Below, piece after piece: positions 1-57,648 of a stretch of 57,648 nt of DNA (positions are counted from its first letter, which is position 1; each line of letters opens with the position of its first letter). Location of the stretch: NCBI RefSeq assembly GCF_015062935.1, contig NZ_SUTM01000016.1, positions 1-57,648 of the forward strand. The letters run 5' to 3'. Source of the DNA: Methanobrevibacter sp. Lineage in GTDB: Archaea > Methanobacteriota > Methanobacteria > Methanobacteriales > Methanobacteriaceae. The position numbers were made by a program, and so were the translations under genes. The notes under the pieces were generated by a model, which saw only the letters and a list, made by a program, of their open reading frames with translations, had not been told where the DNA came from and did no database searches.

Positions 1-69
1 GGAAAATTAGAAAAGAAAAAAATTATGCTCCAAAAAATTAAGTTTGATCCAAATCACTTAAGTTTTTGA
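1..69 (+). CDS. possible 3' end of a truncated gene
   Basis: Frame 1 is open from the first base to a TGA at 67-69 and would give 22 residues, rich in lysine and ending in HLSF. It may be the C-terminus of a gene that begins outside the window, but so short an open frame can occur by chance in AT-rich DNA. No product can be named. The AT-rich stretch at 70-259 holds the promoter region of the next gene. Confidence 0.25.
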   Translation, partial: GKLEKKKIMLQKIKFDPNHLSF

Positions 70-259
70 AAGAGCCTTTTTAAAGGGGATTATTTTCTTC
101 AAAAATATTTATTAACTTAAATAAATTAATTATAGTTATGTATCTATATCTCATAGTTAAGATTTAGATGAAAAATATTAAAGATTAATTAGATTAATGT
201 TACAGTTAATATTATTAATGGCATAGTAAAATCAATGCAATTTAATTTGAGGGTATTTA

Positions 260-634
260 ATGAAAATCAATGGTGAAGTGACAACAGGTTTAGGAAAAGC
301 AGCTTACTTTCTATCTCAGGAATTCTACACAAATGAGTTTAGGAAAAATTTAGGTTTTGTTCCTTATCCTGGAACATTGAATATAATTGTTGGAGATGAA
401 CATCTGGATGAAATCAATGAAATCAAGGATAGTTGTGAAAATCTAATAAAGCCGGATGAAGGCTTTGGAGCTGTTAAGTACATTAAAGCCAAATTGAATG
501 ATGAAGTGGATGGAGCTATTGTTTTTCCGGCAAAAACAACTCATGAAGAAAATTACCTTGAATTCATTGCAGAAGATAAGTTAAGGGATAAACTCAATAT
601 TGTAGATGGTAATGTAGTAACCTTGGAATTTTAG
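260..634 (+). CDS. ribK: CTP-dependent riboflavin kinase
   Basis: A 124-residue archaeal riboflavin kinase of the MJ0056 family. The family phosphorylates riboflavin to FMN in the cytosol using CTP instead of ATP. Visible signatures are GLGKAAYF (residues 10-17) and GFVPYPGTLNI (32-42), which match the family's nucleotide/flavin-binding segments; the length is normal. A Shine-Dalgarno GAGGGT lies about six bases before the ATG. The gene ends convergently with the next one, overlapping it by four bases. ribB of the same pathway lies 1.2 kb away behind an FMN riboswitch, but no riboswitch is seen in front of ribK itself. Confidence 0.93.
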   Translation: MKINGEVTTGLGKAAYFLSQEFYTNEFRKNLGFVPYPGTLNIIVGDEHLDEINEIKDSCENLIKPDEGFGAVKYIKAKLNDEVDGAIVFPAKTTHEENYLEFIAEDKLRDKLNIVDGNVVTLEF

Positions 635-1494
635 TTTTTTTCTCTTAATTTTTCTATTTCTTCTATTGATAGCTGTGTTTCTTTTTGTATTTCTTCGTTA
701 CTTTCACCTTTTTTAATCATGTATTTTGCCATTTTTTTAAAGGTTTCTTCTTTTCCTTCTTTTATTCCTTCTTTTATTCCTTCTTTTATTCCTTCATCTT
801 TTTGTCTTTGTCCGTAATCATATATTGCACTCATTTTTCCACCTAATGCATCACATATTGCTGTTTTTTTATCTCCATCTTCTAAAAATTTATCAGCTAA
901 TAAATAAGCGATACTTTTTACAAGATTTTTAACTTTATTTTTTTCTAAATCAATAGATAATATTAAATTAGCAGATTTTTCAATCTGTTGTTCCTGTGTT
1001 TTCACACTACTCATAACAGGCACTAATGCTAGATCAATCAGTTCTTCATCAGTGATGTATTCTTCATTTTTAATTTTTGTTTCAATATTATTTATAATGA
1101 TATCTCCATCCTCTTCCATTAAAGAGTAGATATCAAAATTGAATTTGATTGTTTCATTAATTACATGACTTATTTTTTTAGTATTTTCAGCTGTGCTAAT
1201 TACTATCAATTTAACCCGTTTTTTTGTTTTCTTTTTGAAATTTACCATTGAAAAATAAGCCAAAAATCTGTTTTTATCTTTAAAATCAACAGGTGTGCTT
1301 TGAAATTCAATAATTAAAATCATATCATCCAATTCAATAATAATGTCTGCAATTAAAATTGAAGCATCTATAAAACGTATTTCTGTTGGATTTAATTTTT
1401 TCTTTTTAGATTTTATTTTTATTCTCTTTAAAAGCACGTCTATTTCTTCTTCACCAACATCTTTGAAGAGCAAATCTTCTTGTTTTTTAGCCAT
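631..1494 (-). CDS. Rpn-family PD-(D/E)XK nuclease (YhgA-like)
   Basis: A 287-residue protein resembling the Rpn/YhgA family of recombination-promoting nucleases, often annotated as putative transposases. The nuclease core is visible as Asp50 followed by the E-x-Q motif in IIEFQS (Glu63, Gln65), the PD-(D/E)XK layout typical of the family. The C-terminal part has the characteristic repeated IKEG units (about residues 230-245) and a helical tail. At DNA level these units are perfect 12-bp tandem repeats around 757-795, so copy number may vary by slippage. The family is often multicopy in Methanobrevibacter-like genomes. It is a lone gene with no transposon ends seen. Confidence 0.8.
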   Translation of the reverse strand: MAKKQEDLLFKDVGEEEIDVLLKRIKIKSKKKKLNPTEIRFIDASILIADIIIELDDMILIIEFQSTPVDFKDKNRFLAYFSMVNFKKKTKKRVKLIVISTAENTKKISHVINETIKFNFDIYSLMEEDGDIIINNIETKIKNEEYITDEELIDLALVPVMSSVKTQEQQIEKSANLILSIDLEKNKVKNLVKSIAYLLADKFLEDGDKKTAICDALGGKMSAIYDYGQRQKDEGIKEGIKEGIKEGKEETFKKMAKYMIKKGESNEEIQKETQLSIEEIEKLREKN

Positions 1495-1690
1495 TAAATC
1501 ACTTTATTTTAATTAATTAATATTATTTTGTTGTTAATATTATTTAAATTGCTCAGTTTTAAATAAAAACAATTTTTAATGCTTAAAACAATTTTTCAGA
1601 CTCAAAGCAATATTTCATTATGAAAACAATTTAGGATTTTAAAAAATTTTACCGTAAAGTATTTTATATATAATAAATATATTTGATAAT

Positions 1691-1818
1691 ACGTTCTCAG
1701 GGCGGAGTGAAATTCTCCACCGGTGGTGATTTTAATAAAATAAGTCCACGAGCACGCAAGTGTTGATTTGGTGTGATTCCAAAACCGACGGTGATAGTCC
1801 GGATGAAAGAGAAGATAA
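1691..1818 (+). promoter_or_regulatory. FMN riboswitch (RFN element) upstream of ribB
   Basis: The conserved RFN blocks occur in order: GGGCGGAGUGAAAUUC (from 1700), ACCGGUGGU (1719-1727), GUCCACGAGC (1744-1753), UGAUUUGGUGUGAUUCC (1764-1780), ACCGACGGUGAUAGUCC (1784-1800) and GGAUGAAAGAGAAGAUA (1801-1817). The closing P1 stem is made by UUCUC (1694-1698) and GAGAA. GCCCUG at 1831-1836, between aptamer and gene, is perfectly complementary to CAGGGC at 1698-1703, which forms the 5' part of P2. It may therefore act as the switching strand. The SD AAGGAG is at 1851-1856. FMN made by RibK would feed back on ribB. Confidence 0.95.
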
Positions 1819-1863
1819 TAGTTATTTTTAGCCCTGGTTCTAGTATATATAAGGAGTATTACT

Positions 1864-2547
1864 ATGAATCAAGAAACAAATTTAGATAAAGCTCTAGAAT
1901 CTATAAGAAACGGTGAATTCGTACTAGTTTTTGATGATGACGATAGGGAAGGGGAAGTTGACATGATTATCGCTTCCGAATTTGTAACCCCTAAATCCAT
2001 TGCAACTATGAGAAACGATGCAGGCGGTTTAATCTGTAATTGTTTACACTCTGATTATTGTGATGCTATTCATTTACCTTTCATGGTAGACATCATGAAA
2101 GCAGCAACTGAAAAATATCCGGAACTAGCTGAATTAGCACCAAACGATATTCCATACGATGAAAGATCTTCATTTTCAATTTGGACCAATCACAGAAAAT
2201 CTTTCACAGGCGTAACAGATCACGACAGAGCAATGACCATTAGTGAAATGGCATTGATGATGAAAGAAGAAAGATTTGATGAATTTGGAGCAACATTTAG
2301 ATCTCCAGGTCACGTATGTCTTTTAAGAGGAGCAGACGGACTTGTTAAAAATAGAAGGGGACACACAGAAATCGGTCTTGCATTATGTGAAATGGCCGGT
2401 GTAACTCCTGTATGTGTAGTTTGTGAAATGATGGATGGTGAAACTGGACAAGCTACTTCCGTTGCAGATGCTCGTAAATACGCTGAAGAAAACGGATTGG
2501 TCTTACTTAAAGGTGAAGACATTATCAATAAATATTTAGAAGAATAG
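1864..2547 (+). CDS. ribB: 3,4-dihydroxy-2-butanone 4-phosphate synthase
   Basis: A 227-residue stand-alone RibB. It converts ribulose 5-phosphate to 3,4-dihydroxy-2-butanone 4-phosphate and formate, the four-carbon precursor of the riboflavin xylene ring. Visible active-site motifs are DDDDREGEVD (24-33, metal and substrate binding), SFTGVTDHDRA (113-123), RSPGHVCLLR (146-155) and RRGHTE (164-169). There is no fused GTP cyclohydrolase II domain, as usual in archaea. The start is supported by AAGGAG eight bases upstream. The FMN riboswitch in its leader indicates feedback control. Confidence 0.96.
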   Translation: MNQETNLDKALESIRNGEFVLVFDDDDREGEVDMIIASEFVTPKSIATMRNDAGGLICNCLHSDYCDAIHLPFMVDIMKAATEKYPELAELAPNDIPYDERSSFSIWTNHRKSFTGVTDHDRAMTISEMALMMKEERFDEFGATFRSPGHVCLLRGADGLVKNRRGHTEIGLALCEMAGVTPVCVVCEMMDGETGQATSVADARKYAEENGLVLLKGEDIINKYLEE

Positions 2548-2961
2548 CTAATGAGTCTCATTGGACTTATCAGCTATATAATTTGCAATAAACTCTGTTA
2601 TTTGCTTAATTTTATAGGAATTATAAATGCTGAATGCGACATATTTTCCGTCACGCATTTTAATTTCTAAACCATCTTTCACTTCTTTTGACATGCTTAT
2701 ATGAGATATTAAATTCCATGTAATTCTTAGATTTTTGCTTTTAAGCGCCTTTTCAATGTAGATTCCATCATCCTTGAACTTTACAATCTTAACTAAACGG
2801 CGGTTTTTATCAGATCCGATTTGGATATCACCATTTTCGTCAAATACGTAATCCGGAATCAGGCATGTTGCCTTCCAGCCCTGTTTCATTTTAGCCAAGA
2901 CATGTGCCCTGTCCTTTTTTGTAAGCTTTACACCCTTTTCAGGGCTTAAATTAAGTGCCAT
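2548..2961 (-). CDS. conserved hypothetical protein downstream of the CobQ-like gene
   Basis: A soluble 137-residue protein without signal peptide or membrane segment. I do not recognise its family. The N-terminus is basic (KGVKLTKKDRAHVLAKMKQGW). The middle alternates short beta-strand-like stretches, including VKIVKFKDDGIYIEK and LEIKMRDGKYVAFSIY, a pattern compatible with a small beta-barrel or PH-like fold, but this is a guess. The start codon overlaps the stop of the upstream CobQ-like gene by one base, so the two are very likely co-transcribed and translationally coupled. Confidence 0.75.
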   Translation of the reverse strand: MALNLSPEKGVKLTKKDRAHVLAKMKQGWKATCLIPDYVFDENGDIQIGSDKNRRLVKIVKFKDDGIYIEKALKSKNLRITWNLISHISMSKEVKDGLEIKMRDGKYVAFSIYNSYKIKQITEFIANYIADKSNETH

Positions 2962-4454
2962 TATATCACCTTACTTTTGATTTCATCGAATGAATAGATT
3001 TTATTGAACTCTACTTCACGAGCCATACTGATTATTTCATCGATATCTAGATTGTTTTCAATCAGGTCCATCGCATGTGATGTAAACAGTTCATATCTGA
3101 TTTCAACTTCAGGAATGAATCCTCTCATATCTGCGGATTTTAGTTTTGGAAGCTTCAATACCTTTTTGACATTTGTATTGTTTTTGATATACGGCACCAC
3201 ATTGTCGAATATATTTTCATTGTATACCTTATTCAGCAAAATTGCCTCTACATCAACACCAAATTTTTCAAGCATATTTGCATGTGAAACCAAATCTATT
3301 GCCGCTGATTCAATTCCGCCTTTGTTTACACCTGAAGCCAGTATCATAGGGATATTTGATGACATTGCAATTTCTGCAGCGGAAAATGGTACCTTTTCGT
3401 TTAAAAGACCGGTAAATACACTCATAACTCCTTCAATAAGAACTATATCATAGTCTGATGAGTTGAGTTTCGCGACGGTAGATTCAATGTCCCTCCATCC
3501 GAGATGTCCAATTTTTATTGATGCGAACTCTTCCATTTTTCCTTTGGTCAGGTACAATCCAGGTATTATATCACGAACATCAGGTCCTACTTTTAAAAGA
3601 GCAACTTTATATCCTCTTTTTCTAAGTGCTCCTGCAAGTCCGGTCAGTATGAAAGTCTTTCCTGAGTCGGACCCGTTACTTCCAATCATCAGGTATTTAG
3701 GTTTTCCGGAGGTTTTAATTTCAGGAATGTCAATGTTAGTGTTGATTCCCACTTCACTTTGCAGGAATTTTTTGACCTCAAGATTTCTATTGTAAATGTC
3801 ATCCATGTCCTGTATATCTATTTGTTCCTTAAGGTTTTCTACAAGGATAGGATTTTCATCCAGAATTCCGTGTATCATTGTACCGATAACATTTCCATCA
3901 TCGTTGCATGCACCTGAAAATATATTATAGTCTCCCTTTTCATTAGTGTCTCCATAATTCATTCTTTGAACCTTAGAATAGAACAACGGCTTTGCATCTC
4001 CTTCCACCTTACCGTATGTATGGGTATGAAATCCGTCAACGTCTTCAACTTGATTTTTAACTAAAAATGAGTTGTCAAATACTTTTGCTTTAACACGGTC
4101 ACTTGTTATTAAAGGAGAGAAATTAACGTCAATCAAACCTAAACCTTCCTTGACAATAGGCACAGGTGATTTACGGCCGATGTCTATTTGATTTGACAGA
4201 AGTTGAAAGCCTGCACATATTCCTATGACTGGTTTTCCGTCACGGGCCATTTTTTTGATTTCCCTGTTAAGTGGCATGTTAATGTCATTTGATTCGATTA
4301 ATGTACCTCCGGGAATAATCAGTGCATCCAGTTCTTTTGACGCTTCAACACCATTTACAAGTCCATTTTCTTTTACAATATCAGTTGGTAAATTTCCAAA
4401 GTCTTCAAAACCAGGTACTGCTCCACTAACATAAGCAAGTCCAATTTTTGTCAT
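2961..4454 (-). CDS. CobQ/CbiP-like glutamine amidotransferase with reversed domain order
   Basis: A 497-residue protein joining a class I glutamine amidotransferase domain (residues 1-210) to an ATP-binding dethiobiotin-synthetase/CobQ-type domain (250-497). The nucleophile is Cys80 in PVIGICAGFQLL, with the partner His195 in TMIHGILDENP. The P-loop is GSNGSDSGKT (258-267). Canonical CobQ, CobB and CfbB have the ATP-binding domain first, so the order here is swapped. The family amidates acid side chains of corrinoid or coenzyme F430-type tetrapyrroles using glutamine and ATP. The exact substrate cannot be read from sequence. Confidence 0.8.
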   Translation of the reverse strand: MTKIGLAYVSGAVPGFEDFGNLPTDIVKENGLVNGVEASKELDALIIPGGTLIESNDINMPLNREIKKMARDGKPVIGICAGFQLLSNQIDIGRKSPVPIVKEGLGLIDVNFSPLITSDRVKAKVFDNSFLVKNQVEDVDGFHTHTYGKVEGDAKPLFYSKVQRMNYGDTNEKGDYNIFSGACNDDGNVIGTMIHGILDENPILVENLKEQIDIQDMDDIYNRNLEVKKFLQSEVGINTNIDIPEIKTSGKPKYLMIGSNGSDSGKTFILTGLAGALRKRGYKVALLKVGPDVRDIIPGLYLTKGKMEEFASIKIGHLGWRDIESTVAKLNSSDYDIVLIEGVMSVFTGLLNEKVPFSAAEIAMSSNIPMILASGVNKGGIESAAIDLVSHANMLEKFGVDVEAILLNKVYNENIFDNVVPYIKNNTNVKKVLKLPKLKSADMRGFIPEVEIRYELFTSHAMDLIENNLDIDEIISMAREVEFNKIYSFDEIKSKVI

Positions 4455-4544
4455 AAAAATAACCTCTGTATAATCTATTGTATTTTTTCTTGTAAAAATT
4501 TAAAGGTATATTTCAAGTGTAAAATTGTTTATAAAAAAAAGAAT

Positions 4545-5915
4545 TTATTGAGTGTTTTCAAAAACACTCATAGCTTTAATAATTTTTAAGTCATCTAATG
4601 GTTTAGCTTGAATTTGCAATCCAACAGGAATATCATTTACTTTTCCAGCCGGAATACTTGCTGCCGGAATTCCTGCAAGGTTAGCTATTACTGTTAAGAT
4701 GTCGTAGGCATACATTTCCATAGGTTCCAGTTCTTCACCGATTTCGTGTGGAAGTTTAGGAACTGTTGGACCTACAATCAAATCAACGTTTTCAAGCATT
4801 GAAGTAATTTCAGCTCTAATTACTGATCTTGCTTTTAAAGCTTGTTTGTAATATTTACCGCTGAATTCAGCTTCTGCAATGTGGGAACCGATTTTAATTC
4901 TTCTTAATACTTCATCGCCACATACTTCTTCAATTCTGGAACCGTAATCTCTTCCATCATATTTTCTGGTTGCAGAGAAAAATTCAACATAGTTGATTAG
5001 GTAGTATGTAGGTAAACATAGGTCAATGTAATCGAAGCTCACTTCAACAAGTTCAGCGCCTGCATCTACCAATTTTTGGATTGCTTTATTGACGGTCTTG
5101 TTGATTTCATCATCAGTGACGTCGATGAATTCTTTACATACAGCTATTTTCATGCCTTCCAAACTGGTTTCATCCAGAACTTCTGTGAAGTCAGGTTTTT
5201 CCCAGTCTAGAGTTGTACATTCGGTTTCATCATATTTTGCAATGTTGTTTAGAGCTACTGCAATACCGCTTACGTCATTTGCGAGGGGTCCGATTTGGTC
5301 TAAACTCATTGAAAGGTCAAGTAATCCTTGTCTTGAAACAGCACCGTAGGTAGGTTTGAATCCTACTACTCCACAATGGGATGCAGGGTTTCTGATGGAT
5401 CCTCCTGTATCTGAACCGATGGATATGTCACACATTTCCGCTGCAATTGCTGCAGCACATCCGCCACTGGAACCTCCTGGAATCCTTCCCATGGCTGCAG
5501 GGTTTTGTGTTGGACCGTAGTAAGAAGTTTCAGTTGAACTTCCTGCTGCAAATTCATCCATATTTAAAATACCGATGATTATTCCGTCTTCTTTTAAGAT
5601 TTCTTCAACGACAGTTGCATTATAGCTTCCGTAATAATCTTCTAAAGTTTTGGAAGCTGCTGAAATAATCATGTCTTCAACATTAATGTTCGCTTTTATA
5701 CCAAATACTAATCCAGCTAAAGCACCTACTTCTTCACCATTAGCTATTTTTTCATCTATAGCTTCAGCTTGTTTTAATGCATTTTCATAGTTTAATTCAA
5801 TAAATGCATTAATTTCTTCGTTATTTTCATCGATAACTTTAATGAAGCTTTCTACATTTTCTTTAGCTGTCATTTCTCCATTTTTAATGGAGTTTAACTT
5901 TTCAATAACGCTCAT
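4545..5915 (-). CDS. gatA: Asp/Glu-tRNA amidotransferase subunit A
   Basis: A 456-residue amidase-signature protein matching GatA of the GatCAB complex, which converts Asp-tRNA(Asn) and/or Glu-tRNA(Gln) into the amidated form using ammonia from glutamine. The Ser-cisSer-Lys triad is visible: Lys74 in VFGIKANINVEDM, the serines of GGSSGG (147-152) and Ser173 in SIGSDTGGS. Archaea use GatDE for Gln-tRNA(Gln), so in this organism GatCAB probably serves Asn-tRNA(Asn). That fits the archaeal-type aspS at 28.7 kb. gatB and gatC are not adjacent. The gene stands alone on the minus strand. Confidence 0.93.
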   Translation of the reverse strand: MSVIEKLNSIKNGEMTAKENVESFIKVIDENNEEINAFIELNYENALKQAEAIDEKIANGEEVGALAGLVFGIKANINVEDMIISAASKTLEDYYGSYNATVVEEILKEDGIIIGILNMDEFAAGSSTETSYYGPTQNPAAMGRIPGGSSGGCAAAIAAEMCDISIGSDTGGSIRNPASHCGVVGFKPTYGAVSRQGLLDLSMSLDQIGPLANDVSGIAVALNNIAKYDETECTTLDWEKPDFTEVLDETSLEGMKIAVCKEFIDVTDDEINKTVNKAIQKLVDAGAELVEVSFDYIDLCLPTYYLINYVEFFSATRKYDGRDYGSRIEEVCGDEVLRRIKIGSHIAEAEFSGKYYKQALKARSVIRAEITSMLENVDLIVGPTVPKLPHEIGEELEPMEMYAYDILTVIANLAGIPAASIPAGKVNDIPVGLQIQAKPLDDLKIIKAMSVFENTQ

Positions 5916-6034
5916 TAAAACACCTAAATAATCATAAATTATAATACTATTATTTTATTTTTCAAGGTTTATATAAGTTGTTTTTTTAGGTGTTAAAAAA
6001 TAATCAATATCTTTGATGGTTGGTTTAAAAAAAG

Positions 6035-6079
6035 GGTCATTTAGGAAACTTAACCAAATAAATTTCCTAGAAATTGACC
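6035..6079 (-). terminator. inverted repeat after the secreted peptidase gene
   Basis: TAGGAAA (6042-6048) pairs with TTTCCTA (6063-6069), and an outer GGTCA (6035-6039) pairs with TGACC (6075-6079). The hairpin lies just downstream of the minus-strand gene ending at 6096 and is followed on that strand by a T-run. It is probably its transcript end. Confidence 0.45.
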
Positions 6080-6095
6080 AGAAATAATATGATTT

Positions 6096-7742
6096 TTAGA
6101 TTGGCACATTAGGTATCCTTTCATTGGTATTTTGAAGCTTATATTTTATACCCATACTTTTGTATAAGCAATTAATTTGAGTTTTAACGGTTTTGCTTAT
6201 TTTATAATTAGGCTTAACAATCAGGCCGACGCCCCTAAATTTTTTGTTAAATTTTGTTAATGATACCCAACCTGTCGGAATTCTTGTGTCTCCTCCAACA
6301 TCATATTTTCCATAAGAGTTGCTGACAAGTATTTTCTTGCCGTCCTTGCTGACATCTATTACAGAGACGTAATGGTTTGGAAGGTATGCTATTACTGCAC
6401 ATCCTCCTTTAGCCAATTGTTTTACAGCAGTTTTCATTGAATAGAAATAGGAAGATTTAAAATTACTGTTGTCTACAGCTCTTTTCAGGACATTTAAATT
6501 TACTCCACTTGTTACATGTGCTTTTTTCTGGAAGTATTTTTCAGAATAATAATTTTTTAAAGCCTGGCTACATAAGCTTGCAGATGTCGGACCGCAGGTA
6601 TATTCAGTATTCTGCACATCACGAACTACTGGGTAGGTATATGATTTTCCTTTTAGTGAAGCTGTAACATAGCTTGGCCAGTAACTGTACTTATTTTTCT
6701 TTACAAGTTTAATGTTAAGGGTTCTTTCAATAACATTCCATTTTTCACGTTTTAGGATATGATAGATTTTAGGAGATGATTTTGTCTTAAAGAAAGTGTA
6801 TTTTGATAGTTTTCCATATAAAAATAAACAGTAGCTGTCTCTTTTTAATACCTCTTTGTATTGATCTTTTAAAACTGTATATTTGGCATCATCATCGCCC
6901 ATAACATAGTTCGCTGGCATCCTGTCAATGTCCGGAACACCGTTTACCATTGCTATTGCTTTTTTAAAAGGATTTACAACATCTCCCGCAATACATTTGA
7001 TTTTTTTGCAAACAGTATAATTTCCATATGTTAAAGTCACGGTATATGTGCCTTTGCTTACTTGTGGTTTTATGACTGCAAAACCTTCATCAGTTGTTTT
7101 TTTGGTAAAAACCTTATTTCCTACTTGAATTTTAACTGTTTTTCCTGCTATTGCCGCTGCAGGTCCTTTTAGATAAATTCTTAAAAATCCGTTTGTAAGC
7201 AGTTTTGCATTTCCGATTGTAACGGTTATTGAGTTTTCAACATAGACCTTGATGCTTTTTAAAAATCCGTTGTATTGGGAATCTCCCTTAAAGGTTACAT
7301 CCATGGTTGAGGTAGAACTGCCTACTTTAATTGCGACTTCCCCATTTGTATTGGTGGTTTTTTCTAATGTTTTGCCATTATATGCAATTTTAAGCATTTT
7401 ATTTGGAATGACTTTTCCCTTCAAATCGGTTAAAGCAATCTTATATGTAGCTCCGCTTTTGGCAAAATTAGTTGTTGTTGTTAATGTTAAATTTGCTTTT
7501 GATGAATCGTAAGTATTTATTTCACTTGAAGATATGTTTTCATCTGAAGCTATAATGTCTGCTTCTACATTCTCTTTTAAAATATATTCATTATTTTCAA
7601 GAGAATCGTCGATTGATATTTCATTTTCATTTGTTTCTTGCATGATATCGGTTGAATTTCCTTCATTTGCCGATACGACACCAATTACCAAAAATAGCAA
7701 AATAATGAAAATGAGCATAAATTTGGTTTTTTTGTATTTCAT
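6096..7742 (-). CDS. secreted C39-like cysteine peptidase with Ig-like domains
   Basis: A 548-residue exported protein. A signal peptide with hydrophobic core FMLIFIILLFLVIGVVSA (residues 8-25) is followed by an acidic linker, two beta-sandwich or Ig-like modules (about 82-170 and 172-250), and a C-terminal papain-like domain. Catalytic candidates are Cys383 in YTCGPTSASLC, His457 in LPNHYVSV and Asn475 in VSNSYGKY, the C39-like layout. RMPANYV (about 274-280) resembles the core of a pseudomurein-binding repeat. There is no C-terminal anchor. It may trim or bind pseudomurein peptides or process surface proteins; the substrate is unknown. Confidence 0.78.
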   Translation of the reverse strand: MKYKKTKFMLIFIILLFLVIGVVSANEGNSTDIMQETNENEISIDDSLENNEYILKENVEADIIASDENISSSEINTYDSSKANLTLTTTTNFAKSGATYKIALTDLKGKVIPNKMLKIAYNGKTLEKTTNTNGEVAIKVGSSTSTMDVTFKGDSQYNGFLKSIKVYVENSITVTIGNAKLLTNGFLRIYLKGPAAAIAGKTVKIQVGNKVFTKKTTDEGFAVIKPQVSKGTYTVTLTYGNYTVCKKIKCIAGDVVNPFKKAIAMVNGVPDIDRMPANYVMGDDDAKYTVLKDQYKEVLKRDSYCLFLYGKLSKYTFFKTKSSPKIYHILKREKWNVIERTLNIKLVKKNKYSYWPSYVTASLKGKSYTYPVVRDVQNTEYTCGPTSASLCSQALKNYYSEKYFQKKAHVTSGVNLNVLKRAVDNSNFKSSYFYSMKTAVKQLAKGGCAVIAYLPNHYVSVIDVSKDGKKILVSNSYGKYDVGGDTRIPTGWVSLTKFNKKFRGVGLIVKPNYKISKTVKTQINCLYKSMGIKYKLQNTNERIPNVPI

Positions 7743-7884
7743 GTATAATTTTTTTTGATTTGTTTATATTTAAATTGTCTTATTTTAGAAATTTAATGCA
7801 TATTATCAATTTTAGAATATTTAGTATTTTTGATATATTTATTTATTATTAATTTCAGATTAAAGTTCAATCAAAGGTGATAGT

Positions 7885-8679
7885 ATGAAAAAAGCAGTTG
7901 TGTTTGATAACTCAGGTACTTTAATCGAAAGGTACAGGGTTGTTAAAGATGTATTGAACGGGAATATTTTCACGGATATAAATTCACTTGACATTATTGA
8001 TGCAGCAGACTCATTGGCATTGGTTGTTCTTCAATTCAATACCAATAAGCTTCTGGAATTAGACCAGGACATTTTGATTTCAGATGTAATCAAACAGTTC
8101 AACATTGATTTTGATATCAGTTTTTCAACAAGACAGGTTTCCAAAGCTGAAGTCAAGGAGATTCTCGACCATGAAACAACCACTAAAATCTCAGACATTA
8201 CAGACGGTTTTGATATTTTGGGCGAGAAGATTCCTCAAATGGAGCTTTGCAACGGATCAGCCCTGATAGTTGACATGGATTTGGGTCAGGTCGCTTATAC
8301 AATAACTTCTGCAGGCAAATTTTTCCCAAAGGTTTTCGAAACAATAGAAATCCTTAAATCCAGAGGCATTGAGATATATATTGCTTCAGGAGATAGGAAG
8401 GGAGCTATAAATAGGCTTGCCAACATGCTTGATGTTCCTGAAGATAATGCTTATGGCACTGTTTCCACAAGAGGTAAATGCGAAGTTGTTTCCATATTGC
8501 AGGATGCCGGATATAAGGTCATGATGGTTGGTGATGGTTTAAATGATTTACTTGCCTTTAAAAAGGCAGATGTCAGTGTTTTAACCATTGAACAGCAGGA
8601 AGAAGTCTCTCCTAAGATGATGGATAAGACTGACCACATTATTGATGATATATTCAATGTTACAATGATTGATTTTTAA
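7885..8679 (+). CDS. HAD-superfamily phosphatase, P-type-ATPase-like soluble domain
   Basis: A soluble 264-residue HAD hydrolase. Motif I is FDNSGTL with the nucleophile Asp8. A Ser stands where simple phosphatases have the second Asp (DxD), resembling the DKTGT motif of P-type ATPases and their stand-alone archaeal relatives of the MJ0968 type. Motif II is IASGD (167-170), and motif IV is GDGLNDLLA (216-224). There are no membrane segments, so it is not a transporter. The SD is AAAGGTGAT. The substrate is unknown. The palindrome cluster at 8.7 kb follows directly. Confidence 0.82.
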   Translation: MKKAVVFDNSGTLIERYRVVKDVLNGNIFTDINSLDIIDAADSLALVVLQFNTNKLLELDQDILISDVIKQFNIDFDISFSTRQVSKAEVKEILDHETTTKISDITDGFDILGEKIPQMELCNGSALIVDMDLGQVAYTITSAGKFFPKVFETIEILKSRGIEIYIASGDRKGAINRLANMLDVPEDNAYGTVSTRGKCEVVSILQDAGYKVMMVGDGLNDLLAFKKADVSVLTIEQQEEVSPKMMDKTDHIIDDIFNVTMIDF

Positions 8680-8691
8680 CTTTAATTTTTT

Positions 8692-8757
8692 TATAACTAA
8701 TAACTTATAAGTTATAACTTATAACTAATAACTTATAAAAAAATAATAAATTATAAG
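8692..8757. repeat. cluster of AACTTATAAGTT-type palindromes
   Basis: Between two convergent genes, the intergenic DNA is made of TAACTTATAAGTTATAACTT-type units. It includes the exact 16-bp palindrome ATAAGTTATAACTTAT at 8707-8722. The same palindrome recurs at 18569 in the array in front of parA and at 30720 inside a flavoprotein gene. It is a candidate binding site for the chromosome-partitioning proteins encoded at 18.9-20.3 kb; part may simply serve as transcript end. Confidence 0.6.
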
Positions 8758-9464
8758 TTATCTATGACTTCTTTACTTTTCAGGATATTGTCGAAGTTGT
8801 TCAGCTCTATAATTGCTGTATCAATCTTTTTTAGTAAATTCAAGTCAAGTGTACCTTCACCCAGTGTAATATGTTGGTCTTTAACGCCATCATTATCGTT
8901 CAAGTGACAGTAACTGATGTTTTTAAGTGAAAGCATTTCCTCAAGGTTTCCGCAGGTATTTCCATGGCCTGTATCTATGGTTAGGCTACAGCCGGTTGCT
9001 TCCTGAATCATTTCAATTTCTTCAACAGTATTTCCTAAAAATTTCCCTCTCACAGGCATGTTTTCGACTGAAATTTCAACATTTGTGTTGTCAATTATTT
9101 CTCCAACACTTTCAACAGCCAGTTCCAAAGCCCATTTTCTAAGATGGGGTTCGTTACGTCCGATTATACCTGGATGGACAGTTATTGTATTCGCGTTTAT
9201 GCTTTCTGCATAATGGCCGCACTGAATCATCTGCTTTACGCTTTCGGATCTGATTCCTCTGTTTAGGCTGGCAATGTTAATGTCCACGGTTGCTGCATGA
9301 ATTCTCATGTCCAGACCGCAGTCCTTAAATTCACCGTTGTCCTTTTCATAAAAGGGGTCTTCCCCGAGTATTTCTATTATTTCAAATCCGTGTTTTTTGG
9401 CCAGCTCTATGATTTTGTTGTTGTCTTCCATGAATAGTGCAAGTGTTGTAAATCCTAGTTTCAT
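8751..9464 (-). CDS. sugar phosphate isomerase/epimerase-like TIM-barrel protein
   Basis: A 237-residue protein of the xylose isomerase-like TIM-barrel (AP endonuclease family 2) superfamily. Metal-ligand positions are visible as ITVHPG (about residues 93-98), ISVENMP (about 130-136), IDTGHGN (about 157-163) and YCHLNDNDG (about 180-188), the usual His/Glu/Asp/His ligand order. The family includes sugar isomerases and endonuclease IV; the short length and lack of DNA-binding loops favour a metabolic isomerase. The substrate is unknown. It is divergently transcribed from the PadR regulator gene. Confidence 0.75.
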   Translation of the reverse strand: MKLGFTTLALFMEDNNKIIELAKKHGFEIIEILGEDPFYEKDNGEFKDCGLDMRIHAATVDINIASLNRGIRSESVKQMIQCGHYAESINANTITVHPGIIGRNEPHLRKWALELAVESVGEIIDNTNVEISVENMPVRGKFLGNTVEEIEMIQEATGCSLTIDTGHGNTCGNLEEMLSLKNISYCHLNDNDGVKDQHITLGEGTLDLNLLKKIDTAIIELNNFDNILKSKEVIDNL

Positions 9465-9494
9465 ATTTATATATTACTTCGGTTAATATAATAA

Positions 9495-9525
9495 ATGTTA
9501 ACATATATCAAATTTTTACATATGT
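9495..9525. promoter_or_regulatory. paired palindromes in front of the PadR gene (candidate operator)
   Basis: ATGTTAACAT (9495-9504) and ACATATGT (9518-9525) lie in the 67-bp divergent region, the second only six bases before the regulator's start codon. PadR-family repressors often bind ATGT/ACAT dyads and repress their own operon. The two sites could also affect the divergent isomerase gene. Confidence 0.45.
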
Positions 9526-9531
9526 GATAAA

Positions 9532-9957
9532 ATGACAGATGAAAATAAAGTTAATGAAACTCCAAAAAAACTAATCAAACATTTTTCCAATGGAATAACC
9601 CATAATTTGATTTTATGGATTATATCCAAAGAGAAAATTCATGGCTACGGCATAATGAAGAAGCTCGAGGTGTTTTTTAGTTTTGATGGTGATGTTGAAT
9701 GTGACATGAATATCAGTTCCAGTAAAGTATATCCTATTTTATCCAAAATGGAAAAGAAAGGATTGATTATTGGTGACTGGGACATTAATGAAAACAACAA
9801 AAGGGTCAAGTATTATTCAATTACTGAAGACGGAATCGTTGTTTTAAAAAATATTCAAAATCACATGGAGCGAGTCATGTCTAATCCTCACTGGATCAAT
9901 TTTTTCAAAGACATGACCGGAATGGAGATTAACAATGAAAAATGCGATAGAGACTAA
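9532..9957 (+). CDS. PadR-family transcriptional regulator
   Basis: A 141-residue winged-helix regulator. The PadR core is recognised in ILWIISKEKIHGYGIMKKLE (residues 29-48), SSSKVYPILSKMEKKGLI (63-80) and the wing KRVKYYSITEDGIVVLK (about 91-107). It overlaps the start of the ABC ATPase gene by 23 bases, so it heads a four-gene operon and probably controls the exporter downstream. The family typically represses efflux genes until a ligand binds. ATGT/ACAT dyads immediately upstream may be its operator. Confidence 0.88.
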   Translation: MTDENKVNETPKKLIKHFSNGITHNLILWIISKEKIHGYGIMKKLEVFFSFDGDVECDMNISSSKVYPILSKMEKKGLIIGDWDINENNKRVKYYSITEDGIVVLKNIQNHMERVMSNPHWINFFKDMTGMEINNEKCDRD

Positions 9958-10984
9958 AAATCTAACAAAGATTTACGGTAATAAATTCAAGGCTGTTAAT
10001 TCTCTAAATCTTGAAATTCCCGACAAGACAATATTTGGAATGTTAGGTCCCAACGGAGCGGGCAAAACAACAACAATTAAGATGTTAACATGTCTTATAC
10101 AGCCTACTTCAGGTCAGGCTACTGTCGGAGGATATGATGTTCAAAAAAATCCAGATGAGGTTAGAAACCTTCTGGGAATGGTTCCCCAGCAGGTCAGCCT
10201 GTATAAGGATTTGACAATAATGGAAAATTCACAGTTGTGTGCTGACTATTATGGTGTTCCTCAGGATGAAAGGGATTCCCGTATAGAGGATTTAATGGAG
10301 CTTGTTGATATCAAATATGCAAAGGATAAACTTGTGGGTCAGCTTTCAGGAGGTCAAAAACAGAAGGCCTCTCTTGTTGCAAGTTTGGTTCACAGGCCCG
10401 AAATCCTATTTTTGGATGAGCCTACAATAGGTCTTGACCCAACAACCAAACGTACCCTTTGGGACTTGATTAGAGAGCTCAACGACAGCGGCCATACGAT
10501 TATCCTATGTTCACATGACATGCATGAGGTGGATATGCTGTGTGACAATGTTGGAATTATCAACACCGGAAATCTTGTAGCTTATGATACTCCGCAGGGT
10601 CTTAAAGATGCTCTTTTGGAAAGCAACAGACAGGAAATCACAGAAGCTTTATCCAAAATATCAGATGAAAATGATGATGCGATATCACAAGATAAGGATT
10701 TGGAAAAGCTCAGTTTAAAAAAGATGTCTGTGCTTTTGAAAAATCAGGAAGACAGCATTATTGAATCCATAAAACAATCAGATGATGTTAAAGACATTGA
10801 GATTGAACGTAATGGACGTATTAATTTAAGGGTCGACAGCTTTGATGATATGGCTGTACAAAATGTATTGAATCAGATTATATCTTCCGGAGGAATTATA
10901 AAATCAATATACACAGAAGAGCCTTCCCTGGAGGATGTATTCATAAAATCAACATCAGAGGTGAATGAAGATGATAGAGCCTAA
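9935..10984 (+). CDS. ABC transporter ATP-binding protein (drug/DrrA type)
   Basis: A 349-residue ABC ATPase. Walker A is GPNGAGKTTTIKML (about residues 38-51), the signature is LSGGQKQK (about 137-144), Walker B is ILFLDEPTIGLDP (about 156-168), and the switch histidine is in CSHDMHE. A C-terminal extension of about 120 residues includes a charged helical stretch and the EEPSLEDVF motif typical of DrrA-like exporters. It overlaps the regulator before it and the permease after it by about 20 bases, showing translational coupling. With the permease it should form an exporter; the substrate is unknown. Confidence 0.93.
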   Translation: MKNAIETKNLTKIYGNKFKAVNSLNLEIPDKTIFGMLGPNGAGKTTTIKMLTCLIQPTSGQATVGGYDVQKNPDEVRNLLGMVPQQVSLYKDLTIMENSQLCADYYGVPQDERDSRIEDLMELVDIKYAKDKLVGQLSGGQKQKASLVASLVHRPEILFLDEPTIGLDPTTKRTLWDLIRELNDSGHTIILCSHDMHEVDMLCDNVGIINTGNLVAYDTPQGLKDALLESNRQEITEALSKISDENDDAISQDKDLEKLSLKKMSVLLKNQEDSIIESIKQSDDVKDIEIERNGRINLRVDSFDDMAVQNVLNQIISSGGIIKSIYTEEPSLEDVFIKSTSEVNEDDRA

Positions 10985-12125
10985 AAAATTCTGGTGGATG
11001 ATAAAAAAGGAATTGATTTCCATTAAAAGACACCCTGCCAGATTAGTGTCTATTTTAGCATTTCCTATAATCATGATTTTGCTTTTTGGTTATGGAATGG
11101 GTGGAGAGATGACAGACCTGCCTATCGTTGTTGTTTCTCAGGACCATGGTGATTTGACAGACCTGACACTTAACACCATCAAATCTACAGAAACATACCA
11201 TGTAGTCGAGGTGATAGACAGTCTGAGTGAAGGTAAAGCCCGTGTTGATTCGGGTGAAGTAAAGGCGGCCATTATACTGCCGGCGGATTATGATTCCAAT
11301 TCGTCTCAGCAGAAGTCAGTAACGCTGTATCTGGATTCGTCAGACCAGATGGCATCTCAAATTCTCGAATCTTCAACACAGGGAATATTTTATAGATTAT
11401 CCAATATGGTGGCATCACAGACCAGCGTGTCAACTCAAGACGCCAATATAACCCCGTCCTTAGGCCATTCATTGAATAATTTCAAGGACGACATCTCACT
11501 TCACATTAACAGAATCTACGGAAACATAAAATACATTGACTTTTTGGTTCCTGCAATTTTGGGAATGACAATCATGATGAGCTGTATGATGGGAATGGGT
11601 GCAACCATAGCAGGTGAAAGAGAAACAGGTGAACTTGCAAGACTATTCATGACACCTACTTCCGTTGCAACTGTAATAGGCGGTAAGATTGCCGCAAAGC
11701 TTCTCATAGAATTGGTCAGGGCTTTAATTTTGATATTCATGGCGGTACTGTTATTCAATGTCAGCATTAAGGGAGGTTTCCTGCAGACATTCATAGTTCT
11801 TGTCATCGGTGCATTGTGCTTTGTCGGATTCGGAATCATGCTTTCTGCAAGAACATCCACTCAGGAAGATTATGCTCAGATTTCCCTGCCGTTTTCCATG
11901 CCGATGATGTTTGTATCAGGTGTATTTTATCCAATCGAAACAATGCCTTGGATTTTACAGAAGCTAGCATACATTTTCCCATTGACATATCTCAATGATG
12001 CAATGAGAGGAATAATGCTTAAAGGTCAGACATTAGGTGATGTTTGGTTAGACTTGGTAGTTTTACTAGGATTTACTCTTTTATTCTTCTTGGTAGGAGT
12101 AAAAAGATTTAATAGGGACGTATAG
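10965..12125 (+). CDS. ABC-2 type transporter permease
   Basis: A 386-residue membrane protein of the ABC-2 family. One N-terminal segment (LVSILAFPIIMILLFGYGMG) is followed by a large extracytoplasmic domain of about 150 residues and then five C-terminal segments, from DFLVPAILGMTIMMSCMMGM to the final LVVLLGFTLLFFLVGVKRF. The motif GERETGELARLFMTP between segments is typical. It pairs with the ATPase encoded just upstream. Confidence 0.92.
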   Translation: MKMIEPKKFWWMIKKELISIKRHPARLVSILAFPIIMILLFGYGMGGEMTDLPIVVVSQDHGDLTDLTLNTIKSTETYHVVEVIDSLSEGKARVDSGEVKAAIILPADYDSNSSQQKSVTLYLDSSDQMASQILESSTQGIFYRLSNMVASQTSVSTQDANITPSLGHSLNNFKDDISLHINRIYGNIKYIDFLVPAILGMTIMMSCMMGMGATIAGERETGELARLFMTPTSVATVIGGKIAAKLLIELVRALILIFMAVLLFNVSIKGGFLQTFIVLVIGALCFVGFGIMLSARTSTQEDYAQISLPFSMPMMFVSGVFYPIETMPWILQKLAYIFPLTYLNDAMRGIMLKGQTLGDVWLDLVVLLGFTLLFFLVGVKRFNRDV

Positions 12126-12135
12126 GAGGTTTAAA

Positions 12136-13341
12136 ATGTATAAAAAATTATTGATTGGATTTATAATTTGTATTTTGTGTCTGTCCCCAATTGCTGCTGA
12201 AGACTGGAATTCATTTGCAGGGGGAGCTGACCACAACGGATACAGGGATGAAGGTTCAGACTTTGTAACTAATCTTTGGGTATTCAGTATCGGATCTCCT
12301 ATTCACTCATCTCCTGCAATCTATAAGGACTATATATATGTAGTATCAGGTGACGGAATCCTGAAAGCTATTGATATGGAATCCGGTAAGGAGGAATGGG
12401 ATTTGGATTTGGAAAGCCCAACCAACTCTTCACCAATAATTAATTCAAACAGATTGTATATAGGATGTGAAGACGGTCTTAAGGCAGTAAACATTAATAG
12501 CCATAAGATTGTCTGGGAATATAACTGCGACAGTGTTGAATCAACTCCATTTTTCTACAATGACATAGTTTACTTTGGAAGTGATGACGGTCATCTGTAC
12601 GGTCTGGATAAGGAAGACGGAAGTGTTGAATTGAATAAAAAGCTGGATGGTGAGCTTAAATCATCACCGATTGTTGTTGATGATTCAATATATATCGGCT
12701 CTACAAATTCCAAGCTGTACAGCATAGGTACCGATAAGGAAAAGAACTGGGAATATACTACAGGAGATGAGATTGTATCATCACCTGCATATGTTAACGA
12801 CACTGTAATTTTCGGTTCCACTGACGGCAATGTATACTGTCTGAATACTTCCGATGGGGACTTAAATTGGAAAGTTGATTTGAACAATAAAATCATTTCA
12901 TCACCGACCATTGATGAACATGACAATAGCCTTTATATAGGTTCTGATGAAGGCAATTTAACATGTTTGGATATTCGTGATGGAACAACAAAATGGAGCT
13001 TCTCAACAGGCTCTAAAGTGCAGACAACTCCTGCATTGAAAGATAATTTAATTGCATTTGGATCAAGCAACGGCAACTTCTATGTGCTAAACAAATTCAC
13101 TGGACTGGAAGAGTTCACATATAATCCGGGTACAATACTGTTCAACTCACCAATCACTTCTTCAGCTGTCATTAACGGTAACAGTTTAATGTTTGGTGAC
13201 GATTCAGGTCAACTTTATTCACTCAACATTGAAAAGTATGAAGTGCCTTCTTCAGTGCAGCTGTATTATTCAATTGCAGTTCTTGTCATAATTGTAATTG
13301 TTGCAGTTGTTGTTGTGCGCAAAGTTAAAGGTAAAAAATAA
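12136..13341 (+). CDS. exported PQQ-like beta-propeller protein, membrane-anchored
   Basis: A 401-residue protein with an N-terminal signal peptide (LLIGFIICILCLSPIAAED). About seven repeats follow of the pattern S-S-P-x(4)-IYIGS-x-DG-x-LY-x-L-x(5)-W, that is, PQQ/pyrrolo-quinoline-like beta-propeller blades without evidence of a cofactor. A C-terminal membrane segment (SIAVLVIIVIVAVVVV) and the basic tail RKVKGKK anchor it with the propeller outside. It is the last gene of the PadR-ABC operon, 10 bases after the permease and with its own SD (AGGAGGT). It may act as an external accessory of the exporter (inference). Confidence 0.85.
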   Translation: MYKKLLIGFIICILCLSPIAAEDWNSFAGGADHNGYRDEGSDFVTNLWVFSIGSPIHSSPAIYKDYIYVVSGDGILKAIDMESGKEEWDLDLESPTNSSPIINSNRLYIGCEDGLKAVNINSHKIVWEYNCDSVESTPFFYNDIVYFGSDDGHLYGLDKEDGSVELNKKLDGELKSSPIVVDDSIYIGSTNSKLYSIGTDKEKNWEYTTGDEIVSSPAYVNDTVIFGSTDGNVYCLNTSDGDLNWKVDLNNKIISSPTIDEHDNSLYIGSDEGNLTCLDIRDGTTKWSFSTGSKVQTTPALKDNLIAFGSSNGNFYVLNKFTGLEEFTYNPGTILFNSPITSSAVINGNSLMFGDDSGQLYSLNIEKYEVPSSVQLYYSIAVLVIIVIVAVVVVRKVKGKK

Positions 13342-13399
13342 TTTTTTCCTTTAACACTAACGTTTATAAGCAAAAATTTTTAAATTAAAATATGATACG

Positions 13400-14932
13400 A
13401 TGGATATAATGGAACAAATTAACAATGAAAATATGAATATAGCTGATAAAATTTACATTTTTGACACTACTTTAAGGGACGGTGAGCAGACTCCAGGCGT
13501 AGCACTGACTGTAGATGATAAAATACAGATTGCCCAGAAGCTCAATAACATGGGTGTCGATAAAATAGAGGTTGGTTTTCCGGCTTCTTCTGATGGTGAA
13601 GTAGAATCAGCCAGACAAATCAAATCTATGGATTTGGATTCAACACTTGTTGGACTTGCACGCTCACTTAAAAGTGACATTGATGCAGTCATAGATTCTG
13701 ATTTGGATTATATTCATACATTCATTGGTACTTCACCTCTGCATCGTGATTATAAACTTAAAAAATCCAAGGATCAGATAATTGATTCAGCCGTCAGTGC
13801 AGTTGAATATGCAAAGGACCATGGTTTGACTGTTGAGTTTTCTGCAGAGGATGCTACAAGAACTGAAAAGGATTTTTTATTTGATGTTTTTTCCGCTGTA
13901 AGCGATGCCAAGGTTGATTTCATTGATGTTCCAGATACTGTCGGTGTGTTAACCCCAAAGGATACACGTCTATTGATAGGGGATGTTGTAAAGACTTTCA
14001 ATATTCCAATCAGTGTTCATTTCCATAATGATTTCGGTCTGGCCACTGCCAATACTCTTACAGCTATTGAATGCGGAGCAAATCAGGCCCATGTAACAGT
14101 CAACGGTCTTGGAGAAAGAACAGGTAACTGCTCTTTGGAAGAGCTCGTAATGACATTGAAAGTTGCTTATGGAATAGATTTGGGACTTGACACCACCAGG
14201 CTATATAGCCTTTCCAATCTTGTTGGACGTTTGACTGGTGTCAAAATGCCTGTCAATAAACCTATTGTCGGTGACAATGCCTTTACCCATGAATCAGGAA
14301 TTCATGTTCATGGAATTTTGAACAATTCTTTCACATACGAACCGATGTCTCCTGAAATGGTAGGTCATTCACGCCGTATCGTACTTGGAAAGCATACCGG
14401 TGCAAATTCTTTAAGGTCTAAACTAAAGGAATATCACATTGACTTAAATGAAAAGCAGTTTGAAAATGTTCTTTCACAAATCAAGTCTCTTGGTGACAGC
14501 GGTAAAATCGTTACTGATGATGATTTGGTAGCTATTGCTATTACTGAACTTTCTTCAGCCCGTGAAACTCCTGTTGTCATTACAGGCATGAGCATATCCA
14601 TGGGTGCCAATGTATCTCCTACAGCTACTGTCAAGCTTGAAATAGATGGTGTTGAAAAGGAAACAGCAAGTACAGGAGTTGGTCCTATAGATGCTTCCCT
14701 GAATGCTATCCGTCATCTTTTACAGGAAGATATTGACATGGAACTTGAAGAATATAACCTCCAGGCTATCAACGGCGGTACAGATGCTTTAGCGGAAGTT
14801 TTTGTTATCACTTCAGACTCTCATGGAAACAGGTCTACTGGGCGCTCCACCAATCAGGACATTGTGATGGCCAGTATTTTGGCAGTACTTGATTCTATAA
14901 ATAAACTTCTTATAATCCAACGGGCACTGTAA
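13400..14932 (+). CDS. 2-isopropylmalate synthase / (R)-citramalate synthase family
   Basis: A 510-residue DRE-TIM metallolyase. The catalytic FDTTLRDGEQTPG motif (about residues 24-36), the metal ligands in VHFHNDFGLA (about 211-220), and the C-terminal regulatory domain with GTDALAEVF and STNQDIVMASILAVLDSIN are all present. The family condenses acetyl-CoA with 2-oxoisovalerate (LeuA) or pyruvate (CimA); homocitrate synthases lack the regulatory domain, so AksA is unlikely. LeuA and CimA cannot be separated by eye. Either role fits branched-chain synthesis together with ilvD at 24 kb. A T-rich, gene-free stretch of about 230 bases follows. Confidence 0.88.
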   Translation: MDIMEQINNENMNIADKIYIFDTTLRDGEQTPGVALTVDDKIQIAQKLNNMGVDKIEVGFPASSDGEVESARQIKSMDLDSTLVGLARSLKSDIDAVIDSDLDYIHTFIGTSPLHRDYKLKKSKDQIIDSAVSAVEYAKDHGLTVEFSAEDATRTEKDFLFDVFSAVSDAKVDFIDVPDTVGVLTPKDTRLLIGDVVKTFNIPISVHFHNDFGLATANTLTAIECGANQAHVTVNGLGERTGNCSLEELVMTLKVAYGIDLGLDTTRLYSLSNLVGRLTGVKMPVNKPIVGDNAFTHESGIHVHGILNNSFTYEPMSPEMVGHSRRIVLGKHTGANSLRSKLKEYHIDLNEKQFENVLSQIKSLGDSGKIVTDDDLVAIAITELSSARETPVVITGMSISMGANVSPTATVKLEIDGVEKETASTGVGPIDASLNAIRHLLQEDIDMELEEYNLQAINGGTDALAEVFVITSDSHGNRSTGRSTNQDIVMASILAVLDSINKLLIIQRAL

Positions 14933-15169
14933 TTTTATTTTTTTATTATTTTTTTTATAATATTTTTATTTTTTGAATTTTAAATTAGATTTTTCTTTTT
15001 TTTATAAAAAAATTTTAGTTTTTTATTTAATTTTTAAATTTTGTTTAATTTTATTTTTCCAATTTTCCTTTTATTCTTAATTTATCTTTATTAATTTAAA
15101 GTATTGTTTAAAAAATGTAATGTAAAATTTTATATACATTAATTACTAATATTTACATGGTGAGTTAAT

Positions 15170-15445
15170 ATGGAAAAAAATACAATTTTTGTGGGAAGTA
15201 AACCTGTAATGAATTATGTTTTAGCAGTAGTAACTCAATTTAATGAAGGGTCTGACAGTGTACTTTTAAGAGCTAGAGGAAAAGCTATTAGTAGAGCTGT
15301 TGATGCTGCTGAAATTGTTAGAAATAGGTTTGTTCCAAATTCAGATGTTACTGATATTCAAATTTCCACTGAAGAAATTGAAAATTATAACAATGAAAAA
15401 ACAAATGTTTCTATTATTGAAATTTTAATTGAAAAGAGCGAATAA
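15170..15445 (+). CDS. albA: Alba chromatin protein
   Basis: A 91-residue DNA/RNA-binding Alba protein. The hallmark N-terminal segment is [16 protein letters not shown], followed by [24 protein letters not shown] and the closing IEILIEKSE. It is normal in length. The lysine of GSKPV is the usual regulatory acetylation position. The promoter shows TTTATATAC about 40 bases upstream and an SD GGTGAG. Alba dimers coat and bridge archaeal DNA. Confidence 0.97.
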
Positions 15446-15452
15446 ACTCTTT

Positions 15453-16112
15453 TTAATCAAATTTCTTTAATACATTTCTCTCAAATAGATATTTAGATAG
15501 CAATATATTTGATGTACCATTTCCATGAGCCTCTACATTACCTTTAATGATTTCTTTTAATACGCTATCTATATCTTTTTCACAATCTATTTTACTGTAA
15601 CAGTCACCTACGAATTTCCAGTAATGCGCATCGCTTGCTCCCAGTGTAGGTATATTTTCTTTGATTGCTAATTTTTTTGCCTTATTGTTGCAGTATCCTA
15701 CAATGAATCTGGCATTTTTTGTCTCAATTGCATCAATTTTTAAATCTTTATAGTCACTTTTGCATAGAAGTCCATGCCTGTAAAAACAGAACGGGTGGGG
15801 TATTATTGCAATGCCACCTAAATCATGAATTCTGTCTATAGTATCTTCAGGTGATAGGTCTCTAGGTATGTTTTCCTCACACCCAAAACCAAGGATATGG
15901 CCTTGTGCTGAAGAAATTTCAATAGATGGAATCGCAAGTATATCTGTATTCCTTGTTTTTTTCATAACTTCGCTTGTTCCATCTACTGTATTGTGATCAC
16001 TTATAGCTATTATGTCAATATTTCTGCTTCTTGCAGTTTCCAGAATATCGTCTATTTTTGAATTTGAGTCAGGTGAATATTCACTGTGTATATGAGAGTC
16101 CATCTTTAACAT
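15453..16112 (-). CDS. PHP-domain metal-dependent phosphoesterase
   Basis: A 219-residue PHP-family protein. Metal ligands are seen in DSHIHSEYSPDS (His7, His9), AISDHNTVDG (about residues 36-45), IIPHPFCFYRHG (about 97-108) and LGASDAHYWK (about 156-165). Stand-alone members hydrolyse nucleotide 3',5'-bisphosphates or histidinol phosphate; the substrate is not clear here. The gene lies three bases after the DUF1786 gene in the same direction and is probably co-transcribed with it. Confidence 0.82.
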   Translation of the reverse strand: MLKMDSHIHSEYSPDSNSKIDDILETARSRNIDIIAISDHNTVDGTSEVMKKTRNTDILAIPSIEISSAQGHILGFGCEENIPRDLSPEDTIDRIHDLGGIAIIPHPFCFYRHGLLCKSDYKDLKIDAIETKNARFIVGYCNNKAKKLAIKENIPTLGASDAHYWKFVGDCYSKIDCEKDIDSVLKEIIKGNVEAHGNGTSNILLSKYLFERNVLKKFD

Positions 16113-16115
16113 TTT

Positions 16116-17144
16116 CTAACCTAATATTGTTTTTATTAAACCTACGGTACCTGTCATCATCACATCTCCTCCAGGAGCTGCATGATGCCAGTCCAGATTT
16201 GTTTTTTCTATCAACTCTCTTTTCGGTCCGCTTACAATCACTTTTTCGATTTTTGTAATCGGATTTAGAACATGTGCACCGTGTCCGTGGTCATTGTAAA
16301 CCTCTTCATGAGTAATTTCTCCGGATGCAAGTCTTTTGATGTATCTTTCAAGTGATTCTCCGGTCAGACTGGATGTGTGGTGTTCAAACACTCCCTGTAT
16401 TTTTCCGTTTTCTATGGATGCGGCGGTTGTATGTCCGTTACCGATGTCTATTACAATATAACTACCTAATTTTTCAGCTACTTCGTCGTAACACATTCCA
16501 GCTATTGATGCGAATTTTGTATCCATTACAAGAGGTATTTCCTCGATTCCTTCACTTTCAACCTGCCTTCTGACGGCCTGCATTCTAGTGAAATAATCAG
16601 GCAAATCTTCCTTAAAACCAAATTTCAATGGAGATATAGGTTCTGATACCTTTTCACGTATTTTTTCAAATCTGAAATCTCTGTCACCCATATTTTCATT
16701 ATATCCATGATCCTGAACTGCTATAGCTATTTTGTCAAAGTCAAATTCCAAATCATAGCCTAAAAGGAATTCGGATAATTTTGTAATGTTGATGTCTCCT
16801 AATGTAATTTTTGTATAATTCTTGTAGTCCTCTTCTTTTTCAGATATTTTTATTCCGAAGGATTTTACCTGTTCTAGATTGTCTCTGATGGTTCTGGCAC
16901 AGGTTGGATGCATGACAACATCGTATCCCTTTTCCATATGCTCAAGTATGGTATTTTTTATTTTTCCTCCGCCCATTATCTCTCCCTTGAAATAGATGTC
17001 GTTTTCTATTTCTCTTATCTGCTGGGAGATGTATAGGTGTGGGGAAGGCAGAACCAATTTTATTGAGTTTTCCAATTCTTTTTCGGTATCGTATATCATC
17101 AAATCCTGAGTTCCTGTTCCGACATCTATAGCTAAAATTCTCAT
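16116..17144 (-). CDS. DUF1786 family protein (actin/hexokinase-like ATPase fold)
   Basis: A 342-residue protein matching DUF1786. The N-terminal AIDVGTGTQDL and the internal VIDIGNGHTTAA both look like the phosphate-binding loops of the sugar kinase/Hsp70/actin superfamily. DHGHGAHV and a PGGDVMMTG segment near the C-terminus are conserved-looking. The function is not known. Some relatives are annotated, with weak support, as pyruvate formate-lyase activating enzyme-like. It is divergent from trpB2, sharing an 89-bp promoter region. Confidence 0.75.
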   Translation of the reverse strand: MRILAIDVGTGTQDLMIYDTEKELENSIKLVLPSPHLYISQQIREIENDIYFKGEIMGGGKIKNTILEHMEKGYDVVMHPTCARTIRDNLEQVKSFGIKISEKEEDYKNYTKITLGDINITKLSEFLLGYDLEFDFDKIAIAVQDHGYNENMGDRDFRFEKIREKVSEPISPLKFGFKEDLPDYFTRMQAVRRQVESEGIEEIPLVMDTKFASIAGMCYDEVAEKLGSYIVIDIGNGHTTAASIENGKIQGVFEHHTSSLTGESLERYIKRLASGEITHEEVYNDHGHGAHVLNPITKIEKVIVSGPKRELIEKTNLDWHHAAPGGDVMMTGTVGLIKTILG

Positions 17145-17180
17145 GATTTTAAATTGTTTTTTATATTATTAATAATTAAA

Positions 17181-17216
17181 TGTACATTAATGTACAACAA
17201 AGTTTTATATAGTACA
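17181..17216 (+). promoter_or_regulatory. TRP boxes and TATA box of trpB2 (TrpY operator)
   Basis: TGTACA occurs at 17181-17186 and 17191-17196, with AGTACA at 17211-17216, around the TATA element TTTATATA (17204-17211). TGTACA is the established TRP box bound by the archaeal tryptophan repressor TrpY in Methanothermobacter, where trpB2 is a target. The spacing, with boxes next to and after TATA, suits repression by blocking initiation. TrpY itself is not encoded in the window. Confidence 0.8.
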
Positions 17217-17233
17217 TTATAGTAACTATTATT

Positions 17234-18535
17234 ATGGATTACAAAATTACCTTAAACTCAAATGAAGTGCCAAAGGAATGGTACAATATTAATGCTGATT
17301 TGCCTGTTGAACTCCCTATGCCTAAAAACAGTGAAGGAAAAGACCAGATTTCTTCTCTTCAAAAAGCTTTTACAAAAGCTGGTCTTGAACAGGAATTTTC
17401 AACAGAAAGATATATCAAAATACCTAATGAAGTAAGAAAGCTTTACATGCAGATGGGAAGACCTTCCCCGCTGTTTAGAGCTACCAAACTAGAAGAATAT
17501 CTAAACACTCCTGCAAAAATTTACTATAAGCGGGAAGACACCTCGCCAACGGGCTCCCATAAGTTAAACTCAGCTATTCCTCAGGCATACTTTGCCAAAA
17601 AGGAAGGAGTTGAAAGATTGACTACTGAAACCGGTGCGGGCCAATGGGGTACTGCTTTATCACTTGCATGCAATCTTTTAGATTTGGAATGTACAGTATA
17701 TATGGTTAAAGTTTCATTCATGCAAAAGCCAGACAGGAAAAATATCATGAACATCTATAACGGTAAAGTATACGCCTCCCCAAGTGAAAACACCAAAGTG
17801 GGCCGTCAGATTTTAGCAGAAAATCCGGACCACCCAGGTTCTCTTGGAGTAGCAATTTCTGAAGCAATGGAAGAGGCTTTAGAAAACGACAATGTTAAAT
17901 ATACATTAGGAAGTGTTCTAAATCATGTCATGCTCCACCAGACCATCATCGGTCAGGAATTGAAAAAGCAATTGGAAATTGCTGAGGAAACACCGGATGT
18001 CATGATAGCCTGTGCTGGCGGTGGCAGTAACTTTGCAGGATCTCTTTTCCCATTCATTAAGGATAAGATTGACGGCAAAAGTGACACTCAATTTATTGCA
18101 GTCGAACCTAGTGCATGCCCTACATTAACAGAAGGAACCTATGATTATGATTTTGGAGATGTAAGCGGATTTACTCCTATGCTTAAGATGTTTACCCTTG
18201 GTCATGATTTTGTTGCTCCATCAGTTCATGCTGGAGGATTGAGATATCACGGTATGTCTCCGCAAGTTTCTCTTTTAACTAAGGAAGGTTATATTGAACC
18301 TAGATCTGCTCATCAAAGAGATGTCTTTGAAGCTGGAATTACCTTTGCCCGTAATGAAGGAGTATTGCCAGCTCCTGAAACCACTCACGCTATTAAGGTA
18401 GCTATTGATGAAGCATTGAAATGCAAACAGACCGGTGAGGAAAAAACAATTGTCCTTAATTTCTCAGGCCATGGTATGTTGGATTTAAAAGGTTATGCAA
18501 GTTATTTTGAAGGAACAATGCAAAACGCAAAATAA
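17234..18535 (+). CDS. trpB2: tryptophan synthase beta chain-like protein TrpB2
   Basis: A 433-residue PLP enzyme of the TrpB2 branch. The length (about 430 instead of about 400), the N-terminal extension and the start resembling other TrpB2 proteins set it apart from TrpB1. The PLP lysine is Lys110 in SPTGSHKLNSA. The phosphate-binding loop is CAGGGSNFAG, followed by EPSACPTLTEG and HAGGLRYHGMSP. It condenses indole (or a related acceptor) with serine. It stands alone without trpA; TRP boxes upstream indicate control by TrpY. Confidence 0.92.
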   Translation: MDYKITLNSNEVPKEWYNINADLPVELPMPKNSEGKDQISSLQKAFTKAGLEQEFSTERYIKIPNEVRKLYMQMGRPSPLFRATKLEEYLNTPAKIYYKREDTSPTGSHKLNSAIPQAYFAKKEGVERLTTETGAGQWGTALSLACNLLDLECTVYMVKVSFMQKPDRKNIMNIYNGKVYASPSENTKVGRQILAENPDHPGSLGVAISEAMEEALENDNVKYTLGSVLNHVMLHQTIIGQELKKQLEIAEETPDVMIACAGGGSNFAGSLFPFIKDKIDGKSDTQFIAVEPSACPTLTEGTYDYDFGDVSGFTPMLKMFTLGHDFVAPSVHAGGLRYHGMSPQVSLLTKEGYIEPRSAHQRDVFEAGITFARNEGVLPAPETTHAIKVAIDEALKCKQTGEEKTIVLNFSGHGMLDLKGYASYFEGTMQNAK

Positions 18536-18564
18536 TCCTTCTTTATTTTTTTTTATATTTTTTT

Positions 18565-18922
18565 ACTTATAAGTTATAACTTATACTTTATAATTACTTA
18601 TAACTTATAACTTGCAAGTGTTAACTAATAACTTATTTGTGAAAACGAATAATTTATAAGATAGAAGTTATAAAATATAACTTATTTGTTAAAAGTTAGT
18701 TATGATAAGTTATTTCTTAAAACTTATTTTTTATAACTTTGAAGTTTTAACTTAAAACTTAATTCCTATCCCTTAGAAGTTAGAACTTAGAAGTTATTTC
18801 CTTTAAGTTTTAACAAAAAAGTAATAACTTAATCCTTTTAACTTATACTGGATAACTTACAAGTTATTCTTTAAAAAATATAATTTTTAAGTTATAAATC
18901 ATAACTGATAACTTAAAACTTA
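18565..18922. repeat. dense AACTT/AAGTT palindrome array upstream of parA
   Basis: About 360 bp between trpB2 and parA carry roughly 27 copies, counted by eye, of AACTT or its complement AAGTT, usually within TATAACTTATA or AAGTTATAACTT contexts. The exact 16-bp palindrome ATAAGTTATAACTTAT is at 18569-18584. Other dyads are AACTTACAAGTT (18855-18866) and TTAGAAGTTAGAACTTAGAA (18774-18793). No gene is seen. The position directly before parA is where bacterial and plasmid segregation systems keep their centromere or operator, so this is a candidate archaeal parS cluster. The parA promoter must lie in or at the end of this array. Confidence 0.75.
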
Positions 18923-18944
18923 TCAGAAATAGGAGAATTCTTTA

Positions 18945-19724
18945 ATGAGTGAAGTAATTGCGGTGATGAATCAAAAAGGGGGCTGTGGTAAGACAACTAC
19001 CGTTGTTAATACTGCAACATCTCTAGCGGTAATGGGAAAATCTGTTTTAGTTGTTGATATGGATCCTCAAGCTAATGCTACAACTAGTTTCGGGATTGAT
19101 AAAACTACAATAGAAAATACTATCTATGATGCTATCATAGGGGATATAAGTATTAAAAAAGCAACAATTCCTACGTTTATTAAAAATTTGTTTATTATCC
19201 CAAGTAATATATCCCTTAGTGGTGCCGGTATGGAGCTTTCTAGACGTGAAAATTATCATATAATTTTGAAAGAAACTCTAAAAGATGTAGTTCCATTATT
19301 CGATTATGTTTTCATCGATTTACCTCCTTCCCTAGGAGTCATAACAGTCAATGCATTAGTAGCTTCCGATAGTGTTCTGATACCTATCCAAGCTGAGTAT
19401 TATGCTCTTGAAGGAGTAGCTGATTTAATTAATACTATTCAATTAGTTGAAAAAAGACTCAGAAGTCCAACCCCAATTAAAGGAATTCTCCTAACTCTAT
19501 ATGATAAGAGAACCAGATTGAGCAAAGATGTTCACAAAGAACTCAAAAGTCACTTTGGTGAAAGCAATCTATTGTTTAAAACCATCATTCCAAGAAACAT
19601 TAGGCTGGCTGAAGCTCCAAGTTTTGGAAAACCTTGTCTGATTTATGATCCGGACAGTACAGGAACAAAAGCATATTTAAAATTGGCTAAAGAAATCTTA
19701 AAAAGAGACGAAGGTGATGACTAA
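18945..19724 (+). CDS. parA: ParA-family chromosome-partitioning ATPase
   Basis: A 259-residue ParA/Soj-type ATPase. The deviant Walker A is MNQKGGCGKTTTVVN (residues 8-22, with the signature lysine in KGG). Walker A' is VLVVDMDPQANAT (about 34-46), and Walker B is YVFIDLPPSLG (about 124-134). The C-terminal region with RNIRLAEAPSFGKP is typical of Soj. The stop codon overlaps the start of the next gene by one base, giving a two-gene operon. Direct neighbours are the partner-like gene downstream and the palindrome array upstream. An SD AGGAG precedes the ATG. Confidence 0.93.
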   Translation: MSEVIAVMNQKGGCGKTTTVVNTATSLAVMGKSVLVVDMDPQANATTSFGIDKTTIENTIYDAIIGDISIKKATIPTFIKNLFIIPSNISLSGAGMELSRRENYHIILKETLKDVVPLFDYVFIDLPPSLGVITVNALVASDSVLIPIQAEYYALEGVADLINTIQLVEKRLRSPTPIKGILLTLYDKRTRLSKDVHKELKSHFGESNLLFKTIIPRNIRLAEAPSFGKPCLIYDPDSTGTKAYLKLAKEILKRDEGDD

Positions 19725-20281
19725 TGCCTCGTAAAGGGCTTGGAAAAGGATTGGATTCTTTAATTCCTGATTTTTATGATGAGGATTTTGACAGCAATTC
19801 AACTCAGTCTCTAGAAGATATGCTGAATGAAAAAGAAGAACAGGATACTCCAAAAGAAGAGGAATCTGGTAAAGATAAGAATATATTCGAAGAGTTAGAG
19901 GATGACAGTGATGTTGAAGAAGATGATTCAACTACCGATGGAGAAGAAGAAATACCAGAAGAGGTACCAGAAGAGGAAGAACCAGAGGAAACTCAAGAGG
20001 ATGATAGCCCATCCGAAGACTCACCTGGCGATATGGGCAGTGAAGAGCCTGTACAAACATCACAAGAAATCCAAGTAAATCAAGCTCATGTAGATGAAGT
20101 CAAAGAGATTGTAAATAAGAATCCAAGGATTACACTTTGGTCTGCAAGGTCTTCAGCAGTATTCAGATACTTGCGTAAAACTGAACCGGAATTCAGTATT
20201 TCAAAAGAAGCTTCAACATTGATTGATGAGGCTGTCTCTAAAAAATATCCTGAAATATGGAAATTATTTGATGAATACTAA
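19724..20281 (+). CDS. ParB-tail-like ParA partner lacking the ParB core domain
   Basis: A 185-residue protein. Its first residues, MPRKGLGKGLDSLIPDF, match the N-terminus of chromosomal ParB, the peptide that stimulates ParA ATPase. The ParB CTPase and helix-turn-helix domains are absent. An acidic, Glu/Asp/Pro-rich linker (about residues 18-120) is followed by a C-terminal domain of about 65 residues, VDEVKEIVNKNPRITLWSAR through EASTLIDEAVSKKYPEIWKL, possibly DNA-binding or dimerising. It is translationally coupled to parA. The likely role is an archaeal adaptor that links DNA to ParA. The function is inferred from context. Confidence 0.8.
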   Translation: MPRKGLGKGLDSLIPDFYDEDFDSNSTQSLEDMLNEKEEQDTPKEEESGKDKNIFEELEDDSDVEEDDSTTDGEEEIPEEVPEEEEPEETQEDDSPSEDSPGDMGSEEPVQTSQEIQVNQAHVDEVKEIVNKNPRITLWSARSSAVFRYLRKTEPEFSISKEASTLIDEAVSKKYPEIWKLFDEY

Positions 20282-20443
20282 TCAATCTATTTTTTTTATT
20301 TGATATTATTTACACTTGAAATTGTAGATTACATAGTTTCAATAAAATATATTGTAAATATATTTTTCATATCAATTATATCAAATATCCTTTTCATTAT
20401 ATTTAATTTAATTGCTTTATTTTAAAAATTAGTACTTTAACAT

Positions 20444-21556
20444 TTAAAAATCAAATGTTGTTTGGTACTGGCCGCTTATTTTGATATATGGCTCAGCCCT
20501 ATCCACTACAACACCTAATTTTCTAAGCTGTTCTTTATTGGTGAATGGTGATTTTTTTCGAATAGATATTATTTGCTTTGCAGATTTTACACCGATTCCT
20601 GGAACTCGTATCAATTCTATCAGTGGGGCTGTGTTAATTTCTACAGGGAATATATCCATATTTTTTGCTGCTAAAATTTTTGGATCCTGGGTCAGTGATA
20701 ACTTATCATTTTCATCAAATACTAATTCCTTTACACTGTAATGGTAATCATTAAGTAGGCTGTCTGCATTGTATAATTTTGCGGTTCTGTCAGTTGAACA
20801 AGCACTTTTGTTACTTAAATCAGTTTCTTCAATTGGTGTAAATGCTGAAAAATAAGTTCTTTTCAAATCAGATTTTTTGTATATTTTTTCCATTCTACTC
20901 AAAATTTCCCTGTCACTTTCATTGTTCGCACCGACAATCAATTGTGTAGTGTGGGTAGAATTTGGATATGTTGTACTTTTATGCTGTAGAGAATTTATCC
21001 ATGACAATCTTTTTAAAATATCCTTGTTGTAATCCTTTGTTGATGATAGTTCTGCAAGACCTGAAGGTGTAGCTGCTTCAATATTAATACTGACCCTATT
21101 TGATAGAGCCATTGCCCTTTTGATGGAATCCTTGCTTGCTCCGGGTACAACTTTAAGGTGAATATAATCGTCATACCCATATTTGTTTCTCAGGAGATGA
21201 ACGGTTTCTATTTGTTTTTCCATTGTAGATTCTGCATCACTTGAAATTCCTGAACTTAAAAAAAGTCCGTTTACAAGACCTCTATTGTAGTATCCTAAAA
21301 AAGCCTTTGCAAGTTCTTCAGGAGATAGTTCAAGTCTTGTGAAATTTCTTTTTGATTGGTTGATGCAGTACTTACAGTCATTTTTACATTTGTTGGACAA
21401 TAGAGTTTTAAAAAGTGGAATTTTGCATCCGTTATGACCTATCGCTTCATAAATGCCAGGCAAGTTAATCTGTGAACTTTTATTGTGGCTGACGTAATCG
21501 CATAGATCATACTGTGCAGAATCGGTTAGGACTTTCATCTTCTCTAATGTAGACAT
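20444..21556 (-). CDS. radical SAM protein with helix-hairpin-helix domain (putative DNA modification/repair)
   Basis: A 370-residue radical SAM enzyme. The [4Fe-4S] cysteines are Cys57, Cys61 and Cys64 in CKNDCKYC, and the C-terminus carries a helix-hairpin-helix, LIRVPGIGVKSAKQIISIRK (about residues 313-332). This combination matches the family annotated as putative DNA modification/repair radical SAM protein, often paired with a uracil-DNA-glycosylase-like partner; no partner is adjacent here. A near-perfect inverted repeat overlaps the start codon and may be its operator. A gene-free stretch of about 160 bases separates it from the ParA operon. Confidence 0.85.
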   Translation of the reverse strand: MSTLEKMKVLTDSAQYDLCDYVSHNKSSQINLPGIYEAIGHNGCKIPLFKTLLSNKCKNDCKYCINQSKRNFTRLELSPEELAKAFLGYYNRGLVNGLFLSSGISSDAESTMEKQIETVHLLRNKYGYDDYIHLKVVPGASKDSIKRAMALSNRVSINIEAATPSGLAELSSTKDYNKDILKRLSWINSLQHKSTTYPNSTHTTQLIVGANNESDREILSRMEKIYKKSDLKRTYFSAFTPIEETDLSNKSACSTDRTAKLYNADSLLNDYHYSVKELVFDENDKLSLTQDPKILAAKNMDIFPVEINTAPLIELIRVPGIGVKSAKQIISIRKKSPFTNKEQLRKLGVVVDRAEPYIKISGQYQTTFDF

Positions 21557-21591
21557 AGAATATATTATACATTTTATAATATATTATGTCT
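21551..21591. promoter_or_regulatory. inverted repeat over the start of the radical SAM gene
   Basis: The left arm AGACATAGAATATATTAT (21551-21568) and right arm ATAATATATTATGTCT (21576-21591) are complementary except for a two-base bulge. The minus-strand start codon lies in the left arm. It may be an operator or an mRNA hairpin hiding the translation start. Confidence 0.5.
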
Positions 21592-21793
21592 ATGCTTGGG
21601 ATTGTCCATGTCCATTAAACTAATTAATTTAATGTTATTATAATTTATTTAAATTATTCTAAAAAATTTATATTTTATTTAAAAAAAATTGGATATTATT
21701 ATAAGAATCGGACTAATTTTTATGGAATTGCTTTTTTAAACATTCGATATTTAAAATCCTTCGATATTATACGAAATAATTTTAATTTTTTAG

Positions 21794-23890
21794 GTCAATG
21801 AAACAGTTACTTTGACTATTGTTACTAAAGCAGATGTATCCAATACTACAATCACTAGAGATGAAAATGTTTCATCTGATGTTTATGACCCTAATATGAG
21901 CAACAACAAGGACAGCAGTTCTGTTACTGTATTGCCTGAGGCTGATTTGGAAGTCATTAAAGGTGTTTCTGATGCTAGTGCTCATAAAGGTGATGCTGTG
22001 ATTGGACTATTACTGTTGTTAATCATGGTACTGATGCTGCTGTTAATGTAATTGTTACTGATGTATTGCCTAAGGAATTGATTAATCCTGGAAGTTATTA
22101 ATCTTGGCCATGCAGGTATCTTTGAAAACAATGTATGGACAATAGATGAAATTGCTAGCGGAGATAATGTGGTTTTAGTTATCAGAACTATTGTAGACGC
22201 TTCCAATGTTACCATTCCTAATGTTGTAAACGTTACTTCTGATATTTATGACCCTGACGAATCCAATAATAATGCTTCTAATAGTACTGAGATTCCTCCT
22301 GAGGCCGATTTGGAAGTTACAATTACCAATGATCATGAAACAACTCCTTGTCATAAAGGTGATGAGATTGTTTGGACTGTTGTTGTGACTAATCATGGTT
22401 CTGATGATGCTATTAACACTATTTTGGATGATGTCATTCCTGAAGGTCTGATTTATGTTAGTGATGATTCTAATGGAGCTTACAACAATGAGACTGGCAG
22501 ATGGACTATTGGTTATTTACCTGTTGATGATACTGTTACTTTGACTATTGTTACTAAAGCAGATGCGTCCAATACTACAATCACAAGGGATGAAAACGTT
22601 TCATCTGATGTCTATGATCCTAACAGGGGCAATAACAAGGACAGCAGTTCCGTTACTGTATTGCCTGAAGCTGACCTTGAGGTTACAATTACAAATGACC
22701 ATGAAACTGAACCTTGTCATAATGGTGATGAGGTTGTCTGGACTATTGTTGTGACTAATCACGGTCCTGACGGTGCTATAAACACAGTTCTAAAAGATAT
22801 TCTACCTGATGGATTAATATATGTATCTGATGATTCACAAGGCACTTACGATAATGAAAGCGCTGTTTGGACCATCGGTGACTTGCCTGTTGGAGATACC
22901 GTTACTTTAACTATCAAAACTAAAGTAAACACTTCAAATGCTACAATAACTAAAGATGTATCTGTCAGTTCAGATACTTACGATCCAAATTTAAGCAATA
23001 ATAAGGATAAAAGCTCTGTTGATGTCATCCCTGAAGCAGATTTAGAAGTTATTAAACTAGTTTCTGATAATGCTCCTTACAAAGGTGACACAATCACCTG
23101 GACTATAATTGTTGTTAACAATGGTAGGGATACTGCTGTAAATACAGTTGTAAAAGATAAACTGCCTTCCGGTTTAGTTTATGTTTCAGATGATTCAAAT
23201 GGCGCTTATAACCATGCTACCGGAATTTGGACCGTGGGTGATTTGGCTAATGGAGAATCTGCAACATTAAGCATTAAAACTTTAGTGAGTGTTACAAATA
23301 AAACAATTATTAACGTAGCGGATGCGGTCTCTGATACTTATGATCCTAATAAGGAAAATAATAAGGGAGATAATTCAACTAATGCTCATTCAGAGGTTGA
23401 CTTGGAAGTTAATGTAGTTCCTAAAGTTGAAACAGTGAATGTGGGAGATGAAGCCATATTTGAAGTCACTGTAATCAATCATGGACCGGATACTGCAGAA
23501 AACACCCGTGTATTTGTTACAATTCCTGATGAATTGAAACCTTTAGGATTTAAACCATCTAAAGGTACTTACGATCCAGATACAGGAAGATGGGATGTTG
23601 GAGACTTGGCTCCTGGTGAAGTAGCAACACTTTTAATTGATACAGTTGCATTAAAATCCGGAAACTTCATGATTACAGCACGCGCTGAATGTGATGGAAA
23701 CGAAACAGACTATTCCAAAAACTCTGATGGTAAAGGAATTGATGTAATTGTTTCCGAACCTGATGTAAAACATCCTAATAAAGATGTTCCACGGGTTCAT
23801 GCTACAATGCATGCTACAGGTAACCCAATAGTAATGGTTCTTTTAGCATTGCTCGCAATTGTTGGTACTACATTACGAAGAAAATTTTAA
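21794..23890 (+). pseudogene. 5'-truncated, frameshifted adhesin-like protein with DUF11 repeats
   Basis: The readable frame starts after a TAG at 21791 in mid-repeat (VNETVTLTIVTKADVS), without signal peptide or ribosome binding site. The frame breaks near 22000, where the expected WTITVVNHGTDAAVN continues in another frame, and again near 22095 (EVINLGHAGIFENN). From 22169 it stays open for 573 residues with about four to five DUF11 repeats (EADLEVTITNDHE...WTIGDLPVGDTVTL...SSDTYDPN). It ends in a hydrophobic anchor, IVMVLLALLAIVG, plus RRKF. It is the remnant of a cell-surface adhesin; only the distal part could still be translated. Confidence 0.85.
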
Positions 23891-24169
23891 ACACGATGGG
23901 AAATTGATTTTTCCCATTATTTTTATTTTTTGAATTAATTATAACTTCATTTTAATCAAAGTTATCTATAAAAATTCAGCATATTTTTTGCTAAACAACT
24001 ATTTTAATTAAGGTTGTCTTTAACTATTTTAATTTATCAAAACTATTTTTTTAAAATAAATTGCTTAATCTACATCACTTCACACAAGTTCTGATTTTTA
24101 ACATTTTCAAACATTATAAAAGATATTAGTGAGAAATATATTAATGATTAAATTAAATTGTGTGATTAA

Positions 24170-25819
24170 ATGAAAAGTGATAATGTTAAAAAAGGAATCC
24201 AAAGAGCTCCCCACAGGTCTCTTTTAAGAGCATGTGGACTGGACGACGATGATTTTAAAAAACCATTCATCGGTATTGCCAACAGTTTCACTGACATTGT
24301 TCCAGGTCATATCCACTTGAAAGAATTGGTTGAATTTGTAAAAGAAGGTATTATCGCCGCCGGCGGTATTCCATTCGAATTTGACACAATGGCAGTTTGT
24401 GACGGAATAAGTATGAACCATGAAGGAATGAAATATTCACTCCCTTCACGTGAAATCATTGCAGCAACAGTTGAAAGCATGACCAAGGGACATGCATTTG
24501 ACGGACTGGTATTAATTCCAAGCTGTGATAAGGTAGTTCCGGGAATGATTATGGGTGCTGCAAGAGTTGACGTTCCATCCATTGTTGTTACAGGTGGACC
24601 AATGGCATCCGGTGAATATAATGGAAAACCTGCAGACTTAATCACTGTGTTTGAAGCAGTCGGTGCATATTCTGCCGGAAAAATGTCTGAAGAAGAAGTT
24701 TATGAACTTGAAAAATGTGCATGTCCAGGTGCAGGAAGCTGTTCAGGTCTCTTTACTGCAAATACAATGGCATGCATAACCGAAACATTTGGTTTATCTC
24801 TTCCAACATGTGCAACCACTCACGCAAGGACTGAAGAAAACAATCAGATTGCATACGAGTCCGGCCGTCAAATCATTAAACTTGTTGAAGAGGATATAAA
24901 ACCGTCAGATATCATGACACAGGAATCATTCAACAATGCTATTGCTGTTGACATGGCACTGGGAGGATCATCCAACACTGCCCTTCATATTCCTGCAATT
25001 GCAAGCGAGGTTGAAGGTGTTGAAGTTGATTTGGAACTATTTGATAAGATTTCAAGGGAAGTTCCACATATTGCACTCATCTCTCCTGCTGGTGAAGACT
25101 CAATGATGGATCTCCACCTGGCCGGAGGAATACAGGCTGTTTTAAAAACATTGGGCGACAAGATTAACACTGACCAGCTGACAGTAACCGGAAAAACAAT
25201 TAAGGAAAACCTTGAAACAGTCGAGAACAAAAATACAGATGTCATCCACACTTTGGACAATCCTGTACATGAAGATGGTGGAATTGCTATTCTTAAAGGA
25301 AACCTCGCCCCTAACGGAAGTGTAGTTAAGAAAGGTGCTGTTGCAGATAACCTGATGCATCTTAAAGGGCCTGCAAAAGTATATGACTCAGAAGAGGATG
25401 TCACAAAAGCGATATTTGACCATGAAATTGAAGAGGGCGACATAGTTGTCATCAGATATGAAGGACCAAAAGGAGGCCCTGGAATGCGTGAAATGTTGAA
25501 TCCGACATCTGCACTTGCAGGAATGAACATCAAGGATGTAGGATTAATAACAGACGGAAGATTTTCCGGGGGAACACGTGGACCATGCATAGGCCATGTA
25601 TCTCCTGAAGCAAGGGAAAACGGTCCTATTGCAGCAATCCAGAATGGAGACATTATCGAAATTGACATTAACAACAGATTAATCAATGTTGAGTTGAGTG
25701 ATGAGGAAATCGAAACCAGATTAAAAGAAGTTAAACACCCTGAAAGCGATGTATCCGGTTGGCTGGCATTATATCAAAAACTTGTACACTCTGCTGATAC
25801 AGGAGCTATTTTAAGGTAG
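24170..25819 (+). CDS. ilvD: dihydroxy-acid dehydratase
   Basis: A 549-residue IlvD. It dehydrates 2,3-dihydroxy-isovalerate and 2,3-dihydroxy-methylvalerate in valine and isoleucine synthesis. Fe-S ligand motifs include [12 protein letters not shown] and [16 protein letters not shown], with the catalytic-region [19 protein letters not shown] near the C-terminus. The length is standard. The stop lies seven bases before hisD, so the two amino-acid biosynthesis genes probably form an operon. Confidence 0.97.
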
Positions 25820-25826
25820 TGTTAAA

Positions 25827-27098
25827 ATGGAAATACTCAATTATTCAGAAATTGATTTGGCCCAAACCATTAAAAGATCAGAAGAAGATGTAAATAAGGT
25901 ATTAGATACAGTATCTGATATTTTAAACAATGTTAAAGTTAATAAAGATAAAGCTATTAGAGAATATACTGAAAAGTTTGACGGCGTTACAATAGAAAAT
26001 TTGAAAGTATCCAAAGATGAAATTAAAGAGGCCTATGATACTTTGGATGATGAACTGCTTGCAGCTTTAAAACAGGCAGCATCAAACATTGAAAAATTTC
26101 ATAAAAAACAGATTCCATCTGAATGGGAAATGGAAGTAAATCCTGGTATTGTTGCAGGTCAAATTGTAAGGCCAATCAACTCTGCTGGATGTTACATTCC
26201 AGGAGGACGCGCAGCTTATCCTTCATCAATACTGATGACAGTAATTCCTGCAAAAATCGCTGGTGTTGAAAAGGTCGTTTGTGTAACTCCACCTCAAAAG
26301 GATGGTAAAATTCTAGACGCTATTTTGGTTGCAGCTGATATTGCAGGTGCAGATGAAATATATAAGGTTGGTGGAGCACAGGCAATTGCCGGACTTGCTT
26401 ATGGTACCGAATCAATACCTCGAGTAGAAAAAATTGTTGGTCCGGGAAATATATTTGTTACTGCAGCAAAGAAATTAGTATATGGTCAAGTAGATATAGA
26501 GTTTCCGGCAGGTCCCTCAGAAGTATTGATTTTAGCTGATGAAACTGCAAACCCTGAATTTTTAGCAACTGACATTTTGGCACAGGCAGAACATGATCCT
26601 AATGCGTCATGCTTTTTGGTCACTGATTGTGAAGACTTGGCAGTTAAAACAGATGAGTTTGTAACCCAATTGACTGAGATTGCACCAAGGCGTGAAATTA
26701 TTGAAGAATCATTGTCAAAAAGTGGAAAAATCATTATCACTGACACATTTGAGGAAGCTATTCATGTTACAAATGAATATGCTCCTGAACATTTAATCAT
26801 AACCACAAAAGATGATGATGAAACATTATCACACATTAACAATGCAGGATCTATATTCTTAGGTTCATACTCACCTGTAGCAGCGGGAGATTACGGATCC
26901 GGAACAAACCATGTGCTGCCTACAGGAGGAGGAGCTAAAATGTATTCAGGCCTTTCAACTGAAGCATTTATCAAAAAGCCTACTGTTCAAAGATTGACCA
27001 GGGAAGGTCTTGAAGAGCTTTCAAAAACTTCAGTTCCTATAGCCGAATATGAAGGATTTTTTGCTCATGCAAATTCCTTTAAAACAAGATTAAAATAA
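25827..27098 (+). CDS. hisD: histidinol dehydrogenase
   Basis: A 423-residue HisD. It oxidises L-histidinol to L-histidine in two NAD-dependent steps. Characteristic segments are [39 protein letters not shown] (zinc histidine) and [18 protein letters not shown]. It follows ilvD after seven bases. A T-rich terminator-like stretch follows the stop. Confidence 0.97.
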
Positions 27099-27322
27099 TG
27101 TTTATAAGTTTATTTTTCTTATAAACCTTTCTTATTTTTTTTAAAATAAAAACAATTGTATATTCTCATTACAATTTTATGAAATGACTTTCTAAGCTAT
27201 TTATATATTTTTTAAATCTAATTAAAAAGCAATAGATAAATTAATAACTTAATCCATTATACTTGGTGATGGTTATTGAAGTAGTTAAATACGCCTCCCA
27301 GTATAATTATTGGGGGGAGAGA

Positions 27323-27403
27323 ATGTATGAGAAGATGATGCTTCTTCTCACAATAGTCTTAGTTATTATTGCAATTATTGACTTATTCTTACAGGTTAGA
27401 TGA
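27323..27403 (+). CDS. tiny hydrophobic membrane peptide, type I toxin-like
   Basis: The reading frame gives 26 residues, MYEKMM followed by a single membrane segment, LLLTIVLVIIAIIDLFL, and the polar end QVR. An in-frame ATG at 27269 would extend it to 44 residues. The inner start is favoured by GGGGGGAGAG just before it. That binding site can pair with CTCCC (27295-27299) upstream and with CTCTCCCC (27490-27497) downstream. A hairpin, GAGAAG/CTTCTC, follows the start. A TATA-like TTTATATATT lies near 27200. Size, one membrane span and sequestered binding site resemble type I toxins; toxicity is inferred, not shown. Confidence 0.5.
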   Translation: MYEKMMLLLTIVLVIIAIIDLFLQVR

Positions 27404-27437
27404 TTGAATTTTAATTAAGTAGGACAGTCGAATTTTG

Positions 27438-27507
27438 AAAAGAATGGTTCGTGATTTTTCAAGGTCTACCCGCTGGAAGTTTTGCGTAACTCTCCCCATT
27501 CTTTTTT
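27438..27507 (+). terminator. terminator-like stem-loop with anti-ribosome-binding sequence
   Basis: AAAAGAATGG (27438-27447) pairs with CCATTCTTTT (27496-27505), followed by further T residues. On the other strand the stem is followed by four T, so it might end transcripts from both sides. Inside the right arm and loop, CTCTCCCC (27490-27497) is perfectly complementary to GGGGAGAG (27314-27321) at the peptide's ribosome binding site. Long-range pairing in the same RNA, or pairing with a separate short RNA, could block translation. Confidence 0.5.
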
Positions 27508-27587
27508 AATTTCAAAATATCTCCTTATTTTAAATTAAATTAGGTATTTTAGTTATTTTTATATATTAGTTTTTTTAAAATATTATT

Positions 27588-27722
27588 GAATATGATTTTT
27601 TCATATTCTGATTATGATGTAATCGTACCAAGTTTAATGGAAAAACAGTTGTCTAATCGGGTAGTAGCTTATAAGTATTTTTTAATTGCTTATAAGCTTG
27701 GACAACACTTAATGCTTTTTTT
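27588..27722 (+). ncRNA. structured RNA, copy 1 of a two-copy family
   Basis: Hairpin 1 is GAATATGA/TCATATTC (27588-27608); hairpin 2 is GATTA/TAATC (27610-27624). The long hairpin 3 has outer stem GTTGTCTAA (27648-27656) with TTGGACAAC (27698-27706) and inner stem GCTTATAAG (27667-27675) with CTTATAAGC (27689-27697). TACC (27626-27629) can pair with GGTA (27660-27663) as a pseudoknot. A run of seven T follows. A TATA-like TTTATATATT is 30 bases before hairpin 1. Copy 2 at 28421 keeps the fold with altered base pairs. It may be an independent RNA or a leader of the acetyltransferase gene 24 bases on. Confidence 0.7.
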
Positions 27723-27745
27723 AAATATTTTTTTATAGTGATATT

Positions 27746-28285
27746 ATGGATTTTGAAAGAGTTGACATGAGGGAAATGTCTTTGGAAGATCAAAAAACTG
27801 GTGCAAAACAGGCTCAATTAGTTTTTAAGCTTAATCATACAATGCCAATGACTGATGAGTACAATGAAGTTTTAAAAGAGTTGTTTTGTGAGAATTTAGG
27901 GGAAGATTCAATGGTTATGGCTCCTATTGCCGGTGCTGCATTTGACCATATCAAAATTGGTAAAAATGTTTTCATTAATTCCAATTCACTTTTAATGGCC
28001 CGTGGCGGAATAACTGTCGAAGATGATGTAATGATGGCTGCCAATGTTCAGCTGCTCTCAAACAACCATGATGAATATGACAGACAGGTTTTAACCTGCA
28101 AACCTATCCACATCAAAAAAGGAGCGTGGATTGGTGCCGGTGCAAGTATTTTGCCGGGCGTAACCATTGGAAAATATGCAATTGTCGGTGCCGGAGCTAT
28201 TGTCACTAAAGATGTCGGCGACTATGAGGTTGCTGTCGGTGTTCCTGCAAAAGTTGTAAAAACTTTGGATAAGGATAAATTTTAA
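27746..28285 (+). CDS. hexapeptide-repeat acyltransferase (maltose O-acetyltransferase-like)
   Basis: A 179-residue left-handed beta-helix acyltransferase. Hexapeptide repeats run from KIGKNVFINSNSLLMARGGI through ILPGVTIGKYAIVGAGAIVT to VAVGVPAKVVK. The NNHDEYDR segment contains the likely catalytic histidine. It resembles the Maa/LacA/NodL group, which transfers acetyl from acetyl-CoA to sugars or related hydroxyls. The true acceptor is unknown; surface glycan modification is plausible. The gene stands between two copies of the structured RNA family. Confidence 0.88.
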   Translation: MDFERVDMREMSLEDQKTGAKQAQLVFKLNHTMPMTDEYNEVLKELFCENLGEDSMVMAPIAGAAFDHIKIGKNVFINSNSLLMARGGITVEDDVMMAANVQLLSNNHDEYDRQVLTCKPIHIKKGAWIGAGASILPGVTIGKYAIVGAGAIVTKDVGDYEVAVGVPAKVVKTLDKDKF

Positions 28286-28420
28286 ATCCTTACAATTTTC
28301 TTTTTTTAAAACAATTTAATAAATTTACTTTAATTTTCTAAATTCGCTTCCTTATTATTGTTTTTTAAATATGCATTAATTATTAAGTTTAGTTAAGTTT
28401 ATATATTTAATAATTTAACA

Positions 28421-28538
28421 GAATATGATTTTTCATATTCGCACTTTCATTAATAGAAAGAAAACTACTGATTAAACATTGTCTAATCTGACGGTAGTTT
28501 ATAGGTTTTGTCCTATAAACTTAGACAACACTATTTTT
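28421..28538 (+). ncRNA. structured RNA, copy 2 of a two-copy family
   Basis: It has the same layout as copy 1: hairpin 1 GAATATGA/TCATATTC (28421-28440); hairpin 2 CTTTC/GAAAG (28444-28460), with all five pairs changed relative to copy 1; outer stem TTGTCTAA (28479-28486) with TTAGACAA (28521-28528); inner stem GTTTATAGG (28497-28505) with CCTATAAAC (28512-28520); pseudoknot candidate CTAC (28465-28468) with GTAG (28494-28497). Conserved primary blocks are TTGTCTAATC and GACAACACT. TTTATATATT lies 23 bases upstream, while the aspS promoter appears further downstream, so this copy looks like an independent RNA gene. Confidence 0.7.
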
Positions 28539-28663
28539 GAATTATTTTTTACAGATTAAGATATTTTTTGTAATTTTGCATATCTTTATTAAATATTAAA
28601 TATAAACTAAAATTATAATGAAAATTTATCATTATTTTTATTTTTATAACCGAGGTGAATATT

Positions 28664-29983
28664 TTGCAAGGTTTATTAAATGATTGGAGAAGAACAAATT
28701 ACGCTAACGAATGCACTGCCGAAATTGCAGGTAATGACGTTACCGTCATGGGTTGGGTACATGAAATCCGTGACTTCGGTGGAATCATGTTCGTAATTTT
28801 ACGTGATGTAACCGGAAGGGTTCAAGTAACCGCTCCAAGTAAAAAAGTAGAAGCAGAAATTTTAGAAGAATTAAGAAGTTTAAGAAAAGAATCAGTTGTT
28901 GCAATCAAAGGTTTAGCTCAGGAAGCTCCTAAAGCACCAAACGGTGTTGAAATCTTACCAAAAGAAGTTAAAATCCTAAACCTGGCCAACCAACCTTTAC
29001 CAATGGATCCGACAGAAAAAGTAAAAGCTGGAATCGATACAAGATTAGACTCAAGATTCCTGGATATCAGAAAAGAAAACGTTTCAGCTATCTTCAAAAT
29101 CAAAGGTCAAATGTTCCATTCAATTAGGGACTTCTTCTATGACAACGGATTTTACGAAATCAACACTCCTAAACTTGTAGCATCCGCTACTGAAGGAGGA
29201 ACAGAATTATTCCCGATTATTTACTTTGAAAAAGAAGCATTTTTAGGCCAATCTCCACAATTGTACAAACAGATGATGATGGCCAGTGGAATGGATAAGG
29301 TATTTGAAATCGGTCAGATTTTCAGAGCAGAAGAGCACGATACCTTAAGACACCTTAACGAAGCAGTTTCCATCGATGCAGAAGCTTCTTTCATGGATGA
29401 TGTCGATGTAATGAACATCTTAAACGACATGCTTGTTAAAGTCATTACCGATGTTAATGATAACTGTGCTAACGAATTGGAAATCCTAGACCATGAAATT
29501 CCAGTTCCTGATAAAAGATTCCCAGTTGTAACTTACGATGAAGCTCTTGAAATTGTTAATGCAGGAGATGTCGAAATGCAATGGGGAGAAGACTTATCCC
29601 GTGAAGCTGAAAAAGTATTGGGAGATGCTATGGGCGGATTCTACTTCTTGACAGAATGGCCATCTGAAATCAAACCGTTCTATGTAATGCCTAAAGAAGG
29701 AGACGAAAAATACTCCCATGCATTCGATTTAATGTACAATAACTTGGAGTTATCTTCAGGTGCTACCCGTGTACACCAGCATGATCTTTTAGTAAAACAA
29801 ATCGAAGAAAGAGGCTTAAACCCAGACGGATTTGGAAGCTATCTTAAAGCGTTCGAATACGGTATGCCTCCTCATGCAGGTTGGGGTGTAGGTGCTGACA
29901 GGTTAACCATGGTACTTACAGGCGCTGAAAACATCCGTGAATGTGTACTCTTCCCAAGAGACAGACACAGATTAACTCCTTAA
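28664..29983 (+). CDS. aspS: aspartate-tRNA(Asn) ligase, archaeal type
   Basis: A class IIb aminoacyl-tRNA synthetase of about 439 residues. An OB-fold anticodon-binding domain ([23 protein letters not shown]) is followed by a catalytic core with motif 2 ([15 protein letters not shown]) and motif 3 ([11 protein letters not shown]). The start is taken as TTG at 28664 because GAGGTGA (28652-28658) is well spaced for it; the in-frame GTG at 28655 lies inside that sequence. His replaces the Trp typical of discriminating enzymes in GWVHEI, suggesting a non-discriminating AspRS that also charges tRNA(Asn), to be amidated by GatCAB. A T-rich tract ends the gene. Confidence 0.93.
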
Positions 29984-30008
29984 TCTTTTTTCTTTTTTTT
30001 AAGATAAT

Positions 30009-31211
30009 ATGGAAGAATATGATATAGCTATTGTTGGCGGAGGACCTGCCGGAATAATGGCTGCAATTGCTGCAAGTCAAAGTTCCTCCAGTGTAATACT
30101 GCTTGAAAAGAACTCCTCACTGGGTCGCAAATTATTGTTGACAGGTGGAGGAAGATGCAATATCACAAACCTCAAGCCAATAAAAAAGCTATTGAATTTC
30201 TATCCTCAAAAAAACTTTTTAAAACACTCTTTTTTTACATTTACAAATGAAATGCTGCTGTCACTTTTTCAGGATAAGGGATTGGATTTCATTGAAGAGG
30301 ATGACAATAGAATTTTTCCTGAAACTGAAAAGGCAAGTGATATCTTAGAAGTTTTAACTGATTATTTGGATGATGTTATTATAAGTTATAACTTTGAAGT
30401 TAAAACAATAACAGATGATTTTGTTATAAATGATAAGTTAAAAGCCAAAAAGATAATAATCGCAACCGGAGGCGTTACCTATCCTCAAACCGGATGCAGT
30501 CCTAAAAACTATGCCTTAACTTCTCAGCCAGTAACAGACATTAAATATGGTTTGAGTCCATTGATTACCAAAAAAGATTTGTCTGACATTGCTGGTGTGA
30601 CTCTTTATGATGTTGTTATAAGTTATAAGAAATCAAAGGTAAATGGCAACGTTCTTTTTTCGCATGTCGGATTGACTGGTCCTGGAATTATTAACCTGAG
30701 CAATGAGATATCAGAAGGTATAAGTTATAACTTATTAGAGGATAATCCTGATGTTGATGTTGATATAGCTATTGACCTTTGTCCTGATTTTTCTCGTGAA
30801 GATCTTTTAGAGAAATTCAACAGCGATTTTCAATCTAAAGGAAAAACTATGATTAAAAATTACCTCAAAATGTATCTGACTAACAGTTTTATAGATTTCT
30901 TTTTGGATGAGATTAATCTTGACGGTGAAACTCAGCTCTCACGCATCAACAAAAAGAGCAAAAATCGTTTAATTGAAAATCTCAAAAGATTTACATTTGA
31001 AATAACCGGTTTTAATGGGAAACTTTCAAAAGTTACTGTTGGTGGTGTTGATTTAGCCAATATAAATCCCAAAACTATGGAATCCACATTAACACCTAAC
31101 CTGTATTTTGCTGGTGAAGTTATGGATTTGCATGGTCCTACCGGAGGATATAACTTAAAAATTGCATTTTCAACTGGTTATCTTGCAGGGTTGTCAGCAA
31201 GTGAAAAGTAA
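30009..31211 (+). CDS. BaiN/HI0933-family FAD-dependent oxidoreductase
   Basis: A 400-residue flavoprotein. The FAD dinucleotide-binding motif is VGGGPAGIMAAIAA (about residues 8-21), followed by GRKLLLTGGGRCNITN and the C-terminal AGEVMDLHGPTGGYNLKIAF. It belongs to the HI0933/BaiN group (often annotated aminoacetone oxidase family); the physiological reaction is unknown. The coding sequence contains several copies of the parA-array palindrome, for example at 30381, 30616 and 30720. The last cellular-type gene before the virus-type region. Confidence 0.88.
   Translation: MEEYDIAIVGGGPAGIMAAIAASQSSSSVILLEKNSSLGRKLLLTGGGRCNITNLKPIKKLLNFYPQKNFLKHSFFTFTNEMLLSLFQDKGLDFIEEDDNRIFPETEKASDILEVLTDYLDDVIISYNFEVKTITDDFVINDKLKAKKIIIATGGVTYPQTGCSPKNYALTSQPVTDIKYGLSPLITKKDLSDIAGVTLYDVVISYKKSKVNGNVLFSHVGLTGPGIINLSNEISEGISYNLLEDNPDVDVDIAIDLCPDFSREDLLEKFNSDFQSKGKTMIKNYLKMYLTNSFIDFFLDEINLDGETQLSRINKKSKNRLIENLKRFTFEITGFNGKLSKVTVGGVDLANINPKTMESTLTPNLYFAGEVMDLHGPTGGYNLKIAFSTGYLAGLSASEK
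30381..30735. repeat. parA-array palindromes inside a coding sequence
   Basis: ATAAGTTATAACTT at 30381-30394, TTATAAGTTATAAG at 30616-30629 and the complete 16-bp palindrome ATAAGTTATAACTTAT at 30720-30735 lie inside the flavoprotein gene. The last encodes ISYNL. The exact palindrome also occurs at 8707 and 18569. Bacterial parS sites also often lie within genes. Confidence 0.55.
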
Positions 31212-31367
31212 TTTTTCGGTTCGCATTTTTTTAAAATGTTAAATTAATCAAAATATTTAACATATATTATTAAAAATATCACAAACTATATACTCTCTTC
31301 TACAGTTTACTATATTAATTTTAAAACAATTTATACTTTTCCAAAATCACTAATGCTTATTATTATA

Positions 31368-31411
31368 TTTATATAAATAATATAATAGATAAGATAATAA
31401 ATTATATAATA
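31368..31411 (+). promoter_or_regulatory. shared element leader/promoter, copy before the portal gene
   Basis: TTTATATAAATAA (from 31368) is followed by ATAATAAATTATATAATA (31394-31411). The second block is identical to those before the genes at 38777 and 52242. TTTATATA is the likely TATA box and the second block lies at the transcript start region. There is no att-like repeat or tRNA at this boundary. Confidence 0.6.
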
Positions 31412-31430
31412 TATCAAATTAGATTTTGGA

Positions 31431-32741
31431 ATGGTTAATATGGGAATTACTTCTTTTATTAAAACTAGATTATTGAATAATCGTGTAGAACAGTATAACA
31501 CTAAACGTAGCTATTGGGGTGAGGATGAAAGACAGCCTCGTACTGACGGAATAAATACAGGTCTTGATCTTGTTGATGCACTTCCACCAGTAATCAATAA
31601 GACAATAGCTAATGCACGTTATGCTGTTAAGCTTGATGGTTATACTGCAGGTGTTTTGAAAAACAGAATTGATAAAGCTAATGTTAATATTGTTCTTGTG
31701 GATAAGGAAAATAAATTATCTGCTGAACAGAAACTAACTTTAATCTTATGGGCAAGAAAGATTGACATATCTCAGGTTGCTAAAAACATCCTTCAGGGAG
31801 GAATGGTTGACGGAGAAGGATTAATCAAACCAGTACAACGCTGGGATAAAAGTATTGGCAAATATATTAAACCAATCTTTTTAGAAATAGGTGCTCACGG
31901 TTACGGCCTTAAAAAAGAATTCAACGATGACAATGAAGTTCAACTATACTTACATGAGATGCCAAAAGATATTGTAAACGGATCTCCTGAAGAGTTCAAC
32001 AATTATGTTAGTGTGGAAGAAGGAACCTTAACGGTAAAGTACGAACCGGATGAGGTCATTAACTTCATGTACAATGAAATATATTGCGAAGCTCAAAGCA
32101 TTATCTTGAATTGTCTTGATGATATATACCACAAGTGCAATCTTGAAAGAAATCAGGTAGAGAGAATTAATAAAGATAATATCATTGAAGTAAAACCATC
32201 ACTTGACTCTAACGGCCAGCCTATTGTTACTGAACTTTCATCTACTGCAAAAGAAAATCTTTATGCAGATTACGGAACCACTGCAAACTCAAACGTAGCT
32301 ATTGTACCTCCAGGAATTGAAAGTAAAATACTTGGGGGTAACAACTACCAGTCAGACTATACTCGGCAGACTGAAATCTTTAGGAATAATATTTTAAGAA
32401 CTTTTGTTACTCCTCAGTCCCAGGCAGGTAATGAGAAATCAAACCAAAACGTTGCTGAATACATTAACGATTCAGCCATTACCGGTTTTATTGTTAATGT
32501 AGCCAATGACCAGAAGTGGGTGTTAAAGTATTGTAATCAATTATTGAATATGCAGTTGGAGTTAATGGGCATCAGTGAAACTTTGGATGTTTACTTCAGC
32601 TATTCAAGAGATGATGTTTTAAGATACATCATGGAATTGTCTTCTGAGGGTGATGAGATTTATAAAAACTATCTCAGTAACTTTGAAGAGGAACAGCCAG
32701 TTGGTGAAAGGATTATTAGTGATAGCGGTGTCGAAGTATAA
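31431..32741 (+). CDS. phage-type portal protein
   Basis: A 436-residue protein with the look of a tailed-virus portal. The N-terminal ITSFIKTRLLNNRVEQYNTK is followed by PPVINKTIANARYAVKLDGY, where portals commonly place a segment on reaching the core. Further on come VKYEPDEVINFMYNEIY and a C-terminal YADYGTTANSNVAIVPPGIE...TFVTPQSQAGNEKSNQNVAEY region similar to portal-family ends. The gene is directly followed by a protease/scaffold-like gene, the usual order in head modules. A second ATG three codons in (31440) is an alternative start. Portals form the DNA entry ring of the capsid. Confidence 0.65.
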   Translation: MVNMGITSFIKTRLLNNRVEQYNTKRSYWGEDERQPRTDGINTGLDLVDALPPVINKTIANARYAVKLDGYTAGVLKNRIDKANVNIVLVDKENKLSAEQKLTLILWARKIDISQVAKNILQGGMVDGEGLIKPVQRWDKSIGKYIKPIFLEIGAHGYGLKKEFNDDNEVQLYLHEMPKDIVNGSPEEFNNYVSVEEGTLTVKYEPDEVINFMYNEIYCEAQSIILNCLDDIYHKCNLERNQVERINKDNIIEVKPSLDSNGQPIVTELSSTAKENLYADYGTTANSNVAIVPPGIESKILGGNNYQSDYTRQTEIFRNNILRTFVTPQSQAGNEKSNQNVAEYINDSAITGFIVNVANDQKWVLKYCNQLLNMQLELMGISETLDVYFSYSRDDVLRYIMELSSEGDEIYKNYLSNFEEEQPVGERIISDSGVEV

Positions 32742-32747
32742 TAAAAG

Positions 32748-32779
32748 TTTATATAAAATAAATAATAAAATATATAATA
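32748..32779 (+). promoter_or_regulatory. shared element leader/promoter, copy before the protease/scaffold gene
   Basis: A 32-bp block starting TTTATATAAAATAAATAATA and ending AAAATATATAATA. It is identical to the block at 38702-38733 except for one base. It serves as TATA box plus transcript start region for the gene at 32802. Confidence 0.65.
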
Positions 32780-32801
32780 ATTAATATAATAAAAAGTGAT
32801 A

Positions 32802-33773
32802 ATGATGAGACATGAACTTTTTGAAGTCGGATCATATGACTACTCCGACCTGGACGTGAGACTTGACAAACCGGTGAACTGGACTGAAGATGATCTAAAA
32901 CTAATAGCTGAAAACTACCGTGGAGGAATTCCACTTACTTCCGAACATGACAATATCTATGTTGGTATTGGAAACAATATTGAATACGAAGAAGGTAAGC
33001 TATTCATTGAAATTCCGGATGAACTGGACATGGAAGGAAAAGGCCTATCTCCTAAAGTTGATGTCTTGTTAAAGGATAAAGGAGATTCATTTGGAATTGA
33101 TACTATGAGTTTAATAGACGTAGGAGTTACTAAACACCCAAGAAAGATTAGACTGTTGAATTCTGAAATAACTGGCGAAACTGGTGCAGCTGGAAATCCG
33201 GAACCTGCACCTCAACCTCAACCACAGCCACAACCTGCACCTTCAAAAGAAACTAATGTAGCTACTTCATTATTGCTAGAGAAATTGCAAGGTAAGGATG
33301 CAGAGATTGGAAAGCTTCAGGATGAAATAAACAATCTTAAAGAAGAATCCAAAAAATACGATGAAATTAAAAAAGCTATTGAAGAAAATAAGGAATTCAT
33401 TGACAGTAAAGATGATATCCTAAAAGAATTGTCTGAACTTAGAAAAGCTGAAAATGAAAGAAAAATAAAAGAATACGAAGCTAAATACAATTTCAACTAT
33501 AATGAGAATGCTCAGGATAAGGAAATAATAGATAAGCTATTGACTGGTGATGTTGATATGGAACTTATGGAAAAGCTTGCTGAGAGAAGAATTAAAATTG
33601 AAGCTGCAAGTGACGGTTCAGCACCTGGAGGGAGAAATCCTGAAAACTCTGGTGAAGCAGGAGATACCGGATCAACTGGAGGTAGTGAAGATGAGAATGC
33701 TCCTTCATTTACTACTCGTGAGGAATATAATAAGATTCTAAAGGATATGGGATTCAACCGAACTAGAATCTAG
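32802..33773 (+). CDS. prohead protease/scaffold-like protein
   Basis: About 323 residues from ATG 32802 (preceded by GTGAT). The N-terminal 115 residues resemble Mu gpI-type capsid maturation proteases: NWTEDDLKLIAENYRGGIPL, TSEHDN, then GIDTMSLIDVGVTKHPRKIRLL, with His and Ser in places suited for catalysis. A Pro/Gln-rich linker (PAPQPQPQPQPAPS) leads to a coiled-coil region (about 150-225) and a Gly/Ser/Glu-rich tail, as in proteins that scaffold the capsid shell and are cleaved during maturation. It follows the portal gene. Confidence 0.65.
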   Translation: MMRHELFEVGSYDYSDLDVRLDKPVNWTEDDLKLIAENYRGGIPLTSEHDNIYVGIGNNIEYEEGKLFIEIPDELDMEGKGLSPKVDVLLKDKGDSFGIDTMSLIDVGVTKHPRKIRLLNSEITGETGAAGNPEPAPQPQPQPQPAPSKETNVATSLLLEKLQGKDAEIGKLQDEINNLKEESKKYDEIKKAIEENKEFIDSKDDILKELSELRKAENERKIKEYEAKYNFNYNENAQDKEIIDKLLTGDVDMELMEKLAERRIKIEAASDGSAPGGRNPENSGEAGDTGSTGGSEDENAPSFTTREEYNKILKDMGFNRTRI

Positions 33774-33848
33774 CTATGAAGGTGTTTTTTAGTTGCTTTA
33801 TACACTGGAGCTACGATTTTCATTTAGTCGCTCGTTATTTATTTGAAC

Positions 33849-34262
33849 AGGAGAAGTGTCTTATCTCTTCTCACTTCTCCTAAAAAATAATGTTTACAAA
33901 ACTTAACCCCGAACCGACCGATAAATGGTCGGTTCTTAAATTTGACAAAATTCATCTATGCCAAAACCATGAACTCGGAACAGGGGGACAAGCCCCTGTT
34001 CCTCGAATCTGACCTTGCCAGTATGGTGGGGTTCTATAGTATTGCCTTTCGCTTACGCTCAAGGCGTCCAGTCCTCGCTTTGCTCGGACTGCACTTCAGC
34101 CATTGGGAAGTAATGTAAAGTCATTCATATCTTCATTGGATATACGGAACCGACCGGCAAGGGCCGGTTCCTTACTATAGTACTGCTCGCCAATTCTATT
34201 CACCAGGCCTACACACACGCCTCCCGCTGGTCGGCGTGGTTCCGGCCTGGCGAATTGGCTCG
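33849..34262. ncRNA. GC-rich, highly structured non-coding region (candidate large RNA)
   Basis: The stretch 33774-34408 holds no convincing gene and is far richer in G and C than its surroundings. Strong hairpins follow one another: AGGAGAAGTG/CACTTCTCCT (33849-33881), GAACCGACC/GGTCGGTTC (33911-33935), GGAACAGGGG/CCCCTGTTCC (33977-34002), GCCTT/AAGGC (34044-34065), CAGTCC/GGACTG (34069-34091), GGAACCGACC/GGCCGGTTCC (34146-34171, one mismatch), and a nested stem GCCAATTC-CCAGGCC-CACGCC with its complements (34189-34259). GAACCGACCG occurs in two hairpins. An open frame of 49 codons (33969-34118) overlaps hairpins and is probably accidental. Strand and function are unknown. Confidence 0.6.
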
Positions 34263-34408
34263 CTTATAACATGGCAAAGATTAGTGTCAATTCAAAATAT
34301 CATTGTTTGGCTTTTATTTTGAATGTAATTAAAGATTATAAAAATATTAATAATAATTTAAACATACATTATAATAACTTGAATTAGTAATTATGGAACT
34401 GGGATATT

Positions 34409-35722
34409 ATGGGATTGTTTGGAAGAAATAAACCAAAAACTGAAGAAGAACAAAGAGAGTCAGAAATTAATAAATTACTTGACACTATTTGTGGGAAAAG
34501 GTTAAGTACAAGCCCTATTTTTTCGTATATTGTATTTCCCTATGCAAATATTGGAGAAAGTGGATATTGTGGCACTCCATTTGATACTGTAAAAAATATT
34601 CTGAAAAAAGAATTGATTAATTATAAATTAACTGAAGATAACATTGAAAATAGAATAATTGAACTGATTCAATTAGATTATGAACAACTACGAAGAATAT
34701 CCAATGATGGTTTTGATACTAGTGTTTTTCATACACAAGAAGATATAATAAATAATTTTAATGATTATAATTATGATAAATTTTTAGAAAACCAGAATAA
34801 AATAAAAGAATCCCAATTAAAATTTAAAGAATTTCAAAATAATAAAAAAAATACCAATATCTCTAAAAATGATTTTAATCAAGAAATCAGAAGAGTTGTT
34901 GATGGATTTTATTTTAAATATAAAATGGCATATCTGAATTTTGATGAAGATAACAAAGACAAAATAAAAAAAATTTTAGAATTAGAATGTCATAATGATC
35001 AATTATTGGTTGAGAATATTGAAGATCGGGCTCACGAACTATTAACTGCTAATAATAATTTAGATGAAATGAAAGAAAATTTGTTAAAACAAAATGATGG
35101 TTCTTTTATTTCAAACGATTCAGAAGATTATGATTTTTCATGTAGTATTGATGAAATAAGAACTAAATGGTCTGGAGAAAAAATTACTGATAGAAGAAAA
35201 TGTCATGTTCGAGTTTTAGAAGATAAATTAATAATTCAAAAAACTGGTGTTGTCATTAAAAGTGATTTAGGTAATCGAATAATCTATTTTTCTGATATAA
35301 GTAGTATTGATTTTGATAAAGCAGGATTATTGCATGTAACAAGTTCTATAACTATTATATTAAGGGGTGGAGAGCCTGTAACATTAATATATGCTGATGA
35401 ACCACAATTCAATTTACTTAATGGGAAATGGAGAAATTACAAAGAAAATCAGAATAAAATTCAAAACCCAAATATGTCTCAAAATATTCAAGAAGAAACT
35501 AATGCTCAAAATATAGAAACTTCTATGAGTAATGCTGATGAACTGTTAAAATATGCTGAATTATATGAAAAGGGGCTTTTAACAGAAGAGGAGTTCAATT
35601 CATTGAAACAAAAATTAATTGGTACTCAAGTTAGGTCATCTAATAAATATTGTGGAAATTGTGGAGCAGAAGTTTCACAGGATTCCAAATTTTGTACTGA
35701 ATGTGGTACACAAATTAAATAA
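34409..35722 (+). CDS. hypothetical protein with PH-like, SHOCT and zinc-ribbon domains
   Basis: A soluble 437-residue protein. The N-terminal 230 residues are charged and helical and unrecognised. Residues about 250-345 look like a PH-like or bacterial PH domain (KCHVRVLEDKLIIQKTG, NRIIYFSDISSIDFDKAG). A SHOCT motif follows (LLKYAELYEKGLLTEEEFNSLKQKL, about 380-404, in two halves). The C-terminus is a double-CxxC zinc ribbon, CGNCGAEVSQDSKFCTECG. Such proteins are common as lone host or accessory genes; the function is unknown. It has ordinary AT-rich composition and no element leader, so it may be cargo. Confidence 0.75.
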   Translation: MGLFGRNKPKTEEEQRESEINKLLDTICGKRLSTSPIFSYIVFPYANIGESGYCGTPFDTVKNILKKELINYKLTEDNIENRIIELIQLDYEQLRRISNDGFDTSVFHTQEDIINNFNDYNYDKFLENQNKIKESQLKFKEFQNNKKNTNISKNDFNQEIRRVVDGFYFKYKMAYLNFDEDNKDKIKKILELECHNDQLLVENIEDRAHELLTANNNLDEMKENLLKQNDGSFISNDSEDYDFSCSIDEIRTKWSGEKITDRRKCHVRVLEDKLIIQKTGVVIKSDLGNRIIYFSDISSIDFDKAGLLHVTSSITIILRGGEPVTLIYADEPQFNLLNGKWRNYKENQNKIQNPNMSQNIQEETNAQNIETSMSNADELLKYAELYEKGLLTEEEFNSLKQKLIGTQVRSSNKYCGNCGAEVSQDSKFCTECGTQIK

Positions 35723-35763
35723 TTGAATAAAAAAAGAAAAAGAATTTTAAGAAAATTTTATTC

Positions 35764-36264
35764 TTAAAATATTTTTTTACCATCTATTGTTATGGAAGTT
35801 ATTTCTCTTGTGTCATGGTCCATTCCAACGTCTTTACCTTTTTGCCATTCAATGGTCATATTGTTGGTGTTTTTAAAACTAAATCCGTATTTTAAATCGG
35901 GCGAAGTATTGTCATTACCTGTATCAATAACACCAATACCTTGAGTAGAGTATATATAATATTTTCCACTGTCTTCTGCATCCATTACTGCTTTATCAAT
36001 GGCATAAAATGCTGGTTCAGATTCCCACATACTAGTTGCATGGTCAGCGTTTAAATAATATGTATTTCCATCAGTTGTACTGATTAAGCAATAATCATAT
36101 AAATGGCTATAAGCTTCAGATTCCATACCTGTGAATCTCCAATAAAAACTTTCATTGGTATCTGTATCTTGTACATTCAATGTCTCTGCTGCATTAACTG
36201 CTGTAACAGTTAATAAAAGTAATAACCCCAATATTATCCATTTTTTAAATCTCATTTTAAACAC
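35764..36264 (-). CDS. secreted hypothetical protein
   Basis: A 166-residue protein with a clear signal peptide (basic start, then WIILGLLLLLTVTAVNA) and a small extracellular domain rich in aromatic residues: FYWRFTGMESEAYSHLYDYC, TYYLNADH, KYYIYSTQ. No family is recognised and there is no anchor. It is on the minus strand between element genes and has no shared leader. Confidence 0.7.
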   Translation of the reverse strand: MFKMRFKKWIILGLLLLLTVTAVNAAETLNVQDTDTNESFYWRFTGMESEAYSHLYDYCLISTTDGNTYYLNADHATSMWESEPAFYAIDKAVMDAEDSGKYYIYSTQGIGVIDTGNDNTSPDLKYGFSFKNTNNMTIEWQKGKDVGMDHDTREITSITIDGKKIF

Positions 36265-36369
36265 CTTCTTATAATGTTATATATTCATTTATATATTTTA
36301 CATTAACTATTTTAACGGGGAGTGTTGATTAAATCAATACTTCTTATTTTCTTTCATTCTGGTGGTGCA

Positions 36370-36682
36370 GGTTTTACTTTAACGGTAGGTATTGGAGATG
36401 CTGATTCTCTTTGAACACTTGCATATATATCAAAGTGTGTATGGGTTTCACTTTAGAAATTGCAATCGTTAATGTTAAAGTTAAAACGGAACTGGTACAG
36501 CTATTGTTATTGTTAACGTTAAAGTTAATTAAATCAAAAGTAAATCTCCATCTTTGATATTCTTAATAGCTTTTCACTTTAACGGAGGGGTTTGTTAATG
36601 TTAAAGTTAATTCCAACCTGTGCATATATATCAAAGCCATTTCAAAATCAAATTCCAAATTCCAAAATGTTAATGTTAAAGT
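36370..36682. repeat. duplicated intergenic module with GTTAATGTTAAAG and GCATATATATCAAAG
   Basis: The gene-free stretch 36265-36739 contains ACTTTAACGG (36377 and 36576), GCATATATATCAAAG (exact copies at 36421-36435 and 36622-36636), and GTTAATGTTAAAG-type units at 36468-36480, 36512-36525 (with C), 36594-36606 and 36669-36681. Spacing of about 200 bp between equivalent units indicates a duplicated module. Parts recur inverted at 55172-55238. It may be a regulator binding array or a remnant of leaders. Confidence 0.65.
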
Positions 36683-36708
36683 AAATTATTACTTTTTTTA
36701 TTATATTA

Positions 36709-36735
36709 TTTATATAAAAAAGATAATAAAATATT
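36709..36735 (+). promoter_or_regulatory. shared element leader/promoter, copy before the DUF2341-like gene
   Basis: TTTATATAAAAAAGATAATA (from 36709) followed by AAATATTA. It is a shortened form of the common leader, ending directly before the ATG at 36740, so the transcript would have almost no leader. Confidence 0.5.
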
Positions 36736-36739
36736 AATC

Positions 36740-37933
36740 ATGACATTAGTTAAAGAATTGCAGATTAATATCACAATGAGTAATTACAACCAAAGGAGCG
36801 GTAGCTATTCATCCAACTATGATTATATATATTTGGATTCACTAGCCAGCAGTTCCTATGCCAGTTTATTCAGAAGTGATTTGAAAAACCTGAAGATCAA
36901 AACTGTTGATGGAACATCCTGTCAGCTACTTTATCTTCCAGGTTATGGATCTCAAAGTGCAGCTATACTTGCAAGAATTCCAGTCAGTAAAATTTCCGAA
37001 ACTACAAAGCTGATCCTTGAAGTTTATGATACTTCCACAACATTCACAAGCACTTTAACAACAGGTAATGATGTGCTGATGTTTGATGCAAACTCTGATA
37101 CATACTCAAACTTTTTCATGAACTACTCAGGTTTAAGCATCAACAATGACTCAACAGATAACGGAAGATATCTCCGCGCAAGATTCGTTCCAAACATCTC
37201 CGGCAACTCCCCAACATCATTGTTCACTACATTTGCCTCTGGTCAGTCTTTAAGCAACGGCCGTGTTGTTGTGGCCAGATTCAAATACATTAACGGTAAC
37301 GTTACGGTTAATGATAATGCAACATATTCTGGAACAACCAGTGGAAGTGTCATGATGCAGCTTGATTACAATCTCACCATTGACCAGGTTGATGTCAAAT
37401 CAACATCGCTGAACTGGAGTGGAAGTGAAAAATCATATTGTATGTTTACAGGTTCAAAAACGTTAGTGCTGGCCAGTTCATGGGATGCATATTCATCAGG
37501 AAGTGATGAGGAGGGAGATTACAAACAATACCATTTACATGGCCGTGTCAGTACAGGAACATCCAATTCTTCAGATTATATTGAAGGATTCTCACGCAAC
37601 AATCCAACAAAAATATATCAGCAGAATTATGCTGAAGTCGAAATTGCTCCAGAATGGTTTGCAACAAGTTCTCTTGATGACTACAACTATGTTGACCTGA
37701 AATGGCTATTGATATTCCCGTCACCACTATTTGCAGCTAATGGAATTCCACAAATAACAGTAACGGAAAAAGATAGCAAAACAGGTATCAGATTATATAA
37801 AGGAAGTCATGAGTATACCAAAGCTTACAAAGGCTCAACGTTAATGTGGGACGCTGATGACAGTACAATGAGCGATACCGGACTTCACATTCCAGATAAA
37901 ATTAAAAACCACAATTGGGATTGGGTGTTTTAA
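36740..37933 (+). CDS. DUF2341-like virion/fibre protein (putative)
   Basis: A 397-residue beta-rich protein with no signal peptide. Residues about 25-100 resemble DUF2341 domains of surface proteins: DYIYLDSLASSSYASLFRSD, LKIKTVDGTSCQLLYLPGYG, AILARIPVSKISETTKLILEVYD. A lectin-like jelly-roll could follow (about 110-230). It heads a run of plus-strand genes behind a shared element leader and is directly followed, with no gap, by a decoration-domain protein. A role in the virion surface or host binding is inferred from this context; the exact role is unknown. Confidence 0.6.
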   Translation: MTLVKELQINITMSNYNQRSGSYSSNYDYIYLDSLASSSYASLFRSDLKNLKIKTVDGTSCQLLYLPGYGSQSAAILARIPVSKISETTKLILEVYDTSTTFTSTLTTGNDVLMFDANSDTYSNFFMNYSGLSINNDSTDNGRYLRARFVPNISGNSPTSLFTTFASGQSLSNGRVVVARFKYINGNVTVNDNATYSGTTSGSVMMQLDYNLTIDQVDVKSTSLNWSGSEKSYCMFTGSKTLVLASSWDAYSSGSDEEGDYKQYHLHGRVSTGTSNSSDYIEGFSRNNPTKIYQQNYAEVEIAPEWFATSSLDDYNYVDLKWLLIFPSPLFAANGIPQITVTEKDSKTGIRLYKGSHEYTKAYKGSTLMWDADDSTMSDTGLHIPDKIKNHNWDWVF

Positions 37934-38710
37934 ATGATTATAGATTATGATTTAGATTCAACAATAGGACATGGACGTGGATATCCAACAGGACTAGAAC
38001 ATTCAGAAAAAATGGACGTTATAGCTTGCCTATTGGATGAGGGCGAAAGGACATATGTTAATGATGAACATACTGCTTGGATTTGTTCTGACCAGTGTTC
38101 AGTAGGTGAAATGGTAACCTTGGACAATTCCTCCACAATGGAGCATACCGTAGTCAGAAAAGCCAAACAGGGCGAATTAGCTTTCGGATATCTTTTAGGT
38201 AAGGTTCAGGTTAAATCATCAGGACATACTTTAGTTACTGTGGCAGTGCTGGGTGATGTCTTCAGGCTCAAACTCAAAAGACCAGTTCCCGAAGATATAT
38301 TGCCGAACACCAGAATCTACATTGACAGCGATGGTGAGTGCAATCCTCATGAAGGCCACGACTTAAGACTTCTTTCAATCGTTAACCTAACACAAAACGA
38401 AGATACTGAATACATTAGAGTTTACCGCCAGATGTCTGAGGTGGAAATGTATCCTGAATCTCAGAACTGTATTGATCTTGCCGACTGCAGCTTCGAACAG
38501 GATGAGATAACTCACGTGGTAAACATGATCGTACCAAATGAATCTAACATTATGGCACAGGCCAACTATGTTAAAGATAAAGACGGCGTTACATATTGTG
38601 AACTTCCGGATGTAGCTATTGTCAACAACGTCAGATTCATATGGGAAGACAACAAGCTCTACATGGAATGGGAAGGATGCGACGATGGCGAGAATGTATA
38701 CTTTATATAA
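37934..38710 (+). CDS. decoration-domain protein, paralogue A
   Basis: A 258-residue protein. Its middle part, HTLVTVAVLGDVFRLKLKRP through NTRIYIDSDGECNPHEGHDLRLL, is clearly related to the domain in the proteins at 40254 (VLVLGQLYRLKLASGV) and 52242 (ILVLGHLFRLKLASGI). The latter sits next to the capsid genes and looks like a DUF2190-type capsid decoration protein. The C-terminal 80 residues are unique. It starts immediately after the stop of the previous gene. Its last bases already form part of the shared leader for the next operon. Confidence 0.65.
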   Translation: MIIDYDLDSTIGHGRGYPTGLEHSEKMDVIACLLDEGERTYVNDEHTAWICSDQCSVGEMVTLDNSSTMEHTVVRKAKQGELAFGYLLGKVQVKSSGHTLVTVAVLGDVFRLKLKRPVPEDILPNTRIYIDSDGECNPHEGHDLRLLSIVNLTQNEDTEYIRVYRQMSEVEMYPESQNCIDLADCSFEQDEITHVVNMIVPNESNIMAQANYVKDKDGVTYCELPDVAIVNNVRFIWEDNKLYMEWEGCDDGENVYFI

Positions 38711-38733
38711 AATAAATAATAAATTATATAATA
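38702..38733 (+). promoter_or_regulatory. shared element leader/promoter, copy before the small-gene run
   Basis: A 32-bp block beginning TTTATATAAAATAAATAATA and ending AAATTATATAATA, differing by one base from 32748-32779 and by three from 52191-52222. It overlaps the stop codon of the preceding gene and is followed by a second partial copy (AAAATATATAATAAAAAAGA) before the gene at 38777. Confidence 0.65.
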
Positions 38734-38776
38734 AAATATATAATAAAAAAGATAATATTATAATGAGGTTGCTAAC

Positions 38777-38968
38777 ATGACTATAAGGAAACTTGTCGGA
38801 ACATTGGAAAACAAAGGACCATACATTGACCAGTCAACAGGCCACTGGTTCTACTGGAACGGAACCAAATACGTTGACAGCGGTTATCCTTATGCCATAA
38901 AACCAGTTATTCAATTTAAAATCGAAGACGGAATACTGTACTATTCAATCAGTTGGGAGGCACAATGA
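38777..38968 (+). CDS. small hypothetical protein of the fibre module
   Basis: A 63-residue protein with GHWFYWNGTKYVDSGYPYAI. This resembles the tail-fibre '[17 protein letters not shown]' segments of the collagen-like protein at 43374 and suggests a carbohydrate-contacting or structural motif. An SD GAGGT precedes the ATG. The stop overlaps the next start. The function is unknown. Confidence 0.6.
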   Translation: MTIRKLVGTLENKGPYIDQSTGHWFYWNGTKYVDSGYPYAIKPVIQFKIEDGILYYSISWEAQ

Positions 38969-39111
38969 AATACATCAGATACTTTGAAACGTTCGAAGAA
39001 TACGAATCCTGGATAAACATCAAGGAAAATGCTGAAGAAGTTTACAACTCAGAAGAAAAGATTTGTGTTGACGGAGTAATCCTCAGCCACACATACAGGG
39101 AGGAAATCTAA
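38965..39111 (+). CDS. 48-residue hypothetical protein
   Basis: A short gene overlapping the previous stop (ATGA) and preceded by GGGAGG. The product begins MKYIRYFETFEEYESWINIK and ends LSHTYREEI. It is acidic and soluble with no recognised family. Tight packing between two genes and a good ribosome binding site support it as real. Confidence 0.55.
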   Translation: MKYIRYFETFEEYESWINIKENAEEVYNSEEKICVDGVILSHTYREEI

Positions 39112-39113
39112 AA

Positions 39114-39365
39114 ATGATATATGAATGGATTGAAAGAAACAGAAAGGACATTGACATACTGACCTCATTTCTGGTCACTGTCATTCCTGTCGTAATGTTA
39201 TATTCTGAAGCTTTAGGAATTACTGAAAATACCATACCATACTGCATTTGCATGATTGTGTTAGGTGTAGCTAGTCATTATGCAAGCCGTGTAAGAGGCG
39301 AAGGTGATGTTGAATACGCAAAAAAACAAGCTAAAAGAGTATTGGGATACCCTGAGGAAAAATAA
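39114..39365 (+). CDS. small two-span membrane protein, holin-like
   Basis: An 83-residue protein with two membrane segments, ILTSFLVTVIPVVMLYSEAL and TIPYCICMIVLGVASHYA, and a charged C-terminus, EYAKKQAKRVLGYPEEK. Size and topology match small phage holins, which would let an endolysin reach the wall; a pseudomurein endoisopeptidase is encoded at 55.4 kb. The holin role is inferred. Confidence 0.55.
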   Translation: MIYEWIERNRKDIDILTSFLVTVIPVVMLYSEALGITENTIPYCICMIVLGVASHYASRVRGEGDVEYAKKQAKRVLGYPEEK

Positions 39366-39371
39366 ACTCTT

Positions 39372-39668
39372 ATGGAGAATAATATTAAGCTGATAAGTAT
39401 GAGAGATTTAAAAAAGAAAATTGTTATCTGTAACTTTACCAAAACAATTTCAAGTGCAGTTTTAACAGCGATAGCTATCAACATCATAATGGATAATGCA
39501 ACAAAGTATGCTTTAATGGAAGGACTTTTACCATTTGCTTTAGCCATCATCATTGTAGCATTAATTGACTTGTATCAGTATAGATGTGAGAAATCAGATA
39601 AGGTAACTATTGATGATTTAGAAGAAAGACTCAGAAAGTTGGAGGACAATACCGATGATGAAAGGTAA
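39372..39668 (+). CDS. small two-span membrane protein with coiled-coil tail
   Basis: A 98-residue protein. Two hydrophobic stretches, TISSAVLTAIAINIIM and LLPFALAIIIVALIDLY, are followed by a charged C-terminal helix, TIDDLEERLRKLEDNTDDER. It lies in the same tight operon as the preceding holin-like gene and overlaps the next gene by 14 bases. It may be an antiholin, spanin-like or morphogenesis protein; it is not recognised. Confidence 0.55.
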   Translation: MENNIKLISMRDLKKKIVICNFTKTISSAVLTAIAINIIMDNATKYALMEGLLPFALAIIIVALIDLYQYRCEKSDKVTIDDLEERLRKLEDNTDDER

Positions 39669-40253
39669 AATCTTGATTGCAGTTCCAACATTCGAAAATA
39701 TTAAACCTGAATGCTTTAAGGCAATATTCGATTTAACAAATCCTGCAGGTTACAATCTGTATTTCGATTATGTTAAGGGCTATGACTGTGCACGTGCAAG
39801 AAACGAAATAGCAAAGCTATCACTTAACTATAACTTTGACTACGTGCTGATGATAGACTCAGACGTTAAAGTTCCAAAAGATACATTAATTAAGCTATTG
39901 GAATGTGAGGCAGATATTGCTCTTGGATGGTACTACAAGAAAAGAACCGTTAATGATCAGACGGTTATTTTCAATTTCGGAAAAGATTACACCGATGAAA
40001 ACATGATCCATGGGAAAACATTACTGGAAGCTATTGATCCATTTGACATTAAAGGCGGAGGACTGGGAATAGCTCTCGTTAATGTTAATGTCTTCAGGAA
40101 GATGGAATATCCGTATTTCAGATATGTAATCTACGATGATGACACTGTACTTTCTGAAGATTTATATTTCTGCACAGAGGCCAGAAAAAATGGGATATAT
40201 ATCAAATGTAATCCTAATGTTAAAGGAAACCACATATATGAGGTGAGTATTTA

Positions 40254-40254
<1 letters not shown>
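39655..40254 (+). CDS. GT-A family glycosyltransferase-like protein
   Basis: A 199-residue protein. The N-terminal KILIAVPTFENIKPECF fits a nucleotide-sugar Rossmann start. YVLMIDSDVKVP (about residues 67-78) contains the DSD metal motif, and LSEDLYFCTEARKNG near the C-terminus is the usual ED catalytic segment of GT2-like enzymes. There is no membrane anchor. In an element with collagen-like and lectin-like fibres, it probably decorates virion proteins or alters host glycans (inference). It overlaps the neighbour on each side. A second Met at 39658 is an alternative start. Confidence 0.75.
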
Positions 40255-41189
<935 letters not shown>

Positions 41190-41195
41190 ATTAAA

Positions 41196-42323
41196 ATGAC
41201 TTTTACACCGCCAGACCTTTCAGAAGTTCTAACAAAAGAACAGGCAATGAATTCAAGACTGACAACCTGTCAAACCAATTTAAGAAGTATATTGACAAAA
41301 GAGGAAATAGGTTACACTCAGGGAGATGGAGTTATTCCATTAATCCGTAAGCTGCCGGTTCCACAATTGGCAAGCCTCGGCGTTAATATGTATAATAAAT
41401 TTTCAACAGGTGCAAATCTTCCTGCTGTTATCACTGCCAAAGACACTGACGGAAATGAAATGGCAAACGTTAATGTTAATGTATATAGAATAGATGAAGG
41501 CTCATATGGTGATGTGGCAGTAACCTCTTTAGGAACAGTAACAACCGGTAATGATGGTACTGCTACTGTTAGTGTTCCTATGCCGAATGATAAGGGATAT
41601 TTCACAGTTCAGGCAAGAGCCGGAAACATTATTGGTAAAGATATTGGAGCATATTGCACTACCGCACTAAATGCCGATGACACATCATATTCAACATTTT
41701 CAATATTCTATGATACAAGTGCAGGAGGGGATGTGGAAGTAATGGAAGCTGAAAATTGGGGAGAGGGATTTGTTGATGTCGTAACTTCTTCTCATGCAGG
41801 ATACAGTGGAAATTACTTTGGAATCAAATTCACAGATTTAGGCAGCTTCGATAAAACAACAGTTAAAGACCACAGGTTCATTGCCATATTGTCAGACCGT
41901 GGAAATGGAACAAAAACAGATTTCATGGCTTTCGGATTAGCTTTCAATATTGATTCATGGGCTAATTTAGGAATCTGTGCAGGTGCCAAATATTGGTATG
42001 GTGACGGAACAGGAAGTGCAGGATACAGACAGGAATATGTCAATATATCATATATGTCTTCACAGGACGACGGATCTCCGGAAAGTGCAGGCAAAAAATT
42101 CTATGATACCAATATCGAAAGTGGTTATGCTTATGCAACTGTGGTAGATGAATATGCTGACGACCCGACAGTTCAATATCCCTCCAGCTATACCAGACAC
42201 GGTGCATGGTCTTTTAATCCGGATAATCTGCCTTCAGGCACAGCTTATCCTGCAATCATATTCAACAAATCAGCCAGCAGTTGTTATAGAAGTTTAAGAT
42301 TCTACGGTATGGGAGTGATATAA
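41196..42323 (+). CDS. fibre/host-binding protein with Ig-like and lectin-like domains
   Basis: A 375-residue protein. An N-terminal helical segment, MNSRLTTCQTNLRSILTKEE (about 18-37), is shared in pattern with the next gene product. It is followed by an Ig-like or carboxypeptidase-regulatory-like domain (PAVITAKDTDGNEMANVNVNV...GNDGTATVSVPMP) and a C-terminal jelly-roll-like domain of about 200 residues. There is no signal peptide or anchor, as expected for a virion protein. The function is inferred from neighbours. Confidence 0.6.
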   Translation: MTFTPPDLSEVLTKEQAMNSRLTTCQTNLRSILTKEEIGYTQGDGVIPLIRKLPVPQLASLGVNMYNKFSTGANLPAVITAKDTDGNEMANVNVNVYRIDEGSYGDVAVTSLGTVTTGNDGTATVSVPMPNDKGYFTVQARAGNIIGKDIGAYCTTALNADDTSYSTFSIFYDTSAGGDVEVMEAENWGEGFVDVVTSSHAGYSGNYFGIKFTDLGSFDKTTVKDHRFIAILSDRGNGTKTDFMAFGLAFNIDSWANLGICAGAKYWYGDGTGSAGYRQEYVNISYMSSQDDGSPESAGKKFYDTNIESGYAYATVVDEYADDPTVQYPSSYTRHGAWSFNPDNLPSGTAYPAIIFNKSASSCYRSLRFYGMGVI

Positions 42324-43369
42324 TGAGCATAGCCAGTAATGTTATAGATGAAAATACAAGACTTGGAACAGCCAGAACATTAATGAGAGAGAAACTTGCA
42401 GCCAACGGAATTTACTATAACAACCAGGACAGTATATTCCAGCTTGTGAGAAGATGGAACCTGAAATATGCTGATGTCAGTTTCAACACTCCTTACTCAA
42501 GTGAGATTTATGCAGGAGCAGAAATTAGAGTGGGAGCAACAGTAACCGACTCATCAACTGACGATCCAATTTCAGGAATGCCAGTAACTGTAATTTCAGG
42601 AGGCCAAACCTATACTATACTAACAGACAGTAACGGTGAAGCCTCAGTAACATTGACAGTTGGCGAAGTAGGTTCAACATTTTCAGGCATAGTATATGCA
42701 GGAAAAAGAAGTGATGATTGGAGCTATGAAGTTCCGGCATTTGCAGAATTTTCAGATTACGCCGATTACGGAGATACAGGATTATATGATATAGTAAAAT
42801 ATCCATCAGACATTACACATTCATTTGAAATTGTAGAAGTAAGTTATACTGGAAATTATGACTTATCAAAACAGACAACAGCCGCAAGCGTGGTAATGGC
42901 AATACCAAAAGTATATTCAAACGGTATTGGCGGGACAAACGGAATTCATATCGAGCTGGCCTTGCGCCAGAAAAAGGACAGCAACCAGGGATGGGGAGAT
43001 GCAATAGCTTTAGTCAATTCAAAATCATTAAGCCATTACAGAGATACAAAAATTCTGGAACTGGGTGCTTATCCCGCTAAGAAAGGACTTAAATATTCCA
43101 CATCCGACCATGTAGTAAGGGATGTTAATGTTTCATCCGGACAATTGACTTTAGACTCACAGCTGTATTATTTTGATTTGTATTATGATAACGGATATGT
43201 TAAAGCTACAATAAGACATGGAACTACAAATGATTTCACATATGAGGCAGATATCTCAGATAAGATAACATTTGATACATTCTATCCGGCAGTAATGATT
43301 TACGATGCAGGAGGACACATTCAGTGGGAAAGCATGGACGTAGAGCCATGGACACATGAGGAGGAATAA
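42323..43369 (+). CDS. fibre/host-binding protein, paralogue of the preceding gene product
   Basis: A 348-residue protein with the same domain order as the preceding one: N-terminal NTRLGTARTLMREKLAANGI, Ig-like domain (AGAEIRVGATVTDSSTDDPI...LTDSNGEASVTLTVGEVG) and a C-terminal beta-rich domain ending IQWESMDVEPW. Starts in the stop of the previous gene (TAATG). Two diverged copies suggest alternative or composite receptor-binding proteins. Confidence 0.6.
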   Translation: MSIASNVIDENTRLGTARTLMREKLAANGIYYNNQDSIFQLVRRWNLKYADVSFNTPYSSEIYAGAEIRVGATVTDSSTDDPISGMPVTVISGGQTYTILTDSNGEASVTLTVGEVGSTFSGIVYAGKRSDDWSYEVPAFAEFSDYADYGDTGLYDIVKYPSDITHSFEIVEVSYTGNYDLSKQTTAASVVMAIPKVYSNGIGGTNGIHIELALRQKKDSNQGWGDAIALVNSKSLSHYRDTKILELGAYPAKKGLKYSTSDHVVRDVNVSSGQLTLDSQLYYFDLYYDNGYVKATIRHGTTNDFTYEADISDKITFDTFYPAVMIYDAGGHIQWESMDVEPWTHEEE

Positions 43370-43373
43370 AAGA

Positions 43374-44402
<1,029 letters not shown>

Positions 44403-44460
44403 TTGAAAAAGATAAAATAAAAATAAGATTTAAATGACATTAGGGAATGAAATTATAATA

Positions 44461-45141
44461 TCAATTATTTGAGAATATTGATGTATAATCAAGCATTAAA
44501 TGAATTATTTGGATATTTTTGTTATTGTAATTTCGTAATGCTGTTAATTTATAAACCTGTTCATAATCTTCATGTGGAGTGTTGTTAAGGGAAGATAAAT
44601 CATTTTCGTTTAATTTTTCATTAATTTTTAATATGATATCTTCCATGCTCCAGTTATTCTTGTATTCTTCGATAAAACATATCATGCCTGCAAAATTAGC
44701 CTTACTTGAATATTTACCCTCTAAAAATTCTAAAATACCATTTTCATAATAATTCTTATTAATGTCTAAATCATCACCAAATCGTTTACATTCAATGGTG
44801 TGGTAATATTTGTTAACAATTTTAATATCTCGTAAATTGCGATATTGAATTTTAATATCTAATAAACCTCTTTCCTTAACATTTTCTCTTCTTTCTTGAG
44901 GTTCACTATTTATTATTAAATTATTAAACCCATAATCCTCTTGAAGGGCAGTCATTGTGTCTACAAAATCATCTCTGTATTCATTTTCTCGTTTTCTAAT
45001 CATTTCTGATTTGAAATAGGTTTTAGTATTTAAAATTTTAAAATAAGTATGGATTGCTAAATTAATAAGTTTATTAAAATATTCTTCACTATCAAAATTA
45101 TCAAAGCGTTCAAAATATTTAAAATTGGAAGGATCTAACAT
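44461..45141 (-). CDS. PD-(D/E)XK restriction endonuclease subunit (putative)
   Basis: A 226-residue protein with the nuclease motif LLDIKI (Asp95) and TIECKR (Glu117-x-Lys119) separated by 22 residues, a good PD-(D/E)XK core. The start overlaps the stop of the DNA methyltransferase gene by one base, so they form a restriction-modification pair. The recognition sequence is unknown. It is oriented against the surrounding element genes. Confidence 0.75.
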   Translation of the reverse strand: MLDPSNFKYFERFDNFDSEEYFNKLINLAIHTYFKILNTKTYFKSEMIRKRENEYRDDFVDTMTALQEDYGFNNLIINSEPQERRENVKERGLLDIKIQYRNLRDIKIVNKYYHTIECKRFGDDLDINKNYYENGILEFLEGKYSSKANFAGMICFIEEYKNNWSMEDIILKINEKLNENDLSSLNNTPHEDYEQVYKLTALRNYNNKNIQIIHLMLDYTSIFSNN

Positions 45142-47975
45142 TATTCATCCTCCACGCCCATTAATGAGTTTGTAAATTCTATCAAATCTCTTCTAGCAAT
45201 AGCTCTGTGCCAATTTTTAAATTCATTGGATTTAATTACATAAAAAGAAGTTTCTTCAAAACCTTTAATGTCTTTTTGAACGAATAAGTTTTGTTTATCT
45301 TCAATACTTATGTCCCCAAAGAAATTTAATATTTCAGGTTTGTCTTTGTATTCAATTAAATGTTTTGGAGGTTCTTCGCTTATAATAAATCTAATTCCAA
45401 TAAATTGGTCTGATTTATAGCATTCAGCATGGAAATATTCATTATTCTCTTCTTTGAAATAATTTTTGAAATATTTAACAAAAACCATGATATAATCTTC
45501 TAAAATTTCATTTGAAACATTATGGTATACATTTTCTTTTTTACGCATTGGTAATGTAACATCAGTGAAATAATTAACTAAATCTTTTTCTAGTTCATTA
45601 AAGGATAATAAATCGAAAATTAATTCATCGATTTCATGTTGAATAATCTCTAAATATTCTGGATTATTACAATTTAGCATTTTATCAACATATTCAACTA
45701 AAGTATCATTAATAACTAATGGTATTTCTTCAATTTCTTTTAATAACATTATTTCTCTTTCAATACCTATTGTTGAAAAAGTTAAAAGAGATAAATATGA
45801 AAATAATTTTGAATTTAAAAATCCAAGTATTGACTTTAATAATTTTTCATCAGCATTTTTTCCATAAATTGAAATTACACTATTGGTAAACACCCATTGT
45901 TTTTCAGAGTATGTAGCAACACACTCTAAATTCTGTGTAAGTATCTGTTTAAATAAAACATAAGGTGGTGTAAATACTTCTTCTTTTCTAGGACGTTCGA
46001 CTTTTTCTATACTCCATTTCTCAACATGACTTTCATCAATATGATATCTCTGAAGCATTTGATGGGTTACATCCAAAAAGTCGTATTCAAAATATTTAGT
46101 CGCATCTTTAGTTTTATTACCAACCATAATTCCAAATGAACTATTTAAATCATATTTGTTAATATAATAACCTATATTCTTTTTAGAGTGTAATCTATTA
46201 ATTAATTGAAAATCTAAAGTATTTCCATAAACTAAAACTTTCCAAACCCAATCATGATTGTATAAATCTTTTTGCGATATATATTTAATATCTGATTTTT
46301 GTATTACAACTGATGATAATAAATAAAATAACTTATTTGGTTTAAGGGAAATATGTTTTATGTTTCCACAATTTACCATATTGGAATTATAGAATAATAT
46401 TGATCCCGGACCAATTGCATTGTTAAATATTTCTCTTCTTAGGGATGAAAACTCCAATACTTCAGTTAAATTAAAATTTTTTAAGAAGTATTTTCTAAAT
46501 GGTAAATCATTAAAGTTATATAAAATTTTACTTGTAACAATTAATGCAACATTAGTTGTTTCATTCATAAAATCATTAACTCTAAGTAAAAATGATTTGG
46601 CTATCTGTTTATTGGAATTAGGTAAATTTTTTTCTTTACAATATTCACTATGGGTTTTTTGTTGTTTTGATCCCCATGGAGGATTACCTACAATTAAATC
46701 AAAACCCTCTAAAGTGTTAAATAAACCCTTTAAATTGAAGAAGTCATCATTAAAAAAGTTTTTATTTATTAATTCTGGCATCTTAAAATGTTTAATTTCT
46801 TCAACATTCAAATAATCAAATAATGTTAACTGGATTGAAAGGAGAGTCATTTGAATTGCATCATTATCAATATCAATTCCATAGATATTTGATGTTAAAA
46901 TATCTTTTAATTCGTTAGGAGTTAGTTTAGATTTTAATTCTATATTTTTATCAATTATTCTTCTCAATGATTCAACTAAAAATACTCCAGAACCGCATGA
47001 GGGGTCTAAAATTTTACAACTAGTATTATTTTTTAATTTTTTATCTAATGTATTATTTAGTATATAATCTACTAAGAATAATGGTGTATATATGGCTTTT
47101 TGATCCTTTTTAGAATTATTATCCTGGAGAAATGCTTCATAGATATTGCTTATTAACTCAATAGGAATTATTTCAAAATCATATGGGCAATCAAGAACAG
47201 TTTGCTCAGGATTTTTCATGTCAAAACCACTGAATAATTTATGTAAATTTTTTAAATGTTTATCTGTGATTTTATTTTTTTGATTTTCAGTTAATTTAAA
47301 CAAATCTGGATTAAATTTTTCTTCAAGAGTGTTGAAAAACTTAAATAAACATTCTTTTTTTAGGATAACATTATTAAAGTTACAACCATAATTATTAATA
47401 AAAAATTCATCTTTACAAATGCCTCTGTCAATGAGATATTTTGAAAAGATTAATTTCCCAATTAAACTATGTATGATTTCTAAATCTAATTTGTCTTTCT
47501 TTAATAATTTGATTGTTATTTTAATATTTTCCAATAAGTAATTTTGAACTCTTTTTGAATTATTAAATGAATTGTGGTATTTATCAAAAAAAGTTCCATT
47601 AGCTAAGTTGTAAATATTAAAAATTTCTAAATCATCATCTTTTGAAAATTTACCTAAAAATGAATCCTCATCATCGAAAATATTGGAATTGTAAACTTGA
47701 ATTTCCTCTGGAAGGATAATAAATATTATTGGAACATCATTGAGATTCCAAATTCCTTTACGAAACTTTTTAATATCATCCGTAGAAAAGGTATCGTCGT
47801 ATTCTTTGAAGATAATTAATGGATTTTCATCTAAGATATAGATTGCATCATAGTCAATATATCTTAAAGAATTTTTGATACGTGAATTTATTTTTAAATC
47901 ATCTCCTTTTAAAAATAATCCATTATCTTTATTTAATTCAAGTTTATCCAACAAGTTTCTCAGAGAATCTTCCAT
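45141..47975 (-). CDS. adenine-specific DNA methyltransferase of a restriction-modification system
   Basis: A 944-residue protein. The N-terminal 280 residues resemble the helical or nuclease-like region of Eco57I-type enzymes, though no clear PD-(D/E)XK motif is seen. SAM-binding motif I is ILDPSCGSGVFL (322-333) and catalytic motif IV is GNPPW (430-434), giving N6-adenine specificity. The C-terminal half (about 480-800) is a likely target-recognition domain. Nuclease function is supplied by the coupled downstream gene. Very AT-rich, like its partner. It probably protects the host or element against other DNA. Confidence 0.85.
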   Translation of the reverse strand: MEDSLRNLLDKLELNKDNGLFLKGDDLKINSRIKNSLRYIDYDAIYILDENPLIIFKEYDDTFSTDDIKKFRKGIWNLNDVPIIFIILPEEIQVYNSNIFDDEDSFLGKFSKDDDLEIFNIYNLANGTFFDKYHNSFNNSKRVQNYLLENIKITIKLLKKDKLDLEIIHSLIGKLIFSKYLIDRGICKDEFFINNYGCNFNNVILKKECLFKFFNTLEEKFNPDLFKLTENQKNKITDKHLKNLHKLFSGFDMKNPEQTVLDCPYDFEIIPIELISNIYEAFLQDNNSKKDQKAIYTPLFLVDYILNNTLDKKLKNNTSCKILDPSCGSGVFLVESLRRIIDKNIELKSKLTPNELKDILTSNIYGIDIDNDAIQMTLLSIQLTLFDYLNVEEIKHFKMPELINKNFFNDDFFNLKGLFNTLEGFDLIVGNPPWGSKQQKTHSEYCKEKNLPNSNKQIAKSFLLRVNDFMNETTNVALIVTSKILYNFNDLPFRKYFLKNFNLTEVLEFSSLRREIFNNAIGPGSILFYNSNMVNCGNIKHISLKPNKLFYLLSSVVIQKSDIKYISQKDLYNHDWVWKVLVYGNTLDFQLINRLHSKKNIGYYINKYDLNSSFGIMVGNKTKDATKYFEYDFLDVTHQMLQRYHIDESHVEKWSIEKVERPRKEEVFTPPYVLFKQILTQNLECVATYSEKQWVFTNSVISIYGKNADEKLLKSILGFLNSKLFSYLSLLTFSTIGIEREIMLLKEIEEIPLVINDTLVEYVDKMLNCNNPEYLEIIQHEIDELIFDLLSFNELEKDLVNYFTDVTLPMRKKENVYHNVSNEILEDYIMVFVKYFKNYFKEENNEYFHAECYKSDQFIGIRFIISEEPPKHLIEYKDKPEILNFFGDISIEDKQNLFVQKDIKGFEETSFYVIKSNEFKNWHRAIARRDLIEFTNSLMGVEDE

Positions 47976-48187
47976 GATTATAATTTAATTAATGAAGTAT
48001 TTAAATATTTTCTTTATTTGTAATATTAATCAATTAAATTACTTAATTTGGTGAGTACAATATTATATGTTGAGATAAATATTATTAAACGATTACAATA
48101 TTGTTTTCATAATATAAATTATGTTTTTTTATTAATATGATATATAACTAGATGGTGGAGTATCATATCTAGAAAAATAAAAAAAGA

Positions 48188-48793
48188 TTAATCTAAATGA
48201 TTAATCTCTAACTCAAAATCTTCATTTAATTTTTCAAGCTCATTAATAACTTGTTTTTCTAAATTCTTCAAATCATCATCTAATAAGCTATATAGTTTAA
48301 CAGTTATTGAAATAAATCCTCTGGAACTATCAGTGGAATTTTTGATAGTAATTTTTTCGTACTCTCTATTTGCACCAATGAATTCATAATTTTTTGGAAG
48401 ATTTTTGATTATATGGATTTTATGTAGTATTTTTTCATTAAATACATTTGTTGATGTAAAATGAATTATTATTTCTTCTCTACATTCAAAATAAACAGAT
48501 TCTATAAGTTCATTAGTATCAAAATCCTTTAATTTATAATTAACATTTAATTCATCAAGATCTCTACTAAAGTTAGATAACATTTCATCAAGTTTATCTT
48601 GGCTATCTGCTTCAAATTTAAATCCAATTATATCAAAAATACAATCTTCTATCTTTAACTCATATTTACCAGAGTACCAATCTCCAGTATGCCTAAAATT
48701 TATAGTTCCATATTCAGAAATTTTATTTTCAATTGTACCTATTTTTTCTTCGTCATCAATGTTAATGACAAAATTTTTTCTAATTTTATTCAT
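48188..48793 (-). CDS. hypothetical protein between the two restriction-modification loci
   Basis: A 201-residue, soluble, acidic and unrecognised protein. It has a repeated beta-alpha pattern (YELKIEDCIFDIIGFKFEADS; FISITVKLYSLLDDDLKNLE) compatible with a ferredoxin-like or small alpha-beta domain. It lies between two restriction-modification loci with its own spacers, so it may be a defence-related or accessory gene; no function can be named. Gene-free flanks are 47976-48187 and 48794-48968. The former holds a CTAGAT/ATCTAG hairpin around 48158. Confidence 0.65.
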   Translation of the reverse strand: MNKIRKNFVINIDDEEKIGTIENKISEYGTINFRHTGDWYSGKYELKIEDCIFDIIGFKFEADSQDKLDEMLSNFSRDLDELNVNYKLKDFDTNELIESVYFECREEIIIHFTSTNVFNEKILHKIHIIKNLPKNYEFIGANREYEKITIKNSTDSSRGFISITVKLYSLLDDDLKNLEKQVINELEKLNEDFELEINHLD

Positions 48794-48986
48794 AATACAT
48801 TTTAATTAGATTTTCATAATTAAAAATTTATGATAGTATATAATCGTTATAAAGAATATATAGGGTATATTATTTGTTTAAACTTTTTTTTAGAAAATTT
48901 TCATACTTTATTTCCCATAATATAATATCTATTTTTATTAATCATGATGGACATAATTTAATATATATGTGAGTAAGGTGTTTTTA

Positions 48987-51965
48987 ATGATTGATTTTGA
49001 AACCAGTAAAAAACAAATCACAAGTCTTGTTGAAGAGTTTAAGACAAACGAACATATCTATAAAACTGTAGCTTTTGATGAGGAGAATACAAAAATTAAT
49101 TTCATCAACAAATTCTTTCAAGCTCTAGGTTGGGATGTAACAAATGAAGCAGGTGTTGCACCACAATTCAAGGATGTTGAATTTGAAGATACTGTTATTG
49201 TTGGTGGAAAACCTAAAGCTCCTGATTACTGCTTTAGAATTGGTGGGGCAAGAATATTTTTTGTAGAGGCCAAAAAGCCTAGTGTAGATATTGAACATGA
49301 CAGACGCTATGCATTTCAGCTTAAAAGATATACTTGGAGTGCACATTTGCCTTTAGGATTACTCACAGACTTTGAAGAGCTTGCAATATACGAACCTAAA
49401 ACAGCACCTAAAAAAACTCACAACACTAGCGTTGACAGAATCAAATATTACCATTACAGTGAATACGTTGACAACTGGGAAGAGATATATAATATCTTCT
49501 CTAAAGAAGCTGTACTAACTGGTAAATTTGATCAATATGTTAAAAACATTCATGGTGATAAAAAAGGAACATCTACTGTAGATTCAGAATTCTTAAAGAC
49601 TATTGAAGAGTGGAGATTGGAACTTGCAAAAAATATTGCGCTCAGAAATAAAGAATTAACAGTGGATGAATTAAACTTTGCAGTTCAACTAATAATCGAC
49701 CGTATAATATTTTTAAGAATAGCTGAAGACAGAGGAATAGAAAAATATGGTCAGCTAAAGAAATTAACTGAACTAGCAAGATATGAAAAAGATAACTATC
49801 CGGTTTATGAAGCTTTCATAGAATTGTGTAGGAAAGCTGATGCTAAATATAATTCTGGATTGTTTCATTTCACAGAAGAAAAAGACATTAGCTTAAGTGC
49901 AGATACACTGACTCCCAGTCTAAAAGTTGATGATGGTAAATTAAAAAAGATTATTGACGGATTATACTATCCCGATTGTCCTTATGAATTTAGTATGATT
50001 TCAACTGAAATTTTAGGAAATATTTATGAACAGTTCCTTGGAAAAGTAATTAGATTAACTGATGGCCATCAGGCTAAAGTTGAAGATAAACCTGAAGTTA
50101 AAAAAGCAGGAGGAGTATTCTATACTCCGCAATACATTGTTAATTACATTGTTGAAAATACTGTCGGTGAACTTCTGAAAGGAAAAACACCAAATAAAGT
50201 TTCTGAGTTAAGAATTGTTGATCCGGCATGTGGTTCAGGTAGTTTCTTATTGGGTGCCTATCAAAAGCTATTGGATTGGCATGTAGATTATTATTCTAAT
50301 CTAGATCAACCTCCAAAAAATGTAATCTACATAGGTAAAGATGGAATTCCTAAATTAACTATTCAGGAAAAGAAAAGAATTTTATTAAACAATATTTATG
50401 GTGTGGATATTGATTCTCAAGCTGTTGAAGTAACTAAATTAAGTTTACTTTTAAAAGTACTTGAAGATGAAAACAAAGATGTGTTAGAAGCTCAGCAGAA
50501 ATTAATACAAGAAAGAGCATTGCCTTATCTTGGAGATAATATCCGTTGTGGAAATAGTTTAATAGGCACTGATATTTTAGAACAACAGGATTTAACTGAT
50601 GATGAAGTATTTGAACTTAATCCTTTTGATTGGGAAATAGAGTTTTCTGATATATTTGAAACTGGAGGATTTGATGCTGTTATTGGAAATCCACCATATT
50701 TCAACATACAAACTCTGGGCGCCAATTCAAATTACTTTAATTATTTGAAAAATAATTATGAGATCTATATGGATAAAAGTGACATATTATTTTATTTCAT
50801 TTCTAAATCTAGTAAAATTTCAAAAGGTAAAATTGGATTTATCATATCCAATGCATTTCTGTTTTCAGATAAAGCAAAAAAATTAAGAAATTATATCTTA
50901 GATGATGTCCCTCTGGTCAAGATTGTTAATTTTGAAAAATATTTAGTATTTAATGCTGGAATTACAACTGCTATAACAATATTTGACAAAACCAAAAAAT
51001 ATTCTTCCACTAAAGCTTTAACTATACCTGAAAAAGATTTAGATAAAAAAGAGTTAATTAATATAATTAATGATGATGAATTATTTTTTAAAGTAAAATT
51101 TGATAAAAATAAAATATTTCCATTGATTAATGATAAGATAAAAAAATTCAATTCCAAGATAGATAGTACTCATGAAAAATTAGGTGATATCTGTTTAGTT
51201 GGTAAAGGAATGGAAACTGCAGCAGATAAAATTTTTTCATTTAAAGAATATCCGAAACAATTCCCTCCAGAATTTATTAAATTAAGAGTCACTGGAAAAA
51301 ATTCTGGAAGATATTTTATTAATGAAAATACTGATTTATTGTTATATTATGAATTTATTAATGATTTTAAAGAATTGCCTAATGAAATAAAAGAATATCT
51401 TAAATCTAATAGAGCTGCATTAAATAAGCGTGCTACAGTTAAAAATGAAGGAAGGCCTTGGTGGAAATATAGTAGGCCTATGCATAAAGAATTTTATAAT
51501 AAGCCTAAGCTATTTTGTAGTAGAAGAAATTCAATTAATGAATTTTCATATGATGGTGAATTTAAATATCTGAGTTTCTCAAATATGACTGTTATCTTCG
51601 ATACAAATGAAAATTTTGATTTAAAATATATTCTAGCATTATTAAACTCAAAATTATTAACATTTAGATATAGATCTTTAGGTAAACAAACTGGAAATGG
51701 TATTTATGAATATTTCCCTAATGGAATTTCCAAATTACCAATTCCTGTAATCCCAATTGAAGAACAAAAAGTATTTGTTGATTTGGCGGATAAAATGATT
51801 GAATTAAACAAAAAATTATCTGCTTGTAAAACTCCTAAAGAAAAAAGAATATTGGAAACACAATTAAATAAAACTGATGAAATAATAGACAAATTAGTTT
51901 ATGAGTTATATGAATTATCAGATGATGAAATTAATATTGTTGAAGAAACTGTAAGTGAATCTTAA
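48987..51965 (+). CDS. type IIG restriction-modification enzyme (Eco57I-like)
   Basis: About 992 residues from ATG 48987, selected because AAGGTG lies just before it; the frame extends to a GTG 18 bases upstream. The N-terminal nuclease core PDYCFRIGGARIFFVEAKKP has Asp80, Glu94 and Lys96. SAM motif I is IVDPACGSGSFLLG (about 410-423), motif IV is GNPPYF (about 566-571), and there is a long C-terminal target-recognition region with TaqI-like features, ending in a helical segment. It combines cleavage and adenine methylation in one chain. It is on the plus strand, opposite to the other locus. Confidence 0.88.
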   Translation: MIDFETSKKQITSLVEEFKTNEHIYKTVAFDEENTKINFINKFFQALGWDVTNEAGVAPQFKDVEFEDTVIVGGKPKAPDYCFRIGGARIFFVEAKKPSVDIEHDRRYAFQLKRYTWSAHLPLGLLTDFEELAIYEPKTAPKKTHNTSVDRIKYYHYSEYVDNWEEIYNIFSKEAVLTGKFDQYVKNIHGDKKGTSTVDSEFLKTIEEWRLELAKNIALRNKELTVDELNFAVQLIIDRIIFLRIAEDRGIEKYGQLKKLTELARYEKDNYPVYEAFIELCRKADAKYNSGLFHFTEEKDISLSADTLTPSLKVDDGKLKKIIDGLYYPDCPYEFSMISTEILGNIYEQFLGKVIRLTDGHQAKVEDKPEVKKAGGVFYTPQYIVNYIVENTVGELLKGKTPNKVSELRIVDPACGSGSFLLGAYQKLLDWHVDYYSNLDQPPKNVIYIGKDGIPKLTIQEKKRILLNNIYGVDIDSQAVEVTKLSLLLKVLEDENKDVLEAQQKLIQERALPYLGDNIRCGNSLIGTDILEQQDLTDDEVFELNPFDWEIEFSDIFETGGFDAVIGNPPYFNIQTLGANSNYFNYLKNNYEIYMDKSDILFYFISKSSKISKGKIGFIISNAFLFSDKAKKLRNYILDDVPLVKIVNFEKYLVFNAGITTAITIFDKTKKYSSTKALTIPEKDLDKKELINIINDDELFFKVKFDKNKIFPLINDKIKKFNSKIDSTHEKLGDICLVGKGMETAADKIFSFKEYPKQFPPEFIKLRVTGKNSGRYFINENTDLLLYYEFINDFKELPNEIKEYLKSNRAALNKRATVKNEGRPWWKYSRPMHKEFYNKPKLFCSRRNSINEFSYDGEFKYLSFSNMTVIFDTNENFDLKYILALLNSKLLTFRYRSLGKQTGNGIYEYFPNGISKLPIPVIPIEEQKVFVDLADKMIELNKKLSACKTPKEKRILETQLNKTDEIIDKLVYELYELSDDEINIVEETVSES

Positions 51966-52190
51966 TTTTTACTTTCAATATTATATAATATAATAACAAA
52001 TATTATATTGAAGACAATTAATTTCACTCCTATATTTGTTTTCAAAATAGAAGTAAGTCATCTTTATTTTAAGGACATTCCATTACAACTCTATTTTGGC
52101 TTATTTCTATTCTATCCCTTATTTTGGATTATTAATCGTTAATGTCAATCTTTGCTAAATTTTAAAAAAAGTAGCTATAATATATAAATA

Positions 52191-52222
52191 TTTATATATT
52201 AAAAATAATAAATTATATAATA
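52191..52222 (+). promoter_or_regulatory. shared element leader/promoter, copy before the decoration/capsid operon
   Basis: A 32-bp block from TTTATATATTAAAAATAATA to AAATTATATAATA, differing from the block at 38702 in three bases. It is followed by an SD GGAGG and the decoration gene, 20 kb away from the portal leader that carries the same ATAATAAATTATATAATA. The gene-free stretch before it (51966-52190) includes one CGTTAATGTCAA unit at 52137. Confidence 0.65.
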
Positions 52223-52241
52223 AATTAAGTGGAGGACATTT

Positions 52242-52736
52242 ATGGCAGATTCAATTATATTACTTGAAGAAAGAAAAGAAGTCACAACCTTCCTTCTGGA
52301 TGAAGGTACAATCACCGCAACCACAGTCACAACCCCTACAGGTGAAACTCCAGGTTACGAATATGCAGGAACAAAAATAAAAGTCGATGATGCTGTTACT
52401 TTATCAGCCAACTCAGACATCGGAAAACCAACAGTCAAGAAATTCACCGGAGCGGAAGGAGAAATCATTTTAGGCATTGCAGTTAACGATCCAGTTACAA
52501 TGACCGGCGGTAAAAGAAAAACAGCTATTCTCGTATTGGGTCATTTGTTCAGATTAAAATTAGCTAGTGGAATATCAAACATTGCTGTTAACAACAGAAT
52601 AGCTTTAACAAGCACCGGAGCCATCAAATCAGACGAAGGAGAATATATTGCAATGCATCCGGTAACCAGCTCAGACGATTACAAATACATCGAAGTGTTC
52701 AGACCATACGACATCGGAACCACAGGTTCAACTTAA
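52242..52736 (+). CDS. capsid decoration-like protein (DUF2190-like), paralogue C
   Basis: A 164-residue beta-rich protein: KEVTTFLLDEGTI, TPGYEYAGTKIKVDDAVTL, VNDPVTM, AILVLGHLFRLKLASGISNI, AIKSDEGEYIAMHPV. Size and position directly before the major capsid gene match DUF2190-type or head decoration proteins. It is closely related to the N-terminal half of the collagen-fused protein at 40254 and, more distantly, to the protein at 37934. It may bind the capsid surface and serve as docking head. Confidence 0.7.
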   Translation: MADSIILLEERKEVTTFLLDEGTITATTVTTPTGETPGYEYAGTKIKVDDAVTLSANSDIGKPTVKKFTGAEGEIILGIAVNDPVTMTGGKRKTAILVLGHLFRLKLASGISNIAVNNRIALTSTGAIKSDEGEYIAMHPVTSSDDYKYIEVFRPYDIGTTGST

Positions 52737-52747
52737 GGTGATAATCA

Positions 52748-53686
52748 ATGATTACAAAAGGAAATGATACCAAAGTTCAAAACGAGGTAATAGCTCAAAC
52801 CATTACTGATGAAACTGCAAAAAGATTAAAGTTAGCCAGATTGTTTCCTAAACAAGAAATCAAAGAGAACTCCGATTACTACACATATTTCAGACAGAAC
52901 ATCAATCTCGATGAAGCTATCAAAAAAGGTTTGCTTGGAGAAGCTAAAGACATTGCTCCTGGTGCCTCTTTACAGGAATTGAACATCAGAAAACCGGTAA
53001 CCGACACCATCAGCATTGATACTGTTGGTGGAGTACTCAACGTCAATAAGGATGTTTTTGACTCAGATATCGTTTCATTTGAAGATTTATTAGGTGATGT
53101 AGCTACCGTTATTGCTAACCGCATTGAATACAACATCTACGATACTTTGATAAGCTCACCGAACGTTCCGCAATATAACACAACCCAAACCGATGATACC
53201 ATGGATGCCTTCGGTAACTTTGTCATCAAAGCGCAGGAAGCATTCAAAGGCAATGCCGGAGCCGGAGCAGACTTGACAATAATGACAGAGTCTTACAAAA
53301 CATTATCATACGTTAAACAGTTGGCTTACTCATCTAACAAGTTAGTTCAACCTGTAGAGGACATTAAGGAATACTACGGTATTGATAACATTGACTTGTT
53401 AGGAACTACACAAGCTGACGGCGGATCATTAATAGGTGAAAAACAGTACATCGGTTTCGATTTAAGAAACGCTCCATTAACCGTCCTATACTCCAAAAGT
53501 TCCGGAACTACCGTTGCACCTATTACATCAGATGAAAACATTGCAGATTTCTATCCTATCATTGAAATCATGCGTAAAGACATTTACGATGAGTTACCGC
53601 AATATACAAAATTGTTCATACAAAGTAAAGTCGGAATATTGTTAAATAAACCGGGACTTGCCCTGAAAGGTACTTGCAGGCCATAA
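52748..53686 (+). CDS. major capsid protein-like, copy 1
   Basis: A 312-residue protein with the order and look of an HK97-fold capsid subunit: N-terminal arm, PGASLQELNIRKPVTDTISI and DTVGGVLNVNKDVFDSDIVS, alpha-rich middle (LLGDVATVIANRIEYNIYDTL), and a C-terminal FYPIIEIMRKDIYDELPQYTK. It follows a decoration gene, as in many tailed-virus head modules. The protease/scaffold that should process it is 19 kb upstream. It is followed after 12 bases by a close paralogue. Confidence 0.68.
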   Translation: MITKGNDTKVQNEVIAQTITDETAKRLKLARLFPKQEIKENSDYYTYFRQNINLDEAIKKGLLGEAKDIAPGASLQELNIRKPVTDTISIDTVGGVLNVNKDVFDSDIVSFEDLLGDVATVIANRIEYNIYDTLISSPNVPQYNTTQTDDTMDAFGNFVIKAQEAFKGNAGAGADLTIMTESYKTLSYVKQLAYSSNKLVQPVEDIKEYYGIDNIDLLGTTQADGGSLIGEKQYIGFDLRNAPLTVLYSKSSGTTVAPITSDENIADFYPIIEIMRKDIYDELPQYTKLFIQSKVGILLNKPGLALKGTCRP

Positions 53687-53698
53687 GGAGGATTGTTA

Positions 53699-54625
53699 AT
53701 GTTAACCAAAGGAAATGATGCGAAAGTACAAAATGAAGTGATGGCACAGATTGTGGCCGATACTTCTGCAAAGTGGATGAAATTCACAAGATTATTGCCA
53801 AAGCAGGAAATTGAAGAGAACTCACAGTATTACACTTACATGTCTCAAAGGGTCAATATCGAGGAAGCCATTCAGTCAGGCGTTCTTGGTGAGGCAAAAG
53901 ATATTGCTCCTGGCGCAACACTTCAGGAATTAAACGTCAGAAAACCAATCAGCGAAACCATCTCTATTGACACTATAGGCGGAGTCCTAAACGTTTCCGC
54001 TCAAATGCTTGATTCCAATTTAATCTCCGTTAATGACATGCTGCAGGATGTAGGAATCCTCATCGGCAGAAGCATTGAAAAGGCAGCTATTGACATGATA
54101 ATGAATTCATCCAAAGTAGCTACCTACAACTTTGAAAGTGGTGATGATACTGGAATGACCATCTTAAAAGCTCAGGAAAAGTTCAAGGAATCCGCAGGAA
54201 GCTATGCTAACTTAAACAGTATGGCCGTAAGCTACAAGTCACTCACAACCCTGAAATCAGATATCTTTTCAAGCAACAGACAGGTCGAACCGGTAGAACT
54301 TATCAAAAGCTATTACGGTGTTGACAACATCGATATTTTAGGAACAGCAGTATGCGATGGCGGTTCCGAGATGGGTGACAAGACCTATGTCGGCATGGAC
54401 TACATCAACCCAGGAATGAAATTATTATACTCCAGAACTACCGGAACTACCGTTGCTCCGTTAGGACCTGACGGTGAGATGTATGATTTTTATCCGTTAA
54501 TCGAATTCATGAGAAAGGACATCAGGGATGAGTTGCCAATGTATACCAAACTCTTCATCCTGTCAAGCGTTGGAGTATTAATGAATGCACCTAACAGGAT
54601 AATCAAAGGTAATTTCAGAGCATAA
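53699..54625 (+). CDS. major capsid protein-like, copy 2
   Basis: A paralogue of about 308 residues, starting at ATG 53699 with SD AGGAGGA; this start gives MLTKGNDAKVQNEV, matching MITKGNDTKVQNEV of copy 1. Shared blocks include LGEAKDIAPG, TLQELNVRKPI, DTIGGVLNVS, LYSRTTGTTVAP and FYPLIEFMRKDIRDELPMYTK. The middle has diverged. Two capsid paralogues could build distinct shell positions, such as hexamers and pentamers, or one may be a minor or cell-variant form. Confidence 0.68.
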   Translation: MLTKGNDAKVQNEVMAQIVADTSAKWMKFTRLLPKQEIEENSQYYTYMSQRVNIEEAIQSGVLGEAKDIAPGATLQELNVRKPISETISIDTIGGVLNVSAQMLDSNLISVNDMLQDVGILIGRSIEKAAIDMIMNSSKVATYNFESGDDTGMTILKAQEKFKESAGSYANLNSMAVSYKSLTTLKSDIFSSNRQVEPVELIKSYYGVDNIDILGTAVCDGGSEMGDKTYVGMDYINPGMKLLYSRTTGTTVAPLGPDGEMYDFYPLIEFMRKDIRDELPMYTKLFILSSVGVLMNAPNRIIKGNFRA

Positions 54626-54643
54626 AAGCCATATTTTATCTCC

Positions 54644-54682
54644 GAAATTAGTGAAGTTTCAATAGCTTCACTAATTTCTTCT
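54644..54682 (+). terminator. strong terminator hairpin after the capsid genes
   Basis: GAAATTAGTGAAG (54644-54656) pairs perfectly over 13 bases with CTTCACTAATTTC (54666-54678), with a nine-base loop and T residues after it. It ends the decoration-capsid operon. Confidence 0.75.
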
Positions 54683-54736
54683 GCTCATATTTTTTATATT
54701 GAATAATCGCCATATTATATAATAGAGGCTATAAAA

Positions 54737-55132
54737 ATGAAATTGATTCTAGATAGTGAAAATTCACATCCGACAACAATAACAGTCAAAGGAAAGGAAA
54801 TAACATTGCTGTTGATTGAATCCAGTATACTGATTGATTCATCCCAGATAGCCAAGATTTTTGACAAAAAGGAAAAGACAGTAGCAGGTAAAGTCCAGAA
54901 ATCCAAACTGGAGAAATATGAAACAGAAAACGTCAAGCTACTCAAGAATTACGGACTGATGCATCTGGATGCAGTCAAACCAAGACCATTCTATGACTTA
55001 AGGCAGATGCTGGAAGGACCAGCCTATTACTATTTCAAAAAGGAAGATGAAACTGGTTTGATTGATGTTATTGTCAGAGTAGCTATTGGAAAGCACCGTG
55101 AGTGGATTCATAACAGAAACATCAAACATTAA
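54737..55132 (+). CDS. hypothetical protein with possible helix-turn-helix
   Basis: A 131-residue soluble protein. The segment SSQIAKIFDKKEKTVAGKVQ (about residues 37-56) could be a helix-turn-helix, similar in style to Bro/KilA-type N-termini, but the family is not recognised. The C-terminal part contains RPFYDLRQMLEGPAYYYFKK. It lies behind an element-type leader (TTATATAATAGAGGC at 54714-54728). It could be a regulator of the shared promoters; this is only a suggestion. Confidence 0.55.
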   Translation: MKLILDSENSHPTTITVKGKEITLLLIESSILIDSSQIAKIFDKKEKTVAGKVQKSKLEKYETENVKLLKNYGLMHLDAVKPRPFYDLRQMLEGPAYYYFKKEDETGLIDVIVRVAIGKHREWIHNRNIKH

Positions 55133-55171
55133 CGGCCACTATTGCCTGCTGAAAACTTATTTTTTAAAATG

Positions 55172-55238
55172 CTTTGATATATATCGGGGTTTAAAAACCA
55201 GTCCTGTATCCACAACCCTCAACGTTAATGTCAAAGTG
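55172..55238. repeat. inverted copy of the 36.4 kb intergenic module
   Basis: CTTTGATATATATC (55172-55185), whose complement shares ATATATATCAAAG with the 36.4 kb copies, is followed by CGTTAATGTCAAAG (55223-55236). The gene-free stretch 55133-55392 otherwise holds only the AT-rich promoter of the endoisopeptidase gene. Confidence 0.5.
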
Positions 55239-55392
55239 AGTCTATTATATTAAATCTAAAAAGTAGTTATTGATTTTTATCGACACAATCTTTTTGGAAA
55301 ACATGAGTTATTCCAATACTTTAGCAACACATTATTTTATTATCTAAAATATATAAAAAATATAATAAATAGGATAATACAAATTATAATAT

Positions 55393-56202
55393 ATGATAGA
55401 AGATAATATTAGCTGGACAAGTTTTTGCCAGGCCATGAATTCAATTGCGTACTGGCTGGTTCAGAATAAAAAGAAGTATAAGAAGCGTGACTACTACCAG
55501 ATACTAACATTGAAAGGTAGCTGTGCAGATGTAGAAAAGAAAGCAAAGAAATTAGGTTCAGACAAGCTGGTTGCAATGTATACAATGGCAGCAATCAAAG
55601 ACAATACATCATTGGATTTCATTCCCAATTATGTGATGTTAAAGAACGGAACTAAAATAGATAAGGCAGAATATGTGGACATGGCCATAAGAGTGGAGGC
55701 ATACATCAGGGCAAACGGAAGGCTTCCAGCTATTGTCTACAGGAAATCAACACTGCCGGACTATAAGGATTCCACAATGAAGCTGTTTGTGAAAACATTC
55801 AACTTCAAGGGAAACACCATCGATGAGGCTTTAGCTATTATCTCCAAGGTAAAGTTATACCTGAAATATTTCGATTCACAAAAGACTGACAAGAAAACAA
55901 TAACAGACGCTAAAGCCGGCAAGGGTTCCAACTGCGTGGACTGGGGACAAGTATATTACCGCATAGCAAAATCATTAGGCTATGATGTACAGTTTGTCCA
56001 TGTTAAATGTCGTGTAAGTGGAACAGGCCATATCAGATTAAGGCTGAGACATTCCAAACATACATCCGGAAACTGGATCAACCGTGACCCTGCAGCAGTA
56101 GCAGATACAACTTCAGGAAATGTTAGATCCATCTGGTGTGAAGATGGAAACATTATAGCATATGATCCATCCTGGATATTCACAGATTTATATAGCAGTT
56201 AA
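55393..56202 (+). CDS. pseudomurein endoisopeptidase (peptidase C71, Pei-like)
   Basis: A 269-residue protein. The catalytic triad of C71 peptidases (Cys181 in GSNCVDWGQ, His213 in GTGHIRLRL, Asp232 in INRDPAAVAD) lies in a transglutaminase-like fold. Residues about 95-117 (YVDMAIRVEAYIRANGRLPAIV) look like a pseudomurein-binding repeat. The family cleaves the epsilon-Ala-Lys isopeptide bond of pseudomurein crosslinks. There is no signal peptide, so export would need a holin-like partner, plausibly the protein at 39114. It is the lysis enzyme of the element, similar in role to PeiW, PeiP and PeiR. Confidence 0.88.
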   Translation: MIEDNISWTSFCQAMNSIAYWLVQNKKKYKKRDYYQILTLKGSCADVEKKAKKLGSDKLVAMYTMAAIKDNTSLDFIPNYVMLKNGTKIDKAEYVDMAIRVEAYIRANGRLPAIVYRKSTLPDYKDSTMKLFVKTFNFKGNTIDEALAIISKVKLYLKYFDSQKTDKKTITDAKAGKGSNCVDWGQVYYRIAKSLGYDVQFVHVKCRVSGTGHIRLRLRHSKHTSGNWINRDPAAVADTTSGNVRSIWCEDGNIIAYDPSWIFTDLYSS

Positions 56203-56255
56203 CGTTAATGTTAACTCTTTTTCTTTTTTAATAGTCATGTATGATTTTATAACAA

Positions 56256-57044
56256 TTACAAATCTTCTTTTTTATTGTAAACTTTTGATAGGTTTTGTCG
56301 ATATTGACTTACTTTTGCCGCATTTATTGGTTTATAAATTTCAATAGCTTGTTCACAAACTCGTTGGGCATCATCATATTTCTCTGAATCAAAGTATATT
56401 TTAAACAGTTTAGAATAGGAATTATTACTGATTGTCATTTCATTTAGATTTATTTCATATAATTTAATAGCTTCATCTTGTTTTCCTTGTTTTAATAAGT
56501 TATCTGCTTCTTTATCACGTTGTTTATGTTCTTCATTTGCAGAAGGCAATCTTTGAGATTTTGTTTCCTTTTTAATTTTTTTTGCTTTTTCTAAATCTCG
56601 TTTAAGACTATTAACATGAGATTTATTAGGTATCTTCCTACAGTTTTTAATTCCGTGCTTCAATACTCTGATACTATTGTCAATTTCATTTCTATCTTGA
56701 TATATTGAGGATAGATGGTAATATGTGAATGGTGTGTCCGTATGAATAAGAATATTTGATTCTAAAACTTCAATTGCTTCATCAATTTTTCCTTCTTTTT
56801 CTAATTCTTCAGCTTTTTCGTTATTTTTATAATAAATATTACTATATTTCATCATTTTTGCGTCTTCCAATCTTCTTTCTAATTCCAATGGGATGACACC
56901 ATATTTTTGATTGTATTTGTCCATATCTCTTTTAACAACTTTAATGGCATTGTCATAATCATTATTAAAAAAATAATTGAAATATTCTGTAGAGTCAGGA
57001 ATCTCTTTTCTTATTCGTTTTTTATAATCTTCAAATGCTCCCAT
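56256..57044 (-). CDS. tetratricopeptide-repeat protein
   Basis: A soluble 262-residue, helix-rich protein with TPR-like units: YYKNNEKAEELEKEGKIDEA, YYHLSSIYQDRNEIDNSIRVL, and ADNLLKQGKQDEAIKLYEINL followed by SKLFKIYFDSEKYDDAQRVCEQAIEIY. A basic linker (about 150-180) separates the repeats. It probably binds proteins; partner unknown. It lacks the element leader and is on the opposite strand, so it may be host cargo. Confidence 0.8.
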   Translation of the reverse strand: MGAFEDYKKRIRKEIPDSTEYFNYFFNNDYDNAIKVVKRDMDKYNQKYGVIPLELERRLEDAKMMKYSNIYYKNNEKAEELEKEGKIDEAIEVLESNILIHTDTPFTYYHLSSIYQDRNEIDNSIRVLKHGIKNCRKIPNKSHVNSLKRDLEKAKKIKKETKSQRLPSANEEHKQRDKEADNLLKQGKQDEAIKLYEINLNEMTISNNSYSKLFKIYFDSEKYDDAQRVCEQAIEIYKPINAAKVSQYRQNLSKVYNKKEDL

Positions 57045-57158
57045 ACTATCACTTAAAATATCATTTATAGCAACTAATTAATAGTTATTTTTATTTTAAC
57101 TATTCAAATAAATTCAGTTTATCATCAATATCATGTTGGAAACATAGCACAGGATAAT

Positions 57159-57190
57159 TTTATATAATTAAAATAATAAAATATTATATT
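57159..57190 (+). promoter_or_regulatory. shared element leader/promoter, copy before the last small gene
   Basis: TTTATATAATTAAAATAATA (57159-57178) followed by AAATATTATATT. It is closely similar to the other leaders and precedes the gene at 57218. Confidence 0.5.
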
Positions 57191-57217
57191 AATTATTATA
57201 TACAGGTTGTAATAGCT

Positions 57218-57415
57218 ATGGCCAATATAAATAATACATCATCCTACATGGATGAAGATAAAAAGCAAATTATCAAAGAGTCCAATTATACCTATAGAGA
57301 TGCTCTTGAAGTTTCAGCTTTTCTCATTGAAACCGGAAGGTTCGAAAGATTCTACAAAGAAATGCAGATTGCAGATCTTCAAAAAGAACTCGACCAAATG
57401 GATAAAGAAGAATAG
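57218..57415 (+). CDS. small acidic hypothetical protein of the element
   Basis: A 65-residue protein, MANINNTSSYMDEDKKQIIK to LQKELDQMDKEE; helical, charged and soluble. The family is not recognised. The start is supported by GGTTG-like sequence and by the element leader upstream. The size suits a small regulator or connector. Confidence 0.6.
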   Translation: MANINNTSSYMDEDKKQIIKESNYTYRDALEVSAFLIETGRFERFYKEMQIADLQKELDQMDKEE

Positions 57416-57482
57416 CTATTGACTTCAAAAAATATATCTCCAGGATATTGCTCTTAACAGAAACTATTTTTGATTGTCAAAG

Positions 57483-57510
57483 GTAATAATAAAATTTATT
57501 ATTACTTTTA
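57483..57510 (+). terminator. palindromic terminator after the small gene
   Basis: GTAATAATAAA (57483-57493) pairs perfectly with TTTATTATTAC (57495-57505), followed by TTTTA. It probably ends the transcript of the gene at 57218. Confidence 0.55.
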
Positions 57511-57580
57511 TATTTTTTTTATAATAAAATTTTATATATATTACATAATAAATATATGTATTATGATAACCGAAAAAACC

Positions 57581-57648
57581 GTGCGACAAGATAGGACCTC
57601 TTTCTCTGTCTTTTGTTCAGTGAGAACTCGGTTCTCAATCCCTGCTGT
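57581..57648 (+). other. possible 5' end of a group II intron, cut by the window end
   Basis: Composition changes abruptly at 57581, where GTGCGACAAGATAGGACCTC begins. Group II introns begin with the consensus GUGYG, and many continue GUGCGACAAGA. A strong TATA-like region lies before it, and GAGAACTCGGTTCTC (57613-57627) forms a hairpin. An open frame from 57563 (MITEKTVRQDRTSF) runs off the end but shows nothing recognisable. Domain V and the reverse transcriptase would lie beyond the window, so the call is tentative. Confidence 0.35.

Follow-up and report, generated by a model that had tools for sequence, protein, structure and literature searches.

The window, i.e., the whole analysed stretch of 57,648 nucleotides of contig NZ_SUTM01000016.1 from Methanobrevibacter sp., was found to contain two genes overlapping by one base and preceded by a long repeat array (Table 1). 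The first gene, segA, encodes a ParA-type ATPase with a deviant Walker A motif (KGGCGKT) and was present at all 32 loci examined in relatives. The best solved relatives of SegA were bacterial ParA/Soj proteins and, with 242 bits to the closest solved structure (8ray) and only 64 bits to S. solfataricus SegA (7dut), the protein was far nearer to the bacterial ATPases than to its S. solfataricus namesake. The 8ray structure was taken to be ParA of M. xanthus. Its length and the position of its D-to-A substitution fit the M. xanthus ParA21-274-D60A (PMC12462528).

Table 1. Coordinates of the segAB genes, their domains, the upstream array and the secondary heptad clusters in the window.
Feature	Position	Strand	Basis or remark
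Secondary heptad cluster, convergent gap HAD hydrolase/xylose-isomerase-like TIM barrel	8686..8741	.	Score 30.6, best in window
Whole heptad array, candidate SegB centromere and operator	18555..18928	.	Heptad-array scan, ~374 bp
5' short block, different register	18565..18582	.	Cores 18571, 18578
Main block of the array, 46 contiguous heptads sharing a register	18600..18921	.	AACTT/AAGTT orientations mixed
Candidate segA TATA box (TTTATAAG), within array	18653..18660	+	Read from sequence, putative
segA, Soj-type ParA ATPase, 259 aa	18945..19724	+	Pfam AAA_31, E 2.2e-62
segB, SegB-type adaptor, 185 aa	19724..20281	+	Match to SegB 7duv/7dv2
ParA-binding box of segB, LGKGLDSLI, residues 6-14	19739..19765	+	Conserved; M. 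xanthus ParB spacing
Acidic, poorly conserved linker of segB	19769..20068	+	Mean pLDDT ~43-50, residues 41-110
SegB ribbon-helix-helix domain (DNA-binding, dimerising), residues 120-182	20081..20269	+	Profile match
Secondary heptad cluster, HI0933-like FAD oxidoreductase gene	30340..30408	.	Score 21.7; TTATAAGTTATAA at 30379
Exact TTATAAGTTATAA, HI0933-like FAD oxidoreductase gene	30616..30628	.	Second of the three sites in this gene
Heptad cluster, HI0933-like FAD oxidoreductase gene	30713..30740	.	Score 20.8; TTATAAGTTATAA-like site at 30719

The product of the second gene, segB, was regarded in the preliminary description as an adaptor devoid of the ParB CTPase and helix-turn-helix domains, with an acidic linker and a novel C-terminal domain. 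In accordance with the first of these claims, the search of Pfam and NCBIfam returned no family match for this protein, neither a CTPase (ParB/Srx) nor a helix-turn-helix family among them, and no canonical ParB was found over the cut-off in eight genomes. The acidic linker was also confirmed. It was predicted to be disordered and its length varied from nearly none in Methanothermobacter-like SegB to more than 100 residues. The novelty of the C-terminal domain did not hold, as this part of the protein matched the solved SegB of S. solfataricus (7duv/7dv2) with an E of 3.5e-5 when a single sequence was used (phmmer), and the profile search gave an E of 8.5e-13 to 7duv over 95 positions and 4.8e-10 to 7dv2. 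When the model of the C-terminal domain was compared with PDB folds, SegB chains took ranks 1, 2, 4 and 5, with E values of only 1.1-3.3 and a TM of about 0.5, as may be the case when a single chain of an intertwined dimer is compared; since such E values are not significant alone, the fold search lent weak support to the SegB identity. The full-length SegB model had a mean pLDDT of 60.8 and its fold matches were meaningless.

SegB is known as a ribbon-helix-helix (RHH) centromere-binding protein (PMC12284271; PMC9178275). Judged from the sequence, the C-terminal domain of the second protein is that of SegB, the archaeal RHH centromere protein, and the gene pair thus corresponds to segAB; SegB homology and gene order together identify the system as SegAB. 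The AAA_31/ParA match of the first protein and the SegB homology of the second one supported the earlier assignment of the locus to an archaeal segregation module with ParA. The module could not be retained as an undescribed type, because segAB had already been reported as widespread in Euryarchaeota (PMC12284271; PMC5120986).

The N-terminus of SegB, GLGKGLDSLIP, had been noticed as the ParA-stimulating N-terminus of ParB and was indeed present. The box fits the N-terminal ParA-binding motif L-x3-L-x2-L-[LI], and its residues L6, L10, L13 and I14 were invariant among 34 aligned sequences of relatives. The ParB of M. xanthus binds ParA via L11, L15, L18 and I19, each of which is needed (PMC12462528), and the spacing of the four SegB residues is identical. 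On the side of the ATPase, the M. xanthus ParA pocket residues V116, L150, L152, L155, L187 and L192 have their counterparts in M96, L130, V132, V135, L167 and L172 of SegA, all six of them hydrophobic. Methanothermobacter-like SegB has Met at the box position where a positive charge would be expected. Whereas the box is complete in the SegB studied here, the Sulfolobales SegB N-terminus (MSELDFLL) contains only the second half (LDxLL) of the ParB-type box. The search of the PDB with the N-terminal 34 residues of SegB gave no ParB match, the peptide being probably too short. The coexistence of a bacterial-type ParA and a ParB box with a second protein lacking any Pfam or NCBIfam match might also be explained, as in the preliminary description, by a novel family of ParA adaptors with an unrelated DNA-binding domain. 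In view of the profile match to the solved SegB and, to a lesser degree, the SegB chains at the top of the fold search, this possibility was considered highly improbable.

Upstream of segA, 25 AASTT cores (AACTT or AAGTT) were identified at 18571-18921. Local shuffles of the same 400 bp contained on average 2.1 such cores and at most seven (2000 trials), and other 400-bp stretches of the window, away from the array, never had more than 8-9. The preliminary description referred to this region as an array of AACTT/AAGTT dyads, about 27 by eye. The array was confirmed but not its dyad structure, since 23 of the 25 cores belonged to a single phase modulo 7 (binomial P ~6e-17), which indicated a single array of 7-bp heptads in mixed orientation instead of separate palindromes. 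AACTT and AAGTT, being reverse complements with a common centre, occupy the same register, which explains the dyadic look of the region to the eye. The two off-phase cores of the 5' block were 7 bp apart from each other, and for periods other than 7 the dominant-phase fractions were 0.16-0.24. In the heptad-array scan, the main array had a score of 24.7, compared with a maximum of 17.1 in 10 whole-window shuffles.

In the fixed register of the main block, the heptads had the consensus A-W-A-A-S-T-T, with WWAASTT in either orientation as the unit. The heptad centre was C or G in 37 of the 46 heptads and the mean match reached 5.6 of seven positions versus 3.0 expected from composition. The C-centred and G-centred heptads were intermixed and several of them were degenerate. 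The array was about 80% AT. A further heptad-rich stretch, with an internal duplication, was noticed on contig 26 of the same genome (G000, 26841-27007; 1342-1508 of L069).

The array is located directly upstream of segA and a TATA-like element lies inside it, in a block that was well conserved both in the alignment and at the loci of relatives. The short array of Methanothermobacter-like genomes likewise overlaps the promoter region, and a repressor role is common among RHH proteins. Such an arrangement would fit an array that acts as an operator only, through which SegB or another regulator controls segAB transcription, with no centromere role. This restricted role was judged unlikely, as 46 heptads far exceed the needs of an operator and the distribution of the secondary sites (see below) also speaks against it. 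The operator and centromere roles are compatible and can coexist.

Among the 152 genomes of the phylum, SegB was detected in 136, and each of the 20 genera was represented; no SegB match was obtained from three genomes of the same genus (G006, G019 and G024), the completeness of which was 92-99%. An uncontrolled search of 23 genomes from another archaeal phylum (centre G038) yielded no SegB. None of the 20 other same-genus loci that were examined lacked a phased array, the number of cores per 450 bp being 11-27. With a minimum of six cores, half or more of them in one phase, as the criterion, the array was also recognised in 57 of the 64 named loci whose upstream sequence was long enough, and the mean dominant-phase fraction was 0.79 at period 7 versus 0.19-0.31 at periods 5, 6 and 8-12. 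The survey of Methanobacteriales proposed earlier therefore showed that both the gene pair and the array are kept across the order. Phased AT-rich arrays were retained in several other genera of the family, and Methanothermobacter-like genomes (~46% GC in this stretch) had short arrays with 5-7 cores of the heptad unit. In g18-g23, taken to include Methanobacterium, the arrays were short or irregular, some of them with only two or three heptads, and in the class-level outlier (G037) segAB was present with no heptad array.

Outside these groups, a SegB with a full ParB-type box (KKLGKGLDALI) accompanied by a ParA gene was encountered in an Archaeoglobaceae MAG (L146), at a locus with no clear heptad array. 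SegB-like RHH proteins were also noticed at loci of Thermoproteota, seemingly outside Sulfolobales (L207, L209-L215, L217-L220, L222 and L224), where no ParA P-loop was found just upstream; these proteins are possibly stand-alone relatives of SegB.

Among the gaps between the arrays of relatives, 7, 14 and 21 bp were overrepresented compared with the neighbouring lengths (435 pairwise gaps of 7 bp versus 155 of 6 bp and 115 of 8 bp, the pairs being non-independent). The same enrichment would also be expected from slippage of units and, with the high AT content of the array, it fits the gain and loss of units in a functionless low-complexity tandem repeat. Such an origin of the array was found hardly credible, because the diverged units stay in register at the 20 other same-genus loci and most of the named ones, and because short arrays persist in Methanothermobacter-like genomes in spite of their higher GC content. 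In these genomes, the search for TTATAASTTATAA with up to one mismatch gave 12-18 site matches versus 3-4 for control patterns. Moreover, a satellite of the array is conserved by position, as described below.

Nearness to the replication origin, which the preliminary description had listed for checking, was confirmed in relatives. The distance between segB and the best orc1/cdc6 gene was 9-85 kb in 14 of 15 genomes, these genomes being related and the distances thus non-independent. As orc1 lies on another contig in the genome studied here, its own origin distance was extrapolated from these relatives. The exception was the complete genome G026, with segAB 309 kb from orc1; there, a heptad cluster was detected about 4 kb from orc1 and an array stayed with segAB. 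AT-rich repeats 9-85 kb from orc1 could be taken for replication-origin elements, either Orc1/Cdc6 (ORB) boxes or iterons. This candidate was set aside as very unlikely because an array stays with segA even where orc1 is far away, as in G026, and because the largest array adjoins segAB and not orc1. The initiator boxes of archaeal origins have been described as part of the origin and close to the gene of the initiator (PMC4010727). The heptad unit is also built like the known SegB site.

The highest-scoring heptad cluster of the window lay between the HAD hydrolase and xylose-isomerase-like genes, which are convergent, and it recurred in the same intergenic gap, with differing flanks, in six relatives (L073, L074, L080, L081, L087 and L091). 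A site between convergent gene ends is promoterless and not easily an operator, and its retention in six relatives argues against a mere operator function of the heptads. A second cluster (30340-30408) had the same gene position in two relatives (L089 and L092). It belongs to the HI0933-like FAD oxidoreductase gene (30009-31211), in the coding sequence of which three TTATAAGTTATAA-like sites were found (30379, 30616 and 30719); the sites in this gene may be SegB sites or may reflect coding or codon constraint. In AT-rich Methanobrevibacter genomes, the counts of the triple-heptad pattern were near those of the reversed-pattern control, so the satellites of this genus were defined on the basis of scored clusters and conserved position.

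In the Methanothermobacter-like genome G035, clusters, defined as two or more overlapping sites, were detected at +8.7, +17, +40 (segAB), +59 and +85 kb from orc1. G031 and G036 had matching subsets of these clusters, and in G034, in which orc1 was not placed, the clusters had the same spacing. In the three genomes with orc1 placed, the clusters were confined to one side of this gene and never lay more than about 90 kb away from it, and this concentration near orc1 is a further point against a role restricted to the operator. Further heptad clusters of the Methanobacterium-like g18 were scattered and not origin-bound, which indicates that the origin restriction is not universal.

For SegB of Sulfolobus, the consensus obtained in vivo by ChIP reads TCTAGA-S-TCTAGA around a central S (PMC12284271), and the array described here can be written as (TTATAA-S)n. 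Length, palindromy, the 7-bp half-site spacing and the central S agree between the two sites, whereas only 5 of 13 letters are identical, the core being AA-S-TT and not AGA-S-TCT. Because the published core is not matched letter for letter, the array should be considered a putative SegB site. The 13-bp Sulfolobus site might be viewed as two heptads sharing a centre, the unit being polymerised in the present array. The SegAB system of S. solfataricus resembles the one studied here in gene order and overlap, in the homologous C-terminal domain of SegB, in a site upstream of segA with 7-bp spacing and central S and in the presence of more chromosomal sites. It differs in having two or three isolated 13-bp upstream sites where Methanobrevibacter has its contiguous heptads of other bases; at the Sulfolobales loci, isolated AGA-S-TCT sites and no heptad arrays were seen. 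Sulfolobus SegB bridges distant sites (PMC12284271), and SegB has been reviewed as wrapping DNA in a superhelix, like omega (PMC9178275).

The delta/omega system of pSM19035 is similar in its RHH adaptor with a ParA partner and in its contiguous 7-bp heptads, direct and inverted, which overlap the promoters of partition genes. The omega protein (RHH) acts on 7-bp heptads and at least four contiguous ones are needed for the activation of ParA ATPase (PMC9499535). The contiguous heptads number 7-10 in pSM19035 and 46 in the array described here. The latter is chromosomal and not plasmid-borne, and the plasmid heptad is WATCACW, not WWAASTT. The PDB sequence search with SegB returned SegB and no omega entry, thus giving no evidence of homology between the two adaptors, and omega has no ParB-type box. 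According to PMC12462528, the chromosomal motif is absent from the ParB partners of plasmid ParAs of this kind. With bacterial ParABS (Soj/Spo0J/parS), the module shares the Soj-type ATPase, the ParB-type ParA-binding box and sites clustered near the origin, but the bacterial ParB clamp is loaded at parS, whereas an RHH adaptor, with no CTPase or helix-turn-helix domain found, would act here on a repeat array. The AspA-ParB-ParA system of pNOB8 is also an archaeal segregation system with an adaptor spreading along DNA (PMC5120986). It consists of three proteins, including the winged-helix AspA, and no relation to the segAB studied here was found.

Taken as a whole, the locus is quite probably a chromosomal SegAB segregation module of Methanobrevibacter with a polymeric SegB centromere. 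As had been proposed, the C-terminal domain is the likely binder of the array, judging from its homology. SegB dimers would be bound next to one another on the heptads via this RHH domain and could coat about 320 bp as a continuous nucleoprotein filament, for which the plasmid omega/delta system offers, by analogy, the best working model. The flexible acidic linkers would display many N-terminal ParB-type boxes, which may engage SegA-ATP and stimulate its ATPase activity, and hydrolysis by SegA would move the origin region. The secondary heptad clusters near the origin may also recruit SegB and be bridged to the main array. Repression of the segAB operon by SegB itself is probable as well, given that the likely segA promoter lies within the array.

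A broader formulation, which we favour with somewhat less confidence, extends this scheme to Methanobacteriales. The order would possess a polymeric near-origin centromere, on which a SegB filament of dozens of dimers, together with positionally conserved satellites, drives a Soj-type ATPase via a ParB-type peptide. Parts of ParABS would thus be combined with an RHH adaptor in a design that converged on, or shares ancestry with, the plasmid omega/heptad one.

Chromosome segregation in Euryarchaeota and the form of the centromere have been listed among open questions (PMC5120986). In the 2025 mapping of Sulfolobus SegB sites, none was reported near segAB in the sole euryarchaeon included, Thermococcus sibiricus, and it was suggested that the SegB motif is degenerate in that lineage (PMC12284271). 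New here are a DNA site of this form and a SegB equipped with a ParB box; no description of either, nor of such a centromere in methanogens, was found in the literature searched, which took in few subscription journals. The heptad array provides a testable candidate centromere across the whole order, including the methanogens of human gut and rumen and Methanothermobacter, and it links SegAB, bacterial ParABS and plasmid omega heptads, which have so far been treated separately.

Downstream of segAB, two other regions of the window attracted attention. Extracellular-type ORFs with near-identical repeats were located at 21812-23890 and are probably parts of a frame-broken adhesin-like gene. A provirus-like block was recognised at 31431-56202, with a collagen-like tail fibre (40254-41189), two large methylase/restriction-type ORFs (45141-47975 and 48969-51965), a Phage_capsid_4 protein (53693-54625) and a pseudomurein endoisopeptidase (55393-56202).
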